Positions 1 through 64,000 of a stretch of 64,000 bases of DNA are shown here, in pieces. Position numbers and translations under genes: made by a program. The notes beneath the pieces were generated by a model. The model saw only the letters and a program-made list of their open reading frames with translations, was not told where the DNA came from and made no database searches. How positions within the stretch are numbered: position 1 is the stretch's first letter; each line of letters starts with the position of its first letter. Source of the stretch: a virus; IMG/VR virus record IMGVR_UViG_3300040796_000034, positions 62,001-126,000 of that record. One strand, 5' to 3'.

Positions 1-330
1 AAGGCTGTAGTGAATGTTAATAGTGTTGGTATTATTTAAAGACCTATTACTAAAACTACTACTAACTCTAAAGACTTTTAATAAAGGAAAATCTGAATTA
101 GATAGACTGTAAGCATCGTAAAATTTAACAGTTCGTACAATTTTATCTCCTAAAGAGTATCCATGTTTTTTAGCTGAGGTAAGGTACATCCGATTAAGGG
201 TGTCATACAGATATAGACCAAGACTTTCTACTGTATTGTCTTTATGAAAGACTGTATCAGACTCAAGAAAACCTCGACCATCTGTACTATCTTTCACTAT
301 TAACTGATTAAGTCTGTCGTTTGGTATCAT
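1..330 (-). CDS. Partial structural protein, C-terminus off the window
   Basis: Open frame from an ATG at 330 to the left edge (110 codons, no stop), beginning MIPNDRLNQLIVKDSTDGRG. Its start overlaps the end of the upstream gpG-like gene by 23 bases, as is usual in this block. Its place directly after a gpG-like tail-completion gene is where a tail terminator or minor tail protein often sits, but I recognise no motif, so the role is positional inference only. Confidence 0.65.
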   Translation of the reverse strand, partial: MIPNDRLNQLIVKDSTDGRGFLESDTVFHKDNTVESLGLYLYDTLNRMYLTSAKKHGYSLGDKIVRTVKFYDAYSLSNSDFPLLKVFRVSSSFSNRSLNNTNTINIHYSL

Positions 331-910
331 TCTTTTTAGTCTTTTTCTTCTTACCTTTATCTTTTTCAGCTTTCTCGTCTTCTAATATCTGCATCTCTAC
401 TTCAGGAACATACTCAGTTTCCATGTATTCTCTGCCTTTCATAAAGTAAGTCATTAAATACAACGCTACCTTTTCTGATAATTCATCGTGTATAAACATA
501 AATCTACGTCTTGGTACACCTCTACCAGGTTCACCATACTGATGACTGTCAGCATAAGGGACAAGTGTTACATACTCAAAAGAATCGTTCTGTATCCTAA
601 AATAAGATTCCTGGTTATCTACGAGTAAAGACCTGTACAATCTACCAGTATCTTTTAGAATCTGTTTACCTTGTCTTCTAGGATTCCTTTGTAAAGTTAC
701 TTCAGAAAGGGGTTCCCAGTATTCTCCACCATAGACTATACCTCCACTTTCTACTGAAGGCGCTGTCCTAAACCTTATTTCAAAATCTTCTTTAACTATG
801 TTTTTTAAACCAATCTCTACTTCATAAAGGTTAGCTCTACGATTACCTACAGCTTCTACAAACTCATTGTAGCCTAAATATGCGGTTAAATCTATTTCAA
901 GTTTAGCCAT
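308..910 (-). CDS. Mu gpG-like virion morphogenesis / tail completion protein
   Basis: 200 residues. The central part matches the gpG-type pattern (phage virion morphogenesis family): GGEYWEPLSEVTLQ at about residues 61-74, then ILKDTGRLYRSL at 84-95, then a tract around HQYGEPGRGVPRRRFM where the family has its conserved Gly-x-Pro-x-Arg-x-Phe region. Such proteins act at the head-tail junction or tail end during assembly. The C-terminal 25 residues are almost all Lys/Glu/Asp and probably disordered. It lies downstream of a gp36-like connector gene, which fits the Mu-like order. Confidence 0.72.
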   Translation of the reverse strand: MAKLEIDLTAYLGYNEFVEAVGNRRANLYEVEIGLKNIVKEDFEIRFRTAPSVESGGIVYGGEYWEPLSEVTLQRNPRRQGKQILKDTGRLYRSLLVDNQESYFRIQNDSFEYVTLVPYADSHQYGEPGRGVPRRRFMFIHDELSEKVALYLMTYFMKGREYMETEYVPEVEMQILEDEKAEKDKGKKKKTKKNDTKRQT

Positions 911-911
911 A

Positions 912-1778
912 TTAACAAGGGCTTATTGTAATTTGTCCACATTCAATTACATATTGTTCATCTAAGGAATTATCTACAATTAATTCGTAGTTAAATTTCC
1001 TATCAATAGATGATTGTGGGAAAAGACTCATATCAGAAGTCCTTAATTGAATTTGATAAATCAACTCTTTCTTATTATCTTCAAGTAGAGTTTCACTACG
1101 AAGAATAATTGAATTATCTCGATATCTTGTAGATTTATCTATTACTAAGTTGTTTCCATCAAATACTTTGAAAAGAATAGCTGTACCGATTTGAGATATC
1201 TGTTTCCCATATAAATAAAAGTCAATAGCATAGTTGTTAAGTCTTTTAAGTTTTTGATTCTTAAAAGCTTTGTCGCCTAACATTAAGTCACCGCTTGGGG
1301 GTGTAGTCATCATGTATCGTTGTACAGGATTTACTACAAAATGAGACTCATCAATCCCTATTTCACTACCTATATTTCTTATGTAATTTGTCTTTGCAAA
1401 GGTATTACATGAATCAATATAGGCAGACATTTCTAAACTTCTTTCTTTATTTGGGCTAACATCTATATCAAAGGTTTCTAAATATGTTGAAGCTTTCATA
1501 GACCTTTCATAATACACTTTTGAAAGCATATTACTTATATCTGTTTTAGCTGAAACATATAAAGCACTTGATTTATTTGGAACTACTGAAACACTAAAAC
1601 TATCAAGATAACTTTTTGCCGTCGCACTACGCTCAAAGAATACATCAGACATTACTGTATTAGCAGAATCCAATACAGCTTTATTAGATAAACTCCTTTC
1701 AAAAAAGAGAAGAGCATTGTCTAGTTGAATGTTTGAAGTATCTAAATAGGTCGTACATTGTAAGTTATATGTAGTCAT
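912..1778 (-). CDS. Tail/structural protein with internal repeats
   Basis: 288 residues, product not recognised. The N-terminal 140 residues are built from about four repeats of roughly 40 residues. Each has an aromatic-Glu-Arg-Ser core (FFERS, FFERS, YYERS), then a YLDS/YLET-type segment and PNK. The last 150 residues form a separate beta-rich part. One base separates it from each neighbour. Repeated N-terminal modules with a C-terminal globular part suggest a fibre or decoration protein, which is inference from architecture and position. Confidence 0.6.
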   Translation of the reverse strand: MTTYNLQCTTYLDTSNIQLDNALLFFERSLSNKAVLDSANTVMSDVFFERSATAKSYLDSFSVSVVPNKSSALYVSAKTDISNMLSKVYYERSMKASTYLETFDIDVSPNKERSLEMSAYIDSCNTFAKTNYIRNIGSEIGIDESHFVVNPVQRYMMTTPPSGDLMLGDKAFKNQKLKRLNNYAIDFYLYGKQISQIGTAILFKVFDGNNLVIDKSTRYRDNSIILRSETLLEDNKKELIYQIQLRTSDMSLFPQSSIDRKFNYELIVDNSLDEQYVIECGQITISPC

Positions 1779-1779
1779 G

Positions 1780-2631
1780 TTATTCAGAAATAGTTATAGA
1801 ATTAATACCGATTTTAAGTTTGTCATCTTCAAATAAGACTACACTTTTACTACTATCAAAATTATTTGCATAGAGTAAAGAAGTCATACCTGTTGCGGTT
1901 TTATAAATCGCGTAAGACTTTGCTTGTGGCCAATCAGCGGTAGCTTTTTCAAAAATAAGCACCAGTAAGTTCACTGCATTACGACCTGTAACTGACCAAT
2001 TTGAGCCATCACAAGGGATTGGTAAACGTAAGTAACCGGGTGCTGTAGTAACGTCAAATTCTTTAATGTCTCCAGTTGTCGGAGTATTTGTATTAACTAA
2101 ATCACTACCTAATGCTAAAAATACTTGAGAAGGTGTTTCAAAAATCTCAGAACGTAATAGTTTTAACTGAGAGTTTGCTAAATAATCACTTTTTTTACTC
2201 AGAGTATTGTCTGATTTAGTTTCAGAAATAACTAACTTACCGGGTGGGATATTAAAGTTATCACCAACTCCAATAGAGCGAGCTAAATCAATGTGACCAT
2301 AGTAAAGAATATTACCTGCTGTAGAAGCATCAAAAATACCAAAAGCTACAACACTTGGATAAATTTCTAAAGCATCGTTGAAGGTTATATCTTGCTGATT
2401 ATGGATTTGCCTATTACTAGGTTCACTCCAATATGCTGTACCCAATGGATACGCTACTCTAGCATATCCTGTAGTACCAGGAATTTCTGTAAAATTACTT
2501 CCATCTGTTGCGGGTAAAGTGCTAGATAAGGCTATGAAAACATTACCAGCGGTGTTAGGTAAGGATACTACGTCTCCAGTTAAGAAGCTAAGTAAGTTAC
2601 CTGCTAAAATTGTTGATTTACGGTCTGCCAT
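1780..2631 (-). CDS. Duplicated beta-domain phage tail/fibre-type protein
   Basis: 283 residues made of two copies of one domain (about 1-140 and 141-283). Copy 1 carries NVFIALSSTLPA, GYARVAYP, then FGIFDA and the LYYGH turn. Copy 2 carries QVFLALGSDLV, GYLRLPIP, then YAIYKTA and LLYANN. This pattern (short beta strand 'ALS', Tyr-x-Arg, Trp, 'FDA', Gly-Asn-x-Leu) is common in small phage structural proteins usually annotated as tail-fibre-like. The two copies have diverged considerably. Gene borders are tight on both sides. Confidence 0.62.
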   Translation of the reverse strand: MADRKSTILAGNLLSFLTGDVVSLPNTAGNVFIALSSTLPATDGSNFTEIPGTTGYARVAYPLGTAYWSEPSNRQIHNQQDITFNDALEIYPSVVAFGIFDASTAGNILYYGHIDLARSIGVGDNFNIPPGKLVISETKSDNTLSKKSDYLANSQLKLLRSEIFETPSQVFLALGSDLVNTNTPTTGDIKEFDVTTAPGYLRLPIPCDGSNWSVTGRNAVNLLVLIFEKATADWPQAKSYAIYKTATGMTSLLYANNFDSSKSVVLFEDDKLKIGINSITISE

Positions 2632-2634
2632 ATT

Positions 2635-3126
2635 TTATATGTATCTTTTGTATTTGTTATAAATCTGTGTGTATCCAGGTGACATATCTGTTTTATGTTG
2701 AATTTTCTGCCCCTCTTTAAGTAACTCTACTTCTTTTTCTTGAATATCATAAAACATTAAGTCTTGATTACTTGTAAACTCTGTAGGTATGTCAACTAAT
2801 GAAATAGATTGATAGTAGTCAAACAGACCTTCTCTATGTTCATTATAGCAATTAATCCAAATACATCTATCTTTAGGTATCTTGTATTGAGATAGAACTT
2901 TAGTGATTAATAAATACCTTCCATTAGTTATATCAGAACCTTTATGGTCGTCTAAATCTTTTACCGTTACAAGCCAGTAGTGATATGGTATCCATCTGAA
3001 ATAGTAATCTTTAAGGTCTTCATCTCTTACGGGGCTGTAGATGTTTAAAATACATTTACTATCATCGTTTGACCATTCAAATACATGGTCTTTGGGTTGG
3101 TTATAAAGCTTTAGAATCGGTTCCAT
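2635..3126 (-). CDS. Hypothetical structural-block protein
   Basis: 163 residues, not recognised. Rich in Tyr, Trp and Asp (for example YYFRWIPYHYWLVTVKDL around residue 41) with three Cys and no membrane segment. It lies between the basic 102-residue protein and the duplicated beta-domain protein, with gaps of 3-5 bases, so it is almost certainly cotranscribed and translated. A minor head or tail role is inferred from position only. Confidence 0.55.
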   Translation of the reverse strand: MEPILKLYNQPKDHVFEWSNDDSKCILNIYSPVRDEDLKDYYFRWIPYHYWLVTVKDLDDHKGSDITNGRYLLITKVLSQYKIPKDRCIWINCYNEHREGLFDYYQSISLVDIPTEFTSNQDLMFYDIQEKEVELLKEGQKIQHKTDMSPGYTQIYNKYKRYI

Positions 3127-3131
3127 AATTG

Positions 3132-3440
3132 TTAATCTTTCAAATATTTACCAATACGAGCTTTGTAAACTTCTTTTTCTCTACCTAATTCTGTATGACT
3201 GTTAGGTGTTACTTCTGGCGCTAAATCACTTCTATCAAAACCTTTTTGACTTCTATCAAACGGGCTTACAGGTCTAGTTATCGGACCTAGCGTATTACTA
3301 GGAGATAAGTTATTAGCCTCTCTAGCCATTTTATATTTCATAGTCTCTAAACTACGTTCTTTCTCTTTACGTTCTCTAATCTCTTCGCTGAAGGGGTTTA
3401 GTCTTAAACTTTGTCTTACGGGAAATCTTGGTTGCATCAT
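3132..3440 (-). CDS. Small charged hypothetical protein
   Basis: 102 residues, not recognised. Starts ATG-ATG at 3440/3437. The middle (EEIRERKEKERSLETMKYKMAREANN, about 19-44) is strongly predicted helix with alternating charges. The first 65 bases overlap the C-terminal coding part of the preceding small membrane protein in another frame, an unusually long overlap for this block. A later start would remove the overlap, but I see no alternative ATG near it. Confidence 0.5.
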   Translation of the reverse strand: MMQPRFPVRQSLRLNPFSEEIRERKEKERSLETMKYKMAREANNLSPSNTLGPITRPVSPFDRSQKGFDRSDLAPEVTPNSHTELGREKEVYKARIGKYLKD

Positions 3441-3609
3441 ATTTATTTCTCTTCCTATTTTTGTAAGCAGTATAACCTGCCATACTTAAACCGCCTAATG
3501 TAGCAATACCGAGTCCAACCCTGTAGTCAAATTTCCTACGACCTTTTATACCGTCATAAGCATAAGGGATTGTTCTTGCATCGCCCGCTACATCTATGTA
3601 TTTAGCCAT
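3376..3609 (-). CDS. Small single-span membrane protein with basic tail
   Basis: 77 residues from the ATG at 3609, which gives an ATGGCTAA overlap with the upstream stop. An ATG at 3624 is possible but would overlap more. One Gly-rich hydrophobic segment (VGLGIATLGGLSMAGYTA) is followed at once by NRKRNK and further Lys/Arg residues. The same layout recurs in other proteins of this block. Function unknown. Confidence 0.5.
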   Translation of the reverse strand: MAKYIDVAGDARTIPYAYDGIKGRRKFDYRVGLGIATLGGLSMAGYTAYKNRKRNKYDATKISRKTKFKTKPLQRRD

Positions 3610-4219
3610 TACTAATCTCGGCATTCATTGGTCTATTTCTTCCACCTCGTTTAGGCTCATCTTCAAAGTTGATACCTAATTTATCGAGAGTGTCTTTACC
3701 CATTCTACCAATCATTACAGTTGAAGGAGTTAATAAATCTCGTCTTCTGTTTCTCATAGGAGTGTGAATAAGTATTAATGGATGAGCTTCTGTAGAACCT
3801 TCTTCTCTATTATAAGAGACTCCAGGGATATAGATGTTTGTGCCTACGAAATAAGCCTTAAGCTCTTCTCTAGCCCGCTGTAACATCGTTCCACCGTATC
3901 CACTGTCTCCACCTAGTGAAGGTACAAGAGAGGTATCATACAGGGATATTGCTAACTCAGCTAATACAAACTTTTCTACAATATCTTTAAGTACAACCTT
4001 ATCTCTCTCATCTACAGGTAATACATAAAGAGTCCCAAAGTAAACGTCAATCTTATGTTCAACTTGATGAACAATATCTTCAACTAACTCAGGGTCTATA
4101 GTTTGACTTATAACTCCCGTCTCGTCTAAAGGTATTAATGCAGATTGAAATACGTTAGCTCTCCTACCTATTTTACGATTAAGAGATGTGAAGGATGTGT
4201 ACCTAAATTCTTTATCCAT
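3602..4219 (-). CDS. Mu gp36-like (DUF1320-type) head-tail connector
   Basis: About 205 residues from the ATG at 4219 (ATG at 4234 also possible). The region from LVEDIVHQVEHKIDVYFGTLYVLP through LAELAISLYDTS to LQRAREELKAYFVG follows the gp36/DUF1320 pattern: an acidic helix, an aromatic-rich turn with Pro, a long helix and a C-terminal 'A..EL' helix. Such proteins bridge the portal ring and tail. It sits between the capsid genes and the gpG-like gene, the expected slot. Divergent, so the assignment is moderate. Confidence 0.55.
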   Translation of the reverse strand: MDKEFRYTSFTSLNRKIGRRANVFQSALIPLDETGVISQTIDPELVEDIVHQVEHKIDVYFGTLYVLPVDERDKVVLKDIVEKFVLAELAISLYDTSLVPSLGGDSGYGGTMLQRAREELKAYFVGTNIYIPGVSYNREEGSTEAHPLILIHTPMRNRRRDLLTPSTVMIGRMGKDTLDKLGINFEDEPKRGGRNRPMNAEISNG

Positions 4220-4223
4220 AACT

Positions 4224-4475
4224 CTATTTAGCAAATTTGCGTAATGTACTAATCCATCCTCTAATCTCTCTTGATGTAGAAGCTCCTGTAGATACGGTAT
4301 CTTTAGCCAGTCTAGCTCTGTGATAGCTTCCTACATTTTCAATATCGTCTTTATTGCTTGGTTTACTGGGGCCAGAAGGACCGGGCTTAACTCGTTCTTT
4401 TGTATTCTTCCGTCTTAGACCGTGAAAGCCTTTGTCTTTTTGTTCTTTGGCAAAGTTTACAAATCTTCTAGGCAT
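4224..4475 (-). CDS. Small basic hypothetical protein
   Basis: 83 residues, start ATG at 4475 within an ATGCCTAG overlap with the upstream stop. Lys/Arg/Ser-rich with a PGPSGPSKPSNKDD linker in the middle, probably largely disordered. No motif recognised. Could be an internal virion or assembly protein given its neighbours, but nothing in the sequence shows it. Confidence 0.5.
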   Translation of the reverse strand: MPRRFVNFAKEQKDKGFHGLRRKNTKERVKPGPSGPSKPSNKDDIENVGSYHRARLAKDTVSTGASTSREIRGWISTLRKFAK

Positions 4476-4815
4476 CAAAATTAGTCCTCCCTGGTAAACC
4501 GGATGGCGTACTTAAAAGTTTCTTTTCTTTTTTCAGTTTATCTTTAATCTCATCTTTATTCATTGCCATATTCATTAAGTTAAGGTACTCATCGTTAATT
4601 TTAAAGCGCTCTCTAAGTATTTCTAATACACCTAAGCCTGTACCTCCAATAATGGCAAAAAGAGCTTGAAAAGATTCTTGAGTAACTACACCATCATCTA
4701 AATAGTCGTAATAAATATTTAAACAAGGTGTAGAAACTGAAATAAGAAAAGTAAGACTTACTACATAGAATAAAGGTGTTGTAAAAAAATTCTTTGTATC
4801 TTTATTTTTGCTCAT
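4468..4815 (-). CDS. Two-span membrane protein (holin-like in shape)
   Basis: 115 residues with two hydrophobic segments, about 11-30 (FFTTPLFYVVSLTFLISVST) and 48-64 (ALFAIIGGTGLGVLEIL), separated by a short acidic loop and followed by a Lys-rich tail. This hairpin topology with a charged C-terminus resembles small phage holins. It lies among head-tail genes rather than next to a recognisable endolysin, so a virion membrane role is equally possible. Confidence 0.5.
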   Translation of the reverse strand: MSKNKDTKNFFTTPLFYVVSLTFLISVSTPCLNIYYDYLDDGVVTQESFQALFAIIGGTGLGVLEILRERFKINDEYLNLMNMAMNKDEIKDKLKKEKKLLSTPSGLPGRTNFDA

Positions 4816-5179
4816 ACCTAATAACTCCTCGTTCTACAGTTAGCAAAGCAGTGTCAGGGAATGTTACTAATATTTCATAATCTATTTTAAGATTATAACT
4901 ATCAGGTATTCCCGTAATTTCTAAAGTGTCGATTAATGTTTCAAACTGAATTTTATTAGTATCAGAGTATATTTCAATTAACGGTTTTGTTAAAGAAAAT
5001 ACTGGTGTACTGTAATTATGTGAAAGAATGATTTGACAAGTGCTTCCCAGTAGAGTAGAGCTATCTAATACATTCTCTCTTTCCAAGATGACACCTACAG
5101 GTAAATCATCTCCTTCATACAAGACACTGCCTTTAAATTTGTTCTCTAACCACCTTTTATAGACATTAACTTTTAGCAT
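4802..5179 (-). CDS. Hypothetical beta-rich structural-block protein
   Basis: 125 residues, not recognised. Alternating hydrophobic/polar strands throughout (VGVILERENVLD, CQIILSHNYSTPVF, LKIDYEILVTFPDTALLTVERG), no cysteine cluster or membrane segment. Overlaps both neighbours by a few bases, typical of cotranslated phage head-tail genes. Confidence 0.5.
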   Translation of the reverse strand: MLKVNVYKRWLENKFKGSVLYEGDDLPVGVILERENVLDSSTLLGSTCQIILSHNYSTPVFSLTKPLIEIYSDTNKIQFETLIDTLEITGIPDSYNLKIDYEILVTFPDTALLTVERGVIRYEQK

Positions 5180-5586
5180 ATAAAATCCTCTTGTATCGTT
5201 TTACTGTAATTAATTCTTTTAGAAATATCTTTAAAATCTAAGACTAAATTAATTTGATAACTACGTTCAGTTCGATACGTTAAAAGCTTGTCTATAAAAG
5301 CTGTCTCTACATTTATCTGAGGTATGTAAATCTGAAACTCTACAACAGCATACATCCTTTTAAAAAAGAATATGACTGAAGTATCTATTTCAGAATCTAG
5401 TTCAAATAAGGTAATCCCACTAAGTTTATCAATAATCGTACCATTAAAAGTAAGACTAGAGAAATCAAAACTGTTGTTATTATCTTCTATCTTAAATTTT
5501 AAAGATATATTGTCTTCAAAGTTGAGTTTTTTATACTCGATATCTAATGCTAAAGGATTAGTTAGACTTAGTTGATTCTGTTTCAT
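5173..5586 (-). CDS. Hypothetical beta-rich structural-block protein
   Basis: 137 residues from the ATG at 5586 (an upstream TTG at 5592 is possible). Not recognised. Composition and strand pattern resemble the following 125-residue protein (short beta strands such as ISLKFKIEDN and ILFELDSEI analogues, no Cys cluster), so the two may be distant relatives or partners. Overlaps the upstream gene by 29 bases. Confidence 0.48.
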   Translation of the reverse strand: MKQNQLSLTNPLALDIEYKKLNFEDNISLKFKIEDNNNSFDFSSLTFNGTIIDKLSGITLFELDSEIDTSVIFFFKRMYAVVEFQIYIPQINVETAFIDKLLTYRTERSYQINLVLDFKDISKRINYSKTIQEDFIC

Positions 5587-6034
5587 TCTCAATCACATAA
5601 CCTAGTTTAGTGTAGTCTTTCTCAGGTTTTACAAGACTATTAAAAGACTTCCAATCTTTAAAAGGTCTCTTTTCTAAAATAATATTAATCTTTTTAAGAG
5701 TAAAATCTTGAGAATCTAACATTTCCTTTTTTTCTAAAGTGTTTAAATTCTTCTTATTAACAATAGTTACTTTAGAAGTATCAAAAACCTCTTGGTTAAT
5801 AGGGAGACGACCTTTAGTCTCTTCACCTATTTGCGTATCAATTAATCTTTCACGGTCTAAACTATTATCAATCTTTTCATAAACAGGTGTTTGATTATCG
5901 TTTAATTTAATAATATCAGCACTGTGTTTATCTAAAAGTTCTTGTGATAGTTCCCCTTCTTTATAAGGAGTCTGTGAAGGGTAGTAAATGTTTCCAAATC
6001 TATCCCATATTGTCTTTTTTAGTAAATATTGCAT
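5558..6034 (-). CDS. Post-capsid protein with helix-hairpin-helix-like C-terminus
   Basis: 158 residues. The C-terminal third (LEKKEMLDSQDFTLKKINIILEKRPF, then the KDWKSFNSLV helix) resembles the short helix-hairpin-helix seen in small proteins encoded just after major capsid genes. The N-terminus has an aromatic patch (RFGNIYYPSQTPY). It starts 6 bases after the capsid gene. The likely role is head completion or capsid-connector adaptation, by position and weak motif similarity. Confidence 0.45.
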   Translation of the reverse strand: MQYLLKKTIWDRFGNIYYPSQTPYKEGELSQELLDKHSADIIKLNDNQTPVYEKIDNSLDRERLIDTQIGEETKGRLPINQEVFDTSKVTIVNKKNLNTLEKKEMLDSQDFTLKKINIILEKRPFKDWKSFNSLVKPEKDYTKLGYVIENETESTKSN

Positions 6035-6040
6035 ACTAAT

Positions 6041-7219
6041 CTAGTTAACCTGGTGTGTAAAGAAATACTTAGGATTTAATGCAATTGGTAAGAATGTACT
6101 AATTACGGATACTAAATCCATTGGAGGACTTTGTTTCTTTTCTTCAATGTGTACATAAAAACCCGTCTTAGGTTCTGGGATTCTATCTCCACCAGTTACA
6201 ACAACCTTACTAGATTCAAGTACGGGGCCGATAGCAGATAAGCCCATACCTTTTCTTGCAAAAGAGTATTTGTTATTAGGATAGAAACGAGTTGGTATTT
6301 CTTCACCCTTCTCATTTTCTTCATAATACTTATAATCTATTGTTTGGATTGGTGGAATACCTCTAATCTGAAGCATCTTATCTAACACTTCTGGAGATAC
6401 TGTACCGACTTGAGCAACTGTTAAACTCGATGCCGCATCCTTGGTACTCTTTTGTTGTAAAAGTTTTAAATACAAGTCTCTACTCATAATCACAGCATCA
6501 GGAGGGAATCCGTTAGTGTCAATGTAAGTGTTTACATCTTCAAACAAATTCTGAAGTCCGTTAGCGTTTTCTGTATCATCCCACTTATTTAGTGTAGGAG
6601 TGACTGTATTACCTGTAGCTACTAAAGCAGCCGGATAGTGATTATAGATTACGCCTGGTTTTTTCCAATCAATAGAAAGACGAGATTCTGTACGGTTATC
6701 TACATAATCTACTTGACATTTCTCTAATACTTGAAACTTAAGACTGTCTTGACGTACAATAACACCTTTAATTAGAGAGTCAACTGTACCGTAGATATAG
6801 GATGCTAGCTCATCCCTAGAACCTTTACGAATAATACTACCATCAGCAGCATAATCGTGAGTTACCGATAAACCTTTCCACTGTGCATCGTACATAGCAT
6901 CTCTCATTTCCCACTGTCTCTCTTCATCAAAGATAGTCCCTAGACCTATCTTGATTAATTGAGACCTAACTCGGTCAAGCTTACCGCTCATCGTTAATGG
7001 GATTTCAGCACCGTAAGCTACGATAGATGCAGCTTTGATAATACGTTCAGTAAGTAACTGTTGGAAATTCCTAGATTCAAAAGTCTTATTAGTGAAGTAA
7101 TCATCGATAATATTATCTCTTCGGTCTCGGTTTAAATACCAGACTAAAGTATCATCAGTGAGAACATCAACTGTACGAGACTCTTTTCTTGTTTCTAAGA
7201 AACTTTTAATAAAAGCCAT
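6041..7219 (-). CDS. Major capsid protein, lambda gpE-like family
   Basis: 392 residues. Shows the layout of the lambda-E-type capsid family: an N-terminal 'RKESRTVDVLTDD' arm, a repeated-Arg helix region, then TGNTVTPTLNKWDD followed by the NLFEDVNTYIDTNGFPP helix, VIMSRDLYLKLLQQ and a late beta strand VVVTGG. The sequence W-D-D, then the helix, then 'G-x-P-P-D-x-V-I-M-S' is the strongest family signature. Forms the head shell. Gene order (protease, acidic protein, decoration protein, then capsid) supports the call. Confidence 0.8.
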   Translation of the reverse strand: MAFIKSFLETRKESRTVDVLTDDTLVWYLNRDRRDNIIDDYFTNKTFESRNFQQLLTERIIKAASIVAYGAEIPLTMSGKLDRVRSQLIKIGLGTIFDEERQWEMRDAMYDAQWKGLSVTHDYAADGSIIRKGSRDELASYIYGTVDSLIKGVIVRQDSLKFQVLEKCQVDYVDNRTESRLSIDWKKPGVIYNHYPAALVATGNTVTPTLNKWDDTENANGLQNLFEDVNTYIDTNGFPPDAVIMSRDLYLKLLQQKSTKDAASSLTVAQVGTVSPEVLDKMLQIRGIPPIQTIDYKYYEENEKGEEIPTRFYPNNKYSFARKGMGLSAIGPVLESSKVVVTGGDRIPEPKTGFYVHIEEKKQSPPMDLVSVISTFLPIALNPKYFFTHQVN

Positions 7220-7257
7220 AGTTTGTTATTTTCTTATATTCTGTGAATTAATGAGAT

Positions 7258-8088
7258 TTAACCCCATTTAGTTTTTATTTCAATTAGGGGTAGATGCTTT
7301 TTAATAGTTGCATCATAGTGAGGTAGATGTCCTTTATAGACTTTACCTTGGTTACATCCTGCAAGATTAAGTGTAGGTTGATTTGTTAAGTCATAACTAT
7401 GAAAAGTTAAGCAAAAAATATTATCTACTTCAACTCCAATAGGCATTCCTATAGGAGCAGCTTCCGTAATAGTACCTGTCATTACAATTTCTTCAGTGTC
7501 TAAATCAATGTAGGATACTGTACCAATAGTTGCTGGCGCATTAATCGTAGCATTTCCCGCACCAAGACTACCTGTTAAGGTCATAGTCTCTTGGGTTACA
7601 CCATCTGTACTGTAAAAATAGATGTCATCTTCATAAGCAAAGAATGTGTACACCTCTGTTAAAGACGTATAGCGATTCAACTCATTAGCAAACATTACAG
7701 CGGCTTCCTGTACGGTACTTGCACCAGTAGGAGTATAACTGTAGGTAATACCTTTAACAGCTACAGAACCAATTGCAACGGAGCTTACAGTAATTACACC
7801 ATAAGGAGCTATGTGTTTAATAACATCTCCGTTAGTGAATACAAAAGGGTTTTCCACTTTAATGCGTACACCACTAGGAGCTACCGTTACAGTACCTCTT
7901 GGTAGGAATCTATTTTCTTCACCAATTTTCGCTACGAATGTACCTGCTGGCACTGTTCGTTTACCTTGTTTGTTTAAAGAAATCTTTTCGTTGGTGATGT
8001 GAAAAGAATAAGGTGTAGAAATATAATCAGGAAAGGCAAAAATAGCTTTATCCTGAGAATATGTAGGGTCTCTTAATACAAAACTCAT
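7258..8088 (-). CDS. Putative capsid decoration / head protein
   Basis: 276 residues, placed immediately upstream of the major capsid gene, where lambda-D-type decoration proteins are encoded. The sequence is beta-rich with a 'PAGTFVAKIGEENRFLPRGTV' segment and a Gly/Ala/Thr-rich middle (TGSLGAGNATINAPATIG). The C-terminal part has one Cys pair (residues about 233 and 250). I infer decoration function from position and fold character, without a decisive motif. Confidence 0.5.
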   Translation of the reverse strand: MSFVLRDPTYSQDKAIFAFPDYISTPYSFHITNEKISLNKQGKRTVPAGTFVAKIGEENRFLPRGTVTVAPSGVRIKVENPFVFTNGDVIKHIAPYGVITVSSVAIGSVAVKGITYSYTPTGASTVQEAAVMFANELNRYTSLTEVYTFFAYEDDIYFYSTDGVTQETMTLTGSLGAGNATINAPATIGTVSYIDLDTEEIVMTGTITEAAPIGMPIGVEVDNIFCLTFHSYDLTNQPTLNLAGCNQGKVYKGHLPHYDATIKKHLPLIEIKTKWG

Positions 8089-8101
8089 ATTTTATTTTTG
8101 T

Positions 8102-8989
8102 TTAGAATTGGTTGTTACGATATGCAGCAGCTTGATTACGGGCTTGCTCAATTTCACTCATTTCAAATTCAGCCGCAGCGTAAATGTCTTCACCGACTAC
8201 AGCACCGAAGTCCACTCCACCAGCCTCGTGAAAATTAGCAAGAGTAAATCTCATTGCAAATAGTTGAGTCTCAATACTTACACCGTTATGTTCACACATA
8301 GCAGCAAACTCAGCAGCCATTGTATCAATATCTTCTGCATTAAAACTTAGACATTGATTGTAAATATTAGCTGGTAAGAAACCTGCTTCAAATAATTCAT
8401 CAGCATAATCTACGATTTCAGCAAGTTCATCTTTAACTTGTTCGTTAATAGAGAACTCTGTAATATAACCACTGATGTCATCTATACGACTTTCAACTTC
8501 TGGAAGATAGCTATAAGCTAATTCTTCAGCTAAAGGTTCCCCTTCATCTTCTACATAGAGGTAATCCTCGTCATCATATTCGTCTATATAGTCGTCATCG
8601 TAATAATCGTAGTAATCGTCTTCATCAAAATCATCATCGTATTCGTCGTAATACTCATCATCGTATTCGTCTTCATAATCTTCATCATCGTAATACGCAT
8701 CTTCTTCTAATTCATCGTAAATATCGAAAAAATCTTCTTCATCGTATTCACCTCTATCTGTTGCCGCACCTAGCTGTACAAAATCATAGACATCTTGTAC
8801 ATCTGCATTTTCAAAAGCATCAAGCATACCATCTACAACATCTTCATCTGGTACAAGTTGACCAGAAATAATTGCATCTAGTGTTTCTGCATCGATACCT
8901 GTCGTATCCATCATATCTTCAAGAGCATCCGTATAATCGTAATACTCTTCGTTAATTAAATCTTGAAATAGTTCGGAAGTTATTGTCAT
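8102..8989 (-). CDS. Acidic Asp/Glu/Tyr-rich protein, possible scaffold
   Basis: 295 residues. The centre (about residues 80-150) is almost only Asp, Glu and Tyr, with repeats such as DDEYYDEYDDDFDEDD. The N-terminal 80 residues and C-terminal 140 residues are predicted helical and acidic. It lies between the prohead protease and the decoration/capsid genes, the usual place of a scaffolding protein. Strongly acidic helical proteins in that slot often scaffold procapsid assembly, but the Tyr-rich tract is unusual for a scaffold. Confidence 0.55.
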   Translation of the reverse strand: MTITSELFQDLINEEYYDYTDALEDMMDTTGIDAETLDAIISGQLVPDEDVVDGMLDAFENADVQDVYDFVQLGAATDRGEYDEEDFFDIYDELEEDAYYDDEDYEDEYDDEYYDEYDDDFDEDDYYDYYDDDYIDEYDDEDYLYVEDEGEPLAEELAYSYLPEVESRIDDISGYITEFSINEQVKDELAEIVDYADELFEAGFLPANIYNQCLSFNAEDIDTMAAEFAAMCEHNGVSIETQLFAMRFTLANFHEAGGVDFGAVVGEDIYAAAEFEMSEIEQARNQAAAYRNNQF

Positions 8990-8991
8990 TG

Positions 8992-9291
8992 TTATTTAGC
9001 TTTTCTGAATATACCTGCCATTGTCCCTATACCTAAACCTGCTATTGCAGCGGCTCTATCAGCGGGTAAACCTTTACGTTTAGTGGAAGAGCTAGAAGAT
9101 TTTTTTTGAGTACGAGATTTTTTTCTCTTTCTTCTCTCTCTCTTCTCTCTGGTTTCACTACTCTTCTTTTTTCTTTCCCAAGTAGGTAAGGGATTAGTTC
9201 CACCAACAGCATAACCAATACCCCAACCAGCACCCGCACCAGTTCCCGCATCTAACAGGATTTGTTTAGTTTTTCTACCAGCATAGTTCAT
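8992..9291 (-). CDS. Small membrane protein, Gly-rich spans flanking a basic core
   Basis: 99 residues. Two Gly/Ala-rich hydrophobic segments (LLDAGTGAGAGWGIGYAVGG at 12-31, and AAAIAGLGIGTMAGIF near the C-terminus) bracket a 40-residue Lys/Arg/Ser tract (RKKKSSETREKRERRKRKK). Ends in RKAK. Such a layout could insert as a hairpin with the basic part facing nucleic acid. Function unknown; one of several proteins here with this chemistry. Confidence 0.55.
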   Translation of the reverse strand: MNYAGRKTKQILLDAGTGAGAGWGIGYAVGGTNPLPTWERKKKSSETREKRERRKRKKSRTQKKSSSSSTKRKGLPADRAAAIAGLGIGTMAGIFRKAK

Positions 9292-9300
9292 GGTAGTTCC

Positions 9301-9489
9301 TTATCGATAGTTTATAGGTATCCCTGGAAGACCTACAGTAGCTTGACCGTAAGAAGCTCCTGGTTTTACTTTTTTACCGAGAGTCTTAATCCATCCAGCC
9401 GTATAAGTGTCTCGTAGATTACATTTACGAGCTTTATCTAACGTAGGGGTTGTAGTCGTATGCGACCTTGTATTATGTTTATTTTTCAC
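9301..9489 (-). CDS. Small basic hypothetical protein
   Basis: 62 residues, Thr/Lys/Arg-rich with a TTTTPTLDKARKC stretch and a Gly-Pro-rich end (GLPGIPINYR). No motif recognised. It fills the gap between the protease and the 99-residue membrane protein with only 9 bases to the next gene, which is the main reason to accept it. Confidence 0.42.
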   Translation of the reverse strand: MKNKHNTRSHTTTTPTLDKARKCNLRDTYTAGWIKTLGKKVKPGASYGQATVGLPGIPINYR

Positions 9490-9533
9490 TGTTATATACC
9501 TCTTTTACGTTGTTTGTTTGTAAGAAGTATTAT

Positions 9534-10790
9534 TTATCTTTTTTTCTTACGACGACTTAAAGCATAAGCTCCCCCAGCACCAGCGGCTCCCGCACCTACC
9601 CCAATACTATACTTACCAGCATTACTTTTAAGATGACGAGCGCCTTTACCAACAAAAGATTTAGAGAGTTTTCTCTTACCCCTACTTATTAAACCTTCTT
9701 TCCCTACTACTTTTGTTGTTGGATTTCCATAAACAAAAGGGCCTGATTTTACAATACTTTCATCAAGTAATTTACCTCGGACGGCTCTGATTGGTGTAGT
9801 TAAGAAACGACCTACTTTTGCAACGGTGTCTTTACCATATTTATATTCAGTTACATCCTCATCTTCATCATAACCGACTACAGGTACACCGTTTAAATAG
9901 TAAAATTGCATATTTGAATTTCCTTGATTTTTTTTAGATAATTGATTTGAGTATTCTACAAAGTCTTGTAAATTGTTAAACTTCGGACTTTGATTTTGTT
10001 GAGAAGTTTGTTTCTGTAAGGTTTGATTACTTTGGTTTTCATTTTGAACCTGTTCATCTTTACTTACTTTGTACATTTCTAAGACTTTATCTTGAAATTG
10101 TGAAAGATTCTGTTGAATTAATACCTCCTTTTGCATATTACCTTCTACTTCATCTTGAGAAGATACGTTTTTCACATTATCAAGTACATCTAATAGTGTA
10201 TCAAATATTTTTTGAGCTTGCTGTCTCAATTTCCCGGATTCATCTTTATCTTTCAATGCTTCATCTAATAGTAGCGCATTAAAATTTACTATGTTACCCA
10301 TATCATCGTGAAATAATACTGTATTGGGTATTGCGGGAATACCTACTAAAGAAACTTCCCTTATATGGAAATTTTTTAAGTCGATGCCTGCACTTAAAGT
10401 TTTTGATAAACCTCTATTAATCTTATCGATTAAATCATCGTCCATTATTTTAACACTATCAGAAAAAACTCCCCATCTTCCTAGTAAATGTTCCCACTTA
10501 GGATTACTGTTAATATCATCTTCTGTAATTTGTCTTACATCTAACGGTTCATCTATTTCACCTACTTGATTATTTACATCCTTATTATGTTCAGTAAATA
10601 TAGGAATACCAGAACTGTATGAAAGATAGTTATTAGTATTCTCTACAAGCTTTTTAATGTCGCTATCTGTAAAGAAAAATTCACGACCTTTAGAATCCTT
10701 ATGTGGTTTACCCTCTTCTGTTGAGTAGAAGATAAGACCTTTTTTAATAAGTTCTTTAGGTACGCTTTGCTTAAATTCAGTAATTCTCAT
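9534..10790 (-). CDS. Prohead (capsid maturation) protease, S78-like, with C-terminal membrane tail
   Basis: 418 residues. The N-terminal 165 residues are protease-like: FTEHNKDVNNQVGEI holds the candidate catalytic His68, TLSAGI holds the candidate nucleophile Ser133, and FHIREVSLVGIPAIPN at 141-156 is the family's typical 'EvSLV..PA' strand. Such enzymes cleave scaffold and capsid arms in the procapsid. Residues 165-285 are Gln/Asn-rich linker. The end carries a Gly/Ala membrane segment (IGVGAGAAGAGGAYAL) followed by SRRKKKR, which is not normal for this family. Confidence 0.72.
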   Translation of the reverse strand: MRITEFKQSVPKELIKKGLIFYSTEEGKPHKDSKGREFFFTDSDIKKLVENTNNYLSYSSGIPIFTEHNKDVNNQVGEIDEPLDVRQITEDDINSNPKWEHLLGRWGVFSDSVKIMDDDLIDKINRGLSKTLSAGIDLKNFHIREVSLVGIPAIPNTVLFHDDMGNIVNFNALLLDEALKDKDESGKLRQQAQKIFDTLLDVLDNVKNVSSQDEVEGNMQKEVLIQQNLSQFQDKVLEMYKVSKDEQVQNENQSNQTLQKQTSQQNQSPKFNNLQDFVEYSNQLSKKNQGNSNMQFYYLNGVPVVGYDEDEDVTEYKYGKDTVAKVGRFLTTPIRAVRGKLLDESIVKSGPFVYGNPTTKVVGKEGLISRGKRKLSKSFVGKGARHLKSNAGKYSIGVGAGAAGAGGAYALSRRKKKR

Positions 10791-10811
10791 ATTATAGTAT
10801 ATTAATTTCTT

Positions 10812-11087
10812 CTATCTCTCTTCCCAAAGTGTCTTACCATCTTTTTTTATCTTGCTTTTCTTTCCATCACTTGTGATTACAGTAGGGTTTTTTAAAGTTT
10901 TTGTTCCAGTAACTTTTTGTAAAAGAGAGGGTTCTTGTTTCCATAATACCTTATCTTTACTCTTAACACTATATCCTTTCTCTTTAATATCTTTTTTCAC
11001 ACTCGGACTATTAAGAAATTTACTAACTTCTCTAGCTTCTTTATTACCTTTCTTTTTTTTCTTATTTCTTAGATTGTCTAGCCACAT
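10812..11087 (-). CDS. Small Lys-rich hypothetical protein
   Basis: 91 residues, about one quarter Lys. No motif recognised. Mixed short strands (KVLWKQEPSLLQKVTG, VITSDGKKSKIKKDG) could form a small basic beta fold suited to nucleic-acid or phosphate binding. Located between the lipase-like and protease genes. Confidence 0.45.
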   Translation of the reverse strand: MWLDNLRNKKKKKGNKEAREVSKFLNSPSVKKDIKEKGYSVKSKDKVLWKQEPSLLQKVTGTKTLKNPTVITSDGKKSKIKKDGKTLWEER

Positions 11088-11092
11088 ATTTA

Positions 11093-12103
11093 TTATAAAC
11101 CAAAAAATTGTTTTATGTTATCTATTACATTATCATATACTGGATTGTCAGCATACCGTCCATTAGCTTGCTTAAGTCTTTTAATAAAATATGAAGGGTA
11201 TAGATGTAAATCGTAGTGATATTCAAACCCTTTTTCTTTTTGTAAAGGAGCTACTAAATCAATTTCTTTAATTGCTTTGTTTTTAATAGGAAAAGGAGTT
11301 ATTTTATTAAAAAACTCTTCTTTAATAATAACATTCCTTGTAGGATTCTTTGATGGTACTATATCTAAATAAGGTGTACCAACAGTTAAATTTCTTAAAT
11401 CAGATTTATTAATACCAGTTTGGTGAAGTATATATGCCACGTCTTTACTTGTAAGTCCTCCACCACTATGTCCTATTAAATTTATTTTAGCATCTGGGTT
11501 TTTCTGTTTCCAATCATAGATATATTTAGCAATCTTTTCTGAGTCAGTATTCTTACCTTTAACAAGATTACCACCTGCTACAGATATAACTGCTTTAGGT
11601 TTACCTCGATTAGTCATCTCTTGAGTAACTCCTATTAAGTTAGTTTTATTTAAAAAACCCTCATCTCTAAAACTCTTTCGTATAGCGCTATAAGCTTCTT
11701 TTACCTGAGCATGGTTATTTGATAGCCCGGCAAAGAAAAAAGTTAGTTGAGGTTTTCCTGTTTTCTTAGGTTTAGGAGTTAGTCCGGTCACTCTCATCTT
11801 AGGTATGTCTTTACCTTCTTTAATATTCTTACCAGATTTTTTAAGATTATCTTCATACCGAGCTTTAAGAATAAGATAATTAGTAATAGGTCGTCCTAAC
11901 ATAGCTGCTGTTACAACAGTATTCCTAAATATTTTGTTCTTACGAGTTAACCCAAACCCAGTAGCTCCTAGTAAAGCTGTATTACTTACAATAAGGTCTC
12001 TTGTATAGTTTCTTTCAGACTTTTTCTTATATACCCTACTATGAGACTTTACAAGCTTACCATCTCGTATATAAGACTTGACTTGACTTTTTTCTGTTTT
12101 CAT
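11093..12103 (-). CDS. Lipase-like alpha/beta-hydrolase in the virion block
   Basis: 336 residues. The C-terminal domain (about 115-336) is an alpha/beta-hydrolase: strand TFFFAGL, then AKINLIGHSGGG (207-216) with nucleophile Ser213 in the Gly-x-Ser-x-Gly elbow, a candidate acid Asp247 in GTPYLDIVP, and a candidate His296 or His300 in FEYHYDLHLY. The N-terminus is basic (QVKSYIRDGKLVKSHSR) with weak hydrophobic stretches at 36-55. Family members hydrolyse lipid or other esters. Being coded between head genes, it may be packaged and act on host membranes at entry; this is inference. Confidence 0.68.
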   Translation of the reverse strand: MKTEKSQVKSYIRDGKLVKSHSRVYKKKSERNYTRDLIVSNTALLGATGFGLTRKNKIFRNTVVTAAMLGRPITNYLILKARYEDNLKKSGKNIKEGKDIPKMRVTGLTPKPKKTGKPQLTFFFAGLSNNHAQVKEAYSAIRKSFRDEGFLNKTNLIGVTQEMTNRGKPKAVISVAGGNLVKGKNTDSEKIAKYIYDWKQKNPDAKINLIGHSGGGLTSKDVAYILHQTGINKSDLRNLTVGTPYLDIVPSKNPTRNVIIKEEFFNKITPFPIKNKAIKEIDLVAPLQKEKGFEYHYDLHLYPSYFIKRLKQANGRYADNPVYDNVIDNIKQFFGL

Positions 12104-12108
12104 TCAAA

Positions 12109-12531
12109 CTATTGTAACCGTCTTCCTCTTTTTCTACGATTTAAAGCCCCCATAGTTATTGCAGTAGCTCCTGCACCTAGCCCAGCCAAACCAACCCCAA
12201 TAGCACCTCTTCTAGCCCATTTACCTGTTAAAGCTTTTCTTAATGGACGAAATTTATTAGCTTTACGATAGGCTTGACTTCTAGCACTCTTATCTAAATT
12301 TTGTTGAGCAGTTCTTTGTAAGTTTATCTTTGACCCTTTTTGTGGCTGAGAAGGTTGAGGTGCTTTTTTTAAATTAAACTTATCATTTGCTTCCCTAGCT
12401 TGCGCCCTTAATATCTCATCTTGATTTGGTTTATTTAATCTACTCTCTCTTTGACGCTTAAACTTATCATTTGCTTCCCTAGCTTGTGCCCTTAATATCT
12501 CATCTTGATTTGAAAAATTAATGTAATTCAT
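12109..12531 (-). CDS. Small protein with two tandem helical repeats and C-terminal membrane anchor
   Basis: 140 residues. Residues 7-23 and 35-51 are identical copies of NQDEILRAQAREANDKF. The C-terminus has a Gly/Ala membrane segment (GAIGVGLAGLGAGATAITMG) followed by LNRRKRGRRLQ. No known family. The charged helical repeats may oligomerise or bind a partner while the tail sits in a membrane or inside the virion. Confidence 0.58.
   Translation of the reverse strand: MNYINFSNQDEILRAQAREANDKFKRQRESRLNKPNQDEILRAQAREANDKFNLKKAPQPSQPQKGSKINLQRTAQQNLDKSARSQAYRKANKFRPLRKALTGKWARRGAIGVGLAGLGAGATAITMGALNRRKRGRRLQ
12376..12512 (-). repeat. 53-bp direct repeat, two copies
   Basis: Copies at 12376-12428 and 12460-12512 differ at one base and lie 84 bases apart. 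They encode the duplicated 17-residue NQDEILRAQAREANDKF module. The near identity at DNA level implies a recent duplication. Confidence 0.85.
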
Positions 12532-12561
12532 AATTTTTTTTATATTTGATTTTTTATTTGT

Positions 12562-12912
12562 TTAGAATTTCCATACATGATTCGGGTCGTCTAATTTCCG
12601 ACGTATCTCTTCAGTAGTATTATCTTTACGAGCTTTTCTCATAGCTTCTCTATAAGTCTTCTGCGTATCTCTAACCGCCGCATCTGAGGCAGCTTTCTTT
12701 TGAGCTTTTGACACACCCCCCATAGTCGATACATTCTTTCTAACATTAGAAGCTTTACGAACTCTTGGAAACTTACCTCTAGTTGCTAATAAAGAAGCAC
12801 CTCCCGCTAAACCAGTAACACCTACCCCTGCAATTGTACCAGCAATAAGAGCTTGTGTACCTCTATGCTGTTCTTTAAATCTTTGTACAAGACTTTTTTT
12901 TATTTTTTTAAT
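12562..12912 (-). CDS. Membrane protein with apparent AUU start codon
   Basis: 116 residues if read from ATT at 12910-12912: IKKIKKSLVQRFKEQHRG, then a Gly/Ala span (ALIAGTIAGVGVTGLAGGASLLA), then a basic helical C-terminus ending DDPNHVWKF. There is no in-frame ATG, GTG or TTG before the span. The frame is the same as the upstream gene, whose TAA lies one codon before the ATT. The content closely matches its neighbours (basic plus Gly-rich span), so I take it as real. It starts at AUU or arises by stop readthrough of the upstream gene. Confidence 0.6.
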   Translation of the reverse strand: MKKIKKSLVQRFKEQHRGTQALIAGTIAGVGVTGLAGGASLLATRGKFPRVRKASNVRKNVSTMGGVSKAQKKAASDAAVRDTQKTYREAMRKARKDNTTEEIRRKLDDPNHVWKF

Positions 12913-12915
12913 AAA

Positions 12916-13722
12916 TTATCTTACTACTCTTCTATAAGCTTTATTTAGTATATCTAATGACCTTAAACCTTTTTGTTTAACCCATTTTTTAGCTTGCTGA
13001 TAACCTTGGTTAGTTCCTTTAGTTACATTACTTGCAACATTAGAGATTCCTTGCTGTAATCTAGGGTTTCTCCTTTGTCCCCAAGAATCAATACGGTAGG
13101 TAGGTGAGCTTCTATTGCCTGTTAAGTCAATTCTTCTATATGCAGTCTTCCCCCTAGAAACAAATCGACCTCCCGGATTCTTAATATATCCACCGTTATT
13201 CTGTTGACCTAATGTAGTAATATTACTTTGTTGAGGTGTTTCTACCTTTGGGAAGATATTTCTATTATTCTCTAACGGGTGTACTTTAGGAAATATATTT
13301 CTGTTGTTTTGTAAACTGTTAGGTACTCCAGGTACACTAGGTATTCTCTGTTGAGTATTTTGATTACCTCGTACTGCTAAAGCACCTCCAGGAGTTTTCT
13401 TTCTAGGCCCTACAGCCTGGTCAAGAGTTAAAGACCTAGCAGGGGGTAAAGCTCTTGTAGGTTGTTTAGGGACTCTTGCTTTAGGTACAGTTGCTAAGGC
13501 TCCCGCAGCTTGTGGTGAATAATTTCTAGGTTGATTAGCTTGTGTAGGGACTCTGCTTGGTGGTAAAGCAGCTTGTGGAGATTTAGGCTGTTTAGGAACT
13601 TTTCTACTACGTCTTTTCCTTCTAACGGCATTAGGGTCAGCACTACGCATCTGACCATTACCACGATTATCATAAACTACTTCTGGTATTACATTTCTGA
13701 AATAAATATACCTTGGTCTCAT
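12916..13722 (-). CDS. Low-complexity Pro/Asn/Gln/Arg-rich protein
   Basis: 268 residues, probably disordered for most of its length. It has many Pro-x-x-Pro and Arg-rich stretches (VPKQPKSPQAALPPSRVPTQ) and a repeated NNRNIFPKV motif (two copies about 13 residues apart). The end (GYQQAKKWVKQKGLRSLDIL) is a basic amphipathic helix. No enzyme motif. Position after the MuF gene suggests an internal head or DNA-associated protein. Confidence 0.52.
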   Translation of the reverse strand: MRPRYIYFRNVIPEVVYDNRGNGQMRSADPNAVRRKRRSRKVPKQPKSPQAALPPSRVPTQANQPRNYSPQAAGALATVPKARVPKQPTRALPPARSLTLDQAVGPRKKTPGGALAVRGNQNTQQRIPSVPGVPNSLQNNRNIFPKVHPLENNRNIFPKVETPQQSNITTLGQQNNGGYIKNPGGRFVSRGKTAYRRIDLTGNRSSPTYRIDSWGQRRNPRLQQGISNVASNVTKGTNQGYQQAKKWVKQKGLRSLDILNKAYRRVVR

Positions 13723-13723
13723 T

Positions 13724-16576
13724 TTAGAATTTTTTGTAAGTTTCTAATCTATTGTACAATATTCCCATCTTATACTCAATATTATAAATCTTATCTCTTA
13801 AAGTCTTTAATCTTTTAAACCTTTCACTACCTAATTCATCAACCATATCTCGTGTAAATCTACGTCTATCAAAAATCTTTAGATACTCTAAAATAACATC
13901 TCTATCACCTGATAAGTTAAACTCTTGACCAATAGTGTCATATAGCTCCTCTAACTGTCTTCTTTGATTACGGTATGTATTCTTAGCTCTCTTATAGATT
14001 CTTTGACTACTTTTAAAAGTTTCTTTATAACCTAAATCTTTAGCTCTTCTACTATATAGAGGCTTAAACTTAATATTCTCAAATCGATTAATGTAATTTA
14101 ACCACTCAGCGTTATTTACACTCTCTTTTAGTAGGTATTTACCGTTGTCTAGTTTAGTGAAAATACCGTCTAATTCTCCCTGTCTAATAAATAGTTCGGT
14201 TACATTATTCTGTACATTCTTAAGATTAATTTCATTGTTTCTAAAATTGTTAATATCTCGAATCTGTACATTAATTTTAAACCCTTTTCTATACCGTTGA
14301 ATAGGTGTGTTTAAACTTTTAGAGGTTCTATAAACTAAATCATCTAAGTTATTATAAGAAGATAGTTCGCGAGTAGCTGCTTCAAGACTGTCTGTTAGTA
14401 AATCTAATGTCTCAGGTATTTTTTTACCTTTAATCTTTGAGATAATAGCATTGTTAGTATTCCTTAGCTGTCCTTTATTAAATGGAAGTACGTTACGCTT
14501 TATTAGGGCACTCTCAACACTTGTAATTGATTCTATGTAGTCTTTATTAATAAGACCTCTATCATCTTTAAAAGCATCTCTAGTACGCTTAAAATCGTTA
14601 ACAAGTTTTAAAGTATCAGTTTCTTCAACAACCTGTTTTTTTACATCTAAGGGTAGATGACCTGCAACTCTTTCTGTTTTCTCCCTGATAGTACGCTCCA
14701 TTTCATTAATCGATATACCGAAAGTATCCATACTACGGTTTATGTCACTAACTTCATTAACAAGATTTCGAGTAGCTTCTTTATACTCACCTAATTTCAG
14801 TTGAATAGTGGTAACATCTATCTCTGGTAAAGTTAATAAACTATCTATTTCATTTCTTAACTGTGAAGCCTTTCTTGATTTAATTATATATCCTTCTGCT
14901 AATTCTTTATAGTTAATAGCTTGTTCAAGATTATTTACTCTAATACCTGTCTTAAAAGCTTTCGACTCTTTCTCTGTTTCTTGATTTACTTGTTCAGTTA
15001 ACTCTTTAACATTAGGGACTTCTGTAAGAGTTTGTACAACAGGAGTTTCTGATTCTGTAGTTTTAGGTTCAATATCTTTGTTAACACCAGATTCTACACC
15101 TTCATTAACCTGTTCATAGACTTTTTGTACTTCAGAATAAGCTGATTTAATAGTCTCTTGATTTGATTTACCAAATTCTTGTACAGTATTAAGTACATCC
15201 GTAGAAATGCTTCGTAGTGAAGGTCTAAAAGCTCGATAAGCAGCGTATAAAAGAACTGTACTAGCTATTCCACCAAAAAGTGCCGCTCCAAACTTCTTAG
15301 AGTCAATATCAGGTTGTTTATCAATACTTACAGCGCCCGTAGTACCACCTTTTACGTCGTCTGAAATAGGTATCCAGAAACATCCACAATAGGGGTGTGC
15401 AGGTATCATAGGTATCTTATTACCTATCTGAGAAAGAAGACCTTGAGACATCTTTCCTTCTACCGGAGTAGGGAAAGACTTACCTGTAAAAGCAAATTTA
15501 GGACTCATTAAATCTAAAATGTTAAAAATCTTACCGTCCATACCAATACAGAAATGACAAGTCTTATCGGACAAAACACCTGTACGAAGACCTTTAGGTG
15601 TAGTAGTTTTATGTTTTTGAATATCTTCAACCTTTAGTTTTACCGGAGTCTTTACACGACCATATTCTAAATAACCCGCTGTCCACCTTACTCGGGTATA
15701 ACCTCTTCTTAAGTATTCATCTAATATACCTAAGTTGTACATAGCATTTGTTTCTGTAATTACAATTTTACGGATACGTCTAATAAACCGACCTCGTATG
15801 TCAATATCTCTTTTACTAGGAACACCTTTAGATAGAGTTTGGAAAGCCGTGTCTCTTTTTAAGTCAGCACTATTATAAAGGTCATTAATAACTTCCTCCA
15901 CAGCATTACCGTAGTTACCTTTAGCTTTATAACGATTATTGAAAGAAGAGATAGACTTTTTAGTAGATTCAGTTAAATCCCTATTCCAGACTTCAGCTAA
16001 AAAATGTTGACGTTTATCTAAATAGGTTTTACCGAATTTAGTGTAATTAATATCTACATTAGATTTAAAAGTCGTATAAGGGGCTTTACCTTCTTTAAGC
16101 TCTAACTCTTTAAAAGTTTCTAATACATTAAGCTTGTGGTTAATATCTCTCTTTATTATTTCACTACTACTTCTATAGTAATCAGGAGATGTACCGAACT
16201 TACCTACTCTTTTAGGTGGAGGGACTATTCTGGAATTAGTCCTTAACCTTCTTTGTTCATCTTCATTTCTTATAAACTCAGCAAATGTAGATGTATCTGT
16301 ATTTAGTAAAAAAGAAATAGGAGATTTATTCTTTTCAATATTCCTAATACCTTGTTCTTTCCCAAAAAGAAACGATGCAAAATGTAAAGTCTTAAGTTTT
16401 TTAACCAATATATGTTTAACTCTTACTGGTATATTCTTAATCTCTCTACCTTTACCTTGTTTAGATAATTCAAATTTAATGTAAGTCTGAGTATCCCTGC
16501 TAATTACTTCAGTGAAATAATCAGTAATAGTATCGGTAACAGCTTGAGTGACCCGTCTTTGATTAGCTATTGACAT
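13724..16576 (-). CDS. MuF-type minor head protein with membrane span and coiled-coil tail
   Basis: 950 residues. The MuF/head-morphogenesis domain spans about 260-404: RKIVITETNAMYNLG at 269-283, RWTAG at 297-301, KTCHFCIGMDGKIF at 338-351 and the PAHPYCGCFWIPI ending at 392-404. The paired Cys and His-Pro-x-Cys pattern is diagnostic. Such proteins bind the portal inside the head. A membrane segment follows at 429-447 (FGAALFGGIASTVLLYAAY), then about 500 residues of predicted coiled coil. This tail is far longer than normal (family usually 300-500 residues), suggesting an ejection or internal core role. Confidence 0.75.
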   Translation of the reverse strand: MSIANQRRVTQAVTDTITDYFTEVISRDTQTYIKFELSKQGKGREIKNIPVRVKHILVKKLKTLHFASFLFGKEQGIRNIEKNKSPISFLLNTDTSTFAEFIRNEDEQRRLRTNSRIVPPPKRVGKFGTSPDYYRSSSEIIKRDINHKLNVLETFKELELKEGKAPYTTFKSNVDINYTKFGKTYLDKRQHFLAEVWNRDLTESTKKSISSFNNRYKAKGNYGNAVEEVINDLYNSADLKRDTAFQTLSKGVPSKRDIDIRGRFIRRIRKIVITETNAMYNLGILDEYLRRGYTRVRWTAGYLEYGRVKTPVKLKVEDIQKHKTTTPKGLRTGVLSDKTCHFCIGMDGKIFNILDLMSPKFAFTGKSFPTPVEGKMSQGLLSQIGNKIPMIPAHPYCGCFWIPISDDVKGGTTGAVSIDKQPDIDSKKFGAALFGGIASTVLLYAAYRAFRPSLRSISTDVLNTVQEFGKSNQETIKSAYSEVQKVYEQVNEGVESGVNKDIEPKTTESETPVVQTLTEVPNVKELTEQVNQETEKESKAFKTGIRVNNLEQAINYKELAEGYIIKSRKASQLRNEIDSLLTLPEIDVTTIQLKLGEYKEATRNLVNEVSDINRSMDTFGISINEMERTIREKTERVAGHLPLDVKKQVVEETDTLKLVNDFKRTRDAFKDDRGLINKDYIESITSVESALIKRNVLPFNKGQLRNTNNAIISKIKGKKIPETLDLLTDSLEAATRELSSYNNLDDLVYRTSKSLNTPIQRYRKGFKINVQIRDINNFRNNEINLKNVQNNVTELFIRQGELDGIFTKLDNGKYLLKESVNNAEWLNYINRFENIKFKPLYSRRAKDLGYKETFKSSQRIYKRAKNTYRNQRRQLEELYDTIGQEFNLSGDRDVILEYLKIFDRRRFTRDMVDELGSERFKRLKTLRDKIYNIEYKMGILYNRLETYKKF

Positions 16577-16591
16577 ATTTTATTCATGTTA

Positions 16592-18298
16592 TTAATTAAA
16601 AATATTTCTCCTACTTTTTATGACTTTTTCCGTTCGGTAAATATCTGTAAGAGATGTATTGTTAGGTAAGAAGTTAAAATCACTTCCTACTAAACTTCTA
16701 GTAATTTGTTTAGGGTATATTGATGTTGCATTTACATATTGACCTCCGGTTAAAGTAGGTACAAGGTTTTCTTCACCATATAAAACAGTGTAAATAAAAG
16801 CATCCATCAAATCATCATTTTTACAAAAAGGAAATGTAAGTAGTTGATTCTTTAGTTTTTTCACTAACGGTACAATCTTTTCATTAGGAAAAAATACTCT
16901 AAAATCTTGAAACACAGGTATAGTTGCTTGTAATCTTACTAATTTACTCTTACCGTATTTCCTAGATTTAATAGGTACAATACCTGGTACTTTATCTCGT
17001 AAAGCTGCAATAGTAGCAGGGCCTATAATCTCTTCTTCAATACACTTGGCTGACAAAGAATATTTCTTATCAAACATCTTAATAATATCTACAACTTCTT
17101 CAAACTCTAATCTTTCTTCAATCATATCCAATATCGTGTAACAGTATTTATCAATGTGTTTTCTAATACCTGTAACAACCATACCAGTGTAGTCATTGTT
17201 ATCTTCAGTTATATAAGACAAATCAGCACCCAGTATTATGTGGTCATATTCACTTGAAAGGGATAAAGCTGTTTGAAAGTATTGTACATTAACCACATTA
17301 CCTTTCTTCTTACCAGGGTTTTGTTGATACTGCTGTTCAAAAGTGATTGGTAGCTTATCGTTAGCTAGTTGGTTCTGTAAGGTCTGTAATTCTTTTTTTG
17401 TGTACAAGTCATCTACAAGAGGTTCCCCTATCGTTGTACGCCAATCTTTGAAATGTAAACTTGTTCTTGATTTACTTTCACCTGTATAAAGAAAAGGTAA
17501 ATTAAGATGTTCCCATTCACCTGTCTCTACAAGAAAACCAGCAGGGTCGTCTTCAGCTAGTCTTTGCATGATAAGGATTATGACCTTATCAGGACTATCG
17601 TGGTTAATACGAGTGAATACAGTGCTAATAAGGTCGTCAATAACACGCTTTTTAGTTTTCGTACTGTTAGCATGGGCGGCTTTTAACGGGTCATCTATGA
17701 TAATAAAGTCAGCACCAAAGCCTGTAATAGTTGCACCTAGACCAGCGCTGTATCTATACCCTTCATAGTTGTTAAGGTAAAAATCTTCAGTAGATTTCTT
17801 AATGACAACTTTCTCTTTTCTCTTCTTTCTTACTCCCGCAATATCATCTAACTCTTTATACTCTTCTGATTCGATAAGCATCTTAGTCTTTAAACTAGCA
17901 TTCTTAGCAATCATATCTGAGTAAGAAACTGAAATGATTTTCTTTTCCGGGTTATGTAAGTGAATATAAGCAGGTAAATAGATTGAGGTATATAAAGTCT
18001 TACCTAATCGCGGCATAATATTAATGACCAGTCGTTTGATACCTCCGTCTATCGTTGCTTGTAAATGTTCAACCAGGACTTCTATAGCTTTTCTCTCTAC
18101 AAAACTATTCTCTCCATAACGACTGTTAAACATATAACGACTGAAGCTATAAAGATTTTCTAATGCAGATAACTTAGATTCAATTGCTAATAGTTGTTTT
18201 AGTCTTTTATCTCTGTACAACAACTGTTTCTTTTTATCTTCAATCTCTTTATATTTATCAGTCTTTATTATTCGACTTTCCAGAGTCTTCCCTTTCAT
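16592..18298 (-). CDS. terL: Terminase large subunit
   Basis: 568 residues, normal length. ATPase: Walker A-like MPRLGKT at 95-101, Walker B FIIIDDP at 198-204 and coupling motif ILIMQRLAEDDPAG at 241-254. Nuclease: ILGADLSY with Asp359, acidic IEEE around 420-423, and NDDLMDAF at 494-501 with Asp499. All the RNase-H-fold acidic residues expected are present, so packaging and headful cleavage activity is likely intact. It lies directly upstream of the MuF gene with no portal between, which is unusual. Confidence 0.9.
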   Translation of the reverse strand: MKGKTLESRIIKTDKYKEIEDKKKQLLYRDKRLKQLLAIESKLSALENLYSFSRYMFNSRYGENSFVERKAIEVLVEHLQATIDGGIKRLVINIMPRLGKTLYTSIYLPAYIHLHNPEKKIISVSYSDMIAKNASLKTKMLIESEEYKELDDIAGVRKKRKEKVVIKKSTEDFYLNNYEGYRYSAGLGATITGFGADFIIIDDPLKAAHANSTKTKKRVIDDLISTVFTRINHDSPDKVIILIMQRLAEDDPAGFLVETGEWEHLNLPFLYTGESKSRTSLHFKDWRTTIGEPLVDDLYTKKELQTLQNQLANDKLPITFEQQYQQNPGKKKGNVVNVQYFQTALSLSSEYDHIILGADLSYITEDNNDYTGMVVTGIRKHIDKYCYTILDMIEERLEFEEVVDIIKMFDKKYSLSAKCIEEEIIGPATIAALRDKVPGIVPIKSRKYGKSKLVRLQATIPVFQDFRVFFPNEKIVPLVKKLKNQLLTFPFCKNDDLMDAFIYTVLYGEENLVPTLTGGQYVNATSIYPKQITRSLVGSDFNFLPNNTSLTDIYRTEKVIKSRRNIFN

Positions 18299-18596
18299 GT
18301 TTATAGCTCGGTAGTTTGTACAAGAGTTCTAAGTATTTTCTAGTGTCTTTTAACGAAAAGTTACTCTGTTTAAGGTATTGACATATATCAACAATATCCC
18401 AAGTAAGACCTTTCTTTTCCCAACAATCTAAATAACCTATTAGTACAGGTGATTTTAATACAGATAAAGAGTTGATATAGATGTTTATTCTACGCAACTC
18501 TCTATCGTATTCAATGTAACTATTCTTCAGTAGGCTGTGTAGCTTCTGTTTCTTTTTTGTTCTGGATATATGTTTGAGTAATGGATTTATATACAT
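18258..18596 (-). CDS. Small unknown protein between the HU-like and terL genes
   Basis: 112 residues, not recognised; mostly helical with a basic N-terminus. Its ATG at 18596 lies inside the HU-like gene (77-base overlap), and it overlaps terL by 41 bases. It ends in TGA followed directly by TAA. The position before terL is where a small terminase is expected, but it lacks a clear HTH, and a better candidate exists at 31.5 kb. Confidence 0.5.
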   Translation of the reverse strand: MYINPLLKHISRTKKKQKLHSLLKNSYIEYDRELRRINIYINSLSVLKSPVLIGYLDCWEKKGLTWDIVDICQYLKQSNFSLKDTRKYLELLYKLPSYKHEREDSGKSNNKD

Positions 18597-19275
18597 TATT
18601 AAAATCGGACAATCTTTGCTTGTCTCTTACCATTTTTTCTCGGTAGTTTGGATTATAAACATCTTTAGTAGTCTCTACAAACCCTTTATGGTATTCAAAA
18701 ACAAACTTAGCAGGATGGTATTTGTAAACGTTGCTTATAAGATAAACACCTCGGTCAACCTCTTCATTACTTTCAAAGCCACCAAAAGTTGCAGTTTTGT
18801 TTTCTGTATCGATGTCAATAATTTTTGCATTTGGAATTTCCTCTTGTACATCTTCTAACTTCTGCTGAATCTTTAGTATGAATCTCTTCTTATGTAATTC
18901 ACGAGCAAACTCTTCATACTCTTTTTTCTCAATTAACTTCCACCTATCGGGGTCTCTAGGAGTGTAAATAATATCTACCTCTTTTCTTTCATAGTCAGGT
19001 TCACCTCGATACACCTGTAAAGCACACCATTTAGTCCTTGCATCTTTCATTTTGTATGTACCGAATTTAGGGATATGATAATAGTTATATCCTTCATTAG
19101 TAAAACAATCAATTAGTACGTTCTTATAGGCAGATAATATTTTTCGTATCTCAGCAAGACTGAATTTAATACCCTGTCCATATAATATTGTCTGTATCTT
19201 TTTAATTAAATCCTCTTGAGTTAATTGTTTTTTCTCTATCTCAATTACTGTGGATTCTCTAGGTTCTTTTAGCAT
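18520..19275 (-). CDS. HU/IHF-like DNA-binding protein with long C-terminal extension
   Basis: 251 residues. Residues 18-85 follow the HU/IHF pattern: LTQEDLIKKIQTIL, a second helix AEIRKILSAYKNVLIDCF, then YHIPKFGTYKMKDART at 66-81, matching the 'lPGFGtFevreraAR' signature. Members bend or wrap DNA. At 251 residues it is much longer than HU (about 90); the rest is mixed beta with a Gln/Thr-rich end. It follows the 1478-residue gene by one base and precedes the packaging genes, so a role in packaged DNA or cos/pac site binding is plausible. Confidence 0.65.
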   Translation of the reverse strand: MLKEPRESTVIEIEKKQLTQEDLIKKIQTILYGQGIKFSLAEIRKILSAYKNVLIDCFTNEGYNYYHIPKFGTYKMKDARTKWCALQVYRGEPDYERKEVDIIYTPRDPDRWKLIEKKEYEEFARELHKKRFILKIQQKLEDVQEEIPNAKIIDIDTENKTATFGGFESNEEVDRGVYLISNVYKYHPAKFVFEYHKGFVETTKDVYNPNYREKMVRDKQRLSDFNNVYKSITQTYIQNKKETEATQPTEE

Positions 19276-19276
19276 T

Positions 19277-22200
19277 TTAAATTAATATTTGGTTGTGTAA
19301 CTCGTTGAGTGTATTAATTATCTTGTCTTCAATATCAACTAACTCATAGTAAGAGCCTTTATTAGGTGCTGTGACCTCGTTAGTTAAGTAGGATTTAAAA
19401 CCAATTAAATGACTTATCTCTGCTAAGAGTCTGTTCGGTGAAGGTCTTCCTTTAGGCCATCTACTTTTATTTGGTTCAATATCTATAAGAGCTTCTTCTA
19501 TTCCACCTTGAGGTATATTAGTCGGTATATCATAGCCATATTTAGTTTTTAAAGTTTCTTTTAATTCTAAATATCTTGTATGGATTTTAGTTTTAGATGC
19601 TCTAACATTCTCTAACTCTTTACTATTCTTTACATAATTTTTATAAGTAGATAATTTTTTCCCAAGAATTAATCTATCAACATCATCTCCTTTAATTTCA
19701 TGGTAGTTTTTTAACCACATAATTAAATCCATGTTAGGTATATTGTATTTTTTAGAAATCTTATCTATCTCATAAAAATTAACATTTAAGTCTCTATTTA
19801 CGGTTTTTATATTTTTTACACCGGGAAATAATTTTTTTAATTCTCGTATATCATCATCTGTATGAATGACTTTATTTTTGTAAGAAATATGTTTACCAAT
19901 AAACTCTTCATAAGCTTCGAGACTTTGTGGATATTTTGTTCGATTTTTTAAACCTTTGACAGTTTTTAAATAGGATTCAGTGAAAGATGTAATATCCTCT
20001 AGTTTTTGTGTATCTAATATAGCCTTCTTACTTTGTACAATCTCTTTAACTTTATCTAACGTTACAACGTCTTGGATAAGCTCGCTATTAGTTTCAATGT
20101 TTTTACCAAAACTCCTACCGAGTTCATGTCTTACATTATAAAGCTTTTTGTATGCTTTGATATCCTTACTAAGCTCCTTGTACTCTTTATCTAAACTTAA
20201 TACAGCATCATCGACTTTACCTTGTATCTTAGTTAAGTTAGTCTGTAACTCTTTAGAAGAAATTAAATCGTCATACCCGGCAAGCTTATTTTTATACCAC
20301 TGTAGATTAGCTTTTAGCGTTGACAACTCTTCGATATGAGTCTTTATCTTATTTCTACTGTTTACAAGCTTTTGGCGCGGTATATCGTCGGTATATTCTA
20401 ATATTTCACCTAAGACTCCTTTAACAGATGAACCTCCTTCATAAGGAACATACGTCTCGCTAATACTATCTTTAACTTTATTAAAAATCTTACTTCGTAC
20501 CCTGAAATAATTACGACCTACTTCCCCTGATTTTTTAGCACCTTCACCAGTAAAAGAGCCTAAAGCATTCATTTTTCTTAGTGAAGTAATGTAGGGGTTT
20601 GATTGCATATTAAATTGTGTAGTGGCTATATTTTCTAATACCTCAGTATCTCGTAAATGATTGACAAGGAATACATCTCCTACACCATCTTTCAATCTCA
20701 TATTTTTAAGAAAACTCTCTCTTTTCAAATATGTTGCAAATAATTTATTCAAAGCTTTTTCTGTATTAGCCTCTTCTTTAGCAATTTCTATAGCTAAGTC
20801 TTTACTTATATAGGAAAGTGTTTTATCTATCTCTTTCTCTATTTGAGGTATTCTTTTCTTAGCAAAGTCTTTAATCTCTTTATCTAGTTCAAGAAATTCG
20901 TTAAATCTTTGTGTTCTTTGTCTAATTAATATATCATCAGCTTGTATTCTAGCTTTTATATCTTTATCAACGGACTTAACTTTTTCATATTTACCTTGTA
21001 AATCTTTGTTAATAATCCTATTCTTAGGTAATCTATCAAGCCGTTCTTTAGTTTTCTCTAGTTCAAGAATCTTTTTCTCTAACTTATTTACATAGATATC
21101 TGATTGAACTAAGCCTTTAGAGCGTTCCTTAAGCCTTGTAACACGCTGAAAGACATCTAACCGACTCTTATCACCTAAACGACTTAACTCTTTCTCTAAA
21201 TCGCTTAAAATGGCTCTCTGGTGATTGCCTAGAATAGCTGTGTTCTCTTCTTTAAGCGTCAGTAAAGTTGAATCAATAACAGACTCTATTTTGTTTCCTT
21301 TATATTTCTTATTTAATAAGGACTCAATATCGTTAAGATTTTTCTCAAGATTCTTTCGATTGATACTCTTTACTTTTTCACGTTCTTTCTTTAATAATGT
21401 CAGTGAATCGTTGACTAGCTTTTGCTCATCTTTAATAAGTTGAGTAATTTCTTTACGTCTAAAACCGGAAGACGTGAAATAAGTATGGCTATATAAATCT
21501 TCAGAACTCTCTGCAAGCTTCTCAAAATAGTTTATATTAGTAGTTTCTTTTATTTCACCTAAAGAACTTCTCTTATTAAGGTTAATGTAATCGTCAATAG
21601 TATTTTCAATACTGTTAAGTCTTTTATCTACACGCTTACCACGATGGAGTAAATTCTTAAGTCTTAACGATTCATCTTGTATTTCTTTTGCCGCCGAAGA
21701 TAACCCCATTGTAAGTTTACCTTCTATACGACTAAATACATCAAGCCTTTGTTGAGCTACTGTTATTCTACGAGCGTTACTAAAAACAGGCTTTGTCTGT
21801 AGTATTCCAAAATTTTTAAAACTATTCTGGTCAATACTTTTCTGTACAGTACCAGAGACAATAAGATTGTTTTCAATAAGTTCTTTTGTAGAAACTATTT
21901 TAAGATTTTTTTTTTGAGAAATAGGTAAAAGTTTTGTATTGTCTATATTATTCTCAACCCAGTCTTTAAGTATCTGTTTTTGATACTGACTTTTTTGAGC
22001 TTCAATACTTTCTTCTGAAAGAACAATACCCTTATTTACTAATTCACTTTGTATTTTTCTGTAGTTAGCAGCTTTCCTGCTTAAGTCATTATATCTTTCA
22101 AGTAGTGAAATATCAATAGAAGGTTTTAACACTCTATTTTTTAATTTAGACTCGTAAGCTTGACTACCATACTTAAGGAGTTCATCATATATCTTAGGGT

Positions 22201-23713
22201 TTTGTTTGTACATCCTAAGACCTAAAAGATTTATTTCAGATTCTATTCTAGGTATGTTTTTTTCTAAAACAGTTTTCATACCAGTCTTTGCTTGTACAAG
22301 ATTTGAGTTATGTAATGAAGTAGCTTGACTTTGAATATAGTTCTTATTATTTAATAAAGTCATATAAGCTTCTATCTGTTTTTCTACTTTCACCTGTACG
22401 TTATCTAAGCTATTGTCAATACGAGTAATAGCTTCTACAGTGTTATCCGTTTGAGCAAAGTTTGTAGGTAAACCCTTAGTCTTAAAAGCTTGTTTAATAT
22501 CTAAATTATTCTGTATCTCTGGAATGTATTCATAAGTTTTTTTATCTGTATCAATTGCTCTTAAATTCTTTTTAATCTTTTCTAATACAGGGTCATCAAC
22601 ATCTTTTACTCGTATAATGACCTTACCAGAATTTCCAGATGCTACAGAATAACCGCTAATTTTATTCAGTAGAGTTTTAGTGAAAGTAGTATTCTTACTA
22701 TTTAAGTTAGTTAAGTTAGATATCTCAATAACACCTGTCTCAGGATTTAGTCCCGCATTAAAGAATCCTTCTAATTTTTCACCTGTACCTTTAGCTGAAG
22801 ATATAAAACCAACTTTTTTTGTGGTTAGTGAAGATGTAAAGGAGTTAAACTTTTCTATATCGGCGGCATCTGTACTCTTAAATAAAGATGCCAGTATATC
22901 GTCTTCAATAAATTTACCTCGAACCTTTCCTAGTTGTATAGATTCTGTCGGTAAAATATCGTCTAAAACTCTAGTGTTTAAACTCTTTAACTGTTTCTGT
23001 AAACGATTTCTTACTGACTCGCTCTTTGTAATGTCATCTGTAACAGCCTTTAATGCGCCTTCAACGTCAACTAAGACACCTTTGCCACCATCTTTAAGAT
23101 AACTCCCTTCAGTAAGTCTTATATTGACCTCTGAAAGGTCATCTGTGATTTGTTTAACTCGTGTAGTAACCTCTTGGTTACGACGGTTAGCTGCATTTAA
23201 GTTATTAAGTAAGTCTGCATTACTTTTAGATAATTCTTTAGCAGTAATCTCTTGCTTTTTTACCTGGTCAACTAATTTGTTATGTTGACTGAAGATATCG
23301 TCATACTGTCTAATTACTGTATCCTTTTCACTTTTAAGCTTTACAACATCATCTTGGAGAGACTTTACTTGAGAAGAGAGTATGTCTTTACTTTCCTTAG
23401 TAGCTTTACTTTTAGAAACCTTAGTTGATGTTTCCTTGACGACGTTATCTAGCTGGTCAATCTTTTTAGGTACATTACTTTTAAAGGTATTAGCCTTCAC
23501 TAGACCCTTAGACAAGGCAACACCTAAGACTGTAGTAGCTAAGACAACACTACCAATGGCAACTCCGGTAGCTAACTTAGATTTCTTTTTCTCTTCTTCA
23601 ATCTGTCGTCTATAAGAACCTACTTTACTTGCATTGACGTTTTGTATCTTACCTTTCACTAACCTGGTGTAGGCTTTTCTTTTATGAGCTTTAACCTTTT
23701 TGTCTCGTTTCAT
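19277..23713 (-). CDS. Giant coiled-coil protein with N-terminal membrane span
   Basis: 1478 residues, the largest gene in the window and first in the leftward block. Residues 1-46 are strongly basic (MKRDKKVKAHKRKAYTRLVK), 47-68 form a membrane segment (LATGVAIGSVVLATTVLGVA), and most of the rest is predicted coiled coil rich in Lys, Glu, Leu and Asn. No enzyme motif seen. Length and composition resemble phage internal core, ejection or tape-measure proteins, but it lies upstream of terL rather than in a tail cluster. I prefer an internal/ejection protein, by inference. Confidence 0.6.
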   Translation of the reverse strand: MKRDKKVKAHKRKAYTRLVKGKIQNVNASKVGSYRRQIEEEKKKSKLATGVAIGSVVLATTVLGVALSKGLVKANTFKSNVPKKIDQLDNVVKETSTKVSKSKATKESKDILSSQVKSLQDDVVKLKSEKDTVIRQYDDIFSQHNKLVDQVKKQEITAKELSKSNADLLNNLNAANRRNQEVTTRVKQITDDLSEVNIRLTEGSYLKDGGKGVLVDVEGALKAVTDDITKSESVRNRLQKQLKSLNTRVLDDILPTESIQLGKVRGKFIEDDILASLFKSTDAADIEKFNSFTSSLTTKKVGFISSAKGTGEKLEGFFNAGLNPETGVIEISNLTNLNSKNTTFTKTLLNKISGYSVASGNSGKVIIRVKDVDDPVLEKIKKNLRAIDTDKKTYEYIPEIQNNLDIKQAFKTKGLPTNFAQTDNTVEAITRIDNSLDNVQVKVEKQIEAYMTLLNNKNYIQSQATSLHNSNLVQAKTGMKTVLEKNIPRIESEINLLGLRMYKQNPKIYDELLKYGSQAYESKLKNRVLKPSIDISLLERYNDLSRKAANYRKIQSELVNKGIVLSEESIEAQKSQYQKQILKDWVENNIDNTKLLPISQKKNLKIVSTKELIENNLIVSGTVQKSIDQNSFKNFGILQTKPVFSNARRITVAQQRLDVFSRIEGKLTMGLSSAAKEIQDESLRLKNLLHRGKRVDKRLNSIENTIDDYINLNKRSSLGEIKETTNINYFEKLAESSEDLYSHTYFTSSGFRRKEITQLIKDEQKLVNDSLTLLKKEREKVKSINRKNLEKNLNDIESLLNKKYKGNKIESVIDSTLLTLKEENTAILGNHQRAILSDLEKELSRLGDKSRLDVFQRVTRLKERSKGLVQSDIYVNKLEKKILELEKTKERLDRLPKNRIINKDLQGKYEKVKSVDKDIKARIQADDILIRQRTQRFNEFLELDKEIKDFAKKRIPQIEKEIDKTLSYISKDLAIEIAKEEANTEKALNKLFATYLKRESFLKNMRLKDGVGDVFLVNHLRDTEVLENIATTQFNMQSNPYITSLRKMNALGSFTGEGAKKSGEVGRNYFRVRSKIFNKVKDSISETYVPYEGGSSVKGVLGEILEYTDDIPRQKLVNSRNKIKTHIEELSTLKANLQWYKNKLAGYDDLISSKELQTNLTKIQGKVDDAVLSLDKEYKELSKDIKAYKKLYNVRHELGRSFGKNIETNSELIQDVVTLDKVKEIVQSKKAILDTQKLEDITSFTESYLKTVKGLKNRTKYPQSLEAYEEFIGKHISYKNKVIHTDDDIRELKKLFPGVKNIKTVNRDLNVNFYEIDKISKKYNIPNMDLIMWLKNYHEIKGDDVDRLILGKKLSTYKNYVKNSKELENVRASKTKIHTRYLELKETLKTKYGYDIPTNIPQGGIEEALIDIEPNKSRWPKGRPSPNRLLAEISHLIGFKSYLTNEVTAPNKGSYYELVDIEDKIINTLNELHNQILI

Positions 23714-23739
23714 ATTTACCTGTACGTTAAACTTCTAGT
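23714..23739. promoter_or_regulatory. 26-bp divergent junction
   Basis: The leftward virion block (start 23713) and a rightward gene (start 23740) diverge here with only 26 bases between start codons. Any promoters must overlap coding sequence or the transcripts must come from further out. No classic promoter hexamers are visible in the 26 bases. Confidence 0.6.
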
Positions 23740-24114
23740 ATGATTAATAAAACTCAATTAATTAAATCAACTGTTAACTGTCCATATTATACACCGGACA
23801 AACATCTCTTAGCTGATATAGAGTATTCAGTAAGACTACCTGGATGTAATTACAAGTGTACACTCTTTATAGATTTAGATGTACAGAGTCTTGTAATCTC
23901 TGCTAAATATTATTTCACAGGAGACTTTATTCTTAAATATCTTCTACACACTTTTTGTAAAAAACTTTACAACAGGAGTATTAATGAAATACCTGATATT
24001 TATAAAGAGATATTGACTAATATACCCGAGTACCTAGATACAGAAACGTTTACTTACATTCAAGATAAACGTGGATACAAGACTTTTAGTTTATTAAATA
24101 AGCAGTTAACATGA
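23740..24114 (+). CDS. Hypothetical protein
   Basis: 124 residues, not recognised. Contains NCPYYTPDKHLLADIEYSVR and a hydrophobic-aromatic helix (ILKYLLHTFCKKLYN). First rightward gene after the divergent junction. Its TGA stop overlaps the next ATG (ATGA) and is followed two codons later by an in-frame TAA. Confidence 0.5.
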   Translation: MINKTQLIKSTVNCPYYTPDKHLLADIEYSVRLPGCNYKCTLFIDLDVQSLVISAKYYFTGDFILKYLLHTFCKKLYNRSINEIPDIYKEILTNIPEYLDTETFTYIQDKRGYKTFSLLNKQLT

Positions 24115-24554
24115 TTCAAGTAAAAGTTTTTGTACAAAAGACAATCGGAATAAGTAACCAAATTAAATTTATAGCACCTAAAGAAAATTTTGAAGTGATA
24201 GATAATAAAACAAAAGAGTCTTATTCTTTAAATTTTTATGATATTTTTCCTAATGAAGGAATTAGTAAATTATTAATTAGAAAGTATTTTACTTTTACAA
24301 AAATCCTATATAAGTTTAACAACAAGGAAATTAAAATTAACAATTGTGATTATGAGTTTGATAACGACAATTGGTTTGTTACAGATTTTGATGAAATGAA
24401 ACTTCTATTAGATTATTTTGGACAGTTTTTGTTTAAAGATATTGTTAAAGAAGTTAAAGAATTAGAGTTAAACGATTTTTATAAGGATATTGAAATAGAG
24501 TATGTTGGATTAACGATAAATAACTCTTACACATCAGTAAAAAAATATGATTAA
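24111..24554 (+). CDS. Tandem paralogue family, member 1
   Basis: 147 residues. Shares with the gene at 24953 an 'IKFIAxKExFEVIDxxTK' N-terminal segment and a 'DxxGxxLFxxIxKxxx...YKDIEIEYVGL' C-terminal motif (roughly residues 18-35 and 97-133). No known domain. Very AT-rich. Overlaps both neighbours by 4-8 bases, so the cluster is translated as an operon. Confidence 0.55.
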   Translation: MIQVKVFVQKTIGISNQIKFIAPKENFEVIDNKTKESYSLNFYDIFPNEGISKLLIRKYFTFTKILYKFNNKEIKINNCDYEFDNDNWFVTDFDEMKLLLDYFGQFLFKDIVKEVKELELNDFYKDIEIEYVGLTINNSYTSVKKYD

Positions 24555-24951
24555 ATCAGCTAAAAACCCAACTATTAAATATTTCGATACAATTCTTTAT
24601 GATGTACTAAAATACAACAGTCTAATCCTATTTCCAACAGAAGAGTCTGGTATCTGGGAGCCTATTACACTAAAAGAGTTAATGCCCGACGAATCTACTA
24701 TTTTTGAAGAGTTATTAGATAATTTTTCTCAGACAATTAATGACTTTGTTACAGATTACATGGAAATGGTAAAATCAAATAATGATTTTAAAAATTTTCC
24801 ACAAGCTACTTTAATAGACAATTATGCTAAATATCTTTTTAGTGATTTATATAGATATTTACGAGTACAACCAGGTTTTAAAAATGTGAAGGTAGAGTAT
24901 CGTGGATTTGATAAAAAATATTGTTATGAAAAAACTAGAGAGGTTAAATAA
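24547..24951 (+). CDS. Tandem paralogue family, member 2 (divergent)
   Basis: 134 residues. The C-terminal half (NYAKYLFSDLYRYLRV, then FKNVKVEYRGF) aligns with the 'LLFxxI...YKDIEIEYVGL' motif of the genes on both sides, while its N-terminus differs. Likely the most diverged copy of a triplication. Function unknown. Confidence 0.5.
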   Translation: MIKSAKNPTIKYFDTILYDVLKYNSLILFPTEESGIWEPITLKELMPDESTIFEELLDNFSQTINDFVTDYMEMVKSNNDFKNFPQATLIDNYAKYLFSDLYRYLRVQPGFKNVKVEYRGFDKKYCYEKTREVK

Positions 24952-24952
24952 T

Positions 24953-25372
24953 ATGATTAAAATACAAATAACAAAAACATTTGAAATAGATAACTTGATA
25001 AAGTTTATTGCGGCAAAAGAGTGTTTTGAAGTGATTGATTCAGTTACTAAGATATTTTACAATGTAAGTTTTAACGATATCTTTTCACAGGGTAGTGTAA
25101 GTCAATCATTAGTTTTAAAATATGAGACTTTCTTAAAAACGTTGAATAGGTTTAATGAAGGAATAATCTGTGTTGAGGAGGATAACGGTCCTGATGAAGA
25201 TAATTATTTAGGAGACCATTTTTTGTATTTACAAGATGATGAAGATTTAAAATACTTTATAGATGATTATGGAAATCTTTTGTTTAACGAGATTCAGAAA
25301 GATATAAGAGTTAAAGATGATTATAAAGATATTGAGATAGAGTATGTTGGTTTATCTGAAAGCTATAAATAA
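24953..25372 (+). CDS. Tandem paralogue family, member 3
   Basis: 139 residues from the ATG at 24953, one base after the previous stop; a start at 24902 would overlap the preceding gene by 50 bases. Best match to the gene at 24111: KFIAAKECFEVIDSVTK and YKDIEIEYVGL are shared. An insertion near residue 75 is acidic (EEDNGPDEDN). Function unknown. Confidence 0.55.
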   Translation: MIKIQITKTFEIDNLIKFIAAKECFEVIDSVTKIFYNVSFNDIFSQGSVSQSLVLKYETFLKTLNRFNEGIICVEEDNGPDEDNYLGDHFLYLQDDEDLKYFIDDYGNLLFNEIQKDIRVKDDYKDIEIEYVGLSESYK

Positions 25373-26022
25373 TGAAAAAATATAAATTTAGTAAAGGTTC
25401 TTTTAATTTTCACTTATCCAGTTTAAGTGTTAATATACCAAGTGGTTTAGCAGCCAAGTTGCGGCAAAAGAAAGCAGATTATGTACAAACTGTTGATACA
25501 GTGTTATCTTCTTTCACAGATGTTTATAAAGAGTCTTACGATGAAAGTAACGAAACTCAGGTTAGTAAAAACAAAGATGTACTGTATCTAGTTGAACTAT
25601 ATAACAAAGATTCAGAAGAATTAATACAAGAGGTCCAATCTTTATGTGAAATTGTAATTAAACATAAACGTCTTAAGGTACATCTTATTGGCAACAATAT
25701 TTCTATTGGGGATATCCTTCAAACATACGCTGAAGCTGTTGAAGTCGTAACCAGCGATACTTTAGATTGGTATAAGAAAAGTTTTCAGATAGATGAAGCT
25801 ATGACAGACTATCTTGATAAGCTTTCATATAAAGTCCTTATGTCTTTCCAAAAAGAATTTGGAGAGTTAACTAAACAAGGCTTTTTAACTAGAGAGTTTA
25901 TACGAAAAACAATTTCTTCTATAAGTGAAAGCAGTGAGTTATCAGAAAAAGAGTTTGCTTACTTAACTAATAAAGTTACTGAAGACTGGTGGTCTTACGT
26001 TAGACATTCTCTCGATAAGTAA
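25372..26022 (+). CDS. Helical hypothetical protein
   Basis: 216 residues, almost all predicted helix, no motif recognised. The ATG overlaps the previous stop (TAATG). Charged surface pattern with few Cys. The tandem paralogues upstream and this gene probably form one transcript. Confidence 0.5.
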   Translation: MKKYKFSKGSFNFHLSSLSVNIPSGLAAKLRQKKADYVQTVDTVLSSFTDVYKESYDESNETQVSKNKDVLYLVELYNKDSEELIQEVQSLCEIVIKHKRLKVHLIGNNISIGDILQTYAEAVEVVTSDTLDWYKKSFQIDEAMTDYLDKLSYKVLMSFQKEFGELTKQGFLTREFIRKTISSISESSELSEKEFAYLTNKVTEDWWSYVRHSLDK

Positions 26023-26109
26023 AATATCCGCCGCCAGAATGCCCGTTAAGGCTATGTAAACTTGTTTGATGATAATTATTTCACGATAGTTCTTTTAAAG
26101 GTTTTAAAT

Positions 26110-26514
26110 ATGGAAATGACAACTGAATATATTTTAGAATTTAATAGTAAGTGTGGTTTAAGTATATCTAGGAAATATTTGAATGTAGATGTAGATGAAT
26201 TAGAAATACCTGACGAATTAAAAAAAGATATTGATTGTTGGTTGACAGGTGTTAGATGTCTTCGTGATTTTGAGTATGCTGTCAATAACGAAAACTTAAC
26301 TAGACTTGCAGATTTACAAGGAAAATATTTAGCAAAAGAACTATTTTGGAACTTAATTTGTTCACAAAATATTAAAAAAGAGAATTGTGGAAATGAATAT
26401 CGTTCAAAGTATTATTATAGAAATATTTTTAATAATGAGTTAGTTTGGGTATTAGATTGGGAGGATGATGAGGAGATAAATACGTTTTCTGGAAGATGTT
26501 CTTTATTATATTAA
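26110..26514 (+). CDS. Hypothetical acidic protein
   Basis: 134 residues from the ATG at 26110; a TTG at 26062 would add 16 residues (MFDDNYFTIVLLKVLN). Contains LADLQGKYLAKELFWNLI, faintly like the 'DxxGxxLFxxI' motif of the tandem paralogues, and an acidic end (DWEDDEE). Function unknown. Confidence 0.45.
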   Translation: MEMTTEYILEFNSKCGLSISRKYLNVDVDELEIPDELKKDIDCWLTGVRCLRDFEYAVNNENLTRLADLQGKYLAKELFWNLICSQNIKKENCGNEYRSKYYYRNIFNNELVWVLDWEDDEEINTFSGRCSLLY

Positions 26515-26515
26515 T

Positions 26516-26758
26516 ATGATTAAATTTATTTATTTTAATAATACACGAGTACAAGTTGTAGCTAACCCTTATTTATTTCTTTTATCTTTATGGGATAGTA
26601 AAAAAGATGAATTGGGGATGTATCCAAGAATGTTTCAGATAATACTTACTAGAAGTTTTCCTAAAATTAAAATAGTTTATCTTGATATATCGGTAAAGAA
26701 TGGACATTATCTTAATTTTCAATTGTTTAACTTAGTCATTACAACATGGAGTCATTAA
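26516..26758 (+). CDS. Hypothetical small protein
   Basis: 80 residues, not recognised, beta-rich. Starts one base after the previous stop (TAATATG). A very similar opening (IKFIYFNNTRVQVV) is not seen in its neighbours. Confidence 0.42.
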   Translation: MIKFIYFNNTRVQVVANPYLFLLSLWDSKKDELGMYPRMFQIILTRSFPKIKIVYLDISVKNGHYLNFQLFNLVITTWSH

Positions 26759-26762
26759 AGTT

Positions 26763-27206
26763 GTGTACAAGATTTATAAAAATAATGTATTGATAGCAAC
26801 TCTTGAGTTAGTAAAATATAATACAGATAACAAACCTAATAGATTTACTTATTTAGAGTTAGTAACTGAACCGTTTGATGAAGATTATCTAGTGTCAAAT
26901 AATTTCAATCTTTTTATGAACGACCTTGCTGCTAATTGTTTTCACTACCTAGAGTTCGACCAAAAATTTTGGAAGGATATAAACCTTAAATGTTTAAGAG
27001 GTTTCATAAACTATTGGCCTAAAAGATTTTATAAAACTCCTGATTATAATACTTCACCAAAGTTTTTAAAAAGGTATGGAATTAAGTACAGTTTTTCAGA
27101 CTATATGCCTTACAGTTTGATTGAGGATAATTTAAAAAGTTTAGTTGTGGCTTTGTTAGAAGAAGATGAACTATTGAAAAAATACAACATAGACATACAG
27201 TATTAA
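26763..27206 (+). CDS. Hypothetical protein, GTG start
   Basis: 147 residues from GTG at 26763. An N-terminal strand pair (YKIYKNNVLIATLELVKY) is followed by NLFMNDLAANCFHYLEF, which may be remotely like the paralogue motif at 24-25 kb. Not recognised. Ends 3 bases before the helicase-like gene. Confidence 0.45.
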   Translation: MYKIYKNNVLIATLELVKYNTDNKPNRFTYLELVTEPFDEDYLVSNNFNLFMNDLAANCFHYLEFDQKFWKDINLKCLRGFINYWPKRFYKTPDYNTSPKFLKRYGIKYSFSDYMPYSLIEDNLKSLVVALLEEDELLKKYNIDIQY

Positions 27207-27209
27207 TTT

Positions 27210-29024
27210 ATGAAACAATCAGTTAAGATTACAATACCTGAAGGAGTCTTATATCTTTCAGAAGTTATGAAAGAGTTACCTAATGGGATTCTTAATAAAA
27301 TGGCTACCGGAGTAGGTGGTTCCTATATTGCTTTAACTAATTCACAAGATTATATTATTGCAGTTCCTACAATAGAACTAATCCATAACAAGAGTTACCA
27401 ACACCCAGATGTTTTAGGGGTCTATAACGTAGCTAAATCTAAAGTTACTTACAATGTCTGTAAAGATTATTTAGATAAGGTTAGGCGTGAAGAGAAGCCT
27501 CTTAAAATACTGGTAACGTATGATGGTTTACCTAAAGTAATTTCTTGGTTAAGTAAGTATGGGATTAATCCTTATAAGGATGTAAGACTTTTAGTAGATG
27601 AGTACCATAAATTATTAAGTGATTATAGTTATAGAAATGAAGCTATAAATAAATTACTTAAAGAGTCCGTACAATTTTTAAATTGTACTTACTTATCAGC
27701 TACTCCAATACAACCAAAATATATTCCAAACATATTAAAAGATGTTGATATATATGAGCTTTATTGGGAAGGTTGTACAAAAGTTCAACCAATAAGAAAG
27801 AAGACTAATAAACCTTTTCTTTGTGTATCAAACATAATTAAGAGACATAAAGCTGCGGGTTATAGTGAATATTTTACGGTAGATGGTAAAAAATATGAAT
27901 GTAAAGAACTCTATTTCTTTATTAATTCTGTAAAAGCAATATCAGATATACTGTCTCAAGTTAAACTTACAGCTAAAGAAGTGAAAGTAATATGTGCAGA
28001 TACCGAAGAGAATATAGAGGAATTATCCTTCCCTATTTCTCAAATATCAGACCCTAATAAACCTTACACTTTTATAACTTCTAAATCGTTTCTTGGTGTT
28101 GACATTTACAGTGATACAGGTATTGCCTTTGTTGTATCTAATGTTGCTAAGAAAAATACATTACTAGATGTTGCAACAGATATTTTTCAGATTGCAGGTC
28201 GTATAAGAAATACGAATAACCCTTTTAAGAATAAACTAATTCACATCTATAATACGAGTACACTTGATGCAACTCCTGATGAACTAGAAGAACTCTTTAA
28301 TACAAAAATAGAAGACACTCATATTATGATACAGACATTTAATCGTATGTCTGATAAAGAAAAGAAGGCAGTGTTAAAACGTTTCGCTCTTGATTTAGAA
28401 GACGATTATTCTATTTATAATAAAGAGACTAATCAATTAGAGTTTAATGACCTTAAGTTAAAAAATGAACGGTTTGTTAGGTCAATACTTACAGACATTT
28501 ACATTAACGGTATGACTTTGCGCAAAGCTTATTTGAATGCCGGATTTAATGTAAAGGAGTCTCAACAGTGGGTTAGGTGTGAAGAAGAGTTTATAGAAGA
28601 CATTACTAGATATTCGTTTAAAGATATTTTACGAAAATATTGTATTGCAAGAGATGCAGGAGATACAGAACAGGTTAACTATTATGAGAAGTATGAACCC
28701 GATGTAAAATATTTGGTTGATGTACTGGGTACTAAAAAAATTAAGGCGCTTAAGTATGTTAAGAAACATTTGTACAAGTTGGTTTATACGGAGTCATCTG
28801 AAGTACAAGATGCTGTATCAGAGAATGTGTACAAGAAGTTTGTCTTAAATAAGTTCTACACTAAGAAGGATGTTAAGTTTATTTTTAAGGAAATTTATAA
28901 CTTGTTAAAGATTGATAAGACTCCTAAAGCTACAGAAATAGATAATTACTTCACGACTATTAAAACGTCTAAAATGGTTGATAGTAAACGACTTCAGGGT
29001 TTATTACTCAAATCCAAAGTTTAG
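27210..29024 (+). CDS. SF2 helicase-like protein lacking the Walker A lysine
   Basis: 604 residues. Motif order fits a DExH SF2 helicase: P-loop region KMATGVGGSYIAL (30-42), Ia AVPTIELI (51-58), II LLVDEYHKLL (127-136), III YLSATP (161-166), V ITSKSFLGVDIYSD (289-302), VI DIFQIAGRIRN (324-334). The P-loop reads GVGGS where GxGKT/S is normal, so the Lys that binds phosphate is absent. Residues 400-604 are helical and unique. A role in phage replication is likely by context; ATP hydrolysis is uncertain. Confidence 0.68.
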   Translation: MKQSVKITIPEGVLYLSEVMKELPNGILNKMATGVGGSYIALTNSQDYIIAVPTIELIHNKSYQHPDVLGVYNVAKSKVTYNVCKDYLDKVRREEKPLKILVTYDGLPKVISWLSKYGINPYKDVRLLVDEYHKLLSDYSYRNEAINKLLKESVQFLNCTYLSATPIQPKYIPNILKDVDIYELYWEGCTKVQPIRKKTNKPFLCVSNIIKRHKAAGYSEYFTVDGKKYECKELYFFINSVKAISDILSQVKLTAKEVKVICADTEENIEELSFPISQISDPNKPYTFITSKSFLGVDIYSDTGIAFVVSNVAKKNTLLDVATDIFQIAGRIRNTNNPFKNKLIHIYNTSTLDATPDELEELFNTKIEDTHIMIQTFNRMSDKEKKAVLKRFALDLEDDYSIYNKETNQLEFNDLKLKNERFVRSILTDIYINGMTLRKAYLNAGFNVKESQQWVRCEEEFIEDITRYSFKDILRKYCIARDAGDTEQVNYYEKYEPDVKYLVDVLGTKKIKALKYVKKHLYKLVYTESSEVQDAVSENVYKKFVLNKFYTKKDVKFIFKEIYNLLKIDKTPKATEIDNYFTTIKTSKMVDSKRLQGLLLKSKV

Positions 29025-29114
29025 TAAAATACTCTTTTTTCTGATTTAAAAAATTTAGCTAGTTTTTGACGATAACGAAAATAGCTAAAACCCTTGATAC
29101 ATAAAGGTTGTAGT

Positions 29115-29147
29115 GTAGTAGGTGATTTGTTAATCTACTACGTTTTC
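29115..29147 (+). terminator. Hairpin with T-rich tail after the helicase gene
   Basis: GTAGTAG (29115-29121) pairs with CTACTAC (29135-29141) around a 13-base loop, followed by GTTTTCTT. It lies 90 bases after the helicase stop. The 212-base gap to the next gene otherwise shows only AT-rich sequence. Confidence 0.5.
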
Positions 29148-29236
29148 TTGGAATAAATAGCTATATACAGAACAGAAAATGAAAAAAAAAGTAGTAGTTG
29201 TCATAAGTTAGTCAGGATTACTAAAATTTCTAAAGA

Positions 29237-29995
29237 ATGTTAACAATCGAAAACTCAAATTTAATACCTAAACGTTTTAAAGGTATTTATTTATTTTATA
29301 ACTCTGATAAGGAATTATTATATATCGGTAAGACTTCTCGGATACAATCAAGGTTTTTACAACATAGTAATACTGCTAATACTTTTGAAGATGATTGGAG
29401 AAATAAAATATCTTATGCTGAGGTGTTTGAACTAAAGTCATCCTGTGATAGAGAGATTTACGAAACATATTTAATTAATAAACTAAGACCTAAACACAAT
29501 GTTGACAAAGTTTATAAAGATTTAACTTCGATAGAACTACCTGAATTAAAGAAAACATTCACTGTACTTTTTAGTTATTCTGATATTTGTTTACTTAGGA
29601 GTAGTTTTGAAAATAGTATTTTACAGCTTAAAGATTTATACCCTTCACATAATCAAGTTTTATCAAAAGAACAAGAAAAATTTATAGAAGGAGTATTTTA
29701 CAAATATCCTTATTTAAAAGTTGTAATAGACAGATTAGGTTATGACTATATTGAAAGTCAAAATTACAAAACAGATAAAGTTAAAAGAAAGTCTCGTCAG
29801 TTAATACCTCTGTCTGTAGATGAGTTAATTATGGAAGAGTTACGAGATAATTTTTTTATTCAGTTTAGAGGTACGATGAGTAATAATGAGCTAGTTTGTC
29901 TCTTAGATGATATTTATAAGAGTCTTGATATTTGTCTAAAGGCTAAGGCTAATCATATTGAAAAGTATTATCATGCTAAGAAGACTACCTACTAG
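29237..29995 (+). CDS. GIY-YIG nuclease-domain protein
   Basis: 252 residues. Residues 14-90 form a GIY-YIG domain: KGIYLFYNSDKELLYIGKT (15-33), Arg35/Arg39 in SRIQSRF, and DREIYETYLINKLRPKHN (71-88) with the candidate metal-binding Glu76 and terminal Asn. The domain cleaves DNA, as in UvrC or homing endonucleases. Residues 95-252 are helical without a recognised DNA-binding module. It stands between non-homologous small genes, so it could be a free-standing homing endonuclease or a DNA-processing enzyme. Confidence 0.72.
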   Translation: MLTIENSNLIPKRFKGIYLFYNSDKELLYIGKTSRIQSRFLQHSNTANTFEDDWRNKISYAEVFELKSSCDREIYETYLINKLRPKHNVDKVYKDLTSIELPELKKTFTVLFSYSDICLLRSSFENSILQLKDLYPSHNQVLSKEQEKFIEGVFYKYPYLKVVIDRLGYDYIESQNYKTDKVKRKSRQLIPLSVDELIMEELRDNFFIQFRGTMSNNELVCLLDDIYKSLDICLKAKANHIEKYYHAKKTTY

Positions 29996-30077
29996 GACAA
30001 GTCTCTTAAAAAGAGAGTCAATGGATACAATCTTATAAAACCCAGAGATATTAAAATTTTAAGTAAAGATTAATAAA

Positions 30078-30356
30078 ATGAAAGTAATAGATTTTCAATA
30101 TAAACTTGGTAAAGATGTTGTAACTTTAGAGAGTTACTCAAACCATCGTTATGTTGTATTAGGGGTTAGTTTATTTACTTATGAAGGTGTGGTGGGTATA
30201 GAACCTAAGAGTTTATTGATGTTTAACTTTTGGAGACGACCTTATTGGGAAATGAAACCACGCATCTATATCAATATACAACAGAAGGGTCATAAAAATC
30301 TAAGATACTATTTAGATGTACAGTGGTTAGGGTTACATTTAAAAACTTTTATTTAG
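30078..30356 (+). CDS. Hypothetical small protein
   Basis: 92 residues, not recognised. Strand-rich with a WRRPYWEMKPRIYINIQQKG segment. Similar in size and layout to the 77-residue protein at 31.2 kb (short strands, aromatic turn, late Leu/Phe-rich end), so they may be distant relatives. Confidence 0.42.
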   Translation: MKVIDFQYKLGKDVVTLESYSNHRYVVLGVSLFTYEGVVGIEPKSLLMFNFWRRPYWEMKPRIYINIQQKGHKNLRYYLDVQWLGLHLKTFI

Positions 30357-30364
30357 GAAACATA

Positions 30365-30526
30365 ATGAGAAATTATATTTTTACTCTATTGAAAGATAAA
30401 GAATGTTTATTAGAGATAGCAGCGTCAGTAGATTACGAACGTTTGTACAACTTAGGAGACCCTGATAGTACAAAGGTTGTTGTAACATCTTACACAAAGC
30501 GTCCTACAGACCTGTATTATATCTAA
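30365..30526 (+). CDS. Hypothetical small protein
   Basis: 53 residues from the ATG at 30365, preceded by AGGAAACATA. Sequence MRNYIFTLLKDKECLLEIAA begins a short helix-strand protein ending KRPTDLYYI. An upstream start at 30323 would overlap the previous gene and is less likely. Function unknown. Confidence 0.4.
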   Translation: MRNYIFTLLKDKECLLEIAASVDYERLYNLGDPDSTKVVVTSYTKRPTDLYYI

Positions 30527-30578
30527 TCAGATTTCTTTTACAATATCCTCAACGAGATAGAGTTAATTAAGTGTGTAT

Positions 30579-30791
30579 ATGATTCCTGCTAAGGTTACAG
30601 AAGAGATATGTTGAGTTCGTATTAAAACGCTTGTAGATATTGTCTCAGAGTCTTCTGGTAGGATTATACCTAAAGGGACTTATGGGACTATTATAGAGTC
30701 TTACAGTGACCCTGGTATGTATCCTGATATGTATGCTGTTGTTTTAAAGACTGACGATTGTTATTATCACGAGACGCTTGTAAAACATTAA
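30579..30791 (+). pseudogene. Small ORF interrupted by an in-frame TGA
   Basis: From the ATG at 30579 the frame reads MIPAKVTEEIC, then TGA at 30612-30614, then VRIKTLVDIVSESSGRIIPK and on to TAA at 30789-30791 (70 codons). The downstream part ('IPKGTYGTIIESYSDP', then 'YAVVL') looks like the DUF4926-type small beta proteins of phages and cyanobacteria. Either the gene is broken, the UGA is read through, or translation starts after it at a non-standard codon. Confidence 0.45.
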
Positions 30792-30802
30792 TTTAAAGTA
30801 TT

Positions 30803-31123
30803 ATGAAAAAAGTTAAAATTAAATGTGACTACTCTAAGGATTTACCTGATATAAATATTTCTGTAAGTGATGGAAGAGCTTTAATTAGCGAACATATCGA
30901 GAAACATTTAAAGAACTTGAATTATATAGCTTACAAAGTAAATGAAGATTTAGGAACTTTAAAATATCAAGAAACTCCAGATGTCGATGGATGTCTATAT
31001 CAACATTTAGATACTATTAATGACTATCAGGAATTGCTTGAACAGATAATAACGTACTTAATTAATGACCCTTATGTTGAACTTTGTAAAATAGTATCCG
31101 AAGCAGATGGAGTAGATATTTAA
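30803..31123 (+). CDS. Hypothetical protein
   Basis: 106 residues, not recognised. Acidic, with YKVNEDLGTLKYQETPDVDG and a helix HLDTINDYQELLEQIITYLIND. Follows the interrupted ORF by 11 bases. Confidence 0.45.
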   Translation: MKKVKIKCDYSKDLPDINISVSDGRALISEHIEKHLKNLNYIAYKVNEDLGTLKYQETPDVDGCLYQHLDTINDYQELLEQIITYLINDPYVELCKIVSEADGVDI

Positions 31124-31166
31124 ACAGTTTGAGATAAATTTTCTACAACACTATTTAAGGAAGCAA

Positions 31167-31400
31167 ATGGAAAAGAAATTACAGTTTAAACAGTTTGATA
31201 TACATCTTTACTTAGATAAAAAACGATTTGACATAACGATAATAGACTTTTATGGAGCTACAGGTTTTAGTATGCTTTTTTATGATAAAGGTTGGTACAA
31301 ACAAATTTTACCCAAAGTTGAAATAAATGTTAAAGATGATTATGGTTACTCCCTATTATTTGATTGGTTAATTTTTAGGTATTTCACTTCGATTCATTGA
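31167..31400 (+). CDS. Hypothetical small protein, TGA stop
   Basis: 77 residues with a reasonable SD (AGGAAG) before the ATG. Beta-rich, ends LLFDWLIFRYFTSIH. Terminates with one of the few TGA stops here, followed three codons later by an in-frame TAG. Last rightward gene before the convergent terminator. Confidence 0.45.
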   Translation: MEKKLQFKQFDIHLYLDKKRFDITIIDFYGATGFSMLFYDKGWYKQILPKVEINVKDDYGYSLLFDWLIFRYFTSIH

Positions 31401-31422
31401 TTAGATATTTAGATATAAGGTA

Positions 31423-31454
31423 GGATGGGTATTGTTTTTAGACAATACCCATCC
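31423..31454. terminator. Bidirectional terminator between convergent genes
   Basis: Perfect 13-bp stem GGATGGGTATTGT / ACAATACCCATCC with a 6-base loop containing four T. It sits between the rightward gene ending at 31400 and the leftward gene ending at 31468. Confidence 0.75.
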
Positions 31455-31467
31455 GTACAGATTAAAG

Positions 31468-32127
31468 TTATTCGTCAAATGAAGATATAATGGATTTTTC
31501 GTAACTGTTTATATCTTCTTCTGTTTCATTTATAAGTTTTTCTAACATTCCTCTTTCTTGAGTAAGAGTTTGTATTTCATTTCTAATATCTTCAGTAGAT
31601 TTGTTATAACTGATTTTACGTTTGTTGTATTCTTCTCCAAGAGCTTTATCTTTTTCATTGTTTGAAATAATTTCTTTACTAATGTTGTGTAGTTCTTTAA
31701 TACAATCTACAGCGGTCTTAAGTCCTTTAATATCAATCTCTTCAGCATATTCGTTTTGTTGGATGTATTGAGTTAGTAGTACGTCTATCTGAGTTATTTT
31801 ACATAAAGTTTTTCTGTCTATGTTTGTTGACTCTTTTAGTAAATCACCTAATGTTGTGTCATCTGCTAATGCTAATTTTCTTTGAACTAACTGTCGTTGT
31901 ATTCTCCATTGTTCTTTTCTTGCAGTGTAAAGAAGTTTATTATATTGTTTAGTGGTTAAATTGTATTTATTGGAAAGCTCTTTTAATGTGTAATTTCTAT
32001 GTGTGTATCCTGAATCGGAATCCTTTGAGTTAAATCCAGACAAATACTCTCTTTTTATGAGTTCTAATAGCTTTAGACTTAGTTCTGTAGGGGTTTTCTT
32101 ATCTTGCTTGTCTTTATTATTATTCAT
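31468..32127 (-). CDS. Candidate terminase small subunit
   Basis: 219 residues. An HTH-like segment YTLKELSNKYNLTTKQYNKLL (46-66) leads into ARKEQWRIQRQLVQRKL (69-85). The 'HTH then Glu/Gln-Trp-x-x-Arg' order is typical of small terminases, which recognise the packaging site. The rest is coiled coil (about 100-210), which suits ring assembly. It is the only leftward gene in the right two thirds of the window and lies about 13 kb from terL. A different HTH regulator is possible. Confidence 0.55.
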   Translation of the reverse strand: MNNNKDKQDKKTPTELSLKLLELIKREYLSGFNSKDSDSGYTHRNYTLKELSNKYNLTTKQYNKLLYTARKEQWRIQRQLVQRKLALADDTTLGDLLKESTNIDRKTLCKITQIDVLLTQYIQQNEYAEEIDIKGLKTAVDCIKELHNISKEIISNNEKDKALGEEYNKRKISYNKSTEDIRNEIQTLTQERGMLEKLINETEEDINSYEKSIISSFDE

Positions 32128-32160
32128 TATGATTTGATTTTTTACGATTTTTTCTGATGG

Positions 32161-32505
32161 AATTGATTCGGTATTTTTGTAAGTTGAGTGAGGTTAGGTA
32201 AGGTTTAATGATGGATAGTTTGTTATTAGTGAATATGTTAGCATATTTGGAGAAAAGATATGTGTGTATGTGAATGTATGTAGATGTGGGAAGAATATGG
32301 TAGAAATGGTTATTGGATTTATGCCAACACCCACCCCCACACAATCCCTATCCTTTTTCACATAATCCTATCAACATCACACCCAAACCATATCCCACAC
32401 ATTCCATCAAACATTACCAATAACTAACATTTTATCTATTTCACCTACTATTAATAAATATCAATATCTACATTTCACATATTATTAAATAAAATATCAC
32501 ATTAT
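32161..32505. other. Mirror-symmetric GC-skew switch (C-depleted then G-depleted)
   Basis: Counting by eye on the plus strand, 32161-32323 has about 48 G and 2 C, and 32324-32505 has 56 C and no G at all. The switch falls at ATGCCAACACCCACCCCC. Read outward in both directions, each strand is A/C/T only, so both divergent leaders would be nearly unable to form G-containing pairs. No convincing gene lies inside. Confidence 0.8.
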
Positions 32506-32516
32506 GGGCCTTTCCT

Positions 32517-32619
32517 ACGAGCGATGGCCCGGCAAACGAGCGATGACCCGGCCGACGAGCGATGGCCTGGCGATGGCGTACATTAGGCGATGGCCCGGCA
32601 AACGAGCGATGGCGGGGCC
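32517..32619. repeat. 19-bp iteron-like repeats, ACGAGCGATGGCCCGGCAA type
   Basis: Copies begin at 32517, 32536 and 32555 with a strict 19-bp period, followed by a partial copy (GGCGATGGCCCGGCAA near 32586) and another at 32602. All share GCGATG(G/A)CC. Tandem repeats of this length beside a skew switch and AT-rich DNA resemble plasmid or phage iterons bound by an initiator. No initiator gene is recognisable nearby. Confidence 0.7.
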
Positions 32620-32711
32620 TTCAAAATTATTTTTAAAAATGTATCGTAGAATACAGAAATAAGAATTGAATAGATTTATGGTTAAATAGTTCAATTAAGT
32701 TAGGTTCAAAA

Positions 32712-32972
32712 ATGAATACAACAGTTAAAGAAGTTATAACGCCGAACGAGTTAATCTCATTAGCTATGGGACAATTTGAGAAAGATTACCCCAACTCATT
32801 AATTGACGTAGTGAGTGTTAATCATAAACTTAGTTGGAATGAACGTCACCCCCGAGTGGCTGTGTGTTCACTAATTTTAATCGAGTTAACTTGCAAGCGT
32901 TTTTTAGTTTACAAGTTTGCTGCAAAATACTCTGAGGCGTATCTATTCGAGCGCTATTTTGAAATAGACTAA
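32712..32972 (+). CDS. Hypothetical small protein next to the iteron region
   Basis: 86 residues, not recognised: a helical N-terminus (TPNELISLAMGQFEKDYP), then strands with LSWNERHPRVAVCSLILIEL. No HTH visible. First gene rightward of the skew switch and iterons, so a link to that locus should be considered, but nothing in the sequence shows binding. Confidence 0.45.
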   Translation: MNTTVKEVITPNELISLAMGQFEKDYPNSLIDVVSVNHKLSWNERHPRVAVCSLILIELTCKRFLVYKFAAKYSEAYLFERYFEID

Positions 32973-33345
32973 ACCCGTCGCCGCTAAACTTTTTTAGGCT
33001 CTATTAATTTAGGGCCTTTTTAAGAGCCATCCGGTATAACAATTATTACTCTTTCCGGTATAACCGCTCTAGTGGATTTTAAGCTAGGATAAGACTGCTT
33101 TAGGGTATTCCTACCATTAGAGCATTTAACAGCTATTAACGAGCTGAATAGTCGCCGCTATTTGATTAATTAGATTATTGCCGGCCCCCCGTTATCTTTA
33201 TTATTTTCACTCCTATTAATAGAAGATAATCCGGCCCACCTATTCCTACTACATTAAAGGCCCACCCTTACCCGCTATGGCCAAGGCCCAACTTATTCCA
33301 GTAACAGAATACGGTGGCCCAAAGATGGCCAGAAAATGTCCAAAA

Positions 33346-33393
33346 TGATTTTTTAATCAACATTTTACCCCTAATTTGATTTTTTAGTCAACA
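33346..33393. repeat. 17-bp direct repeats TGATTTTTTAATCAACA
   Basis: Copies at 33346-33362 and 33377-33393, 16 of 17 bases identical, 31 bp apart (about three helical turns). Each is itself near-palindromic (TGATT..AATCA in copy 1). Suggests paired operator sites upstream of the promoter at 33453. Confidence 0.55.
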
Positions 33394-33452
33394 GTGAAAC
33401 CTATATGCAGCAACGGTTACAAGACTTTTTTAAAAAAACTTTCTAAAAAGGG

Positions 33453-33481
33453 TTGACAACTAAAGAATTACTAGCTACTAT
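33453..33481 (+). promoter_or_regulatory. Sigma70-like promoter
   Basis: TTGACA at 33453-33458 and TACTAT at 33476-33481 with the optimal 17-base spacer. Lies 137 bases before the gene at 33618. Confidence 0.6.
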
Positions 33482-33533
33482 GAAGTTGGTTAAGAGAAAG
33501 ACAAAAAAAACAAACCGCCGATAACTCTTGCTG

Positions 33534-33549
33534 AGTGACACAAATCACA
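33534..33549. promoter_or_regulatory. CRP-like palindrome (AGTGACACAAATCACA)
   Basis: GTGA (33535-33538), six bases, TCAC (33545-33548). Matches the core of the cAMP-receptor-protein consensus TGTGA-N6-TCACA. It lies 53 bases downstream of the promoter and 68 before the start codon, a position more suited to repression or to a second promoter. Confidence 0.5.
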
Positions 33550-33617
33550 AGGCCAGGGATAAGGTCCAAAGTTTAACTTTCTCTTAATGATGTACCTTAA
33601 CAATTGAATAAAAAATA

Positions 33618-34268
33618 ATGTCGAACTACAAGTTTAACTGGTCCGCAATAAGTATGGGTGAGGACGTGAACGACTCTAAGCACTGTGCTTTATACTGGTA
33701 TTGTAAAGAATACCATCAGGGACAAAGTGACTGGCGCTATGAGGTATTGAGTAAATCACCTTATACACCCGGGCCGTGTCAGAGTGACATCTTAGACTCA
33801 GAAGACTTCGCAGCTATCCAGTATTATCAGCATTTACTGAGGTTATTTGAACCCAATATTTGCGATATAGACTTAGTGAGCTATGAAGTCGGGTCAAAAG
33901 GGATTATCGACTTTTGGTCCCATACCCATAGCATAACCATTTCTGTTAATGGTGACTGGTTTAGTGCTACCGATTTGGCGCGTGACGTGTACGAGCAAGT
34001 ACAGCGCTGCGATTGGGGCTACCAAGTGGACCTGGCTGATATTTTTTCCTGTCTCGGCTCTTTTCACTATCCCTTAAGTGTAGAAGTCGATAACGATACC
34101 GATGAGGAAGAAACAGAATTATTATGGCTAGGGTTCGACTGGTATAACGAACCGGAGGAACCTGTGGATACCTGTAATGGGTGTATCTACTTCACTGGGG
34201 AATCAGCCCTACGTTGCGCGGTGAATCCACTGTCAACGGAGCGCTGTATCGAATATCAAACAGCCTAA
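33618..34268 (+). CDS. Hypothetical protein with C-terminal Cys cluster (DUF6464-like)
   Basis: 216 residues. The C-terminal 35 residues (CNGCIYFTGESALRCAVNPL, then C about 12 later) resemble the Cys pattern of a cyanobacterial family, DUF6464-like 'CxGCxYf...LrCAvnP...C'. Probably binds a metal. The N-terminal 180 residues are unknown and Trp/Tyr-rich. Codon use is visibly more G+C-rich than in genes left of 32 kb, suggesting separate origin. Confidence 0.55.
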   Translation: MSNYKFNWSAISMGEDVNDSKHCALYWYCKEYHQGQSDWRYEVLSKSPYTPGPCQSDILDSEDFAAIQYYQHLLRLFEPNICDIDLVSYEVGSKGIIDFWSHTHSITISVNGDWFSATDLARDVYEQVQRCDWGYQVDLADIFSCLGSFHYPLSVEVDNDTDEEETELLWLGFDWYNEPEEPVDTCNGCIYFTGESALRCAVNPLSTERCIEYQTA

Positions 34269-34286
34269 TAACCTATCAATTATGCC

Positions 34287-34305
34287 TGGGGGGTTAATCC
34301 CCCCA
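34287..34305 (+). terminator. G6/C6 hairpin
   Basis: TGGGGGG (34287-34293) pairs with CCCCCCA (34299-34305) around a 5-base loop, 18 bases after the preceding stop. No T run, so a factor-dependent or weak terminator. Confidence 0.5.
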
Positions 34306-34313
34306 AGCCTTAC

Positions 34314-34355
34314 TATTGTATTCTAAGCTTATAAAGCTATTCATAGAATACAATA
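34314..34355 (+). promoter_or_regulatory. Inverted repeat TATTGTATTCTA / TAGAATACAATA
   Basis: A perfect 12-bp stem (34314-34325 with 34344-34355) enclosing AGCTTATAAAGCT, itself palindromic. It uses the same GTATTCT/AGAATAC core as the nested hairpins at 34.7, 37.6, 48.4 and 48.9 kb, and precedes the gene at 34395. Confidence 0.6.
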
Positions 34356-34394
34356 CAAGGCAAAAATTATCAAGGATTATCGAGGTTAGAAAAA

Positions 34395-34667
34395 ATGAAA
34401 ATTAATGTAGATTGGGTTGAACACATTGGAAACCTAGATACATACACCCGATGGTTTCAAAATCTGTATGAAAATATAGATTCTGAAATCGAAGATTATA
34501 TCTCCCTTAGAAAGGGAGAAATTTTAGGAGATGTTGTAGAAAAACAATTAAGCTACAGTTATCAACAAAATCTTGAGATATCTTGGTTTGGTGATTACGA
34601 CATTGGTGTAGAGTTGCACCGCGCATCCGGAGATGAAACTTGGTTCATCAAGTTTACTATCGATTAG
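34395..34667 (+). CDS. Hypothetical protein
   Basis: 90 residues, acidic, not recognised. Contains ISWFGDYDIGVELHRASGDE and ends in TAG that is itself the first bases of the nested hairpin element that follows. Confidence 0.5.
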   Translation: MKINVDWVEHIGNLDTYTRWFQNLYENIDSEIEDYISLRKGEILGDVVEKQLSYSYQQNLEISWFGDYDIGVELHRASGDETWFIKFTID

Positions 34668-34728
34668 AATCTAGCACTAGGGATATAGTGCGATTATATC
34701 CCTGGCTGCTGTATTCTTTAGGATACAG
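34666..34728 (+). promoter_or_regulatory. Nested hairpin element, copy 1
   Basis: Arm AGAATCTAGCA (34666-34676, overlapping the upstream TAG stop) can pair with TGCTGTATTCT (34707-34717). Inside is AGGGATATA / TATATCCCT (34679-34687, 34695-34703) with loop GTGCGAT. The 3' arm can instead pair with ATACAG at 34723-34728, so two mutually exclusive folds exist. Sits 35 bases before the next start. Confidence 0.7.
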
Positions 34729-34762
34729 TGTAAAACTTAGAAAATTTTCGAGGATAGAAAGA

Positions 34763-35452
34763 ATGGACCCTATCGTAGGAATTAACGTAAGCAGCCACCC
34801 ATACATAACGCAAGCTTTAGAATGCTGCAAGTTTGATATCGCAGCCCCTCTATGGGCACGATTAGCAACGCTTCGTCGTATGAAATTACATTGTAATGCG
34901 TACCGGATTAAAGTGGACATTAACCACATGGTCTGGAAGAAAGGCCAAGGCCCTTTAAAAACCTACTCCGTAGGGGAGTCTTACCCAGTTAACTTACAGT
35001 GCTTTCTGGGAGAACACAAAACTTTTTACATACCTGGGAGTTACTCCCAGGTAACAGGGAGTCACCGACTAATTAAAGTACCTCTGAGTGAGGTAGATGC
35101 TTTTTTGGTTGACAAAAAAAGCATAATCGTCTACCCGAAAATGGACGCGGCGTTCTTCTACCGTTCCCACGAACAGTATCCCCAGTATTTGGGGACTAAT
35201 CCATACAAATACAAAGAAATGCCTCAAAACGGTATTTCTTTCTTTTTCAAACCTCAATCATCATCTGTTGTAGGTGAGGCAGTCTCTCAGAATAAAGGTA
35301 CACGGTTAGAGTGCTTCTACCCCCATACAAATATTTTAAAGGGAGTAGAGATGGATTTTGGGAAATATTTCCCGGATTACCCGGAGTTATCTGTTGAATG
35401 GGCTTTGCAAAAAGAAGTTATTAGCAAAAAACTTCTTAAAGCCTATTCATAG
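34763..35452 (+). CDS. Hypothetical protein
   Basis: 229 residues from the ATG at 34763 with GAGGA upstream; a start at 34640 would read through the hairpin element and is rejected. Not recognised. Beta-rich C-terminal two thirds with aromatic clusters (EHKTFYIPGSYSQVTGSHRL, AAFFYRSHEQYPQYLG). Hydrophilic, probably cytoplasmic. Confidence 0.52.
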   Translation: MDPIVGINVSSHPYITQALECCKFDIAAPLWARLATLRRMKLHCNAYRIKVDINHMVWKKGQGPLKTYSVGESYPVNLQCFLGEHKTFYIPGSYSQVTGSHRLIKVPLSEVDAFLVDKKSIIVYPKMDAAFFYRSHEQYPQYLGTNPYKYKEMPQNGISFFFKPQSSSVVGEAVSQNKGTRLECFYPHTNILKGVEMDFGKYFPDYPELSVEWALQKEVISKKLLKAYS

Positions 35453-35482
35453 AAGCTTTTATTTCACCCCTTGACACAAGCT

Positions 35483-35523
35483 AGAATCTAGCACTAGGGA
35501 TATAGCGGCCTTCCCTATATCCC
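35483..35523 (+). promoter_or_regulatory. Partial nested hairpin element
   Basis: AGAATCTAGCA (35483-35493) and the inner hairpin AGGGATATAG / CTATATCCC (35496-35505, 35515-35523) are present, but the TGCTGTATTCT arm is replaced by GCGCCGC. It begins close to copy 1 in sequence and looks like a decayed duplicate. Confidence 0.55.
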
Positions 35524-35543
35524 GCGCCGCTAAAGTCTTATTT

Positions 35544-35574
35544 AACCCACCCTAACCCGGTGGGTTTTTTTTTT
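35544..35574 (+). terminator. Rho-independent terminator
   Basis: AACCCACC / GGTGGGTT stem with loop CTAACCC and a run of ten T. The same stem-loop recurs at 37876, so it belongs to a repeated intergenic module. Confidence 0.8.
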
Positions 35575-35640
35575 GCTCGAAAAATGCAGCGATCGCCCCG
35601 AGTTTTTAGCGCCGCAGTCCCACGGGTTGTCACTTGTCCG

Positions 35641-35714
35641 GGCCATCACTTGTAATTGTTTGTCCGGGCCTTCATACGGGTTGTCTTGTCCATAGTGTTT
35701 GTCATAGTGTTTGT
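35641..35714. repeat. Dispersed repeat GGCCATCACTTGTAATTG plus tandem 12-mers
   Basis: 35641-35686 aligns with 38012-38059 (shared CTTGTAATTGTTTGTC, then ACCTTYATACGG, then TTGTCT). It is followed by CATAGTGTTTGT twice in tandem (35691-35714); a third copy lies at 40414-40425. Confidence 0.65.
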
Positions 35715-35894
35715 CATCCTTTCACTAACATTCATTCTCCGGCCCCTAGAAAGCTCGTAAAGGTGCATTAAGCTTGTCTCTGGTATATTCTACCCTTTAT
35801 TATTTCACAAACCTTAAAAGCCCGTATATGCAGGGTGATTTGTGTTTTAAATGTGAAAGGAGCAAATTGGACACAAGCTAAAAAACTTTTAATT

Positions 35895-35910
35895 TGTGAT
35901 TCAAATCACA
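35895..35910. promoter_or_regulatory. Perfect CRP-type palindrome TGTGATTCAAATCACA
   Basis: Exact TGTGA-N6-TCACA (35895-35910), the consensus of CRP and of cyanobacterial SyCRP1. It lies 57 bases before the start codon at 35968, just upstream of AACTAGCTAAAGTAG, which contains a possible -10 (TAAAGT). Suggests cAMP-linked or phage-encoded control. Confidence 0.6.
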
Positions 35911-35967
35911 GACAAAGGATTTTTAACTAGCTAAAGTAGAAACATAGAAACAACAAAGAGGATTATC

Positions 35968-36708
35968 ATGGCAATTTTGAAACTAGAGTACGTTAAACGT
36001 TCTACTTTTTCTTGGGAACGTGATTTGGTAGAGCTACCAGCAAACACCCCCCAGGGTATCTACTACTCAAAGGATGAGCTAGGGGACATTCTTTATAATT
36101 TCTTAGGTGAGGAGGAATTTACCGATGAAGATGAGGATGGTTTCCCGGCGATACCTTACAAGTTAAGCTTTGATGGGGTGAAGGTAAGTGAATCATCTGT
36201 AATAATGGCTGTCCGCGATATGTTTCCTGGGACGACGCTAATTGATATTACTGAGGACGACGTAGCTTACATCCGTATGGAGTGTTACCCCAACACTTTT
36301 AAGGAGTGGGTAAACCTTCAATTTGCTGAGAGCTTTACTCTCGAATATATTAAGACGGCACTCCCTGACATATCTGAGTGGGCGCAGTCCAACTGCCCGC
36401 GGTCTGCTAAACTTTTTGACATCTATTCAGAAGAAATTCAAATTCTGGCACTTGTAGAATCTGCGGACTTTGAGACCCGGTTCGAGGGGTGTCTAACGGG
36501 TTTTAAGACGGACCTACTCGATATTGCGTTAACTGAAATTGTGATGATTATCGTCAACGAATTAGAAGAAGCCGACGACGATGACTTCAACGAATGGTGT
36601 GATAGTGAGGATGAGGACGACGATGAGGACTATAGCGACGGGTATTTCAATGATGACCTCGTTGCATTGAAATATGAGGTACTAGACCCAGATAACGATT
36701 TATTCTAA
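35968..36708 (+). CDS. Acidic hypothetical protein
   Basis: 246 residues, not recognised. The C-terminal 40 residues are mostly Asp and Glu (EEADDDDFNEWCDSEDEDDD); the N-terminal part is mixed alpha/beta. Strong GAGG before ATG. A DNA-mimic-like acidic tail is notable, but such tails are common and no inhibitor family is recognised. Confidence 0.52.
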   Translation: MAILKLEYVKRSTFSWERDLVELPANTPQGIYYSKDELGDILYNFLGEEEFTDEDEDGFPAIPYKLSFDGVKVSESSVIMAVRDMFPGTTLIDITEDDVAYIRMECYPNTFKEWVNLQFAESFTLEYIKTALPDISEWAQSNCPRSAKLFDIYSEEIQILALVESADFETRFEGCLTGFKTDLLDIALTEIVMIIVNELEEADDDDFNEWCDSEDEDDDEDYSDGYFNDDLVALKYEVLDPDNDLF

Positions 36709-36716
36709 TACCAGAA

Positions 36717-36740
36717 ACACTCCCGGCCTTCCGGGGGTGT
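36717..36740 (+). terminator. Hairpin ACACTCCCGG / CCGGGGGTGT
   Basis: 10-bp stem (one G-T pair) with loop CCTT, directly after the stop at 36708 and before the next start. A variant (ACATCCTCAG ... CTGGGGGGTGT) follows the next gene near 37102-37126, so this is also a repeated intergenic unit. Confidence 0.55.
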
Positions 36741-36767
36741 ACAATCCAAAATTACCAAGGTAAAAAA

Positions 36768-37091
36768 ATGAAATACATACCAGACTCCCTACCTACACCC
36801 TCCTTACAAGAGGATATAGACCGGACAGAGAAGGCAATAGCCTTTTATGTAACCGACTACCTAGAGGCGACACCACATTGTCCATGTACTTTAGGGGAAA
36901 TTATCCAAGATATAAAAGGGTTAGCTGAATTGCCCGCTAATTTAAGAAATAGGGAGGTTAGTTCTTTTAGCTTACGGTTAACAGACAATGATGAAGATAC
37001 GAATCGTTTATTTACTTTACTGGTGGCGTACTTAAAAGATTTACAAAACTTAGAAAAAGAGCAAATCAAAGACCAAACCTCACGACTTTAA
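36768..37091 (+). CDS. Hypothetical protein
   Basis: 107 residues, not recognised. Helical, with CPCTLGEIIQDIKGLAELPA near residue 38 and a long C-terminal helix. AAGG ribosome site 8 bases upstream. Confidence 0.48.
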   Translation: MKYIPDSLPTPSLQEDIDRTEKAIAFYVTDYLEATPHCPCTLGEIIQDIKGLAELPANLRNREVSSFSLRLTDNDEDTNRLFTLLVAYLKDLQNLEKEQIKDQTSRL

Positions 37092-37198
37092 AAAACCCGA
37101 AACATCCTCAGCCTTCTGGGGGGTGTACAGCCCAAAAAAATAGCTCTGGGGCTGCTGATGAAGGTAGGAGCTATGCTTAGAAAATTAGGAGATACAAG

Positions 37199-37597
37199 AT
37201 GGCTAGTAAGATGCCACAGTTTGATTTGGACCAAGTGAAATCTGTATTAACAGAGGAAGAGTACAAGCTCTTCCAACTCACCCTTAACAAAGACCGACTC
37301 CGGGCCACCAAGCCCACAGAGAAAAAATGTGGGGACAAATTGGGGGAAGCGTATTACGTCTGGCGTATGACCGCATTTTATTTAGCGGGGTTTCATCCCC
37401 ACAACAGTATGCCAGTCTGCGCAGATTTGCTGATTGATTCTTTCTATCTGTACGAGTACGAGGAAGACCCAGAGAAAGTAAAAATCAAACGAGCGCAGTA
37501 TGATGCTCGTATTGCCGAACTAGATGAGATAGTTGATAAAGTGGTAACAAGTCAAAAAGGCATCATCAGGTGGGGGCGAGCATTAGGTTATTTCTAG
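37199..37597 (+). CDS. Hypothetical protein
   Basis: 132 residues, not recognised. Helical and charged (LDQVKSVLTEEEYKLFQLTL, then a Trp/Tyr-rich centre). GGAG site before ATG. Ends TAG five bases before the next nested hairpin. Confidence 0.5.
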   Translation: MASKMPQFDLDQVKSVLTEEEYKLFQLTLNKDRLRATKPTEKKCGDKLGEAYYVWRMTAFYLAGFHPHNSMPVCADLLIDSFYLYEYEEDPEKVKIKRAQYDARIAELDEIVDKVVTSQKGIIRWGRALGYF

Positions 37598-37602
37598 CCC
37601 CT

Positions 37603-37655
37603 AAAATCTAGCAAGATGGGGAGTAGTGCGATTCCTCCCCTCTCTGCTGTATTCT
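37603..37655 (+). promoter_or_regulatory. Nested hairpin element, copy 2
   Basis: AAAATCTAGCA (37603-37613) pairs with TGCTGTATTCT (37645-37655). Inner stem GGGGAG / CTCCCC (37618-37623, 37635-37640). The inner loop again contains AGTGCGATT as in copy 1, while the inner stem differs in sequence but keeps pairing. Lies 22 bases before the next start. Confidence 0.65.
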
Positions 37656-37677
37656 GTTTAACTTTGTAAGGATTTGT

Positions 37678-37797
37678 ATGAGAACTTTCTCAGAAACGTA
37701 TTGGACAGTAAACGACTTGTATCTGGACAATCTCTCGATTGCCTCGAAGCGGTGGAAAACAACCGACACCGTTATCGGCGGTGTGAAATACCGCTAG
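37678..37797 (+). CDS. Very short ORF with good ribosome site
   Basis: 39 residues, MRTFSETYWTVNDLYLDNLS..., ATG five bases after AAGGA. A competing frame from TTG at 37674 to 37862 gives 62 residues but has almost no space for the ribosome site. I prefer the ATG frame with low confidence; one of the two is probably used. Confidence 0.35.
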   Translation: MRTFSETYWTVNDLYLDNLSIASKRWKTTDTVIGGVKYR

Positions 37798-37875
37798 AAC
37801 AGGTTTGCAAAACCCAGGAATGGGGCGAAGAGCTTATTAAAAAACTAACAACCCTTTCATAATTTCAATTTCCAG

Positions 37876-37899
37876 CCCACCCTAACCCGGTGGGTTTTC
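37876..37899 (+). terminator. Rho-independent terminator, same stem as at 35544
   Basis: CCCACC / GGTGGG with loop CTAACCC and TTTTCTCTT tail. The stem-loop core is identical to the one at 35546-35564. Confidence 0.75.
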
Positions 37900-37942
37900 T
37901 CTTGTCTCAATTTCCCGGATCGCAAACCCTTTTATTAGCGGC

Positions 37943-38059
37943 GGCCATCGCCAGTCTGGCCATCGCCAGTCTGGCCATCGCTACAGTCTGGTCATCGCTT
38001 GTCTAAGCCCCGCCACCGCTTGTAATTGTTTGTCTGCTGGACCTTTATACGGATTGTCT
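37943..38059. repeat. Tandem GGCCATCGCCAGTCT repeats and dispersed repeat
   Basis: 15-bp units at 37943 and 37958, a 17-bp variant at 37973 and GGTCATCGCTTGTCT at 37990. GGCCATCGC is the reverse complement of the GCGATGGCC core of the iterons at 32.5 kb. Continues into the 48-bp sequence (38012-38059) shared with 35641-35686. Confidence 0.7.
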
Positions 38060-38060
38060 C

Positions 38061-38098
38061 AGTGATTAGCATCATATAACCTAGTGATTTGTATCACC
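38061..38098. promoter_or_regulatory. Two CRP-like palindromes 22 bp apart
   Basis: GTGA-N6-TCAT at 38062-38075 and GTGA-N6-TCAC at 38084-38097 (AGTGATTTGTATCACC). Two-turn spacing puts both on one DNA face. Located 62 bases before the UUG start at 38159. Confidence 0.55.
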
Positions 38099-38158
38099 CC
38101 TTAACGATTGTCAATTGAATATTATAGTAATTGTCAAGAGAATTAAAGGAGTTTTAAA

Positions 38159-38488
38159 TTGAATGAATTAGAAATTGCCAGGCAAGCCGCTATAGGCGCA
38201 TCCTGGTATCAGAATGAACGAGACCGGAAAAGTTACACTAAGAATTGTAGTCGAGCCTACTTGTCTGCATTCTACAAATCTAGGGGCTACAAGTACACCC
38301 CTAGTAAAGAAGTTGAGTACAACTTTATAGGCAATTTGTTTTTAGTTGTACGGGAGCCAATAGTATTATATCGCGATAGGGGTCATGTACTCCTTTGGAG
38401 CGATAAAATCGTCTATCTTACTTCTAAAATAGGAGAAAGGATAGATGAGGGTGACTACCTCTTAAAGTATTACTGGGAGGGGTTCTAG
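38159..38488 (+). CDS. Hypothetical protein, UUG start
   Basis: 109 residues. Start TTG at 38159, seven bases after AAAGGAG; no in-frame ATG early on. Basic, Tyr/Arg-rich (NERDRKSYTKNCSRAYLSAF). Not recognised. Possibly cotranscribed with the amidoligase gene 48 bases downstream. Confidence 0.5.
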   Translation: MNELEIARQAAIGASWYQNERDRKSYTKNCSRAYLSAFYKSRGYKYTPSKEVEYNFIGNLFLVVREPIVLYRDRGHVLLWSDKIVYLTSKIGERIDEGDYLLKYYWEGF

Positions 38489-38536
38489 TAGTAAATAGTT
38501 GAATAAAAGTTAGATAACGTAAAGGAGTTAGATACA

Positions 38537-40204
38537 GTGGGAAAATTTGTAGAGGACAATGAGTCCACAGACTTATTTCAGTACAGCGTGGACGTAGTGA
38601 AACACGCCACTGGAGAATACAGAAGAGAGTTAGAAATATGGGAGGATACCTGTGAGGGGTATCGATGCGGGGGGTATAATGCCTACCGCGACTACAACCC
38701 CTGGCGGACGGTGATAGGGTTGGAGTTGGAGATGGAAGGGACATCCTTCTGTATCGAAAACTACTCATCACTGTTAAATTACGGAATCTTTTCAGAGGAT
38801 TCCACGGTAGATGCTGAATTTAAAGGGCTACCGTTTCGGCTCTCAGATTGGCTACGAATAGCGGCTGAGAATCGTTTTAATTTTGACAAATTTTTGCGGT
38901 ATAACAGTGAGGACAATGGCGCGGGTCTTCATATCCACATATCACAGAGGTGTCTGTCGGAGGAGGCAGCCGAGTATATTAGAGGGTTTCTCTGTAATTG
39001 CGGAGAAAGTGTTTTGGAGACAGTTGCAGGGAGAGAACTCCCTAACAACTATGTAACGCCATACACTACCCTTGATAGTGGGAAATATGGATATACAACC
39101 CGACATAAAAGTGGAGTGACCTGGGAGATTCGTATTTTCCAATCGCCGAATGATTGGCAAGGATTAATACGATGTCTTGTATGGGTAGCGATGCTCGTAC
39201 AAAAAGCAGAGAGTACCAGTGATAGACCGGGTAAGTATGGTCCGCTATCATACAATGGTATTCCACAAGAAACTTGGAAAGAAGTTTTCCAGGAGATGTT
39301 AGATAAGTTTGAGGGTATATATCCACAGATTGTTAGTAATCTTGAAAAATTACCCTTAAGGCAGGAGGATATCTGCCTAGAGTATCTATATGATGAAGAC
39401 GATGAGGAGGGGTACGGGGAACCATTATATTACGACCCCGTAACAGATGACGAGTTTGAAAGTTACGAAACTTATGTAGAAGTCATCTATGGGAGGATAA
39501 TTGACGACCCCTTTAGCTATATGGAGGATGGTTACAATTCAATCAAAGACTTGTATGAGGTTGGCGATTACAATCTTTTCTACGAATCATGCTTTCCGAG
39601 TCTTTGGGTTAGCGATATCTATGAGGTGATTCGCTACGACGATGACCGTATCATAGAGATGCTCCATGAGGACTTATGGGAGTATATCCATAAAATCCCT
39701 TGGAAAAGACTTCTAGTACCGACGGCGGATAACCTGTTTCGGGTAAATCGCAATAACCCGTTAGGACGTTTAACTCACGCTATACAAGAGTATGGCTTTA
39801 ATGAGGATGCCATTGTTGAGGAGTTTGTAGAGAATTTCTTAAGTCTGGATTTCCCTGAGTGGTATAGAGATAAATGTAATGAATACCATCGATACAACTA
39901 CTACTCCAATGACTATAGCTTACAGAAACACCCTACAGAGGAGGTGTTATATGAATACCTTCGAGAGGAGATTCGTAAGTTAGTCCGAGAGACAATACAA
40001 GCTAACTGGGTAACAAGAGCTAACTGGGTGTGGATAAATGAGTATGATAGTAACACCCTTATACGCCGATACTCAAATCCTGTACTAGAAGTACAACTAT
40101 TCTCGGAGTATTGCGATTTGTACCCCATGTTGCCGTTAGGATTTGAAATGGAGTATAAAGTCGCTAATGCAGTAGGTATCCCCTCCTGCTGGATAGTGAA
40201 ATAA
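38537..40204 (+). CDS. Glutamine-synthetase-like amidoligase family protein
   Basis: 555 residues from GTG at 38537 (AAAGGAG upstream). Signature of the Amidoligase_2 group: GLELEME at 61-67, EDSTVDAEFKGLPF at 87-100, GAGLHIHIS at 128-136, and TWEIRIFQSP at 195-204. The Glu and His residues align with the metal/ATP site of the GS fold. Such enzymes join carboxylates to amines, and in phages may modify proteins or make peptide-like small molecules. The C-terminal 300 residues are acidic and unfamiliar. No partner ATP-grasp or GCN5 gene is visible nearby. Confidence 0.7.
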   Translation: MGKFVEDNESTDLFQYSVDVVKHATGEYRRELEIWEDTCEGYRCGGYNAYRDYNPWRTVIGLELEMEGTSFCIENYSSLLNYGIFSEDSTVDAEFKGLPFRLSDWLRIAAENRFNFDKFLRYNSEDNGAGLHIHISQRCLSEEAAEYIRGFLCNCGESVLETVAGRELPNNYVTPYTTLDSGKYGYTTRHKSGVTWEIRIFQSPNDWQGLIRCLVWVAMLVQKAESTSDRPGKYGPLSYNGIPQETWKEVFQEMLDKFEGIYPQIVSNLEKLPLRQEDICLEYLYDEDDEEGYGEPLYYDPVTDDEFESYETYVEVIYGRIIDDPFSYMEDGYNSIKDLYEVGDYNLFYESCFPSLWVSDIYEVIRYDDDRIIEMLHEDLWEYIHKIPWKRLLVPTADNLFRVNRNNPLGRLTHAIQEYGFNEDAIVEEFVENFLSLDFPEWYRDKCNEYHRYNYYSNDYSLQKHPTEEVLYEYLREEIRKLVRETIQANWVTRANWVWINEYDSNTLIRRYSNPVLEVQLFSEYCDLYPMLPLGFEMEYKVANAVGIPSCWIVK

Positions 40205-40255
40205 GGAAAGAGAATTAGAAGAGCTTCCATAAAGGAGCGGCTATTAAATTTGTAC

Positions 40256-40281
40256 AACCCGGCGATAAGTCGGGTTTTTTT
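40256..40281 (+). terminator. Rho-independent terminator after the amidoligase gene
   Basis: AACCCG / CGGGTT stem (40256-40261, 40271-40276) with loop GCGATAAGT and a seven-T tail. Confidence 0.75.
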
Positions 40282-40819
40282 ATGCTAAGGATCGCAAGAA
40301 AAAATAAGCGCCGCTAGCACTTGTCAATCTATACCCGCCAACTGTCTTTGGCCCATAGAATTACTTGGCCCTTTACCTTCACTGTCCCCAAATCTGATAG
40401 CGCGGTTCTGGCTCATAGTGTTTGTCCATCATAAGCGCAATAGAGGAAATAGGGTATCATAAGCTGCTAAATAAGACTGTATTGTATGACACTTTTTCTA
40501 ATATTTATTTCACAACTTTTTAATAAGAAGAAAAGGATACCATACTTCGGTTAATTTGTCAAGCATTTATTAAAATTAATTTTTTTTAAAAAAATTTTTA
40601 TAAGCTGAAACTCTTGTACAGTAAAGGTTACAAGCATTGGACATCGGCTATTTCACTAAATGAGGGGTCAGACCCCCTATGCAAATTCCTTAAAAGATGT
40701 CATTATAGAAATGTGGAAGGAAAAAGAGCTTGAAACCTAACGGTGGTAAGACTTTCACCTAACACGAGTTACTACCAAGGGCCAGAAAAAAAAACTTAAA
40801 AACTTTTTTTGAAAAACCC

Positions 40820-40848
40820 TTGACAAACTAGCTAAACAAAGCTAAAGT
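40820..40848 (+). promoter_or_regulatory. Sigma70-like promoter
   Basis: TTGACA at 40820-40825 and TAAAGT at 40843-40848 with a 17-base spacer that contains ACTAGCTAAA, also present near 35930. About 280 bases before the gene at 41125. Confidence 0.5.
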
Positions 40849-41124
40849 AGTAATAACGAGTTAAATAGTTAACTCCTTACAATTTAGAATTTAACCGGGA
40901 CGACCGCTAGAGGCTCTCGTTTGTTAAATGTCAATTTTTTCTTTACTGGAATGAGGTTTAGCTAAATCTCTACCGAGTAATCTAAATGATTGTAATCATC
41001 ATTTACTGATTGCCGAATAGAGCTTTAGTCATACAACAGACAAAGTTCGTTGATAGGGTTCAAATCCCTATCCTGGTATTACCTTTTAGGTAAAATGTAA
41101 AATCCATAATGGAGTTTAAACCCA

Positions 41125-41517
41125 ATGAAAATATTCAACGGAACCCAACATCAGATAACCTTTTATAAGGTACAGGATACAACTCCTGTCGAGGGAGGTC
41201 GTAAGCTCATACTAAACGAAAAAGGAGCCGAGCCTTACTATGTAATCGCACCGGGTACAAATCTCAACTGTATAAAGTGCAACGCTGATGCACCTAATCT
41301 CGAAAGTCCTGTCCCCCTAGTGGGGGCGGTGCAATTCAAAGATGCAGATATCCTTCCCGAGGGGTATGACCTGTACATAGTCTCAAATCTGTACCGCGCC
41401 GCGTGTGTAGAGTTAGGACGCAATACCGACAAACTCGCTACGGTATCAGGAACCGTGTATAAAGGGGTTCCTGGAGAATTTAAACCTTGCGGAGTTATCG
41501 AGCTTGCTGTAGGTTAA
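41125..41517 (+). CDS. Conserved-type hypothetical protein ('N-x-T-x-H' start)
   Basis: 130 residues. The N-terminus MKIFNGTQHQITFYKV, the middle PLVGAVQFKDADILPEG and LYIVSNLYRAACVELGRNTD match a widespread unnamed phage/bacterial family with 'NlTpH..' at the start, 'G.v..LP' in the middle and 'yIVS......R.D' near the end. No function is established that I can name. Ribosome site GGAG precedes ATG. Confidence 0.5.
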   Translation: MKIFNGTQHQITFYKVQDTTPVEGGRKLILNEKGAEPYYVIAPGTNLNCIKCNADAPNLESPVPLVGAVQFKDADILPEGYDLYIVSNLYRAACVELGRNTDKLATVSGTVYKGVPGEFKPCGVIELAVG

Positions 41518-41855
41518 TAATCCTGTCCTGTTTGGCAGAGTTCGTTAAACTGCCATCTTTCAATCACCAAGGTTTACCCGGTCCCTTACCTAAATACCGG
41601 GAGTAAATCTATTAACAAGATATCATGTTTAAGTGTCCAATGATTTATCAAAGACTTTACCGAGATGGGTGTACACCCCCTATAATTGTACATCCGTTAA
41701 ATACAATGCCTGATAGTAGTGAAATCATCTGAGATGAAAAAAAAACTACTCCTAATCTATCTGCTCTATTACTTACTGCTGGATTGTATTCTGTAAAGTC
41801 CCAATTCAGCAAGAGTTAATAGTCAATCAAGAAGAGTTAATCGGAGACTACAACG
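41518..41855. other. 338-base intergenic region with strong secondary structure
   Basis: No gene seen. Hairpins include TGGCAG/CTGCCA (about 41532-41553), GGTTTAC-CCGGT / ACCGG-GTAAATC (about 41572-41610) and the perfect 12-bp palindrome GGGTGTACACCC (41667-41678). A GTATTCT core like that of the nested hairpins appears near 41788. Confidence 0.5.
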
Positions 41856-42086
41856 ATGGGTTTATATCAATTAGGTTTGCAAGATTCGATGTTAGAGAAA
41901 CCTCGTACACGAGAGTCGTTAAAAATAGTAATAGGCTCGGAAATTCCAATAACATCTTACTATCAGGAATATTTACGGGGGTTCCATTTCCAAAAGCCCG
42001 TAATATGTCCCTTTTGTAAAGCCGTACAAGGCATTTCAGGGGTTGACAAGATACCCTTTGAATGTCCAGAGTGTGAAGCTACCTAA
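41856..42086 (+). CDS. Small zinc-ribbon protein
   Basis: 76 residues. C-terminal CPFCKAVQGIS, then PFECPECEAT gives a C-x2-C ... C-x2-C zinc ribbon. The N-terminal 50 residues are unknown. Likely a small nucleic-acid or protein-binding adaptor; no specific role can be named. Confidence 0.55.
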   Translation: MGLYQLGLQDSMLEKPRTRESLKIVIGSEIPITSYYQEYLRGFHFQKPVICPFCKAVQGISGVDKIPFECPECEAT

Positions 42087-42091
42087 AACTT

Positions 42092-42156
42092 AGTCGAACA
42101 GTCCTGGATATGACTTTAAACTGTCTAAGTAAACTAATTAACAGAGGTTTTCGACT
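42092..42156 (+). other. 65-base structured region closed by AGTCGAA / TTCGACT
   Basis: The 7-bp ends pair perfectly (42092-42098 with 42150-42156) and CAGT/ACTG pairs inside. It looks like a tRNA-sized fold but has no T-loop or anticodon arm. Directly precedes the tRNA-Cys gene by 80 bases. Confidence 0.4.
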
Positions 42157-42236
42157 GACATGAAAAGAAGAAATGAACTACTAGCACAAGCTAACTATTT
42201 AGGTTCTACGGATAATACCCTATAAAACTGCTTATC

Positions 42237-42308
42237 GGCCCTGATACCGAATGGTCAGGTGAAAGACTGCAAATCTTTTTTAAGAGAGTTCGATTCTCTC
42301 CAGGGCCT
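42237..42308 (+). tRNA. tRNA-Cys (anticodon GCA)
   Basis: 72 bases. Acceptor GGCCCTG / CAGGGCC (7 of 7), D-arm ACC..GGT with GG in the loop, anticodon arm AAAGA-CTGCAAA-TCTTT with anticodon GCA, T-arm GAGAG-TTCGATT-CTCTC, discriminator T as usual for tRNA-Cys. CCA is not encoded. The following gene starts 20 bases downstream. Confidence 0.93.
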
Positions 42309-42328
42309 TGTCCACAATAGAGGTGACT

Positions 42329-42658
42329 ATGTTAGATATTGATAAACGATTTAATGCCTTCGAGAAGGCATTTCAGAAGAAGTCAACAATTTACCTGAAT
42401 ACGGAGATTGCTAATCTGCTAAAAAACTATCCTAACTGGGAGTTTGGCGGCAGTTACGAACCCTCTTCAGAAGGGGTGGCAAAGTTCTGGATTCTATTGA
42501 ACGACTGGACTTTTCTAGAACCATTAGGGGACACTTCTATCTCCTACAGCAGTGGGCTAGAAATAACTGTAGAGTTGTTGTCTCAGCAACAGGATTACCG
42601 ATTAACCCCTAGCTGGTCTCAGCGTTTTGACGAAGAATCTCCAGGGAACGCAAATTAA
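42329..42658 (+). CDS. Hypothetical protein downstream of tRNA-Cys
   Basis: 109 residues from the ATG at 42329 with GAGGTG eight bases upstream; the frame could extend into the tRNA but that start is rejected. Trp-rich (NWEFGGSYEPSSEG, ILLNDWTFLEP). Not recognised. Confidence 0.5.
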   Translation: MLDIDKRFNAFEKAFQKKSTIYLNTEIANLLKNYPNWEFGGSYEPSSEGVAKFWILLNDWTFLEPLGDTSISYSSGLEITVELLSQQQDYRLTPSWSQRFDEESPGNAN

Positions 42659-42663
42659 GCTAA

Positions 42664-42724
42664 TGCTATATAGTCCGTTTGCTTGTAGTGGACTTTAACT
42701 AAAACAAGTTGTTTTGTTAATTTA
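42664..42724 (+). terminator. Two hairpins after the 109-residue gene
   Basis: AGTCC...GGACT near 42672-42694, then TTAAC-AAAACAA / TTGTTTT-GTTAA (about 42695-42722). Neither has a classic T tail but the second resembles a bidirectional terminator. Confidence 0.4.
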
Positions 42725-42760
42725 ACAGAACTTACAGAATACAACATGGAGTAGTAAATT

Positions 42761-43012
42761 ATGTTTAGAAAAGCCACTGACAAATACTTTCAAGAGTTGT
42801 ACGAATTAGAGTTCGATAGACTGAAGGCTATCTATCAGCATTCTCATAATGCTGCAAAAGATTCTTGGCTCAACCCTATCTTTCATAGCCAGGCTCAATA
42901 CTGGGAGGAGAAAGCCAAGAAAATTCAGTGGGAAATATGGGAACTTGACTTAATATTCCCTACGGTAGAAGAGTACCATAAACAGAATGAAGTAGAACTT
43001 GAGATAACCTAA
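42761..43012 (+). CDS. Small helical hypothetical protein
   Basis: 83 residues, helical, charged, Trp-containing (LNPIFHSQAQYWEEKAKKIQ). Not recognised. Preceded by CAGAATACAACATGGAGTAG, which carries the AGAATAC core and a GGAG site. Confidence 0.48.
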   Translation: MFRKATDKYFQELYELEFDRLKAIYQHSHNAAKDSWLNPIFHSQAQYWEEKAKKIQWEIWELDLIFPTVEEYHKQNEVELEIT

Positions 43013-43209
43013 TTGCTCGTACATCTGTACAAGCATTAGTAACCTTTCTGTTTATGAAATCATCTTTACGATGATTCGAGAAATAAGTTAGTTAGAGCAA
43101 ACAATATTTAGTAATTAGGGATGTCTTTACATCCTTTCCTACTGCATATTCACGTCCAAAAGAGAAATGACGTTAAACTTGCTCTCTATGTAGTTTCTTA
43201 AGGTCCAAT

Positions 43210-45123
43210 ATGTTAAAAAGAGAGAGTGAAATAGAAGTACCTGAGTTTAAGGTATCTGTAGGGAAATATGTACGGCTGAAAGGCCGTGTACACCCTGATG
43301 CAAAGGGTGAAACAGGTGTGGAAGTTGTATCTGTTGATGAGGAACGTAGTCGAGTCCTTGTCAGAACGTCTGACGGTAGCATAAAGTCATACTCAAAGAC
43401 GTTTGTGGATGAGGTACTCGAACCTCCTGTGAAATCAGTAGATGACGTGGATACTATACCCGTTGAAGTGAAGGGTTACGAGTCGGTATATGACAATTTA
43501 GAAGTTTTGTTCGACTTGTATGGGTTGACACCTAAACCCAACAGCTTTTTAGCAGATACCGAGCTAGAGAAGTTTGAAACGTTGTTTCTTGAAGGTCGGG
43601 AACAGGAGATTTTGTCCTACTTAATCTCGTACTCAAAGTATATTGAGGAGGATGTTGCGTACATTAAATATCTTTGGGAATATGAATTTGTCCCAAAGAT
43701 GAAAGCTACTTTAATACGTCTTGGATACCCTGAGAAATCTATTGAAGGTTATTTCGATAGAACTGAATACCGTTTTGATAATACTGAGTTGTTGTCGGAA
43801 ACAGAACTTATCAACGATTTTGAGGAGTATTTACTGGATAAATACCTACCAACTGGCTATGAGATTAACCAGTTTGATAAGGTTGAGAGAACCTACAAAA
43901 GCGCTGTACAACTTGTCTTAGTAGCTGTTGTGGAGGACGACTTCTCTAACCTTGAGAAAGGGTTAGATAGTCTTTTAGAAAGTGAGTCCCCAGAAACTAT
44001 GGCGGACTTACGAAAAGTGGAAAGGCAACAAGAGTCTCAATTCACTCCTGACGATAACTCTGCATTGATTGTCAATACTCCAGAAGCTCCTAAAAAGAGT
44101 GTTGGCGTACCTTTAAAAGACCAATTAAAAGAAGTTATTGGTGAAGAGTTTACAGTTCCGCGGCCAGTATCATCAGAAATAACAGTTGCTAAGGCTCCCG
44201 AAGTCTTCTCCCCTTGGAAAGCGATTAAAATGTCACGAGGGGGTAATGTTACCCCACAAAAACCTAACAACTCCTATACAGAAGGAGATTTGGTAGGGGA
44301 AGGGAAATTTCACGTTCTAAGCGTGTACACCCCTAAACTTAATGAGAAAGGTAAAGGGGGTTTTGATTGGGTATCCAACGTAGGACTCCCCAAACCTACG
44401 GGAGTTGATAAAGCTTTTTTACAACCCCCCAAAATTACAATGCTCCGAGGGGAGCAGTCTGGTATCACTATGAAACTAGAGTGGTACGTTGTACAGCTTG
44501 TAGAGAAGACTGGAAAATCCAAAGATGCCGGAAGCCTGTCTTTAGCAACGTCCTATTTTCAAATAGGGCAAGTAAAAATAAAAGACGGAGTAGTTGATGC
44601 CAAACTACCTGACAGCGATTGGGATAAACTCCTAACTGCACTACTCTCTCTGAATAGGCTGCGAGATGGTAGTGGAAAAGGAATCGAATACAGTATAGTC
44701 ACCGACTATACGGAGGCAGGTAAGCCTATCAAGTTCCCTTTGAACACCCCAGAAGTGTTCCCTGGAAAGTTAGGAATAGATTTCTCAGGTATCCGATATT
44801 TGGATTACCTGTCAGAGCCTCAGTTTTCGGTTCTCCTTAAGGATTATCGCCCTAAGTTGAGTGAAACATTAGATATCGGCGCAAGAATTTGGATATTAGC
44901 CCTTCTGGCATTCTCCTTTCAATCCAATAAGGAATATGTAGCTAAAGAATTGAACATTCCTTACAACGAAGAGCAAGACGGTGATATCCCACCCTTTAAA
45001 TTTATCTATAAGGGGTTAGGTCAGAAATTTCAACTACCCGAGTCGTTTATGATAGATTTGGGTTTAAAAGAACGTCCTAAGACGTTTTTTGACCGAAACC
45101 CTTATATGAGAGATTTGCAGTAG
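43210..45123 (+). CDS. Large unknown protein with N-terminal SH3/KOW-like strand region
   Basis: 637 residues, not recognised. Residues 10-50 (VSVGKYVRLKGRVHPDAKGETGVEVVSVDEERSRVLV) have the strand spacing of an SH3- or KOW-like barrel. Residues 60-270 are helical and acidic, then a Pro/Ser linker, then a globular C-terminus. First of three consecutive large or medium genes ending at 48426; it is followed by a strong terminator. Confidence 0.55.
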   Translation: MLKRESEIEVPEFKVSVGKYVRLKGRVHPDAKGETGVEVVSVDEERSRVLVRTSDGSIKSYSKTFVDEVLEPPVKSVDDVDTIPVEVKGYESVYDNLEVLFDLYGLTPKPNSFLADTELEKFETLFLEGREQEILSYLISYSKYIEEDVAYIKYLWEYEFVPKMKATLIRLGYPEKSIEGYFDRTEYRFDNTELLSETELINDFEEYLLDKYLPTGYEINQFDKVERTYKSAVQLVLVAVVEDDFSNLEKGLDSLLESESPETMADLRKVERQQESQFTPDDNSALIVNTPEAPKKSVGVPLKDQLKEVIGEEFTVPRPVSSEITVAKAPEVFSPWKAIKMSRGGNVTPQKPNNSYTEGDLVGEGKFHVLSVYTPKLNEKGKGGFDWVSNVGLPKPTGVDKAFLQPPKITMLRGEQSGITMKLEWYVVQLVEKTGKSKDAGSLSLATSYFQIGQVKIKDGVVDAKLPDSDWDKLLTALLSLNRLRDGSGKGIEYSIVTDYTEAGKPIKFPLNTPEVFPGKLGIDFSGIRYLDYLSEPQFSVLLKDYRPKLSETLDIGARIWILALLAFSFQSNKEYVAKELNIPYNEEQDGDIPPFKFIYKGLGQKFQLPESFMIDLGLKERPKTFFDRNPYMRDLQ

Positions 45124-45132
45124 GTAGTTTAT

Positions 45133-45159
45133 AAGAGGGGTTTTATACCCCTCTTTTTT
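45133..45159 (+). terminator. Rho-independent terminator
   Basis: AAGAGGGGT / ACCCCTCTT (45133-45141, 45147-45155) with loop TTTAT-type and four more T. Ends five bases before the next start codon. Confidence 0.8.
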
Positions 45160-45163
45160 GTGG

Positions 45164-45691
45164 ATGGATATCAACGATTTTCAAAAAAGAGAGGTTTTCT
45201 TTAATACTTATCAACAGGTGTTAGACTCAGAAGACCATGAAAAAATAATAGAGTTGTGTAGTGACCCCTCTTGGGATTATTACTTATTCACTCTATTAGA
45301 GGAGGTGTTTAATCGCCTCGATTTTGCTAATACAAAAGAGACAGATAACACTCTATGGATTGATGCTGTACAAGCAATTTTGGACAATCCTATACTGAGT
45401 CTTCTCTTATTAGAGACGTGCGGTAACTTACCGAGTCAATATGAGGTTATTCCTTCTAAGAGTCAACACTTCAAACGATTGTCTATTTACTTTCAAGTTA
45501 CTGAATACGTTGTACATTCTTTAAAAGAGAGAGTGTATGACAAGATTTTACCTTATTTAGACAACCCTCAAAAAATTTGGAGGAATCATTTAACTTTCAA
45601 AAACTTTATCCGAGTATATCAGCTAAAATCTTTAGATAAAGAAGCTAGAGAAATGCTGCAACTGCTTTGGGACTTTACAAACATTAGATAA
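45164..45691 (+). CDS. Helical hypothetical protein
   Basis: 175 residues from the ATG at 45164, immediately after the terminator and without a clear ribosome site; an upstream GTG would lie in the terminator. Helical, no motif. Fifteen bases separate it from the 906-residue gene. Confidence 0.5.
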   Translation: MDINDFQKREVFFNTYQQVLDSEDHEKIIELCSDPSWDYYLFTLLEEVFNRLDFANTKETDNTLWIDAVQAILDNPILSLLLLETCGNLPSQYEVIPSKSQHFKRLSIYFQVTEYVVHSLKERVYDKILPYLDNPQKIWRNHLTFKNFIRVYQLKSLDKEAREMLQLLWDFTNIR

Positions 45692-45705
45692 GGAGGTTAG
45701 ATAAA

Positions 45706-48426
45706 ATGGCAAGACTAGCAATTGATGAAAGTGTATTTGAGCAAATGCTCAACGACACACAAATTTTCCAACAGGCTATACAGCAAGAGACTGAAAACCT
45801 AGATACCGCAGTTAAAGAACAGAAAATAACTGTAGAGGTTGTCACTGAAGAAAACGAGAGTGAAATAGAAGAGATTGATAGTTCTAGTTCTTTAACTGAA
45901 ATAGCTGTTTATCAAACGATATCTCAAGAAACACTCTCCAATAAGATTGACAAATATATCTCTGAAGAGCATCGGGTCAGTGTCTCTGCCGAGAAGGTTC
46001 TTATACCTAAAGACCTGCTGTATTATTATGTAATGAACACTGGTGCGGCAAGTTTACCTAATGAGGTACTGGATAATAATCGCCAATTCATTATATACTC
46101 AAAACCCCTACGAAGGCCGCTAAGACTCAATAACGGCTCTATAAGGCTAGTTACTGAGAAGGCTACTAACAGAAAAGATATGGTCTTAGGTGGGAAAGTT
46201 GTCTCTGGTCGTTATGGCAATAATCAGAAACAAAACATAAACCTTCGGGAATTTTACCCAAACGAAGTCTTGTCATTAGAAGACCATGAAGGGAATGTAC
46301 ATACCGTTATTACTTCACAAGCCTTAAGAACGAACGGCTCAAGTATAGAGGTTGTTACTGTATTTGTTCCCTACGAATACTTTGAACTAGAGGATGGTTC
46401 TAAAAAGGATTCTAAAAAACTGAAAATTTCTGGAATGGAGTCCTTTGATAAGAAACGACATTTCTGTATTTCTGGTATCCATAAAATTTTGATAGGGAAC
46501 TTCTCTATTACAAAGAAGTCCGAAAAATACACGGTAGCTAATCAACTAGCTACGGTGAAGTATAAAGGTATCCTCTACGACAAATATCGAATACACTTCA
46601 AAAAAGACTACCCTATTACCTCCTGCTATGCAATTTGTGTAGCGGGTAAATATATCGGTGTATCTCCTGATGCCGTGAAAGAAGTGGAGATTGATACAGA
46701 GTACATCTTTCGTCAAAAGGGTGTACCGTTAATTCATCCTGTACTAAGTTCTAAAATTTGTGTAGCTTCACACAATAAAGAAGTCTCAACAGGGTTTATC
46801 TATAAGTCTAAGATAGATTCTGAAAATATTCAGGATTCCTCTTTCATTAAGTCTGCTAAGACTAATACAGGTGATTTAGCTCTTACAGACGTTGTACCAG
46901 GGATAAAGCTAACTCCAGAAAAATTACCCAATAAAATCGATACACCGCATTATTTATTTATTAAGCAAGGGATTATTTACGCAACCCCTTGGAAGATATC
47001 TAGCGTAAAAACTGTTGATATAATCGCAAGTCGGTTAGTTAATTTCTCTGAGGGAGAAGCAGAACGACAGCTTTTCTATAACAAAAGTAAAGTCAATTTT
47101 CAAAAGTTAACTGAACTAGAGCTTGAGAAATGGGTGTTAGATTTTCTGTTTCAAAATTTAGGGTCTAAGTTTAGCAACAATTTTGTTACACGAGTCGGAC
47201 AGTTGAAAGTTGTCGCGCCGTCAAGATATGAATGGCAAATCATTCGTTACGATGGCTCTAAATTTGGACCTGCATTTGTTTTAGGAGATGCTCTATTAAA
47301 AGCTAAAGCTGCTGCTGTAAAAACTTTTGAAGACTTAGTATCATTCCTTAAAAAACGAGGTCTGTTAATTACATATCACAATTCTCAAAAAAACATTGTT
47401 CATATAAAATATCCAGGGACTAATCGAGTCTCTGAATATGAGATTTCACGACTCAAATCAGACCCGAAGGATACCGTTGCCAAGTATCCGTACTTCTTTA
47501 ATCAGAAGCATAAATCGTTTGATAAACCATTAAAAGAATTACTGAATAAAGATAGTAATTCGACCTTGGGTAAATGTGGAGTTGGCGATGTTTTAACAGT
47601 ACCTAAAAGGGTTGTGAAAGTCAATAAAGAGGGTGAAGTAGTTATGGAATCAAATACTGTTTACAGTTATGGATTAAACAAAAGCTTTGAGACTTTAAAA
47701 GCTTTTTTACTTTCACTGTCTCCCTACATCTATCACGCTGACAACACTATGTTCAGTCCTGATGACGTTGACCGACTGCTTAAGTATTTTGTAGATACTA
47801 AGCAAGTTAAAGATACTCATCATTTTTTCGATAACGATTGCCGGGGTTATCGAAACAAGTATTTACTGGAAGGCTATAAAGATTTTCCTAAAGACTTAAA
47901 GGGTATGTTAGCTTACCCTTTAAGTTGTTTAGTCCCGATGCCCTTTTATCGAGATATTAAAAACAAAAATACATCTCGATTCTTGGAGATAGATAAAGCA
48001 GGTGTAAGGTTTTCTCAATACTGGGACACGGTAGAAGAGAAAATAACAGAAGCTTTTGAGGATTCTAATAGCAGCTTTAATACCTCAACACCTTCTACGG
48101 TAGATTCATATTCACCTATACCCATTTACGAGTATGGATGTAGTATTTACCAGGTATTACAAAATGCTTGGGAGAAAGTTGTAGAGAATGATGTCTTTAC
48201 GATTAAAAATCGTACACCCTACATTACTCTTATATGGGGAAGGTTGCCTATATCTGTACACCAAGATACAGAGGCAAAGATTGTTATATCTCATCAAAGG
48301 AGTGGGCTTGAACTTGGGCAAATTAAGAAAGCTATAGACACTCAATCGGATAGCTTAGGCTTAAGTCAGTACGAGATATCCTTCTTTAAGGAGTACGCTG
48401 CAAAATCCTTAGAGGATGTACTATAG
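45706..48426 (+). CDS. Large unknown protein (906 residues)
   Basis: AAGGAGG nine bases before ATG. Residues 1-100 are acidic and helical; the middle has many short strands and Lys-rich turns; about residues 690-720 contain a Cys/His patch (KDTHHFFDNDCRGYRNKYLL). No recognised fold, membrane span or catalytic motif. Its TAG stop is part of the nested hairpin copy 3. With the 637-residue gene it may form one functional unit of unknown purpose. Confidence 0.55.
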   Translation: MARLAIDESVFEQMLNDTQIFQQAIQQETENLDTAVKEQKITVEVVTEENESEIEEIDSSSSLTEIAVYQTISQETLSNKIDKYISEEHRVSVSAEKVLIPKDLLYYYVMNTGAASLPNEVLDNNRQFIIYSKPLRRPLRLNNGSIRLVTEKATNRKDMVLGGKVVSGRYGNNQKQNINLREFYPNEVLSLEDHEGNVHTVITSQALRTNGSSIEVVTVFVPYEYFELEDGSKKDSKKLKISGMESFDKKRHFCISGIHKILIGNFSITKKSEKYTVANQLATVKYKGILYDKYRIHFKKDYPITSCYAICVAGKYIGVSPDAVKEVEIDTEYIFRQKGVPLIHPVLSSKICVASHNKEVSTGFIYKSKIDSENIQDSSFIKSAKTNTGDLALTDVVPGIKLTPEKLPNKIDTPHYLFIKQGIIYATPWKISSVKTVDIIASRLVNFSEGEAERQLFYNKSKVNFQKLTELELEKWVLDFLFQNLGSKFSNNFVTRVGQLKVVAPSRYEWQIIRYDGSKFGPAFVLGDALLKAKAAAVKTFEDLVSFLKKRGLLITYHNSQKNIVHIKYPGTNRVSEYEISRLKSDPKDTVAKYPYFFNQKHKSFDKPLKELLNKDSNSTLGKCGVGDVLTVPKRVVKVNKEGEVVMESNTVYSYGLNKSFETLKAFLLSLSPYIYHADNTMFSPDDVDRLLKYFVDTKQVKDTHHFFDNDCRGYRNKYLLEGYKDFPKDLKGMLAYPLSCLVPMPFYRDIKNKNTSRFLEIDKAGVRFSQYWDTVEEKITEAFEDSNSSFNTSTPSTVDSYSPIPIYEYGCSIYQVLQNAWEKVVENDVFTIKNRTPYITLIWGRLPISVHQDTEAKIVISHQRSGLELGQIKKAIDTQSDSLGLSQYEISFFKEYAAKSLEDVL

Positions 48427-48496
48427 AATCTAGCACGATAGGGTTGTCTGTAAAAAGACAACCCTTCTATGCTGTATTCTTTTGGGTATATACAGC
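48425..48496 (+). promoter_or_regulatory. Nested hairpin element, copy 3
   Basis: AGAATCTAGCA (48425-48435, overlapping the TAG stop) pairs with TGCTGTATTCT (48470-48480). The inner stem AGGGTTGTCT / AGACAACCCT (48440-48449, 48456-48465) is perfect. The 3' arm can alternatively pair with ATACAGC at 48490-48496. Best-formed copy of the family. Confidence 0.75.
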
Positions 48497-48531
48497 TTGA
48501 TGTAAACCTTACGACTTTGAGGTTAATTAAA

Positions 48532-48909
48532 ATGAATTTGAGTCTAATTGAACTACTTGAAAAGTATGATGACTATTATGTGTTTTACACCCCTTATAGT
48601 TACAGAAAAAAACTAGAAGTATGTTATCTAGGTTTTTATGTAACTGACCCTTACGGGGGTGCTGATGCAGGTCATTTTAGTTCGGTATCTGAAGAACTAA
48701 AGCCTGATGATTTAAAACGTTTAGAAAATTTAGTAACGACATTAGATGGAGAATGGTCTCGTAATTTACATATTGAACTTTGTTTAGATATGTCAAAAGA
48801 GGTTATCGTTCTAACTTTAAAGAAAAATGACACTAGCTATACTAAGGCTAAAAAAGTCAAACAAATAACAGTTTCTAAAGAGTTCTTTAGTGAAATAAAG
48901 TCAATCTAA
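48532..48909 (+). CDS. Hypothetical protein
   Basis: 125 residues from the ATG at 48532 (GAGG upstream); a longer reading frame through the hairpin is rejected. Alpha/beta, acidic, ends in a Lys-rich strand. Not recognised. It stands between nested hairpin copies 3 and 4. Confidence 0.5.
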   Translation: MNLSLIELLEKYDDYYVFYTPYSYRKKLEVCYLGFYVTDPYGGADAGHFSSVSEELKPDDLKRLENLVTTLDGEWSRNLHIELCLDMSKEVIVLTLKKNDTSYTKAKKVKQITVSKEFFSEIKSI

Positions 48910-48910
48910 T

Positions 48911-48961
48911 AGAATCTAACAATAAAGGAGTCTTAGCACCACTCCTTTTCTGTTGTATTCT
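48911..48961 (+). promoter_or_regulatory. Nested hairpin element, copy 4 (covariant)
   Basis: AGAATCTAACA (48911-48921) pairs with TGTTGTATTCT (48951-48961). The G-C pair of other copies is replaced on both sides by A-T (AACA/TGTT versus AGCA/TGCT), a compensating change. Inner stem AAGGAGT / ACTCCTT. Confidence 0.72.
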
Positions 48962-49024
48962 ACTAAAAATCATGGGAAACAATTATCCCCAGAGATTATA
49001 AGAAAACTAATTGAGGAATAACTT

Positions 49025-49471
49025 ATGTTAACCGTAGTCAAAAATCAAAATATTTTAGACTTCCCAGGTGATGTGATTGTCAACACTGTCAATTGCCAAG
49101 GAATTATGGGTAAAGGACTTGCTAAACAAGTCCGGGAAAGATATCCAAACGGCGTTCTTAATTATTTAAAAAACGCATCCACCATGATGAAACCAGGTGA
49201 TGTAATTGTTGATACCGTTTGTGACATTTTCATATTTCACTTAGCAACCAAAAATACTTGGCGAGCTAACTCAAAAATAGAATGGATTCGGGCAGGTTTA
49301 CAAAACCTAATCGCTAAAGGTAACGAATATAATATTAAATCCATAGCTTTACCTTTAATAGGTTGTGGTTGTGGGAAGTTAAATCCTTTAGATGTTTATC
49401 GAGAGATTCAAGACTGCGGTATTGCTAACTATTTTGAAGTACATCTATACATTAAATCAGAAATAAACTAA
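49025..49471 (+). CDS. Macro domain protein (DarG/TARG1 or Poa1-like)
   Basis: 148 residues, a single macro domain. VNTVNCQGIMGKGLAKQV at 19-36 is the ADP-ribose-binding N-terminal loop; FHLATKNTWRANS at 71-83 carries the candidate Lys76 used by DarG/TARG1-type enzymes; ALPLIGCGCGKL at 108-119 is the phosphate-binding loop. Members remove ADP-ribose from DNA or protein, or act on ADP-ribose 1''-phosphate. In a phage it could reverse host ADP-ribosylating defence (DarT-like) or process KptA by-products. No DarT gene is adjacent. Confidence 0.78.
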   Translation: MLTVVKNQNILDFPGDVIVNTVNCQGIMGKGLAKQVRERYPNGVLNYLKNASTMMKPGDVIVDTVCDIFIFHLATKNTWRANSKIEWIRAGLQNLIAKGNEYNIKSIALPLIGCGCGKLNPLDVYREIQDCGIANYFEVHLYIKSEIN

Positions 49472-49826
49472 GAGTGGAGATTAGAATGATAAAGTACCAG
49501 AATCGAGTGAAACAAACATTTCAAGAAATTGAAGAATTACTTTTTCTTGAAAAAGATTTAACGAAATTTAAGAGGTTACAACTTATCTACCTATTAAAAA
49601 GTGGAGAAGTAGAAAACCCTAGTCAAGCTGTTCGTTTTTTAGGAGTTCACAAAACAACTCTCTGCCGTTGGTGGGAAAAATACGAACAGGGTGGTTTAGA
49701 CAGACTCTTAAACCGTTCAGTTAAGAATGTGAAAGGGCCAAGTAATTACGTCATCCCGATTCATATTATTTCTAAAATCGAGACAAAGAAAGGCTTTTTT
49801 AAATCTTATCGAGAGATTCAAGACTG
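49396..49826 (+). repeat. 21-bp exact direct repeat in two adjacent genes
   Basis: TTATCGAGAGATTCAAGACTG-type sequence at 49396-49416 (macro gene) and 49806-49826 (HTH gene), 410 bp apart, encoding Tyr-Arg-Glu-Ile-Gln-Asp in both frames. The genes are otherwise unrelated, so the match suggests recombination. Confidence 0.75.
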
Positions 49827-49911
49827 GTTACGAGAAGAATATCAACTAGATGTCTCATACACGACTGTTCATAAGCAGTTTTCTAAAAAGCAGTTTTCTA
49901 AAACACAATAG
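49486..49911 (+). CDS. IS630-type transposase N-terminal (HTH) fragment
   Basis: 141 residues from the ATG at 49486 (GGAG upstream). SGEVENPSQAVRFLGVHKTT through CRWWEKYEQGGLDRLL (39-75) and SYREIQDWLREEYQLDVSY through TTVHK (about 108-131) match the two HTH/winged-helix parts of IS630-type transposases. The DDE catalytic half is missing; the end is a tandem duplication (KKQFSKKQFSK, 15-bp units at 49873 and 49888). Either a decayed insertion sequence or a captured DNA-binding protein. No terminal inverted repeats seen. Confidence 0.65.
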   Translation: MIKYQNRVKQTFQEIEELLFLEKDLTKFKRLQLIYLLKSGEVENPSQAVRFLGVHKTTLCRWWEKYEQGGLDRLLNRSVKNVKGPSNYVIPIHIISKIETKKGFFKSYREIQDWLREEYQLDVSYTTVHKQFSKKQFSKTQ

Positions 49912-49923
49912 CAGAGAGTTTAC

Positions 49924-49947
49924 GCTGTACTCTTTTAAGAATACAGC
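49924..49947 (+). promoter_or_regulatory. Hairpin GCTGTACTC / GAATACAGC
   Basis: Stem of 9 with one mismatch, loop TTTTAA. Carries the GAATACAGC half of the nested hairpin family and an alternative AGAGT/ACTCT pairing with bases just upstream. It follows the stop at 49911. Confidence 0.5.
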
Positions 49948-50018
49948 TTCATAGTTGAGTAGGAGTACAATCTAAAATTGGTTGTACTCTTTTTGTTTAC
50001 CTATTTAGGAGAGATTCA

Positions 50019-50303
50019 ATGAAGTACGATTTCATGTCTTGGTTAGATACACCCGTATCAGATGATTGGGAAACTATTGCCGCTGGTAAATCTGAATATT
50101 TAGCACTACATCTTAGTGAAATTATTCAAGAAATTGAAAAAGATAGTAAAGTAGAAGCTTTATCAGTAGAGGAGAAAGCCGCAGGGTTAGAACTACTTGA
50201 TAAGTTAGTACGTTTCTTGACCGCCGCTAATGCTGACTTAGTTTTAGCGATTAACCGTGAAGGTAACTGTTATCAAGCATCTGCTAATAAAGAGCAACCT
50301 TAA
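50019..50303 (+). CDS. Small helical hypothetical protein
   Basis: 94 residues, acidic and helical (LHLSEIIQEIEKDSKVEALS). GGAG site before ATG. Not recognised. Followed by a perfect hairpin. Confidence 0.52.
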   Translation: MKYDFMSWLDTPVSDDWETIAAGKSEYLALHLSEIIQEIEKDSKVEALSVEEKAAGLELLDKLVRFLTAANADLVLAINREGNCYQASANKEQP

Positions 50304-50330
50304 ACTTAATTAGTAAAGAAGTCGCTTGTC

Positions 50331-50362
50331 AGAATCCACTACTTGTATAAATAGTGGATTCT
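50331..50362 (+). terminator. Perfect 11-bp hairpin AGAATCCACTA / TAGTGGATTCT
   Basis: 50331-50341 pairs with 50352-50362, loop CTTGTATAAA. The outer AGAATC / GATTCT bases echo the nested hairpin family. No T tail directly after, so it may be a processing or attenuation element. Confidence 0.5.
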
Positions 50363-50407
50363 GAAGTAGTTTAATCTTTTAACTTTTCACATACTTGGAG
50401 AAATTCA

Positions 50408-50638
50408 ATGGAAAATCGGACATTCGATATAAGGGTTATTACAAGCCCTACAATGAACGATAAAGTTGTTACAGATATTTTATCGTCAATGGAGCAAAAA
50501 GGGTATGAGTGCATCAAAAAAGGCTCTCAAAAGAGTAGGAAAGATAATAACGTTCTAACCTACCTAACTTTTCTCAATCCAAAAGATGAGAGTGAGTTGA
50601 CTCAAGCGTATTTTGATGCAAATACTGAAGAGTTCTAG
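50408..50638 (+). CDS. Hypothetical small protein
   Basis: 76 residues, ferredoxin-like alternation of strands and helices (FDIRVITSPT, VVTDILSSMEQKGYECI, VLTYLTFLNP). Not recognised. The stop overlaps the next GTG start (TAGTG). Confidence 0.5.
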   Translation: MENRTFDIRVITSPTMNDKVVTDILSSMEQKGYECIKKGSQKSRKDNNVLTYLTFLNPKDESELTQAYFDANTEEF

Positions 50639-50901
50639 TGTACAAAGCATCTGTAGTAATTTCAACAAACAAAGGACACTATACAGTTTTATTAGAGAGT
50701 GCGGCTTCTAATGAGTTACATAATGACTTAATTAAAGAAACGACTCTTTTTACAAGTTTCTTAGTAGAGGTATCAGGAAATACCTTGTATCAGGGGTTTT
50801 ACAAATCGTCTAAAGAAAAAGTTTGGGAAAAATTAGAAAAAATTCTCCTTAAACATTTCTTAGAAAAAGAGTTTGTAATATGTTACTTAGAAGATAACTA
50901 G
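50638..50901 (+). CDS. Hypothetical small protein, GTG start
   Basis: 87 residues, coupled by a 1-base overlap to the preceding gene. Strand-rich N-terminus, amphipathic helix KVWEKLEKILLKHFLEKEF. Not recognised; the coupling suggests a two-protein unit. Confidence 0.48.
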   Translation: MYKASVVISTNKGHYTVLLESAASNELHNDLIKETTLFTSFLVEVSGNTLYQGFYKSSKEKVWEKLEKILLKHFLEKEFVICYLEDN

Positions 50902-50925
50902 CTAGTTAACTGTTTTCCATAGCCC

Positions 50926-50954
50926 TTATTCCGAGGCTTATAATATCGGAATAA
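50926..50954 (+). terminator. Hairpin TTATTCCGA / TCGGAATAA
   Basis: Perfect 9-bp stem (50926-50934, 50946-50954) between the stop at 50901 and the small membrane peptide start at 50977. Confidence 0.5.
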
Positions 50955-50976
50955 ATCTAATTTAGAGGAATAAAAA

Positions 50977-51051
50977 ATGACTTGGTTTTTCTTTGCAGTT
51001 TGTTTTGTCGTAGGGTTTGCAATGGATTGGTATGGTTACTATTACAATTAG
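50977..51051 (+). CDS. 24-residue single-span membrane peptide
   Basis: Starts ATG after AGAGGA. Sequence is hydrophobic and aromatic, beginning MTWFFFAVCFVVGFAMDWYG and ending in Tyr/Asn. The good ribosome site and clean membrane segment support translation. A toxin- or holin-accessory-like size, but no homologue recognised. Confidence 0.5.
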   Translation: MTWFFFAVCFVVGFAMDWYGYYYN

Positions 51052-51060
51052 TTTAGGACT

Positions 51061-51249
51061 ATGGATTATTTTGAAGTTCTTGAAGCTGCGTTAGATTTGC
51101 AGCCACAATTGATTTGTAAGATATCCACACCACCAGCTAATACAGTTGTATGGTATGGCGATACAATAGAAGGTGAGTATGTACTCAAACCTTGGGTTGC
51201 ATACGACTTTTCTGTAAATAAATACATTATAGGCTACCAAGCAGTATAA
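51061..51249 (+). CDS. Hypothetical small protein
   Basis: 62 residues, not recognised: acidic helix then strands (TVVWYGDTIEGEYVLKPWVA). Nine bases after the membrane peptide. Confidence 0.45.
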   Translation: MDYFEVLEAALDLQPQLICKISTPPANTVVWYGDTIEGEYVLKPWVAYDFSVNKYIIGYQAV

Positions 51250-51281
51250 TGTATTTAAGTAAACATCAACAGGACATAAAC

Positions 51282-51437
51282 ATGAAAACAACTCTTTTTC
51301 TTTTAGCCTCTACCATAGCTTTACTCTTTTTCACGGTACTTCCAGGGTATGCAGAAGGTGAAGACCCTCTTACTGGGGAAGGTTCTATTGACGACCATAC
51401 CGGAGATGTCATCGTCAAACCTCCTGTGAAAAAATAA
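51282..51437 (+). CDS. Small exported protein with signal peptide
   Basis: 51 residues from the ATG at 51282. Residues 1-23 form a Sec signal (Lys2, hydrophobic core LFLLASTIALLFFTVL, cleavage after GYA at about 24). The mature part is about 27 residues, acidic (EGEDPLTGEGSIDDHTGD), ending in Lys-Lys. Would be released to the periplasm or outside. A longer frame from 51249 lacks sense for export. Confidence 0.6.
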   Translation: MKTTLFLLASTIALLFFTVLPGYAEGEDPLTGEGSIDDHTGDVIVKPPVKK

Positions 51438-51531
51438 CAATAGTAGTTTGCAGGTTAACTGTATCTCCTAGATATTTTGTAAAGAGTGTTACCTCATTTT
51501 ACATTTGTAAATTTTTAGTTGATAGAGGAAA

Positions 51532-52041
51532 ATGGACTATCTTGCGACGTTAGAAGCTTGTCAAAAAGCTATAGACAGGGAAGGCTCAGACTACTTTAAG
51601 AAACAGTCTAAGAAGCTAGTCTCTGTTCATTACAATAAAGACACTGTAGAGGGGTGTAGTGTAGCTGCCACCTTTCATTCTTTAAACTGTATGAAAACCT
51701 TAACGACTGAGTATTTGTACTCAGCAAATCCTGGTTTAGCGCTTTTTAATGAAATAGGAGTCTTAAAAGGTATTTCCACTACTGAGATACCTCGGAATTT
51801 AATGACTCCTCAAATACAGGCAGAGACTCTGGTAAGGTTTATCCAACTGAGTTTTACACCTGCAAGCGAGTTACAGGTTGACCCGACAATGTGTCGCGAC
51901 AAAATCCTCATCGAGAAAACACTTGAGGATGAGTGGGAGCGTTACGGAGATTCCTTTGAGTTCTATATCAAAAAACTCGGAGTCGACCCCCGACTACTGA
52001 AATCATGTCAAGAAAAGCTATTAAGACTAAAGTATATCTAA
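51532..52041 (+). CDS. Hypothetical protein
   Basis: 169 residues, not recognised. GAGGAAA before ATG. Helical with four Cys spread out (not a cluster), DPRLLKSCQEKLLRLKYI at the end. Likely cytoplasmic. Confidence 0.5.
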   Translation: MDYLATLEACQKAIDREGSDYFKKQSKKLVSVHYNKDTVEGCSVAATFHSLNCMKTLTTEYLYSANPGLALFNEIGVLKGISTTEIPRNLMTPQIQAETLVRFIQLSFTPASELQVDPTMCRDKILIEKTLEDEWERYGDSFEFYIKKLGVDPRLLKSCQEKLLRLKYI

Positions 52042-52071
52042 TCTAGTCTTGTTAAGCTATTTATCAGGGTT

Positions 52072-52093
52072 GCATCTACTTAATTGTAGGTGC
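52072..52093 (+). terminator. Hairpin GCATCTAC / GTAGGTGC with T-rich tail
   Basis: 8-bp stem (one G-T pair) with loop TTAATT, followed by TTCTCT, 30 bases after the stop at 52041. Confidence 0.6.
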
Positions 52094-52123
52094 TTCTCTA
52101 TGTAATCGACAAAAGAGTTAGAT

Positions 52124-52516
52124 ATGAAGAAAGAAAGATATTTAAAAGTCATTCCTGAAGTGACTATAATCTGGTCAAAGATGTTACCCCCATACATTCA
52201 TCAACGGGCTATCTACACCCCTCCTAAAGGTTTAGTAACTCAGGTTTTGAATGAATACCAAGAAAACGTTAATGAGGCTTACCAAGCCGCCATTGTTGTA
52301 GGCTATTCTGAAGATGACTACATTCGGTGGTACGAAAGCTTTAACTACGACTGGATGTCGTATGAAAAAGTGAAAAAGAAATATCTACATAGTCCTTGTA
52401 CGTCATTTAGGGATATTGGAGATATTATGTTCCCCAAATGTCAGCTATGTGGATACTACAGACCTGACAGGTGTACAATTTGTGATGACTTTAAAGGGTC
52501 GTTATTTAGCAGATAA
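52124..52516 (+). CDS. Protein with C-terminal zinc finger
   Basis: 130 residues. The end FPKCQLCGYYRPDRCTICDD gives two C-x2-C pairs nine residues apart, a treble-clef or ribbon-type metal site. The N-terminal 100 residues are helical and unknown. Could bind nucleic acid or protein. Confidence 0.55.
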   Translation: MKKERYLKVIPEVTIIWSKMLPPYIHQRAIYTPPKGLVTQVLNEYQENVNEAYQAAIVVGYSEDDYIRWYESFNYDWMSYEKVKKKYLHSPCTSFRDIGDIMFPKCQLCGYYRPDRCTICDDFKGSLFSR

Positions 52517-52526
52517 CATTATTCAC

Positions 52527-52559
52527 AGGGTTTAGGTGACAAAAGCTTAAACCCTTTTT
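52527..52559 (+). terminator. Rho-independent-like terminator
   Basis: AGGGTTTA / TAAACCCT (52527-52534, 52548-52555) followed by TTTTTA, just after the zinc-finger gene. Confidence 0.7.
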
Positions 52560-52565
52560 AACTAA

Positions 52566-52826
52566 ATGAGTAGAACCTATCGCAGTCCTCAGTGTCTTAA
52601 AAGTGGTTACAGAAAAGCTCATGTACAATCAACTCGTGTATTAGAATACTATGCTGTATATGAGTTAAAAGAGAATAGTTTTAACCCACCTAATCGATTA
52701 GTTGCACGAGCTAATCCTAAAAATACAGGGAATAAAAATCACCCGTTACCTAGTACCTACGCTGAATTACCTATATCAGCTTGGTGGGAGTACGGTAAGA
52801 TAGTTGAAAAATTCTACAACGATTAA
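52566..52826 (+). CDS. Basic hypothetical small protein
   Basis: 86 residues, not recognised. Arg/Lys/Asn-rich N-terminal two thirds, Trp-containing C-terminus (ELPISAWWEYGKIVEKFYND). Starts inside the tail of the preceding terminator. Confidence 0.48.
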   Translation: MSRTYRSPQCLKSGYRKAHVQSTRVLEYYAVYELKENSFNPPNRLVARANPKNTGNKNHPLPSTYAELPISAWWEYGKIVEKFYND

Positions 52827-52835
52827 CCATTAATT

Positions 52836-53081
52836 ATGAATATCATAGAATTTCGTTCAGGGATGAAAACACACTTCAATATCACTAACGATGTTAACTC
52901 TTATCTTGTCAAAGAGTTATTACCTTTTGGAGTAGTGGCTCTTGATGTAGTTAAGTTCGATGAGGATTTTCTTATTCCTAAATTTGGTGATTACACTGAA
53001 GAGAAAGGTATGAGCATGAAGGATATAATCACAGAAAAATACGGTAAAGCTGCTCGGGACTTTGTAGAGAACGCTATTTAG
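52836..53081 (+). CDS. Hypothetical small protein
   Basis: 81 residues, alpha/beta, acidic; contains GDYTEEKGMSMKDIITEKYG. Not recognised. Nine bases after the previous gene. Confidence 0.48.
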   Translation: MNIIEFRSGMKTHFNITNDVNSYLVKELLPFGVVALDVVKFDEDFLIPKFGDYTEEKGMSMKDIITEKYGKAARDFVENAI

Positions 53082-53097
53082 TTTAGGAGATAAAACC

Positions 53098-53370
53098 ATG
53101 AATGATATTGAGTACAAACAATTGTTAATCGACATCCTCTCAATAAGCGGGTTTCACTGTAACATCATAGGTGTACAAGAACTTATACCAGGGTTTGTAC
53201 AGATAGTGAAAAACTGTAACTTCCCTGTACAAGACCCTTTGTTACTAGACCCGCAAACAAAAGATGCCTTAGACCATGATTCCTTGGTTATTTTAGTGGT
53301 CGAGAAACTACCAACACCTTACCGATTTGTGAACGGGGAAAGTGTTATGTCAATCATTTGTACAAATTAG
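53098..53370 (+). CDS. Hypothetical small protein
   Basis: 90 residues, strand-rich (FHCNIIGVQELIPGFVQIVK, LVILVVEKLPTPYRFV). Not recognised. The coding sequence holds four TGTACA hexamers in 270 bases. Confidence 0.48.
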   Translation: MNDIEYKQLLIDILSISGFHCNIIGVQELIPGFVQIVKNCNFPVQDPLLLDPQTKDALDHDSLVILVVEKLPTPYRFVNGESVMSIICTN

Positions 53371-53384
53371 ATTTAGGAAATACA

Positions 53385-53705
53385 ATGATACAACTCGAAA
53401 CAGACCAACTAACACTTCTTTCAATACAAGAAAACCTCTACCTTATTGAGTTTTTCTCTTGTACAAACAAACCTTACGAAATAGGTGTAACTGTATATTT
53501 TATCCAGAAAGATTCTACTCTATATCTATATCTTTCAAATCTGGATAAAAAAGTAATTACACACGAAAGCTTACCTAAAAAATATCGTGACATGATTGAG
53601 AAATTACCTTTTGAGGATTTCTACCTCAATATGACGTTCATAGTCCAGTGGGCTATGGATGAAAGCAATTCTTTTACTAAATTAGGTATTTTCCCAGTAA
53701 ACTAA
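53385..53705 (+). CDS. Hypothetical protein
   Basis: 106 residues from the ATG at 53385 (AGGAAA upstream); the frame extends further up but would overlap the previous gene. Beta-rich, ends in a helix. Not recognised. Confidence 0.48.
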   Translation: MIQLETDQLTLLSIQENLYLIEFFSCTNKPYEIGVTVYFIQKDSTLYLYLSNLDKKVITHESLPKKYRDMIEKLPFEDFYLNMTFIVQWAMDESNSFTKLGIFPVN

Positions 53706-53715
53706 TTTACCGATA

Positions 53716-53745
53716 GGCAGGGTTTTTTAACCCTGCCTTCTTTCT
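53716..53745 (+). terminator. Rho-independent terminator
   Basis: GGCAGGGTT / AACCCTGCC perfect 9-bp stem with a T4 loop and TTCTTTCT tail. Confidence 0.82.
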
Positions 53746-53780
53746 CACTTTTAAAAAATATACAAACAAAAGGAGGTATT

Positions 53781-54302
53781 TTGGTTTCACTAATAGCTCA
53801 CCAATACATTAATCAAGAAAATGAATTAAGATATCTACCTCGTAGTTTAAGAATCACCCGGCTGGACATTGAGTCAATGCTGTATCACGAAATTCGTTTC
53901 TTACAAGCGGTTCTTAAGACAGATGACGTTGAGTCAATAGTTGACTTCTACTTGCTTAAGATAGAAGACGGTACGTTAGATGTGATAAAACTCTTTAATA
54001 AGGCATTAAGAAGCCTTAATCAACGGTGTGACTTTACCGTTACAGAAGACTACTACCGTGAGTTTATCCATACCTTTGTAGAAGATAGGCAGTTTAATTT
54101 AATCTACTATAACTGGGTTCAATCAAACTATGAAGAGTTTAAGAAACCATCTTTAGACCACATAATACCCCTAGTTAACGGAGGTACGAATGAAATAAGT
54201 AATTTACAGTGGTTAACGCTTGCTGAAAATCAAATGAAAGGATATTTCTCACCTCAAGATTGGAATTTCATTAAAAGTCGGATATCTGATTACCTCGTTT
54301 AG
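53781..54302 (+). CDS. HNH-like endonuclease-domain protein, UUG start
   Basis: 173 residues from TTG at 53781, six bases after AAGGAGG. The C-terminal LDHIIPLVNGGTNEISNLQW followed by LTLAENQMKG (125-154) is the 'DH..P...GG.....NLq.l....N..K' core of HNH nucleases (Asp126-His127, Asn141, Asn150). The structural CxxC pairs of many HNH proteins are absent. The N-terminal 120 residues are helical. May be a free-standing homing nuclease or a repair/restriction-like enzyme. Confidence 0.62.
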   Translation: MVSLIAHQYINQENELRYLPRSLRITRLDIESMLYHEIRFLQAVLKTDDVESIVDFYLLKIEDGTLDVIKLFNKALRSLNQRCDFTVTEDYYREFIHTFVEDRQFNLIYYNWVQSNYEEFKKPSLDHIIPLVNGGTNEISNLQWLTLAENQMKGYFSPQDWNFIKSRISDYLV

Positions 54303-54317
54303 GAGAGATTTACTACA

Positions 54318-54491
54318 ATGCCTACTAAAATAATGTCATGTCAATGTACACATAAATACCAAGACAAGCTCTATGGCAATAATAAACGGGTGTACAACAA
54401 AACTGTAAAAGGAACGACACCTGACAGTCAAGGATATCGTTGTACAGTATGTAACAATTTAACTAAAAAAAATAAGAAGAAGGAAGATTAA
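54318..54491 (+). CDS. 57-residue zinc-finger-like basic protein
   Basis: Starts MPTKIMSCQCTHKYQDKLYG and contains YRCTVCNNLTKKN near the end: Cys8, Cys10 (His12) and Cys42, Cys45 could bind one zinc. Ends KKNKKKED. Arrangement resembles small phage zinc-ribbon proteins. GGAGAG precedes ATG. Confidence 0.6.
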   Translation: MPTKIMSCQCTHKYQDKLYGNNKRVYNKTVKGTTPDSQGYRCTVCNNLTKKNKKKED

Positions 54492-54497
54492 GCAATT

Positions 54498-54524
54498 AGG
54501 AGTATATAGAAATATGTACTCCTT
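54498..54524 (+). terminator. Terminator-like hairpin
   Basis: AGGAGTA / TACTCCT (54498-54504, 54517-54523) followed by TTAATC, between the zinc-finger gene and the SLOG gene. Confidence 0.6.
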
Positions 54525-54556
54525 TAATCTTTAAAAAATAGAGAGAAAGTAGAATT

Positions 54557-54931
54557 GTGAAACTATTAATTGCAGGAAGTAGAAACATTTGTCTAAAAGT
54601 TAGTAAGTTTGAAGAGTTGTGTGACAGATATTTACAAGAAACTTCTTATGAGGATTTAACAATTGTTTCAGGAGGAGCTAGGGGTGTAGATACTTGGGCA
54701 AAGAACTATGCAACATCAAGGGGTGTTAAGTTTATTGAGATACTTGCTAAATGGAAAGATAGTACAGGTAATTTTATTAAGTCTGCTGGAATGCGCCGCA
54801 ATGCTGAGATGCTAGATATTGTGGACAATTGTTTATTCTTTTGGGACGGAGAAAGTCCTGGAACTAGACAATGTATTCAACTAGCAGAGAAACAGAAGAA
54901 AATAGTTAAAATATTTTTAATAAAACAATGA
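54557..54931 (+). CDS. YspA/cpYpsA-related SLOG family protein
   Basis: 124 residues from GTG at 54557. IAGSR at 5-9, IVSGGARGVDTWA at 36-48, AGMRRNAEMLDIVD at 77-90 and FFWDGESPGTRQCIQLA at 94-110 are the DUF2493/SLOG pattern with the nucleotide-binding GGxxGxD loop. SLOG proteins sense or process nucleotide-derived ligands, often in stress or defence systems. The TGA stop overlaps the next ATG and is followed one codon later by TAG. Confidence 0.7.
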   Translation: MKLLIAGSRNICLKVSKFEELCDRYLQETSYEDLTIVSGGARGVDTWAKNYATSRGVKFIEILAKWKDSTGNFIKSAGMRRNAEMLDIVDNCLFFWDGESPGTRQCIQLAEKQKKIVKIFLIKQ

Positions 54932-55269
54932 AAATAGAAATATCTACACCAAGATTAGTCGAAGAAATTGATAAGTTTTTAGACATTTACAGTAATCAAA
55001 CTAAAAATCTTTGGTCTATATATGTCGCCAATCACCTAATATTGAAAGAGTTAGTTGTAGGAGATATTCTCCAAACAGATTATAAAATTGTAACCTTTAC
55101 AACTAATGTTATAATTTTTCACTGTAAGGTTATTCACAACATTCATGGAGACACCCAGTTTAACACTATTACAAAACAACTTAATCAAATACAACCTCTT
55201 TTTGATTATTTGAAAAAGATGAATAGTGAACAAGAAAACATCAACTACTATCAAGAAAACAAAATTTAA
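54928..55269 (+). CDS. Hypothetical protein
   Basis: 113 residues, translationally coupled to the SLOG gene (ATGA overlap). Helix-strand-helix, no motif; contains YKIVTFTTNVIIFHCKVIHN. A functional link to the SLOG protein is suggested only by coupling. Confidence 0.5.
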   Translation: MKIEISTPRLVEEIDKFLDIYSNQTKNLWSIYVANHLILKELVVGDILQTDYKIVTFTTNVIIFHCKVIHNIHGDTQFNTITKQLNQIQPLFDYLKKMNSEQENINYYQENKI

Positions 55270-55278
55270 GAGGATATA

Positions 55279-55455
55279 ATGGCATTTACTTGGATATCTA
55301 TATTAGGAGTTTTATATGCTCTATGGGTATATTTTTTATTCATTGGTATGTGTATAGGGCTAATCAACAAAGATTTCGAGTTAACGGTGCTTTGTACAAC
55401 TACCCTAGTAATTTCTTCGACATTTTTCTACATTTTATGTATGGTCTTTAACTAA
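55279..55455 (+). CDS. 58-residue two-span membrane protein
   Basis: Starts ATG after AGAGGATATA. Two hydrophobic segments (WISILGVLYALWVYFLFIGM at 5-24 and LCTTTLVISSTFFYILCMVF at 38-57) joined by INKDFELTV. Size and hairpin topology fit a holin, effector membrane protein or small transporter accessory. Nine bases after the coupled SLOG operon, so possibly its membrane partner. Confidence 0.58.
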   Translation: MAFTWISILGVLYALWVYFLFIGMCIGLINKDFELTVLCTTTLVISSTFFYILCMVFN

Positions 55456-55479
55456 CGTTATTATAAGCTATCAGTAACA

Positions 55480-55528
55480 AATAGGTATTAGGGGATTTAT
55501 TTAAGTAATAAATACTTCTATACCTATT
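55480..55528 (+). terminator. Hairpin AATAGGTAT / ATACCTATT
   Basis: Perfect 9-bp outer stem (55480-55488, 55520-55528) with an inner TATTTAAGTAATA, after the membrane protein gene. Confidence 0.5.
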
Positions 55529-55625
55529 CTGTTTCAATCTTACACAGATTTTTGACTATGTAACTACTGTCGAAAACGTTAAGTGTTACTCTGTCTCTAG
55601 TAAATGATGTCTATAAGAGGTCTCA

Positions 55626-56150
55626 TTGTACAACCCAATCTACAAAAAGAATGATTTGATACTCGGTAGTGGTAAATCTGCTATCATTACCGGGTGGACA
55701 GATAAAAGACAAATCGCTAAACATTTGGATAGTTCAGAATACGCTGTCGTAGGTAATCTTTTCGACCCTGATATAGGGTTAGATTATTTAATAGCCAATG
55801 TATTAGCAAACCCCCAAGTTAACTCTCTTAAGCTGTATTGTGACCCTAAGAATCAACTGAGTATTGAGTCTCTTACACCTCTTTGGAAATTGACCTATCG
55901 AGGTTATATTGAAAAGCTAGATTACTATGCTATTCAAGATAGTTGTCGTGGTAGAGTTTCCAAAAAGTTTACTGTAGAAGACCTAGAAATTTTTAGACAG
56001 ATATCTAGTCAGTGGGTCTGTTCGGTGAATACCTTAAAAGAAAGTCTTTGTTTTAATGTATTTAATACGAGACAAGCTAGGGTTATAAAACTTACTACTA
56101 CAGTGAAAGAAATACTACCACCCGGTAAACTGTACAACCATTGTTTGTAA
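55626..56150 (+). CDS. Orphan MtrA/DUF4346-like domain protein, UUG start
   Basis: 174 residues from TTG at 55626 (AGAGG upstream). AIITGWTDKRQIAKHLDSSEYAVVGNLFDPDIGLDYLIANVLANP (19-63) matches the MtrA-like region 'W....ia..L....yAviGnLys..GI..lvrNlLANP' that in many cyanobacteria and phages accompanies thymidylate synthase or stands as DUF4346. The remainder is unfamiliar and no thymidylate synthase is in the window. May bind a corrinoid or folate-like cofactor; role unproven. Confidence 0.6.
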   Translation: MYNPIYKKNDLILGSGKSAIITGWTDKRQIAKHLDSSEYAVVGNLFDPDIGLDYLIANVLANPQVNSLKLYCDPKNQLSIESLTPLWKLTYRGYIEKLDYYAIQDSCRGRVSKKFTVEDLEIFRQISSQWVCSVNTLKESLCFNVFNTRQARVIKLTTTVKEILPPGKLYNHCL

Positions 56151-56152
56151 AA

Positions 56153-57007
56153 ATGTTAAATCAAAATGAGTTGTTTACTAAATGGGTAAATTCTTTACAG
56201 TATATTACCTCAAACGGATATCTTGATAAGAAAAGAGGTTTTTTAGAATGTAACAACTTAAATATTCAAATATCATCTAAAGACTTTAACACTATATCGT
56301 TACTAGATTATTCAGATGTTGAAGTAGTTCCTACAAAAGAAGCTTGTTTAGAGTATTCATCTAAACTTATTTTTGGTACTTCTGTAGAGGGAGTAGAGTA
56401 CACCTACGGCTCTCGATTAACTGAACACTTTAATAGTAATCAAATTTATCAGATTATTGATAAATTAATGATATATCCTGACATGACATCTCATTACATA
56501 ACTCTTTGGGATGTAAATAAAGACAGTGGAAGTTTAAACCCACCTTGTCTTACGTCTATTTGGTTTCGATGTAGAGAAGAAGTCTTAGATATGTTCTGTA
56601 CATTTAGGTCACATGATATGTACAGAGCTTGGTTACTGAATACAGTAGGCTTAATAAGTTTACATAGTTATATTGCTAAAAAAGCTAATAAGTCTTTGGG
56701 GTTATTAAATGTAAATTCCTTATCAGCCCATATCTATGAAGATTGTCTGCTGCAAGCTAGGTCAGTAGTAGATAAGTATTTCTATTCACTGAACAAACAG
56801 AAAAAGTTTAGTGACCCCATAGGACAGTTTGTAATTGAAAAAGATGGTAAGGAAGTCGTGGCTTCTCTCTACCGTGAGAAGGCTCTAATAGCCTCTTACA
56901 GGTCTGTTAACCCGCAAAAGGTAGTAGATGACATTATTACCTTTCACAGTGGCTTACAGCCCTCTCATGTAGCGTATATCGTTAAGGAAGTGTTGAGCTA
57001 TGAATAG
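56153..57007 (+). CDS. Hypothetical protein
   Basis: 284 residues from the ATG at 56153, two bases after the MtrA-like stop. Not recognised. Mixed alpha/beta, several Cys but no cluster. Because it follows the MtrA-like gene so closely it is a candidate functional partner. Confidence 0.52.
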   Translation: MLNQNELFTKWVNSLQYITSNGYLDKKRGFLECNNLNIQISSKDFNTISLLDYSDVEVVPTKEACLEYSSKLIFGTSVEGVEYTYGSRLTEHFNSNQIYQIIDKLMIYPDMTSHYITLWDVNKDSGSLNPPCLTSIWFRCREEVLDMFCTFRSHDMYRAWLLNTVGLISLHSYIAKKANKSLGLLNVNSLSAHIYEDCLLQARSVVDKYFYSLNKQKKFSDPIGQFVIEKDGKEVVASLYREKALIASYRSVNPQKVVDDIITFHSGLQPSHVAYIVKEVLSYE

Positions 57008-57341
57008 CTCCAAATCAAAATCAATCAAACAAAAAAAGGTAAAACCTATGATGATGACTAAATCTGTAATGACTGATTGGACTTATCCTGCGTTTTTCTA
57101 TAACGAAGGTAAGGATGAGTTGCTAGAATATCTAGCTTCTAGCTCTTTTCAAAAGTTTGCTAATCCCGAAGATTTCCCTAATTTAAAAAATCTCTGGATA
57201 CAACAAAATCGAGGAATACAGATACAACTTCTCGAAGACACGGTTTTGTACTATGACTGGACCGATAAGCCATATCCTACAAAGTATTCTTATGAGGATG
57301 TTGGTTTTCTAATTTACCATCTCCAGTATCTAGGTATGTAA
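57000..57341 (+). CDS. Hypothetical protein
   Basis: 113 residues, overlaps the previous stop (ATGAATAG). A basic Ser/Lys start (NSSKSKSIKQKKVK) leads to a Trp/Tyr-rich alpha/beta body (VLYYDWTDKPYPTKYSYEDV). Alternative internal ATGs at Met17-19 may be used. Not recognised. Confidence 0.48.
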   Translation: MNSSKSKSIKQKKVKPMMMTKSVMTDWTYPAFFYNEGKDELLEYLASSSFQKFANPEDFPNLKNLWIQQNRGIQIQLLEDTVLYYDWTDKPYPTKYSYEDVGFLIYHLQYLGM

Positions 57342-57357
57342 AAGTTTGTTTTATATA

Positions 57358-57383
57358 GGGTAATCAGAGATTACCCTTTTTTT
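57358..57383 (+). terminator. Rho-independent terminator
   Basis: GGGTAATC / GATTACCC (57358-57365, 57369-57376) with a 3-base loop and seven T. Confidence 0.85.
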
Positions 57384-57413
57384 GATTACAGTATCTTTGA
57401 ATTAGAGAAAAAA

Positions 57414-58145
57414 ATGAGACTACAAGATTGGAAAAATTTACAACAACGTGACAGACTTATCAACGCTAAACAAGTTGGTAAAAAGTACAGAAGAGTGGAA
57501 TCCTTTAACTTAAGGCAAGGAATTTTGCTAGAAGAGAAAATAGCAAAGCTCTTAAGTAAAACTTTTACTTCAGTACCTCTTATTGAAAAAGAGACGTTAG
57601 TAAAATCTTTAGTAGCTTTTCATAAGAAAGAAGGTCATACTTATTTGCAAGAGGTTATTAATCATCAAAGCAAATCCTTTGACTTAATGAAATATCGAAT
57701 AGACCTATCTTCTGGTTATTTAACTGAAGAGCAGTACAGAGAAAAAGTTGTAGATAAAATTCTTGATTGTACAGGTTGTGACTATTTAGGTATTGATTTA
57801 GAAGGTTCTTTAAACTTTTTCGGTATTAAATACATTCTCCCAACAAAATACCGTGTCTCATCATACCAAGAAAATGCGGGTACGGTTGATGAGTATAAAA
57901 TCTCAAAAGAAAACTGGGGTAAGATTTCTATGAATCAAAGCAAATTAAGAAACCTTGCAAAGTCAATTACACAACTTGATAACTCGTATAACTGTGAACA
58001 GATTAATACTTACGTTCTTGTCTTTACTAGACCGTATTATCAAAAAGCTCGAATACAAGATATCGAAAGTAACGTCATCATTAAAATTAATGAGTCAAAA
58101 AGAGAGGAAGAAGAGTCTCAAAGAAAAGTTATTTTTTACCGATAG
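57414..58145 (+). CDS. Hypothetical protein
   Basis: 243 residues, not recognised. Basic helical N-terminus; CTGCDYLGIDLEGSLNFFGI in the middle is suggestive of a nuclease-like acidic strand, but the Glu/Gln-x-Lys partner is not convincing. C-terminus VYLVFTRPYYQKARIQ-type strand then Glu/Arg-rich helix. First gene after a strong terminator. Confidence 0.5.
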   Translation: MRLQDWKNLQQRDRLINAKQVGKKYRRVESFNLRQGILLEEKIAKLLSKTFTSVPLIEKETLVKSLVAFHKKEGHTYLQEVINHQSKSFDLMKYRIDLSSGYLTEEQYREKVVDKILDCTGCDYLGIDLEGSLNFFGIKYILPTKYRVSSYQENAGTVDEYKISKENWGKISMNQSKLRNLAKSITQLDNSYNCEQINTYVLVFTRPYYQKARIQDIESNVIIKINESKREEEESQRKVIFYR

Positions 58146-58605
58146 TGAAGAATATGAAGACCGTGGTTTAACTATTTATTTCACGGTCTATCTCTCAATT
58201 GCAAAGTTACAGCAGTCTATTAGAGATTTTACTAATCTAGGAGTTGCTGACCCCGAGTTAATGGCTGTACAACATTTATTAGTTTTAAACCTCAATGAGA
58301 TATATCAAGGATATTCTTACGAACAGTTGTATCAGATAGTAATTTTAACCTTGCAGTTTAAGGACATGGATGTAACAACCCCTTTGATTTTACAAGCTAA
58401 TATTGATAATGAAGTTATTCAAGATTATTTAAAAGCCTGTAAAAAATTAAGGAACTCCTTAGAGGAGAATCTGAGCAAATATGATATAAACTCCTCTTGT
58501 ACAGAGGAACGACAAATATGGTTATCTAATCAAGTGTTAATAGAGATAGTCTCCAGATTAGGTTATTATTTATTTAGTAAACACAATAACGAAGGAGAAA
58601 TTTAA
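58090..58605 (+). CDS. Hypothetical helical protein
   Basis: 171 residues from the ATG at 58090, overlapping the previous gene by 56 bases; a start at 57955 would overlap by 190. Basic start MSQKERKKSLKEKLFF, otherwise acidic and helical with LQFKDMDVTTPLILQANIDN. Not recognised. Confidence 0.5.
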   Translation: MSQKERKKSLKEKLFFTDSEEYEDRGLTIYFTVYLSIAKLQQSIRDFTNLGVADPELMAVQHLLVLNLNEIYQGYSYEQLYQIVILTLQFKDMDVTTPLILQANIDNEVIQDYLKACKKLRNSLEENLSKYDINSSCTEERQIWLSNQVLIEIVSRLGYYLFSKHNNEGEI

Positions 58606-58901
58606 TGGACAAATTACAACTACATGAAATTGTTGACGAATCAGATAATTTAATGGATATCTTCCTCAAAGATATTGATGAGCCAAGTATCGTCAAAGAA
58701 TACAAACTATTTTCCCGACTAGGCGTATTAGCCAGCCATACCAATGCAAGAGAGATTATCCCTCACCCGGCTTTTCTTGCAGGTCAATGGGTGACTAAAC
58801 ATGGTTATAAGCAACTTAATGAGCGAAGGAAGCTTTTAGAGGCTTCTTTAAAATCAGATTCAAAGAAATCTGTCGAAAAGCCTACTGAATTAGACTGGTA
58901 A
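58605..58901 (+). CDS. Hypothetical small protein
   Basis: 98 residues, TAATG overlap and GGAG site. Acidic N-terminus, then FLAGQWVTKHGYKQLNERRK and a Lys/Glu end. Not recognised. Confidence 0.5.
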   Translation: MDKLQLHEIVDESDNLMDIFLKDIDEPSIVKEYKLFSRLGVLASHTNAREIIPHPAFLAGQWVTKHGYKQLNERRKLLEASLKSDSKKSVEKPTELDW

Positions 58902-58965
58902 ATTTGATACACTATTAAGATATTTGAGATAGATAACTAACGTAATACAAAAAGTTAAAGAAAGT

Positions 58966-59799
58966 ATGTACAGTTTTTTAGAGTTAGACGAAGATTATAT
59001 TGAAATGGATTGTGAAAAAGTAAATAAACTTGTTAACACCTATGTAGTGTATGACAAGCCTTTTACACCTGTTGTAGATGTGTGGGGATATTATGATTAT
59101 GTTAAAGACAAATATCTCTACCCGTATATTCCTAATCAAAATCTTGAAAGAACGACTTTGATTAGTGAAGCTAAATACCAATATTTAAACTACACGGTGA
59201 TGTATCACTGTACAAGGTGGCTTAAGAACTTTTTTTACTCAGCAAACCTAGTCAGTGAAACTGATTTTGATACTATCGGGTTTAATGTTGATACCTTAAA
59301 CGCTATCTGTGAAGACTTAGAGGTTCCTTACCCTGATTGGGATTATTATTTTGAGAAATGGTTAGAAGACCCTTTATCTACTTTCACGTTATCTTCCGGT
59401 CCGTATTATCTTCTAGTTCATCAGAATAAGCCTGTATGGTACTCTGGATACTTTAATCGAGTTCAGTATAAACCCAAGCATTGTTATAAAGGAGTTGACG
59501 GGACTGTTTTTACGCATAATGCTTATGGGTGTATTAAGGCGTATTACAAAGGGAAAGATTTTTATAGAGAGGATGCAGAGAATTTATTCCTTCAGTATAA
59601 GAAAGAGAATAAATTAGAGGATGCTAAATACTTCTCAATGAAAATCAAAGTCAAAGACCGTGTTGTACAGTCTCTTTGGGATTACGATGAACTATCTAAC
59701 AAGATAGATGAACTTGTAGGAGATTCTGAATATAGTGACAACTCTGTTGTGTTTAAAAATTTTGTAAAAGCTGAGTCTCGTGATTTAGTATCAGTCTAG
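58966..59799 (+). CDS. Hypothetical Tyr-rich protein
   Basis: 277 residues, about 12 percent Tyr (YYDYVKDKYLYPYIPNQ, YPDWDYYFEKW). Not recognised; probably globular alpha/beta. Central YKGVDGTVFTHNAYGCIKAY and KKENKLEDAKYFSMKIKVKD have strand character. No metal or membrane motif. Confidence 0.5.
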   Translation: MYSFLELDEDYIEMDCEKVNKLVNTYVVYDKPFTPVVDVWGYYDYVKDKYLYPYIPNQNLERTTLISEAKYQYLNYTVMYHCTRWLKNFFYSANLVSETDFDTIGFNVDTLNAICEDLEVPYPDWDYYFEKWLEDPLSTFTLSSGPYYLLVHQNKPVWYSGYFNRVQYKPKHCYKGVDGTVFTHNAYGCIKAYYKGKDFYREDAENLFLQYKKENKLEDAKYFSMKIKVKDRVVQSLWDYDELSNKIDELVGDSEYSDNSVVFKNFVKAESRDLVSV

Positions 59800-59807
59800 T
59801 GTAGTTT

Positions 59808-59832
59808 ATAAGGAGGCTAACTACCTCCTTAT
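59808..59832 (+). terminator. Hairpin ATAAGGAGG / CCTCCTTAT
   Basis: Perfect 9-bp stem with loop CTAACTA, between the gene ending at 59799 and the start at 59840. It lacks a T run and its AAGGAGG half could also be a ribosome-site decoy or regulate the next gene by sequestering its SD. Confidence 0.55.
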
Positions 59833-59839
59833 GTAATTT

Positions 59840-60364
59840 ATGAACCCAGTAATTTTAAATAAACCTTACCAAAGTTATTCTAAAATTAGGGTCTTTGGGT
59901 ATCCCGTAGATGTAGGTAAACATCTTTATTTTGTCAATGAAGATAGTGAATCAGTTGATATTGGAGGGTATTTAAAGTTTATTAACAGTGTCTTTAATAA
60001 TCTTTGTCTTGAAGGAAAGTTTTTTAAGGAATCGTTAAGTATATACCTGTCTCAAGATGTTAATTCTTTCACATTAATAAATGGAGACCAGGCAACAATT
60101 GTTGTACAGTCTTGTAAAATAACATCAGTTACCGGATGTAAATTTAAACGAAACCTTTACCAAGATATTACTTTTTCATACCCTATTAAAGGTACTAATA
60201 ATTTTGTAAAAGATAGCGAGTTAGCTAAAATCAAATTATCTAATATAGATTTTACTAAGAAATATTTTACAATACCTTGTATTGATGGTATTGGAGTGTA
60301 CAGCTATAAAGAGCTACTGTCTTTGAAGAAAAAAATATATGAAAAGTATGAAAAGCCTGTTTAG
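59840..60364 (+). CDS. Hypothetical protein
   Basis: 174 residues, beta-rich (YSKIRVFGYPVDVGKHLYFV, IVVQSCKITSVTGCKF). Not recognised. Its apparent Shine-Dalgarno lies within the hairpin at 59808-59832, about ten bases upstream. Confidence 0.5.
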   Translation: MNPVILNKPYQSYSKIRVFGYPVDVGKHLYFVNEDSESVDIGGYLKFINSVFNNLCLEGKFFKESLSIYLSQDVNSFTLINGDQATIVVQSCKITSVTGCKFKRNLYQDITFSYPIKGTNNFVKDSELAKIKLSNIDFTKKYFTIPCIDGIGVYSYKELLSLKKKIYEKYEKPV

Positions 60365-60782
60365 TCAAATAAAAGAAATTTCTCCCAATATGGATATAGA
60401 AGCTGTTTCAGAAATGTTAGGAGTAGATAAAGATGTTCTATTAACACCTAAAGCTAATATTGCGACAAAGAATAGTTTCTACAGTCTCCTTAAAGAGAAG
60501 TTATTAGAACTTCAGTTATCTAAAACAGAAGAGCAAACCTTTATTGAGAATCTTGGTAAATACATCATTCACTGTATTGATGAAAAGCAGAAAATTGACA
60601 GCGAATATATTCCTATATATGAAATGCTGTTAAAAGACTATCAAGATGCAACATCTTTACACCCTGTATTAAAGCGGGTCTTCCATGCTTGGGGATTGAG
60701 TGCGTATAGCAAGGCTTTTCGTAAATGGAAAGGAGAATATACTGAGAGTAGTGAAAATGATTTAAGTTATCTTAAAGATTAA
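60339..60782 (+). CDS. Hypothetical helical protein
   Basis: 147 residues (or 144 from the second ATG at 60348), overlapping the previous gene by 26 bases. Helical; EAVSEMLGVDKDVLL at about 24-38 looks faintly like a helix-turn-helix but is too weak to call. Not recognised. Confidence 0.48.
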   Translation: MKSMKSLFSQIKEISPNMDIEAVSEMLGVDKDVLLTPKANIATKNSFYSLLKEKLLELQLSKTEEQTFIENLGKYIIHCIDEKQKIDSEYIPIYEMLLKDYQDATSLHPVLKRVFHAWGLSAYSKAFRKWKGEYTESSENDLSYLKD

Positions 60783-60849
60783 GCTATAATGAATAAAATG
60801 AATAAACTGATACAAGGACTGATAAACGTTTACTTTATTTTTTTTTAAA

Positions 60850-61719
60850 ATGTCTAACAAATCTAACAGTCTTAATTTGGTCACGACAAACCTTAATGAA
60901 GTCTTAAAGCACTTAAACTCTTATGAGATAATCTTGTCACCAGATGAGAAGACTCTTGACCGTCACAGGCTTGAGACAGTTGCGGATGATGAAGACTTAG
61001 ATAAACAAATACTTTGCCCTACACGGTCTTTTAAGAAGGACCACAGCTATTTAAAAAATCAAGATATCTTGGGAATGATTAACCACTTAAAAGTAGAAGA
61101 TTACGATATTGAAAAAGCACACTTACGACCGCTATCTTTTTCCTTTTCACTAAAACTTAAAGATATTGAACCTATAGAGGGTCTTCAACCTCAGTTATTT
61201 CTAATAATCAAGCGATTTGGTCGTTGTAAAATTCAATCGGTGTATCGGCAAATTCATTGTCAAAATCAAATACCAAGCTTAAATAGGTACGAGCCGATTA
61301 ATGATGAAAAATCTGTTGATAGTAGTAATTTTATGCAGCATCTAAAAAGCTACGATATAGCAGGTCATGTGAAGCAAGTAAGTGAATATATTAAAAGTCT
61401 CTATGAGATTGAGTATTCACAAAACAAGGCAATTGACCGACTTGTATCGTTGTTTAAAATCCCTACAGGTAAAGAGGTTTCCAATACTTATAAAAACCGA
61501 TACAACCTTCTTGTGTCACAGTATCATACAAACGAGCTAGCGGCTCCTAATACATTAGCAGGTATGATGAATGGCGGGACAGGTTATTTAAGGGAATTAT
61601 GTTATATGAGTAACAATAAAGAGAAATATGAAACCTACGGGTTTCCTCAGACAAGTGTGTACAATCAAGCTTGTAAATTACTAAGAGAGGTATCTAGCCT
61701 AGCTAAGACTCTCAAGTAA
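60850..61719 (+). CDS. Hypothetical protein
   Basis: 289 residues, not recognised. A T9 run and TAAA precede the ATG with no ribosome site, so it may be leaderless-like or start elsewhere. Alternating helices and strands; a central Cys/Arg segment (FGRCKIQSVYRQIHCQNQIP). Followed by a terminator. Confidence 0.5.
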   Translation: MSNKSNSLNLVTTNLNEVLKHLNSYEIILSPDEKTLDRHRLETVADDEDLDKQILCPTRSFKKDHSYLKNQDILGMINHLKVEDYDIEKAHLRPLSFSFSLKLKDIEPIEGLQPQLFLIIKRFGRCKIQSVYRQIHCQNQIPSLNRYEPINDEKSVDSSNFMQHLKSYDIAGHVKQVSEYIKSLYEIEYSQNKAIDRLVSLFKIPTGKEVSNTYKNRYNLLVSQYHTNELAAPNTLAGMMNGGTGYLRELCYMSNNKEKYETYGFPQTSVYNQACKLLREVSSLAKTLK

Positions 61720-61742
61720 ACTGTTCAAAGTAAACGCTAGAG

Positions 61743-61776
61743 AAGGTAAGGTGATAAATCTTACCTTTTTTCTTTT
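61743..61776 (+). terminator. Rho-independent terminator
   Basis: AAGGTAAG / CTTACCTT (61743-61750, 61760-61767) with a nine-base loop, then TTTTCTTTT. Its tail runs up to the KptA start codon at 61779. Confidence 0.82.
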
Positions 61777-61778
61777 CA

Positions 61779-62325
61779 ATGATTAGTTATTCTAAGTCAC
61801 AAACAAATAAATCAAGAAAGCTTTCTTACTGTCTTAGACATTCATTTGATGTCGAAATGTATCCTGGTGGTTGGGTTAAGCTAATTGATGTCTGTAAGGC
61901 TACTAATTTAACGCTTAAGGATGTCTTTGACCTTGTAACCACAAGATGATAAGCAAAGGTATTCTTTCGATGCTTCAAGCTCATTTATTAGAGCTAATTA
62001 TGGTCACAGTATTTCTGTAGATATGCAATACAAAGCTATCCTCAAAGGTACTTGGCAATATCCTGACTATCTATTTCACTTAACTAGGGAAGAGTTTACT
62101 CAGTCTATATTAGAGAAAGGGTTATTACCCGGAAAAAGACTTTATGTACACTTGTATTACTTTAGTGATTATGAAGTATTACCTCGACAGAAAGCTGATG
62201 AAATTTGGTTAGAAGTAAATACAGAATTATTGAAGACAGACCTGTACAATTCTTGTGGACGTATATATTTAGCAAAATGTGTACCATCACAAGCTATTAA
62301 AATTTTAGGAAAGGTTTATGAATAA
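61779..62325 (+). pseudogene. kptA: KptA/Tpt1 RNA 2'-phosphotransferase split by a +1 frame change
   Basis: Frame 1 (61779-61949, 56 codons) carries KLSYCLRHSFDVEMYPGGWV with the catalytic Arg-His of the LRH motif. Frame 2 (from 61945) continues DDKQRYSFDASSSFIRANYG, HLTREEFTQSILEKGLLPGK, RLYVHLYY and VYLAK-type end to 62325. Joined at the AGA-TGA (61944-61949) by skipping one base it gives about 181 residues, normal for the family, with all four catalytic positions (Arg, His, Arg of IRA, Arg before VHL). The enzyme moves a 2'-phosphate from RNA to NAD+. Programmed +1 shift, recent mutation or sequencing error all fit. Confidence 0.75.
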
Positions 62326-62485
62326 TTTAGAAAGTGAAAAACTTAAAGATATTTTATCAAACATATATCTTGTATGAAGTCAGATGCAGAAAGGTTTTGA
62401 GGATATTCATAAAGAATTGGATGAGATTCACGAAGAGATTGATAAGTTAAAAGCAATGAAAACAAAACAGCATGAGCAAGATTAA
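62318..62485 (+). pseudogene. Small coiled-coil ORF with an in-frame TGA
   Basis: ATG at 62318 overlaps the KptA stop (ATGAATAA). The frame reads MNNLESEKLKDILSNIYLV, TGA at 62375-62377, then SQMQKGFEDIHKELDEIHEE and on to TAA at 62483-62485. Without readthrough, an ATG at 62384 gives a 33-residue coiled coil. The two halves make one continuous helix if UGA is read as an amino acid. Overlaps the next start by 14 bases. Confidence 0.45.
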
Positions 62486-63068
62486 AGAGACGTTAGACAA
62501 GCTATATCAACTTTGGGGTGAACTCCCTGAGATAGAAATTGAAGAGGATATTTTACATTTCGAGAATCGAAGTCAACTAATCTTAGATGATGCCAGGGAT
62601 TTTAAACCTGTCATTGAATTACTTACTTCACTTATTCAGACAAAGAATAGTCAAGTCTTAGATTTGTACATCTGGAATAAAGGTTTTGAAGTTTTTTACT
62701 GTAACAAAGTAGTTAAAATTCCTTGTGTATTAAATTTTTCAAATTATGAAGATAATATACCTAGAATACACATACCGTTAGTTCTGTACCCGTTCTTTAA
62801 AAAATTCTTTTCTTGGAAACGAGAAGTAAGGGTGTATGCAACAGATGTTGGTATCTATCTATTTATGGTAGAACAGCCTAAGACTAAAACTAAAGAGGAA
62901 AATCTGTTACGATATTTTATACCGAAGAGTCCAAGTAATTGTATAGGGCTTTTACAAGATTACGAAAGTCTTACAAGACATCTTAACGATTATATCAATG
63001 TTGAAAAGATGTCTCTAAATAGTGTTTCTTATGAAATTCATACAATCAAAACATTGGAGGAAATGTAA
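62472..63068 (+). CDS. Hypothetical protein
   Basis: 198 residues, not recognised. Acidic helical start (DKLYQLWGELPEIEIEEDIL), beta-rich middle, helix-rich end. The start lies within the end of the small coiled-coil ORF; the stop overlaps the next ATG (TAATG). Confidence 0.5.
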   Translation: MSKIKETLDKLYQLWGELPEIEIEEDILHFENRSQLILDDARDFKPVIELLTSLIQTKNSQVLDLYIWNKGFEVFYCNKVVKIPCVLNFSNYEDNIPRIHIPLVLYPFFKKFFSWKREVRVYATDVGIYLFMVEQPKTKTKEENLLRYFIPKSPSNCIGLLQDYESLTRHLNDYINVEKMSLNSVSYEIHTIKTLEEM

Positions 63069-63508
63069 TGGATATTTTAGTCTATAATCGCTTGAAGCTA
63101 TTTGTTGATGTAGTATTATCTGAGTTTCCATCAGATGAAGGTACTAAAACAGATTGGTTACAGCTTAAACAAGCTTATTTAAAGACTCTTTCATTAGAGG
63201 AATCCAGTTATGCTAAACATGATAAGACTGAAGTTACTATTACTATATCGGATTGGAACAGTGTAATTTTCAAACTAAAAAGCCGTACAGAGTTAGTCAC
63301 TGAATGTTCGGCTCCAAATATCTTAATTCCCAAAATAGACTACTCGTTAGTTAGTAGTAAGTACAAAGAGATTAATAACTATTTTTGTGAAAAATTTAAT
63401 ACGTTTGATACTGCCGTATTAGAGTCTGATACAGAAATTACAGATAAAGTAAAAATCGTGTTTGACACAACTAAACAGGAGTTTGTTTTATTTTATGAAG
63501 AAATATAA
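63068..63508 (+). CDS. Hypothetical protein
   Basis: 146 residues, alpha/beta, acidic, not recognised. Coupled by a TAATG overlap to the previous gene and overlapped at its end by the membrane peptide gene, so three genes are probably translated together. Confidence 0.5.
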   Translation: MDILVYNRLKLFVDVVLSEFPSDEGTKTDWLQLKQAYLKTLSLEESSYAKHDKTEVTITISDWNSVIFKLKSRTELVTECSAPNILIPKIDYSLVSSKYKEINNYFCEKFNTFDTAVLESDTEITDKVKIVFDTTKQEFVLFYEEI

Positions 63509-63683
63509 TTTGCAGACACTACCTTTACCTTTGTGGGTAATTGCCGTCGCAGCCGTTTGTAGTGTTGTTGGTGGATTTATTATTGATTATTTTATAATAG
63601 ATTTTCTTTTTGGGAATTATTTTCCTAAAGAAGATAAAGTGTCTTTATTGTCTCAATACAAGCATATACGTTTTTTCGTTTAG
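63495..63683 (+). CDS. 62-residue membrane protein
   Basis: From the ATG at 63495. Lys-Lys start, hydrophobic segment PLPLWVIAVAAVCSVVGGFI (11-30) continuing DYFIIDFLFG, then a charged tail. Probably one long or two short spans. No family recognised; the last gene before a terminator. Confidence 0.52.
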   Translation: MKKYNLQTLPLPLWVIAVAAVCSVVGGFIIDYFIIDFLFGNYFPKEDKVSLLSQYKHIRFFV

Positions 63684-63726
63684 CTATTATTAGTAGTTAT
63701 TCTGGGAAATAAATTAAAAAACTAAG

Positions 63727-63760
63727 GATACTGTCTTTTTTAGGGGCAGTATCTTTTTTT
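63727..63760 (+). terminator. Rho-independent terminator
   Basis: GATACTG / CAGTATC (63727-63733, 63747-63753) with a seven-T tail. Confidence 0.8.
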
Positions 63761-63829
63761 ATATTTGTACAACTGTAAAAATCAATAAATTATTAAAATT
63801 TTTGGATATAAACAATTATTGAAAAGTCA

Positions 63830-64000
63830 ATGACTAAAACACTACAAGAGTTTCTAAAAGAGCCACTACTTGTCTCATACTGTCTTGTGTTGGATGAGTT
63901 AAAAGAGGTGATAGGTCAATACATTGATACAAGAGGGAGTAAACCTACTACAGTTTATTTGGTTAGAAAAAATAAACCCCTAATAATGTTAGATGTAAAA
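63830..64000 (+). CDS. Partial hypothetical protein at the right edge
   Basis: Open from ATG at 63830 to the window end (57 codons, no stop): helical start MTKTLQEFLKEPLLVSYCLV, then a strand VYLVRKNKPLIMLDVK. No clear ribosome site. Not recognised. Confidence 0.5.
   Translation, partial: MTKTLQEFLKEPLLVSYCLVLDELKEVIGQYIDTRGSKPTTVYLVRKNKPLIMLDVK

Follow-up and report, generated by a model that had tools for sequence, protein, structure and literature searches.

The window analyzed here, a 64,000-nucleotide stretch, comprises bases 62001–126000 of virus record IMGVR_UViG_3300040796_000034. The record (126,850 bases) carries no end repeats, and an open frame of 118 codons spans its joined ends; it is therefore probably a circle that was cut at an arbitrary point. 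Within a 584-bp non-coding gap between divergent genes lies a 345-bp element in which a G-rich arm and a C-rich arm meet at 32324. The features of this region are as follows.

31468–32127, minus strand: orphan gene of 219 aa, helical, with a long coiled-coil C-terminal half in a low-confidence model.
32161–32323, no strand: left arm, C-poor on the plus strand, G-poor when read outward (leftward), aperiodic; MFE of the outward RNA −2.2 kcal/mol.
32232–32247, no strand: short palindrome AATATG-TTAG-CATATT, which contains one of the only two C in the left arm.
32324–32505, no strand: right arm, G-free on the plus strand; MFE of the outward RNA 0.0 kcal/mol.
32354–32362, plus strand: single weak DnaA-box-like sequence TTTTTCACA in the right arm.
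32418–32497, no strand: candidate DNA-unwinding stretch in the right arm, nearest-neighbor energy −1.013 kcal/mol per bp.
32467–32495, plus strand: weak sigma-70-like site TCTACA-17-TAAAAT (9/12) at the outer edge of the right arm.
32517–32571, plus strand: 19-bp GC-rich tandem array of ACGAGCGATGGCCCGGCAA, candidate iterons, 2.9 copies, TRF score 82.
32587–32619, plus strand: additional, out-of-phase copy of the 19-bp repeat, 91% identity, family D1.
32712–32972, plus strand: orphan gene of 86 aa, the first gene of the rightward block.
33453–33481, plus strand: better promoter-like site TTGACA-17-TACTAT, 1.1 kb from the switch and downstream of two TGATTTTTTARTCAACA copies.

The leftward gene, upstream of which the earlier note had placed the element, starts 34 bp from the left arm; the rightward gene starts further away, 207 bp from the right arm. 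Approximately 34 kb of rightward genes, the longest block of genes in one direction, begin at the element. Values for GC3 rise across it from 0.21 on the left to 0.44 on the right, and the element therefore also borders a module that differs in origin. The higher-GC module itself (32700–42000) has long intergenic gaps and orphan genes and is likely foreign. Tail-like genes resemble those of cyanophages of Planktothrix and Nodularia at 26–31% identity; by inference from these matches, the host is probably a cyanobacterium.

The phage encodes a DnaB-type helicase, a DNA polymerase A and a primase-like gene. The last of these (L002:16683–17515) we take to be primase-like by eye, from a CPIC zinc motif followed by a toprim-like segment; it lies just before the DnaB-type helicase gene and is seemingly split by a frameshift, either a sequencing error or real. 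A thymidylate-synthase-like protein (56141–57007) is nearest to phage thymidylate synthases and deoxyuridylate hydroxymethylases, and L004:7064–9076 encodes a 670-aa protein of PHROG 1735, shared with ViI-like phages; with both present, thymine modification is possible. The protein at 49025–49471 has what we take, by eye, to be a macro-domain-like sequence. Adjacent to it, 49474–49911 encodes the lone helix-turn-helix part of a transposase-like protein, which has no near copy among plasmids or GTDB genomes.

One assembled record contains the element; a single near-identical contig was found, IMGVR_UViG_3300040801_002654, and it spans other parts of the genome. Searches of viral contigs for relatives of the terminase and of the 219-aa, 604-aa and 906-aa proteins returned none, the DNA of the region matched nothing in 50,697 phage records, and the exact core and repeat patterns were absent from other viral contigs. 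For comparison, 48 other virus records were taken, two of them cyanophages and the rest sharing one conserved protein. The mirror pattern, for which the earlier note had suggested a search in related phages, occurred in 0 of these 48. We know of no phage element of similar appearance.

Base composition was recounted for both arms, giving A49 C2 G48 T64 for 32161–32323 and A71 C56 G0 T55 for 32324–32505, in agreement to the base with the G and C counts reported before. The G+C content of the arms is ∼30%, matching the genome, while on the outward strand C is doubled and G is removed. Because G+C is unchanged, this is polarization rather than loss of GC, the outward strand having gained C in addition to losing G. 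In the right arm, C density peaks beside the switch (20 of 40 bases) and declines outward. The G-free run of 182 bases is the longest in the record, the runner-up being 77, and C-free runs of 81 and 72 bases rank first and third.

To score mirror symmetry, we took G minus C over the 160 bases to the left of a site, minus the same quantity over the 160 bases to its right. The score is 100 at the switch and 45 at the next best site in the window, and the switch is present in a single copy within the record. For a null model, a fifth-order Markov chain was trained on the rest of the window and used for 60 simulations of 64 kb each. Simulated maximum scores had a mean of 43.9 (sd 3.6) and never exceeded 51, and simulated runs free of G or of C reached at most 78 bases. 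The statement that chance cannot explain the switch is thus borne out. The 345-base stretch is highly non-random, and neither chance, coding nor simple repeats account for it. A run of 182 bases lacking G at normal complexity should, taking this single assembly as it stands, reflect a strong strand-specific constraint.

Several candidate explanations were rejected. A missed coding sequence had been named as one that would undercut the pattern; no start codon exists on the G-free strand inside the right arm, and the sole weak open frame (32120–32344, minus strand, TTG start) has no clear codon pattern. The arms do not form an inverted repeat or hairpin, having no mutual match (z of +0.98 against shuffled arms). 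A tandem-repeat origin was rejected since neither TRF nor autocorrelation detected one, the best autocorrelation being 0.43 per arm and not above shuffles (p 0.09 and 0.17). No known RNA family matched near its gathering score. The claim that both strands are unstructured when read outward held, with the MFE values listed above; their lack of structure is dictated by the restricted alphabet. The suggestion of an R-loop or primer site did not hold. Hybrid-minus-duplex energies for the four strands (+0.049, +0.054, +0.008 and −0.036 kcal/mol per bp) are ordinary, all within ∼1.3 sd of the genome background (0.033, sd 0.053 kcal/mol per bp), and no RNA:DNA hybrid is unusually stable.

Our favored reading, held tentatively, is that the element forms the core of the replication-initiation region of the phage, with iterons and a melting zone. 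Among 80-bp stretches of the 126.85-kb record, only one is less stable than 32418–32497 (0.015% of windows are weaker), and it is found where a gene beside the primase region has its 3′ end. The tandem array starts 20 bp from this stretch. The earlier note had placed the element beside iterons, which is accurate for the right arm, adjoined by repeats at 32517–32619; there are none on the left side. The presence of one copy per genome fits a site acting at the level of the replicon rather than a generic leader or terminator. Also in favor are the unfolded outward strands, the lack of CTG and GTC, the phage's own replication genes (DnaB-type helicase, polymerase A and the primase-like gene) and a position where the longest run of genes in one direction begins.

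If this reading is correct, the 19-bp repeats at 32517–32619 would be the binding site of an initiator, the weak 80 bp at 32418–32497 would open, and helicase loading would follow. The benefit of the strict composition would fall to the single strands, since an arm strand made up of A/C/T or A/G/T only should hardly fold, and a helicase or single-strand-binding protein would thus find no hairpin in the arms. CTG and GTC are missing from both strands over the 345 bp, and priming by primases that use trinucleotides of this kind would presumably start only outside the element. Such an origin would be an example of one whose strands are built to stay unfolded.

A number of observations weigh against this reading. 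An origin had been predicted to show a genome-wide skew inflection here; cumulative GC skew instead has its minimum at ∼23.7 kb of the window (84–86 kb of the record), which coincides with a switch in the direction of the genes. The skew-based reading, for origin or terminus, fails its own test because the turning point is at that position and not at the switch. The local polarity, G-rich and then C-rich, is the opposite of origin-type skew and is terminus-like. The proposal of an origin is thus disfavored by skew and favored by anatomy, through the 19-bp repeats and the easily melted stretch. Because the weak stretch and the repeats are both on the right side, they account neither for the left arm nor for the mirror symmetry at 32324. 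The absence of CTG and GTC is an automatic consequence of composition. When both arms are folded together as one strand, they can pair with each other (MFE −61.4, no better than shuffles). As for an initiator, the neighboring genes are orphans and the one DnaA-like box is no more than expected by chance; the window holds 11 such boxes versus 7.4 expected, a weak difference. The repeat motif also occurs at 37943–37998, where there is no skew switch.

Note that GC-rich repeats built around GCGATGGCC and GGCCATCGC are strongly enriched between genes, at 32517–32619, 35638–35674 and 37943–37998, the core GCGATGGCC thus recurring in intergenic DNA at 35.6 and 37.9 kb. They are one base off the cyanobacterial HIP1 core, GCGATCGC.

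The origin reading nevertheless ranks first among those considered, at a minority probability; the order of the readings was set by adjacency and thermodynamics and not by tests of function.

It is possible, if doubtful, that the arms instead encode two divergent unstructured G-free 5′ leaders, or are long spacers upstream of divergent promoters. Without a Shine-Dalgarno sequence, leaders of this kind might still keep ribosome entry open, serving the 219-aa gene on one side and the rightward block on the other. The gap is divergent, as leaders would require, and the near-zero folding energies of the outward RNAs agree with them. G-free RNA permits no ATG, GTG or TTG start and no Shine-Dalgarno sequence, and such a leader would therefore be translation-silent. 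The divergent leaders proposed in the earlier note are upheld as to structureless outward RNAs, but the switch has no promoter-like pair. By sigma-70 consensus, no outward-facing pair was found there; the only site inside the element (32467–32495) points right from the outer edge, and the number of promoter-like sites in the region is not above that in shuffles. A better promoter for the early block lies 1.1 kb downstream, the phage has no such leader at any other gene, and strict absence of G over 160–180 nt exceeds what ribosome entry needs. From its sequence, the site at 33453–33481 is likely the start of the early block. The two TGATTTTTTARTCAACA copies before it (33346–33393) are 31 bp apart and operator-like, and together with TTGACA-17-TACTAT they possibly constitute the main early promoter.

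A rather unlikely alternative is a bidirectional, Rho-less transcription insulator or terminator defined by composition, in which polymerase arriving from either side copies a C-free G-rich arm and then a G-free arm, the phage version being aperiodic. Evidence bearing on it comes from the cyanobacterial phylum, in which 386 genomes were searched for 50 bases without C followed by 80 without G (the 50/80 pattern). Among genomes of at least 2.8 Mb, 45 had the G-to-C polarity and 5 the reverse, as counted from the table; both polarities occur in small AT-rich genomes. At the strict 75/125 setting, the numbers were 13 and 0. The G-to-C polarity is therefore recurrent in the probable host phylum. 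Thirty-nine switch loci were fetched and ten checked for periodicity; all ten arrays had a short unit, most often 7, with autocorrelation of 0.58–0.97. Loci L125–L163 and L248–L259 are short, mostly heptamer arrays, G-rich and then C-rich, that tend to follow gene ends. Only 3 of 33 switches lay in divergent gaps, compared with 31 of 118 gaps in the background (p 0.04), and convergent gaps showed a slight, non-significant enrichment (p 0.06), in statistics based on few sites per genome and genes called by a simple ORF rule, with no phylogenetic correction. The polarity rule for these arrays is seemingly new, a description of it not having been found in the literature; searches on G-free phage leaders and on the polarity of cyanobacterial repeats likewise gave nothing direct.

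These same-polarity switches behind genes, and their rarity in divergent gaps, count in favor of an insulator. So does a report that cyanobacteria have no Rho and that in Synechococcus elongatus most transcript ends are unexplained (PMC13289151). The phage gap, however, is divergent, so that no gene ends at the element; its arms show no period, in contrast to the short repeats, mostly heptamers, of the cyanobacterial switches; and an excess of hairpins is inconsistent among cyanobacterial switches and absent in the phage. Mapping of 3′ ends in one species, published in 2026, also showed no strong nucleotide preference where ends were diffuse, with only modest guanine enrichment upstream (PMC13289151). 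A broader version, which we consider improbable, is that G-to-C switches form a class of symmetric cis elements, defined by composition and invariably of one polarity, through which cyanobacteria without Rho insulate or terminate transcription in both directions with no hairpin; phages of these hosts would carry an aperiodic form. If true, the polarity rule would be the first sequence signature of an unknown termination pathway in the phylum. Should the polarity reflect termination, it would give a testable signal for a group in which transcript ends are mostly unexplained.

A junction of packaged genome ends at 32324 (pac/cos, or the edge of a terminal repeat) is quite improbable. A cut there would leave C-rich 5′ and G-rich 3′ ends on both sides, the early block of ∼34 kb begins at the element, and, given the frame across the joined ends and a circle cut elsewhere, true ends could be internal; but the terminase large subunit is 14 kb distant and the record has no terminal repeat. 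We know of no packaging site with such arms.

Very improbable is a pair of Rho-utilization sites, even though Rho prefers RNA of the kind that both arms would give outward, rich in C, free of G and unstructured (C 28–31% and G 0–1% over 163 and 182 nt). Elsewhere, Rho recognizes stretches of C over G longer than 150 nt, and in B. subtilis long stretches where C greatly outnumbers G mark the Rho-terminated fragments (PMC13323073). In a host with Rho, the element would therefore make two strong Rho sites. The tail genes, however, match cyanophages, and cyanobacteria are reported to lack Rho (PMC13289151); moreover, the phage genes do not show the Rho-linked bias, with a third-position purine content of 0.48. 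In a GTDB sample of the phylum, a Rho domain was present in 12 of 59 genomes and absent from 47, and none of the 12 had a G-to-C excess by the 50/80 pattern, in what is a small sample confounded by ancestry.

Least probable is a neutral relic, such as a decayed short-repeat array acquired from a cyanobacterial chromosome with the foreign module: the position at the edge of the higher-GC3 module and the polarity of host-type arrays would suit it, but neither arm retains a residual period and neutral decay would have restored G and C, yet the 182 bases of the right arm include no G.

Among known systems, iteron-type theta origins (lambda ori and the origins of plasmids RK2 and P1) share with the phage element a single copy and direct repeats, here of 19 bp, adjoining a weak AT-rich stretch. 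The phage element differs in having no skew inflection and no identified initiator, and in its left arm, for which such origins do not account; to our knowledge, known origins have no 345-bp G-free/C-free mirror arms. GC-skew switches at origins and termini likewise show an abrupt change in the sign of G minus C. Theirs is a weak bias on the kilobase scale, while that of the phage is local (345 bp), near absolute, terminus-like in polarity and away from the genome-wide turning point. The rut sites of Rho are also long, C-rich, G-poor and unstructured as RNA, a likeness that the phage element has in both outward directions, but its probable host group is reported to lack Rho and transcription through the element is putative. 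Finally, the STRR heptamer arrays of cyanobacteria are, like the phage element, G-rich then C-rich, intergenic and of similar size (arms up to 150–200 bp). STRR arms have a period, 7 in most cases, occur many times per genome and tend to follow gene ends, whereas the phage element is aperiodic, single and situated between divergent genes. Due to these differences in periodicity and context, it is not classed with the cyanobacterial switches, and polarity alone is what the two have in common.
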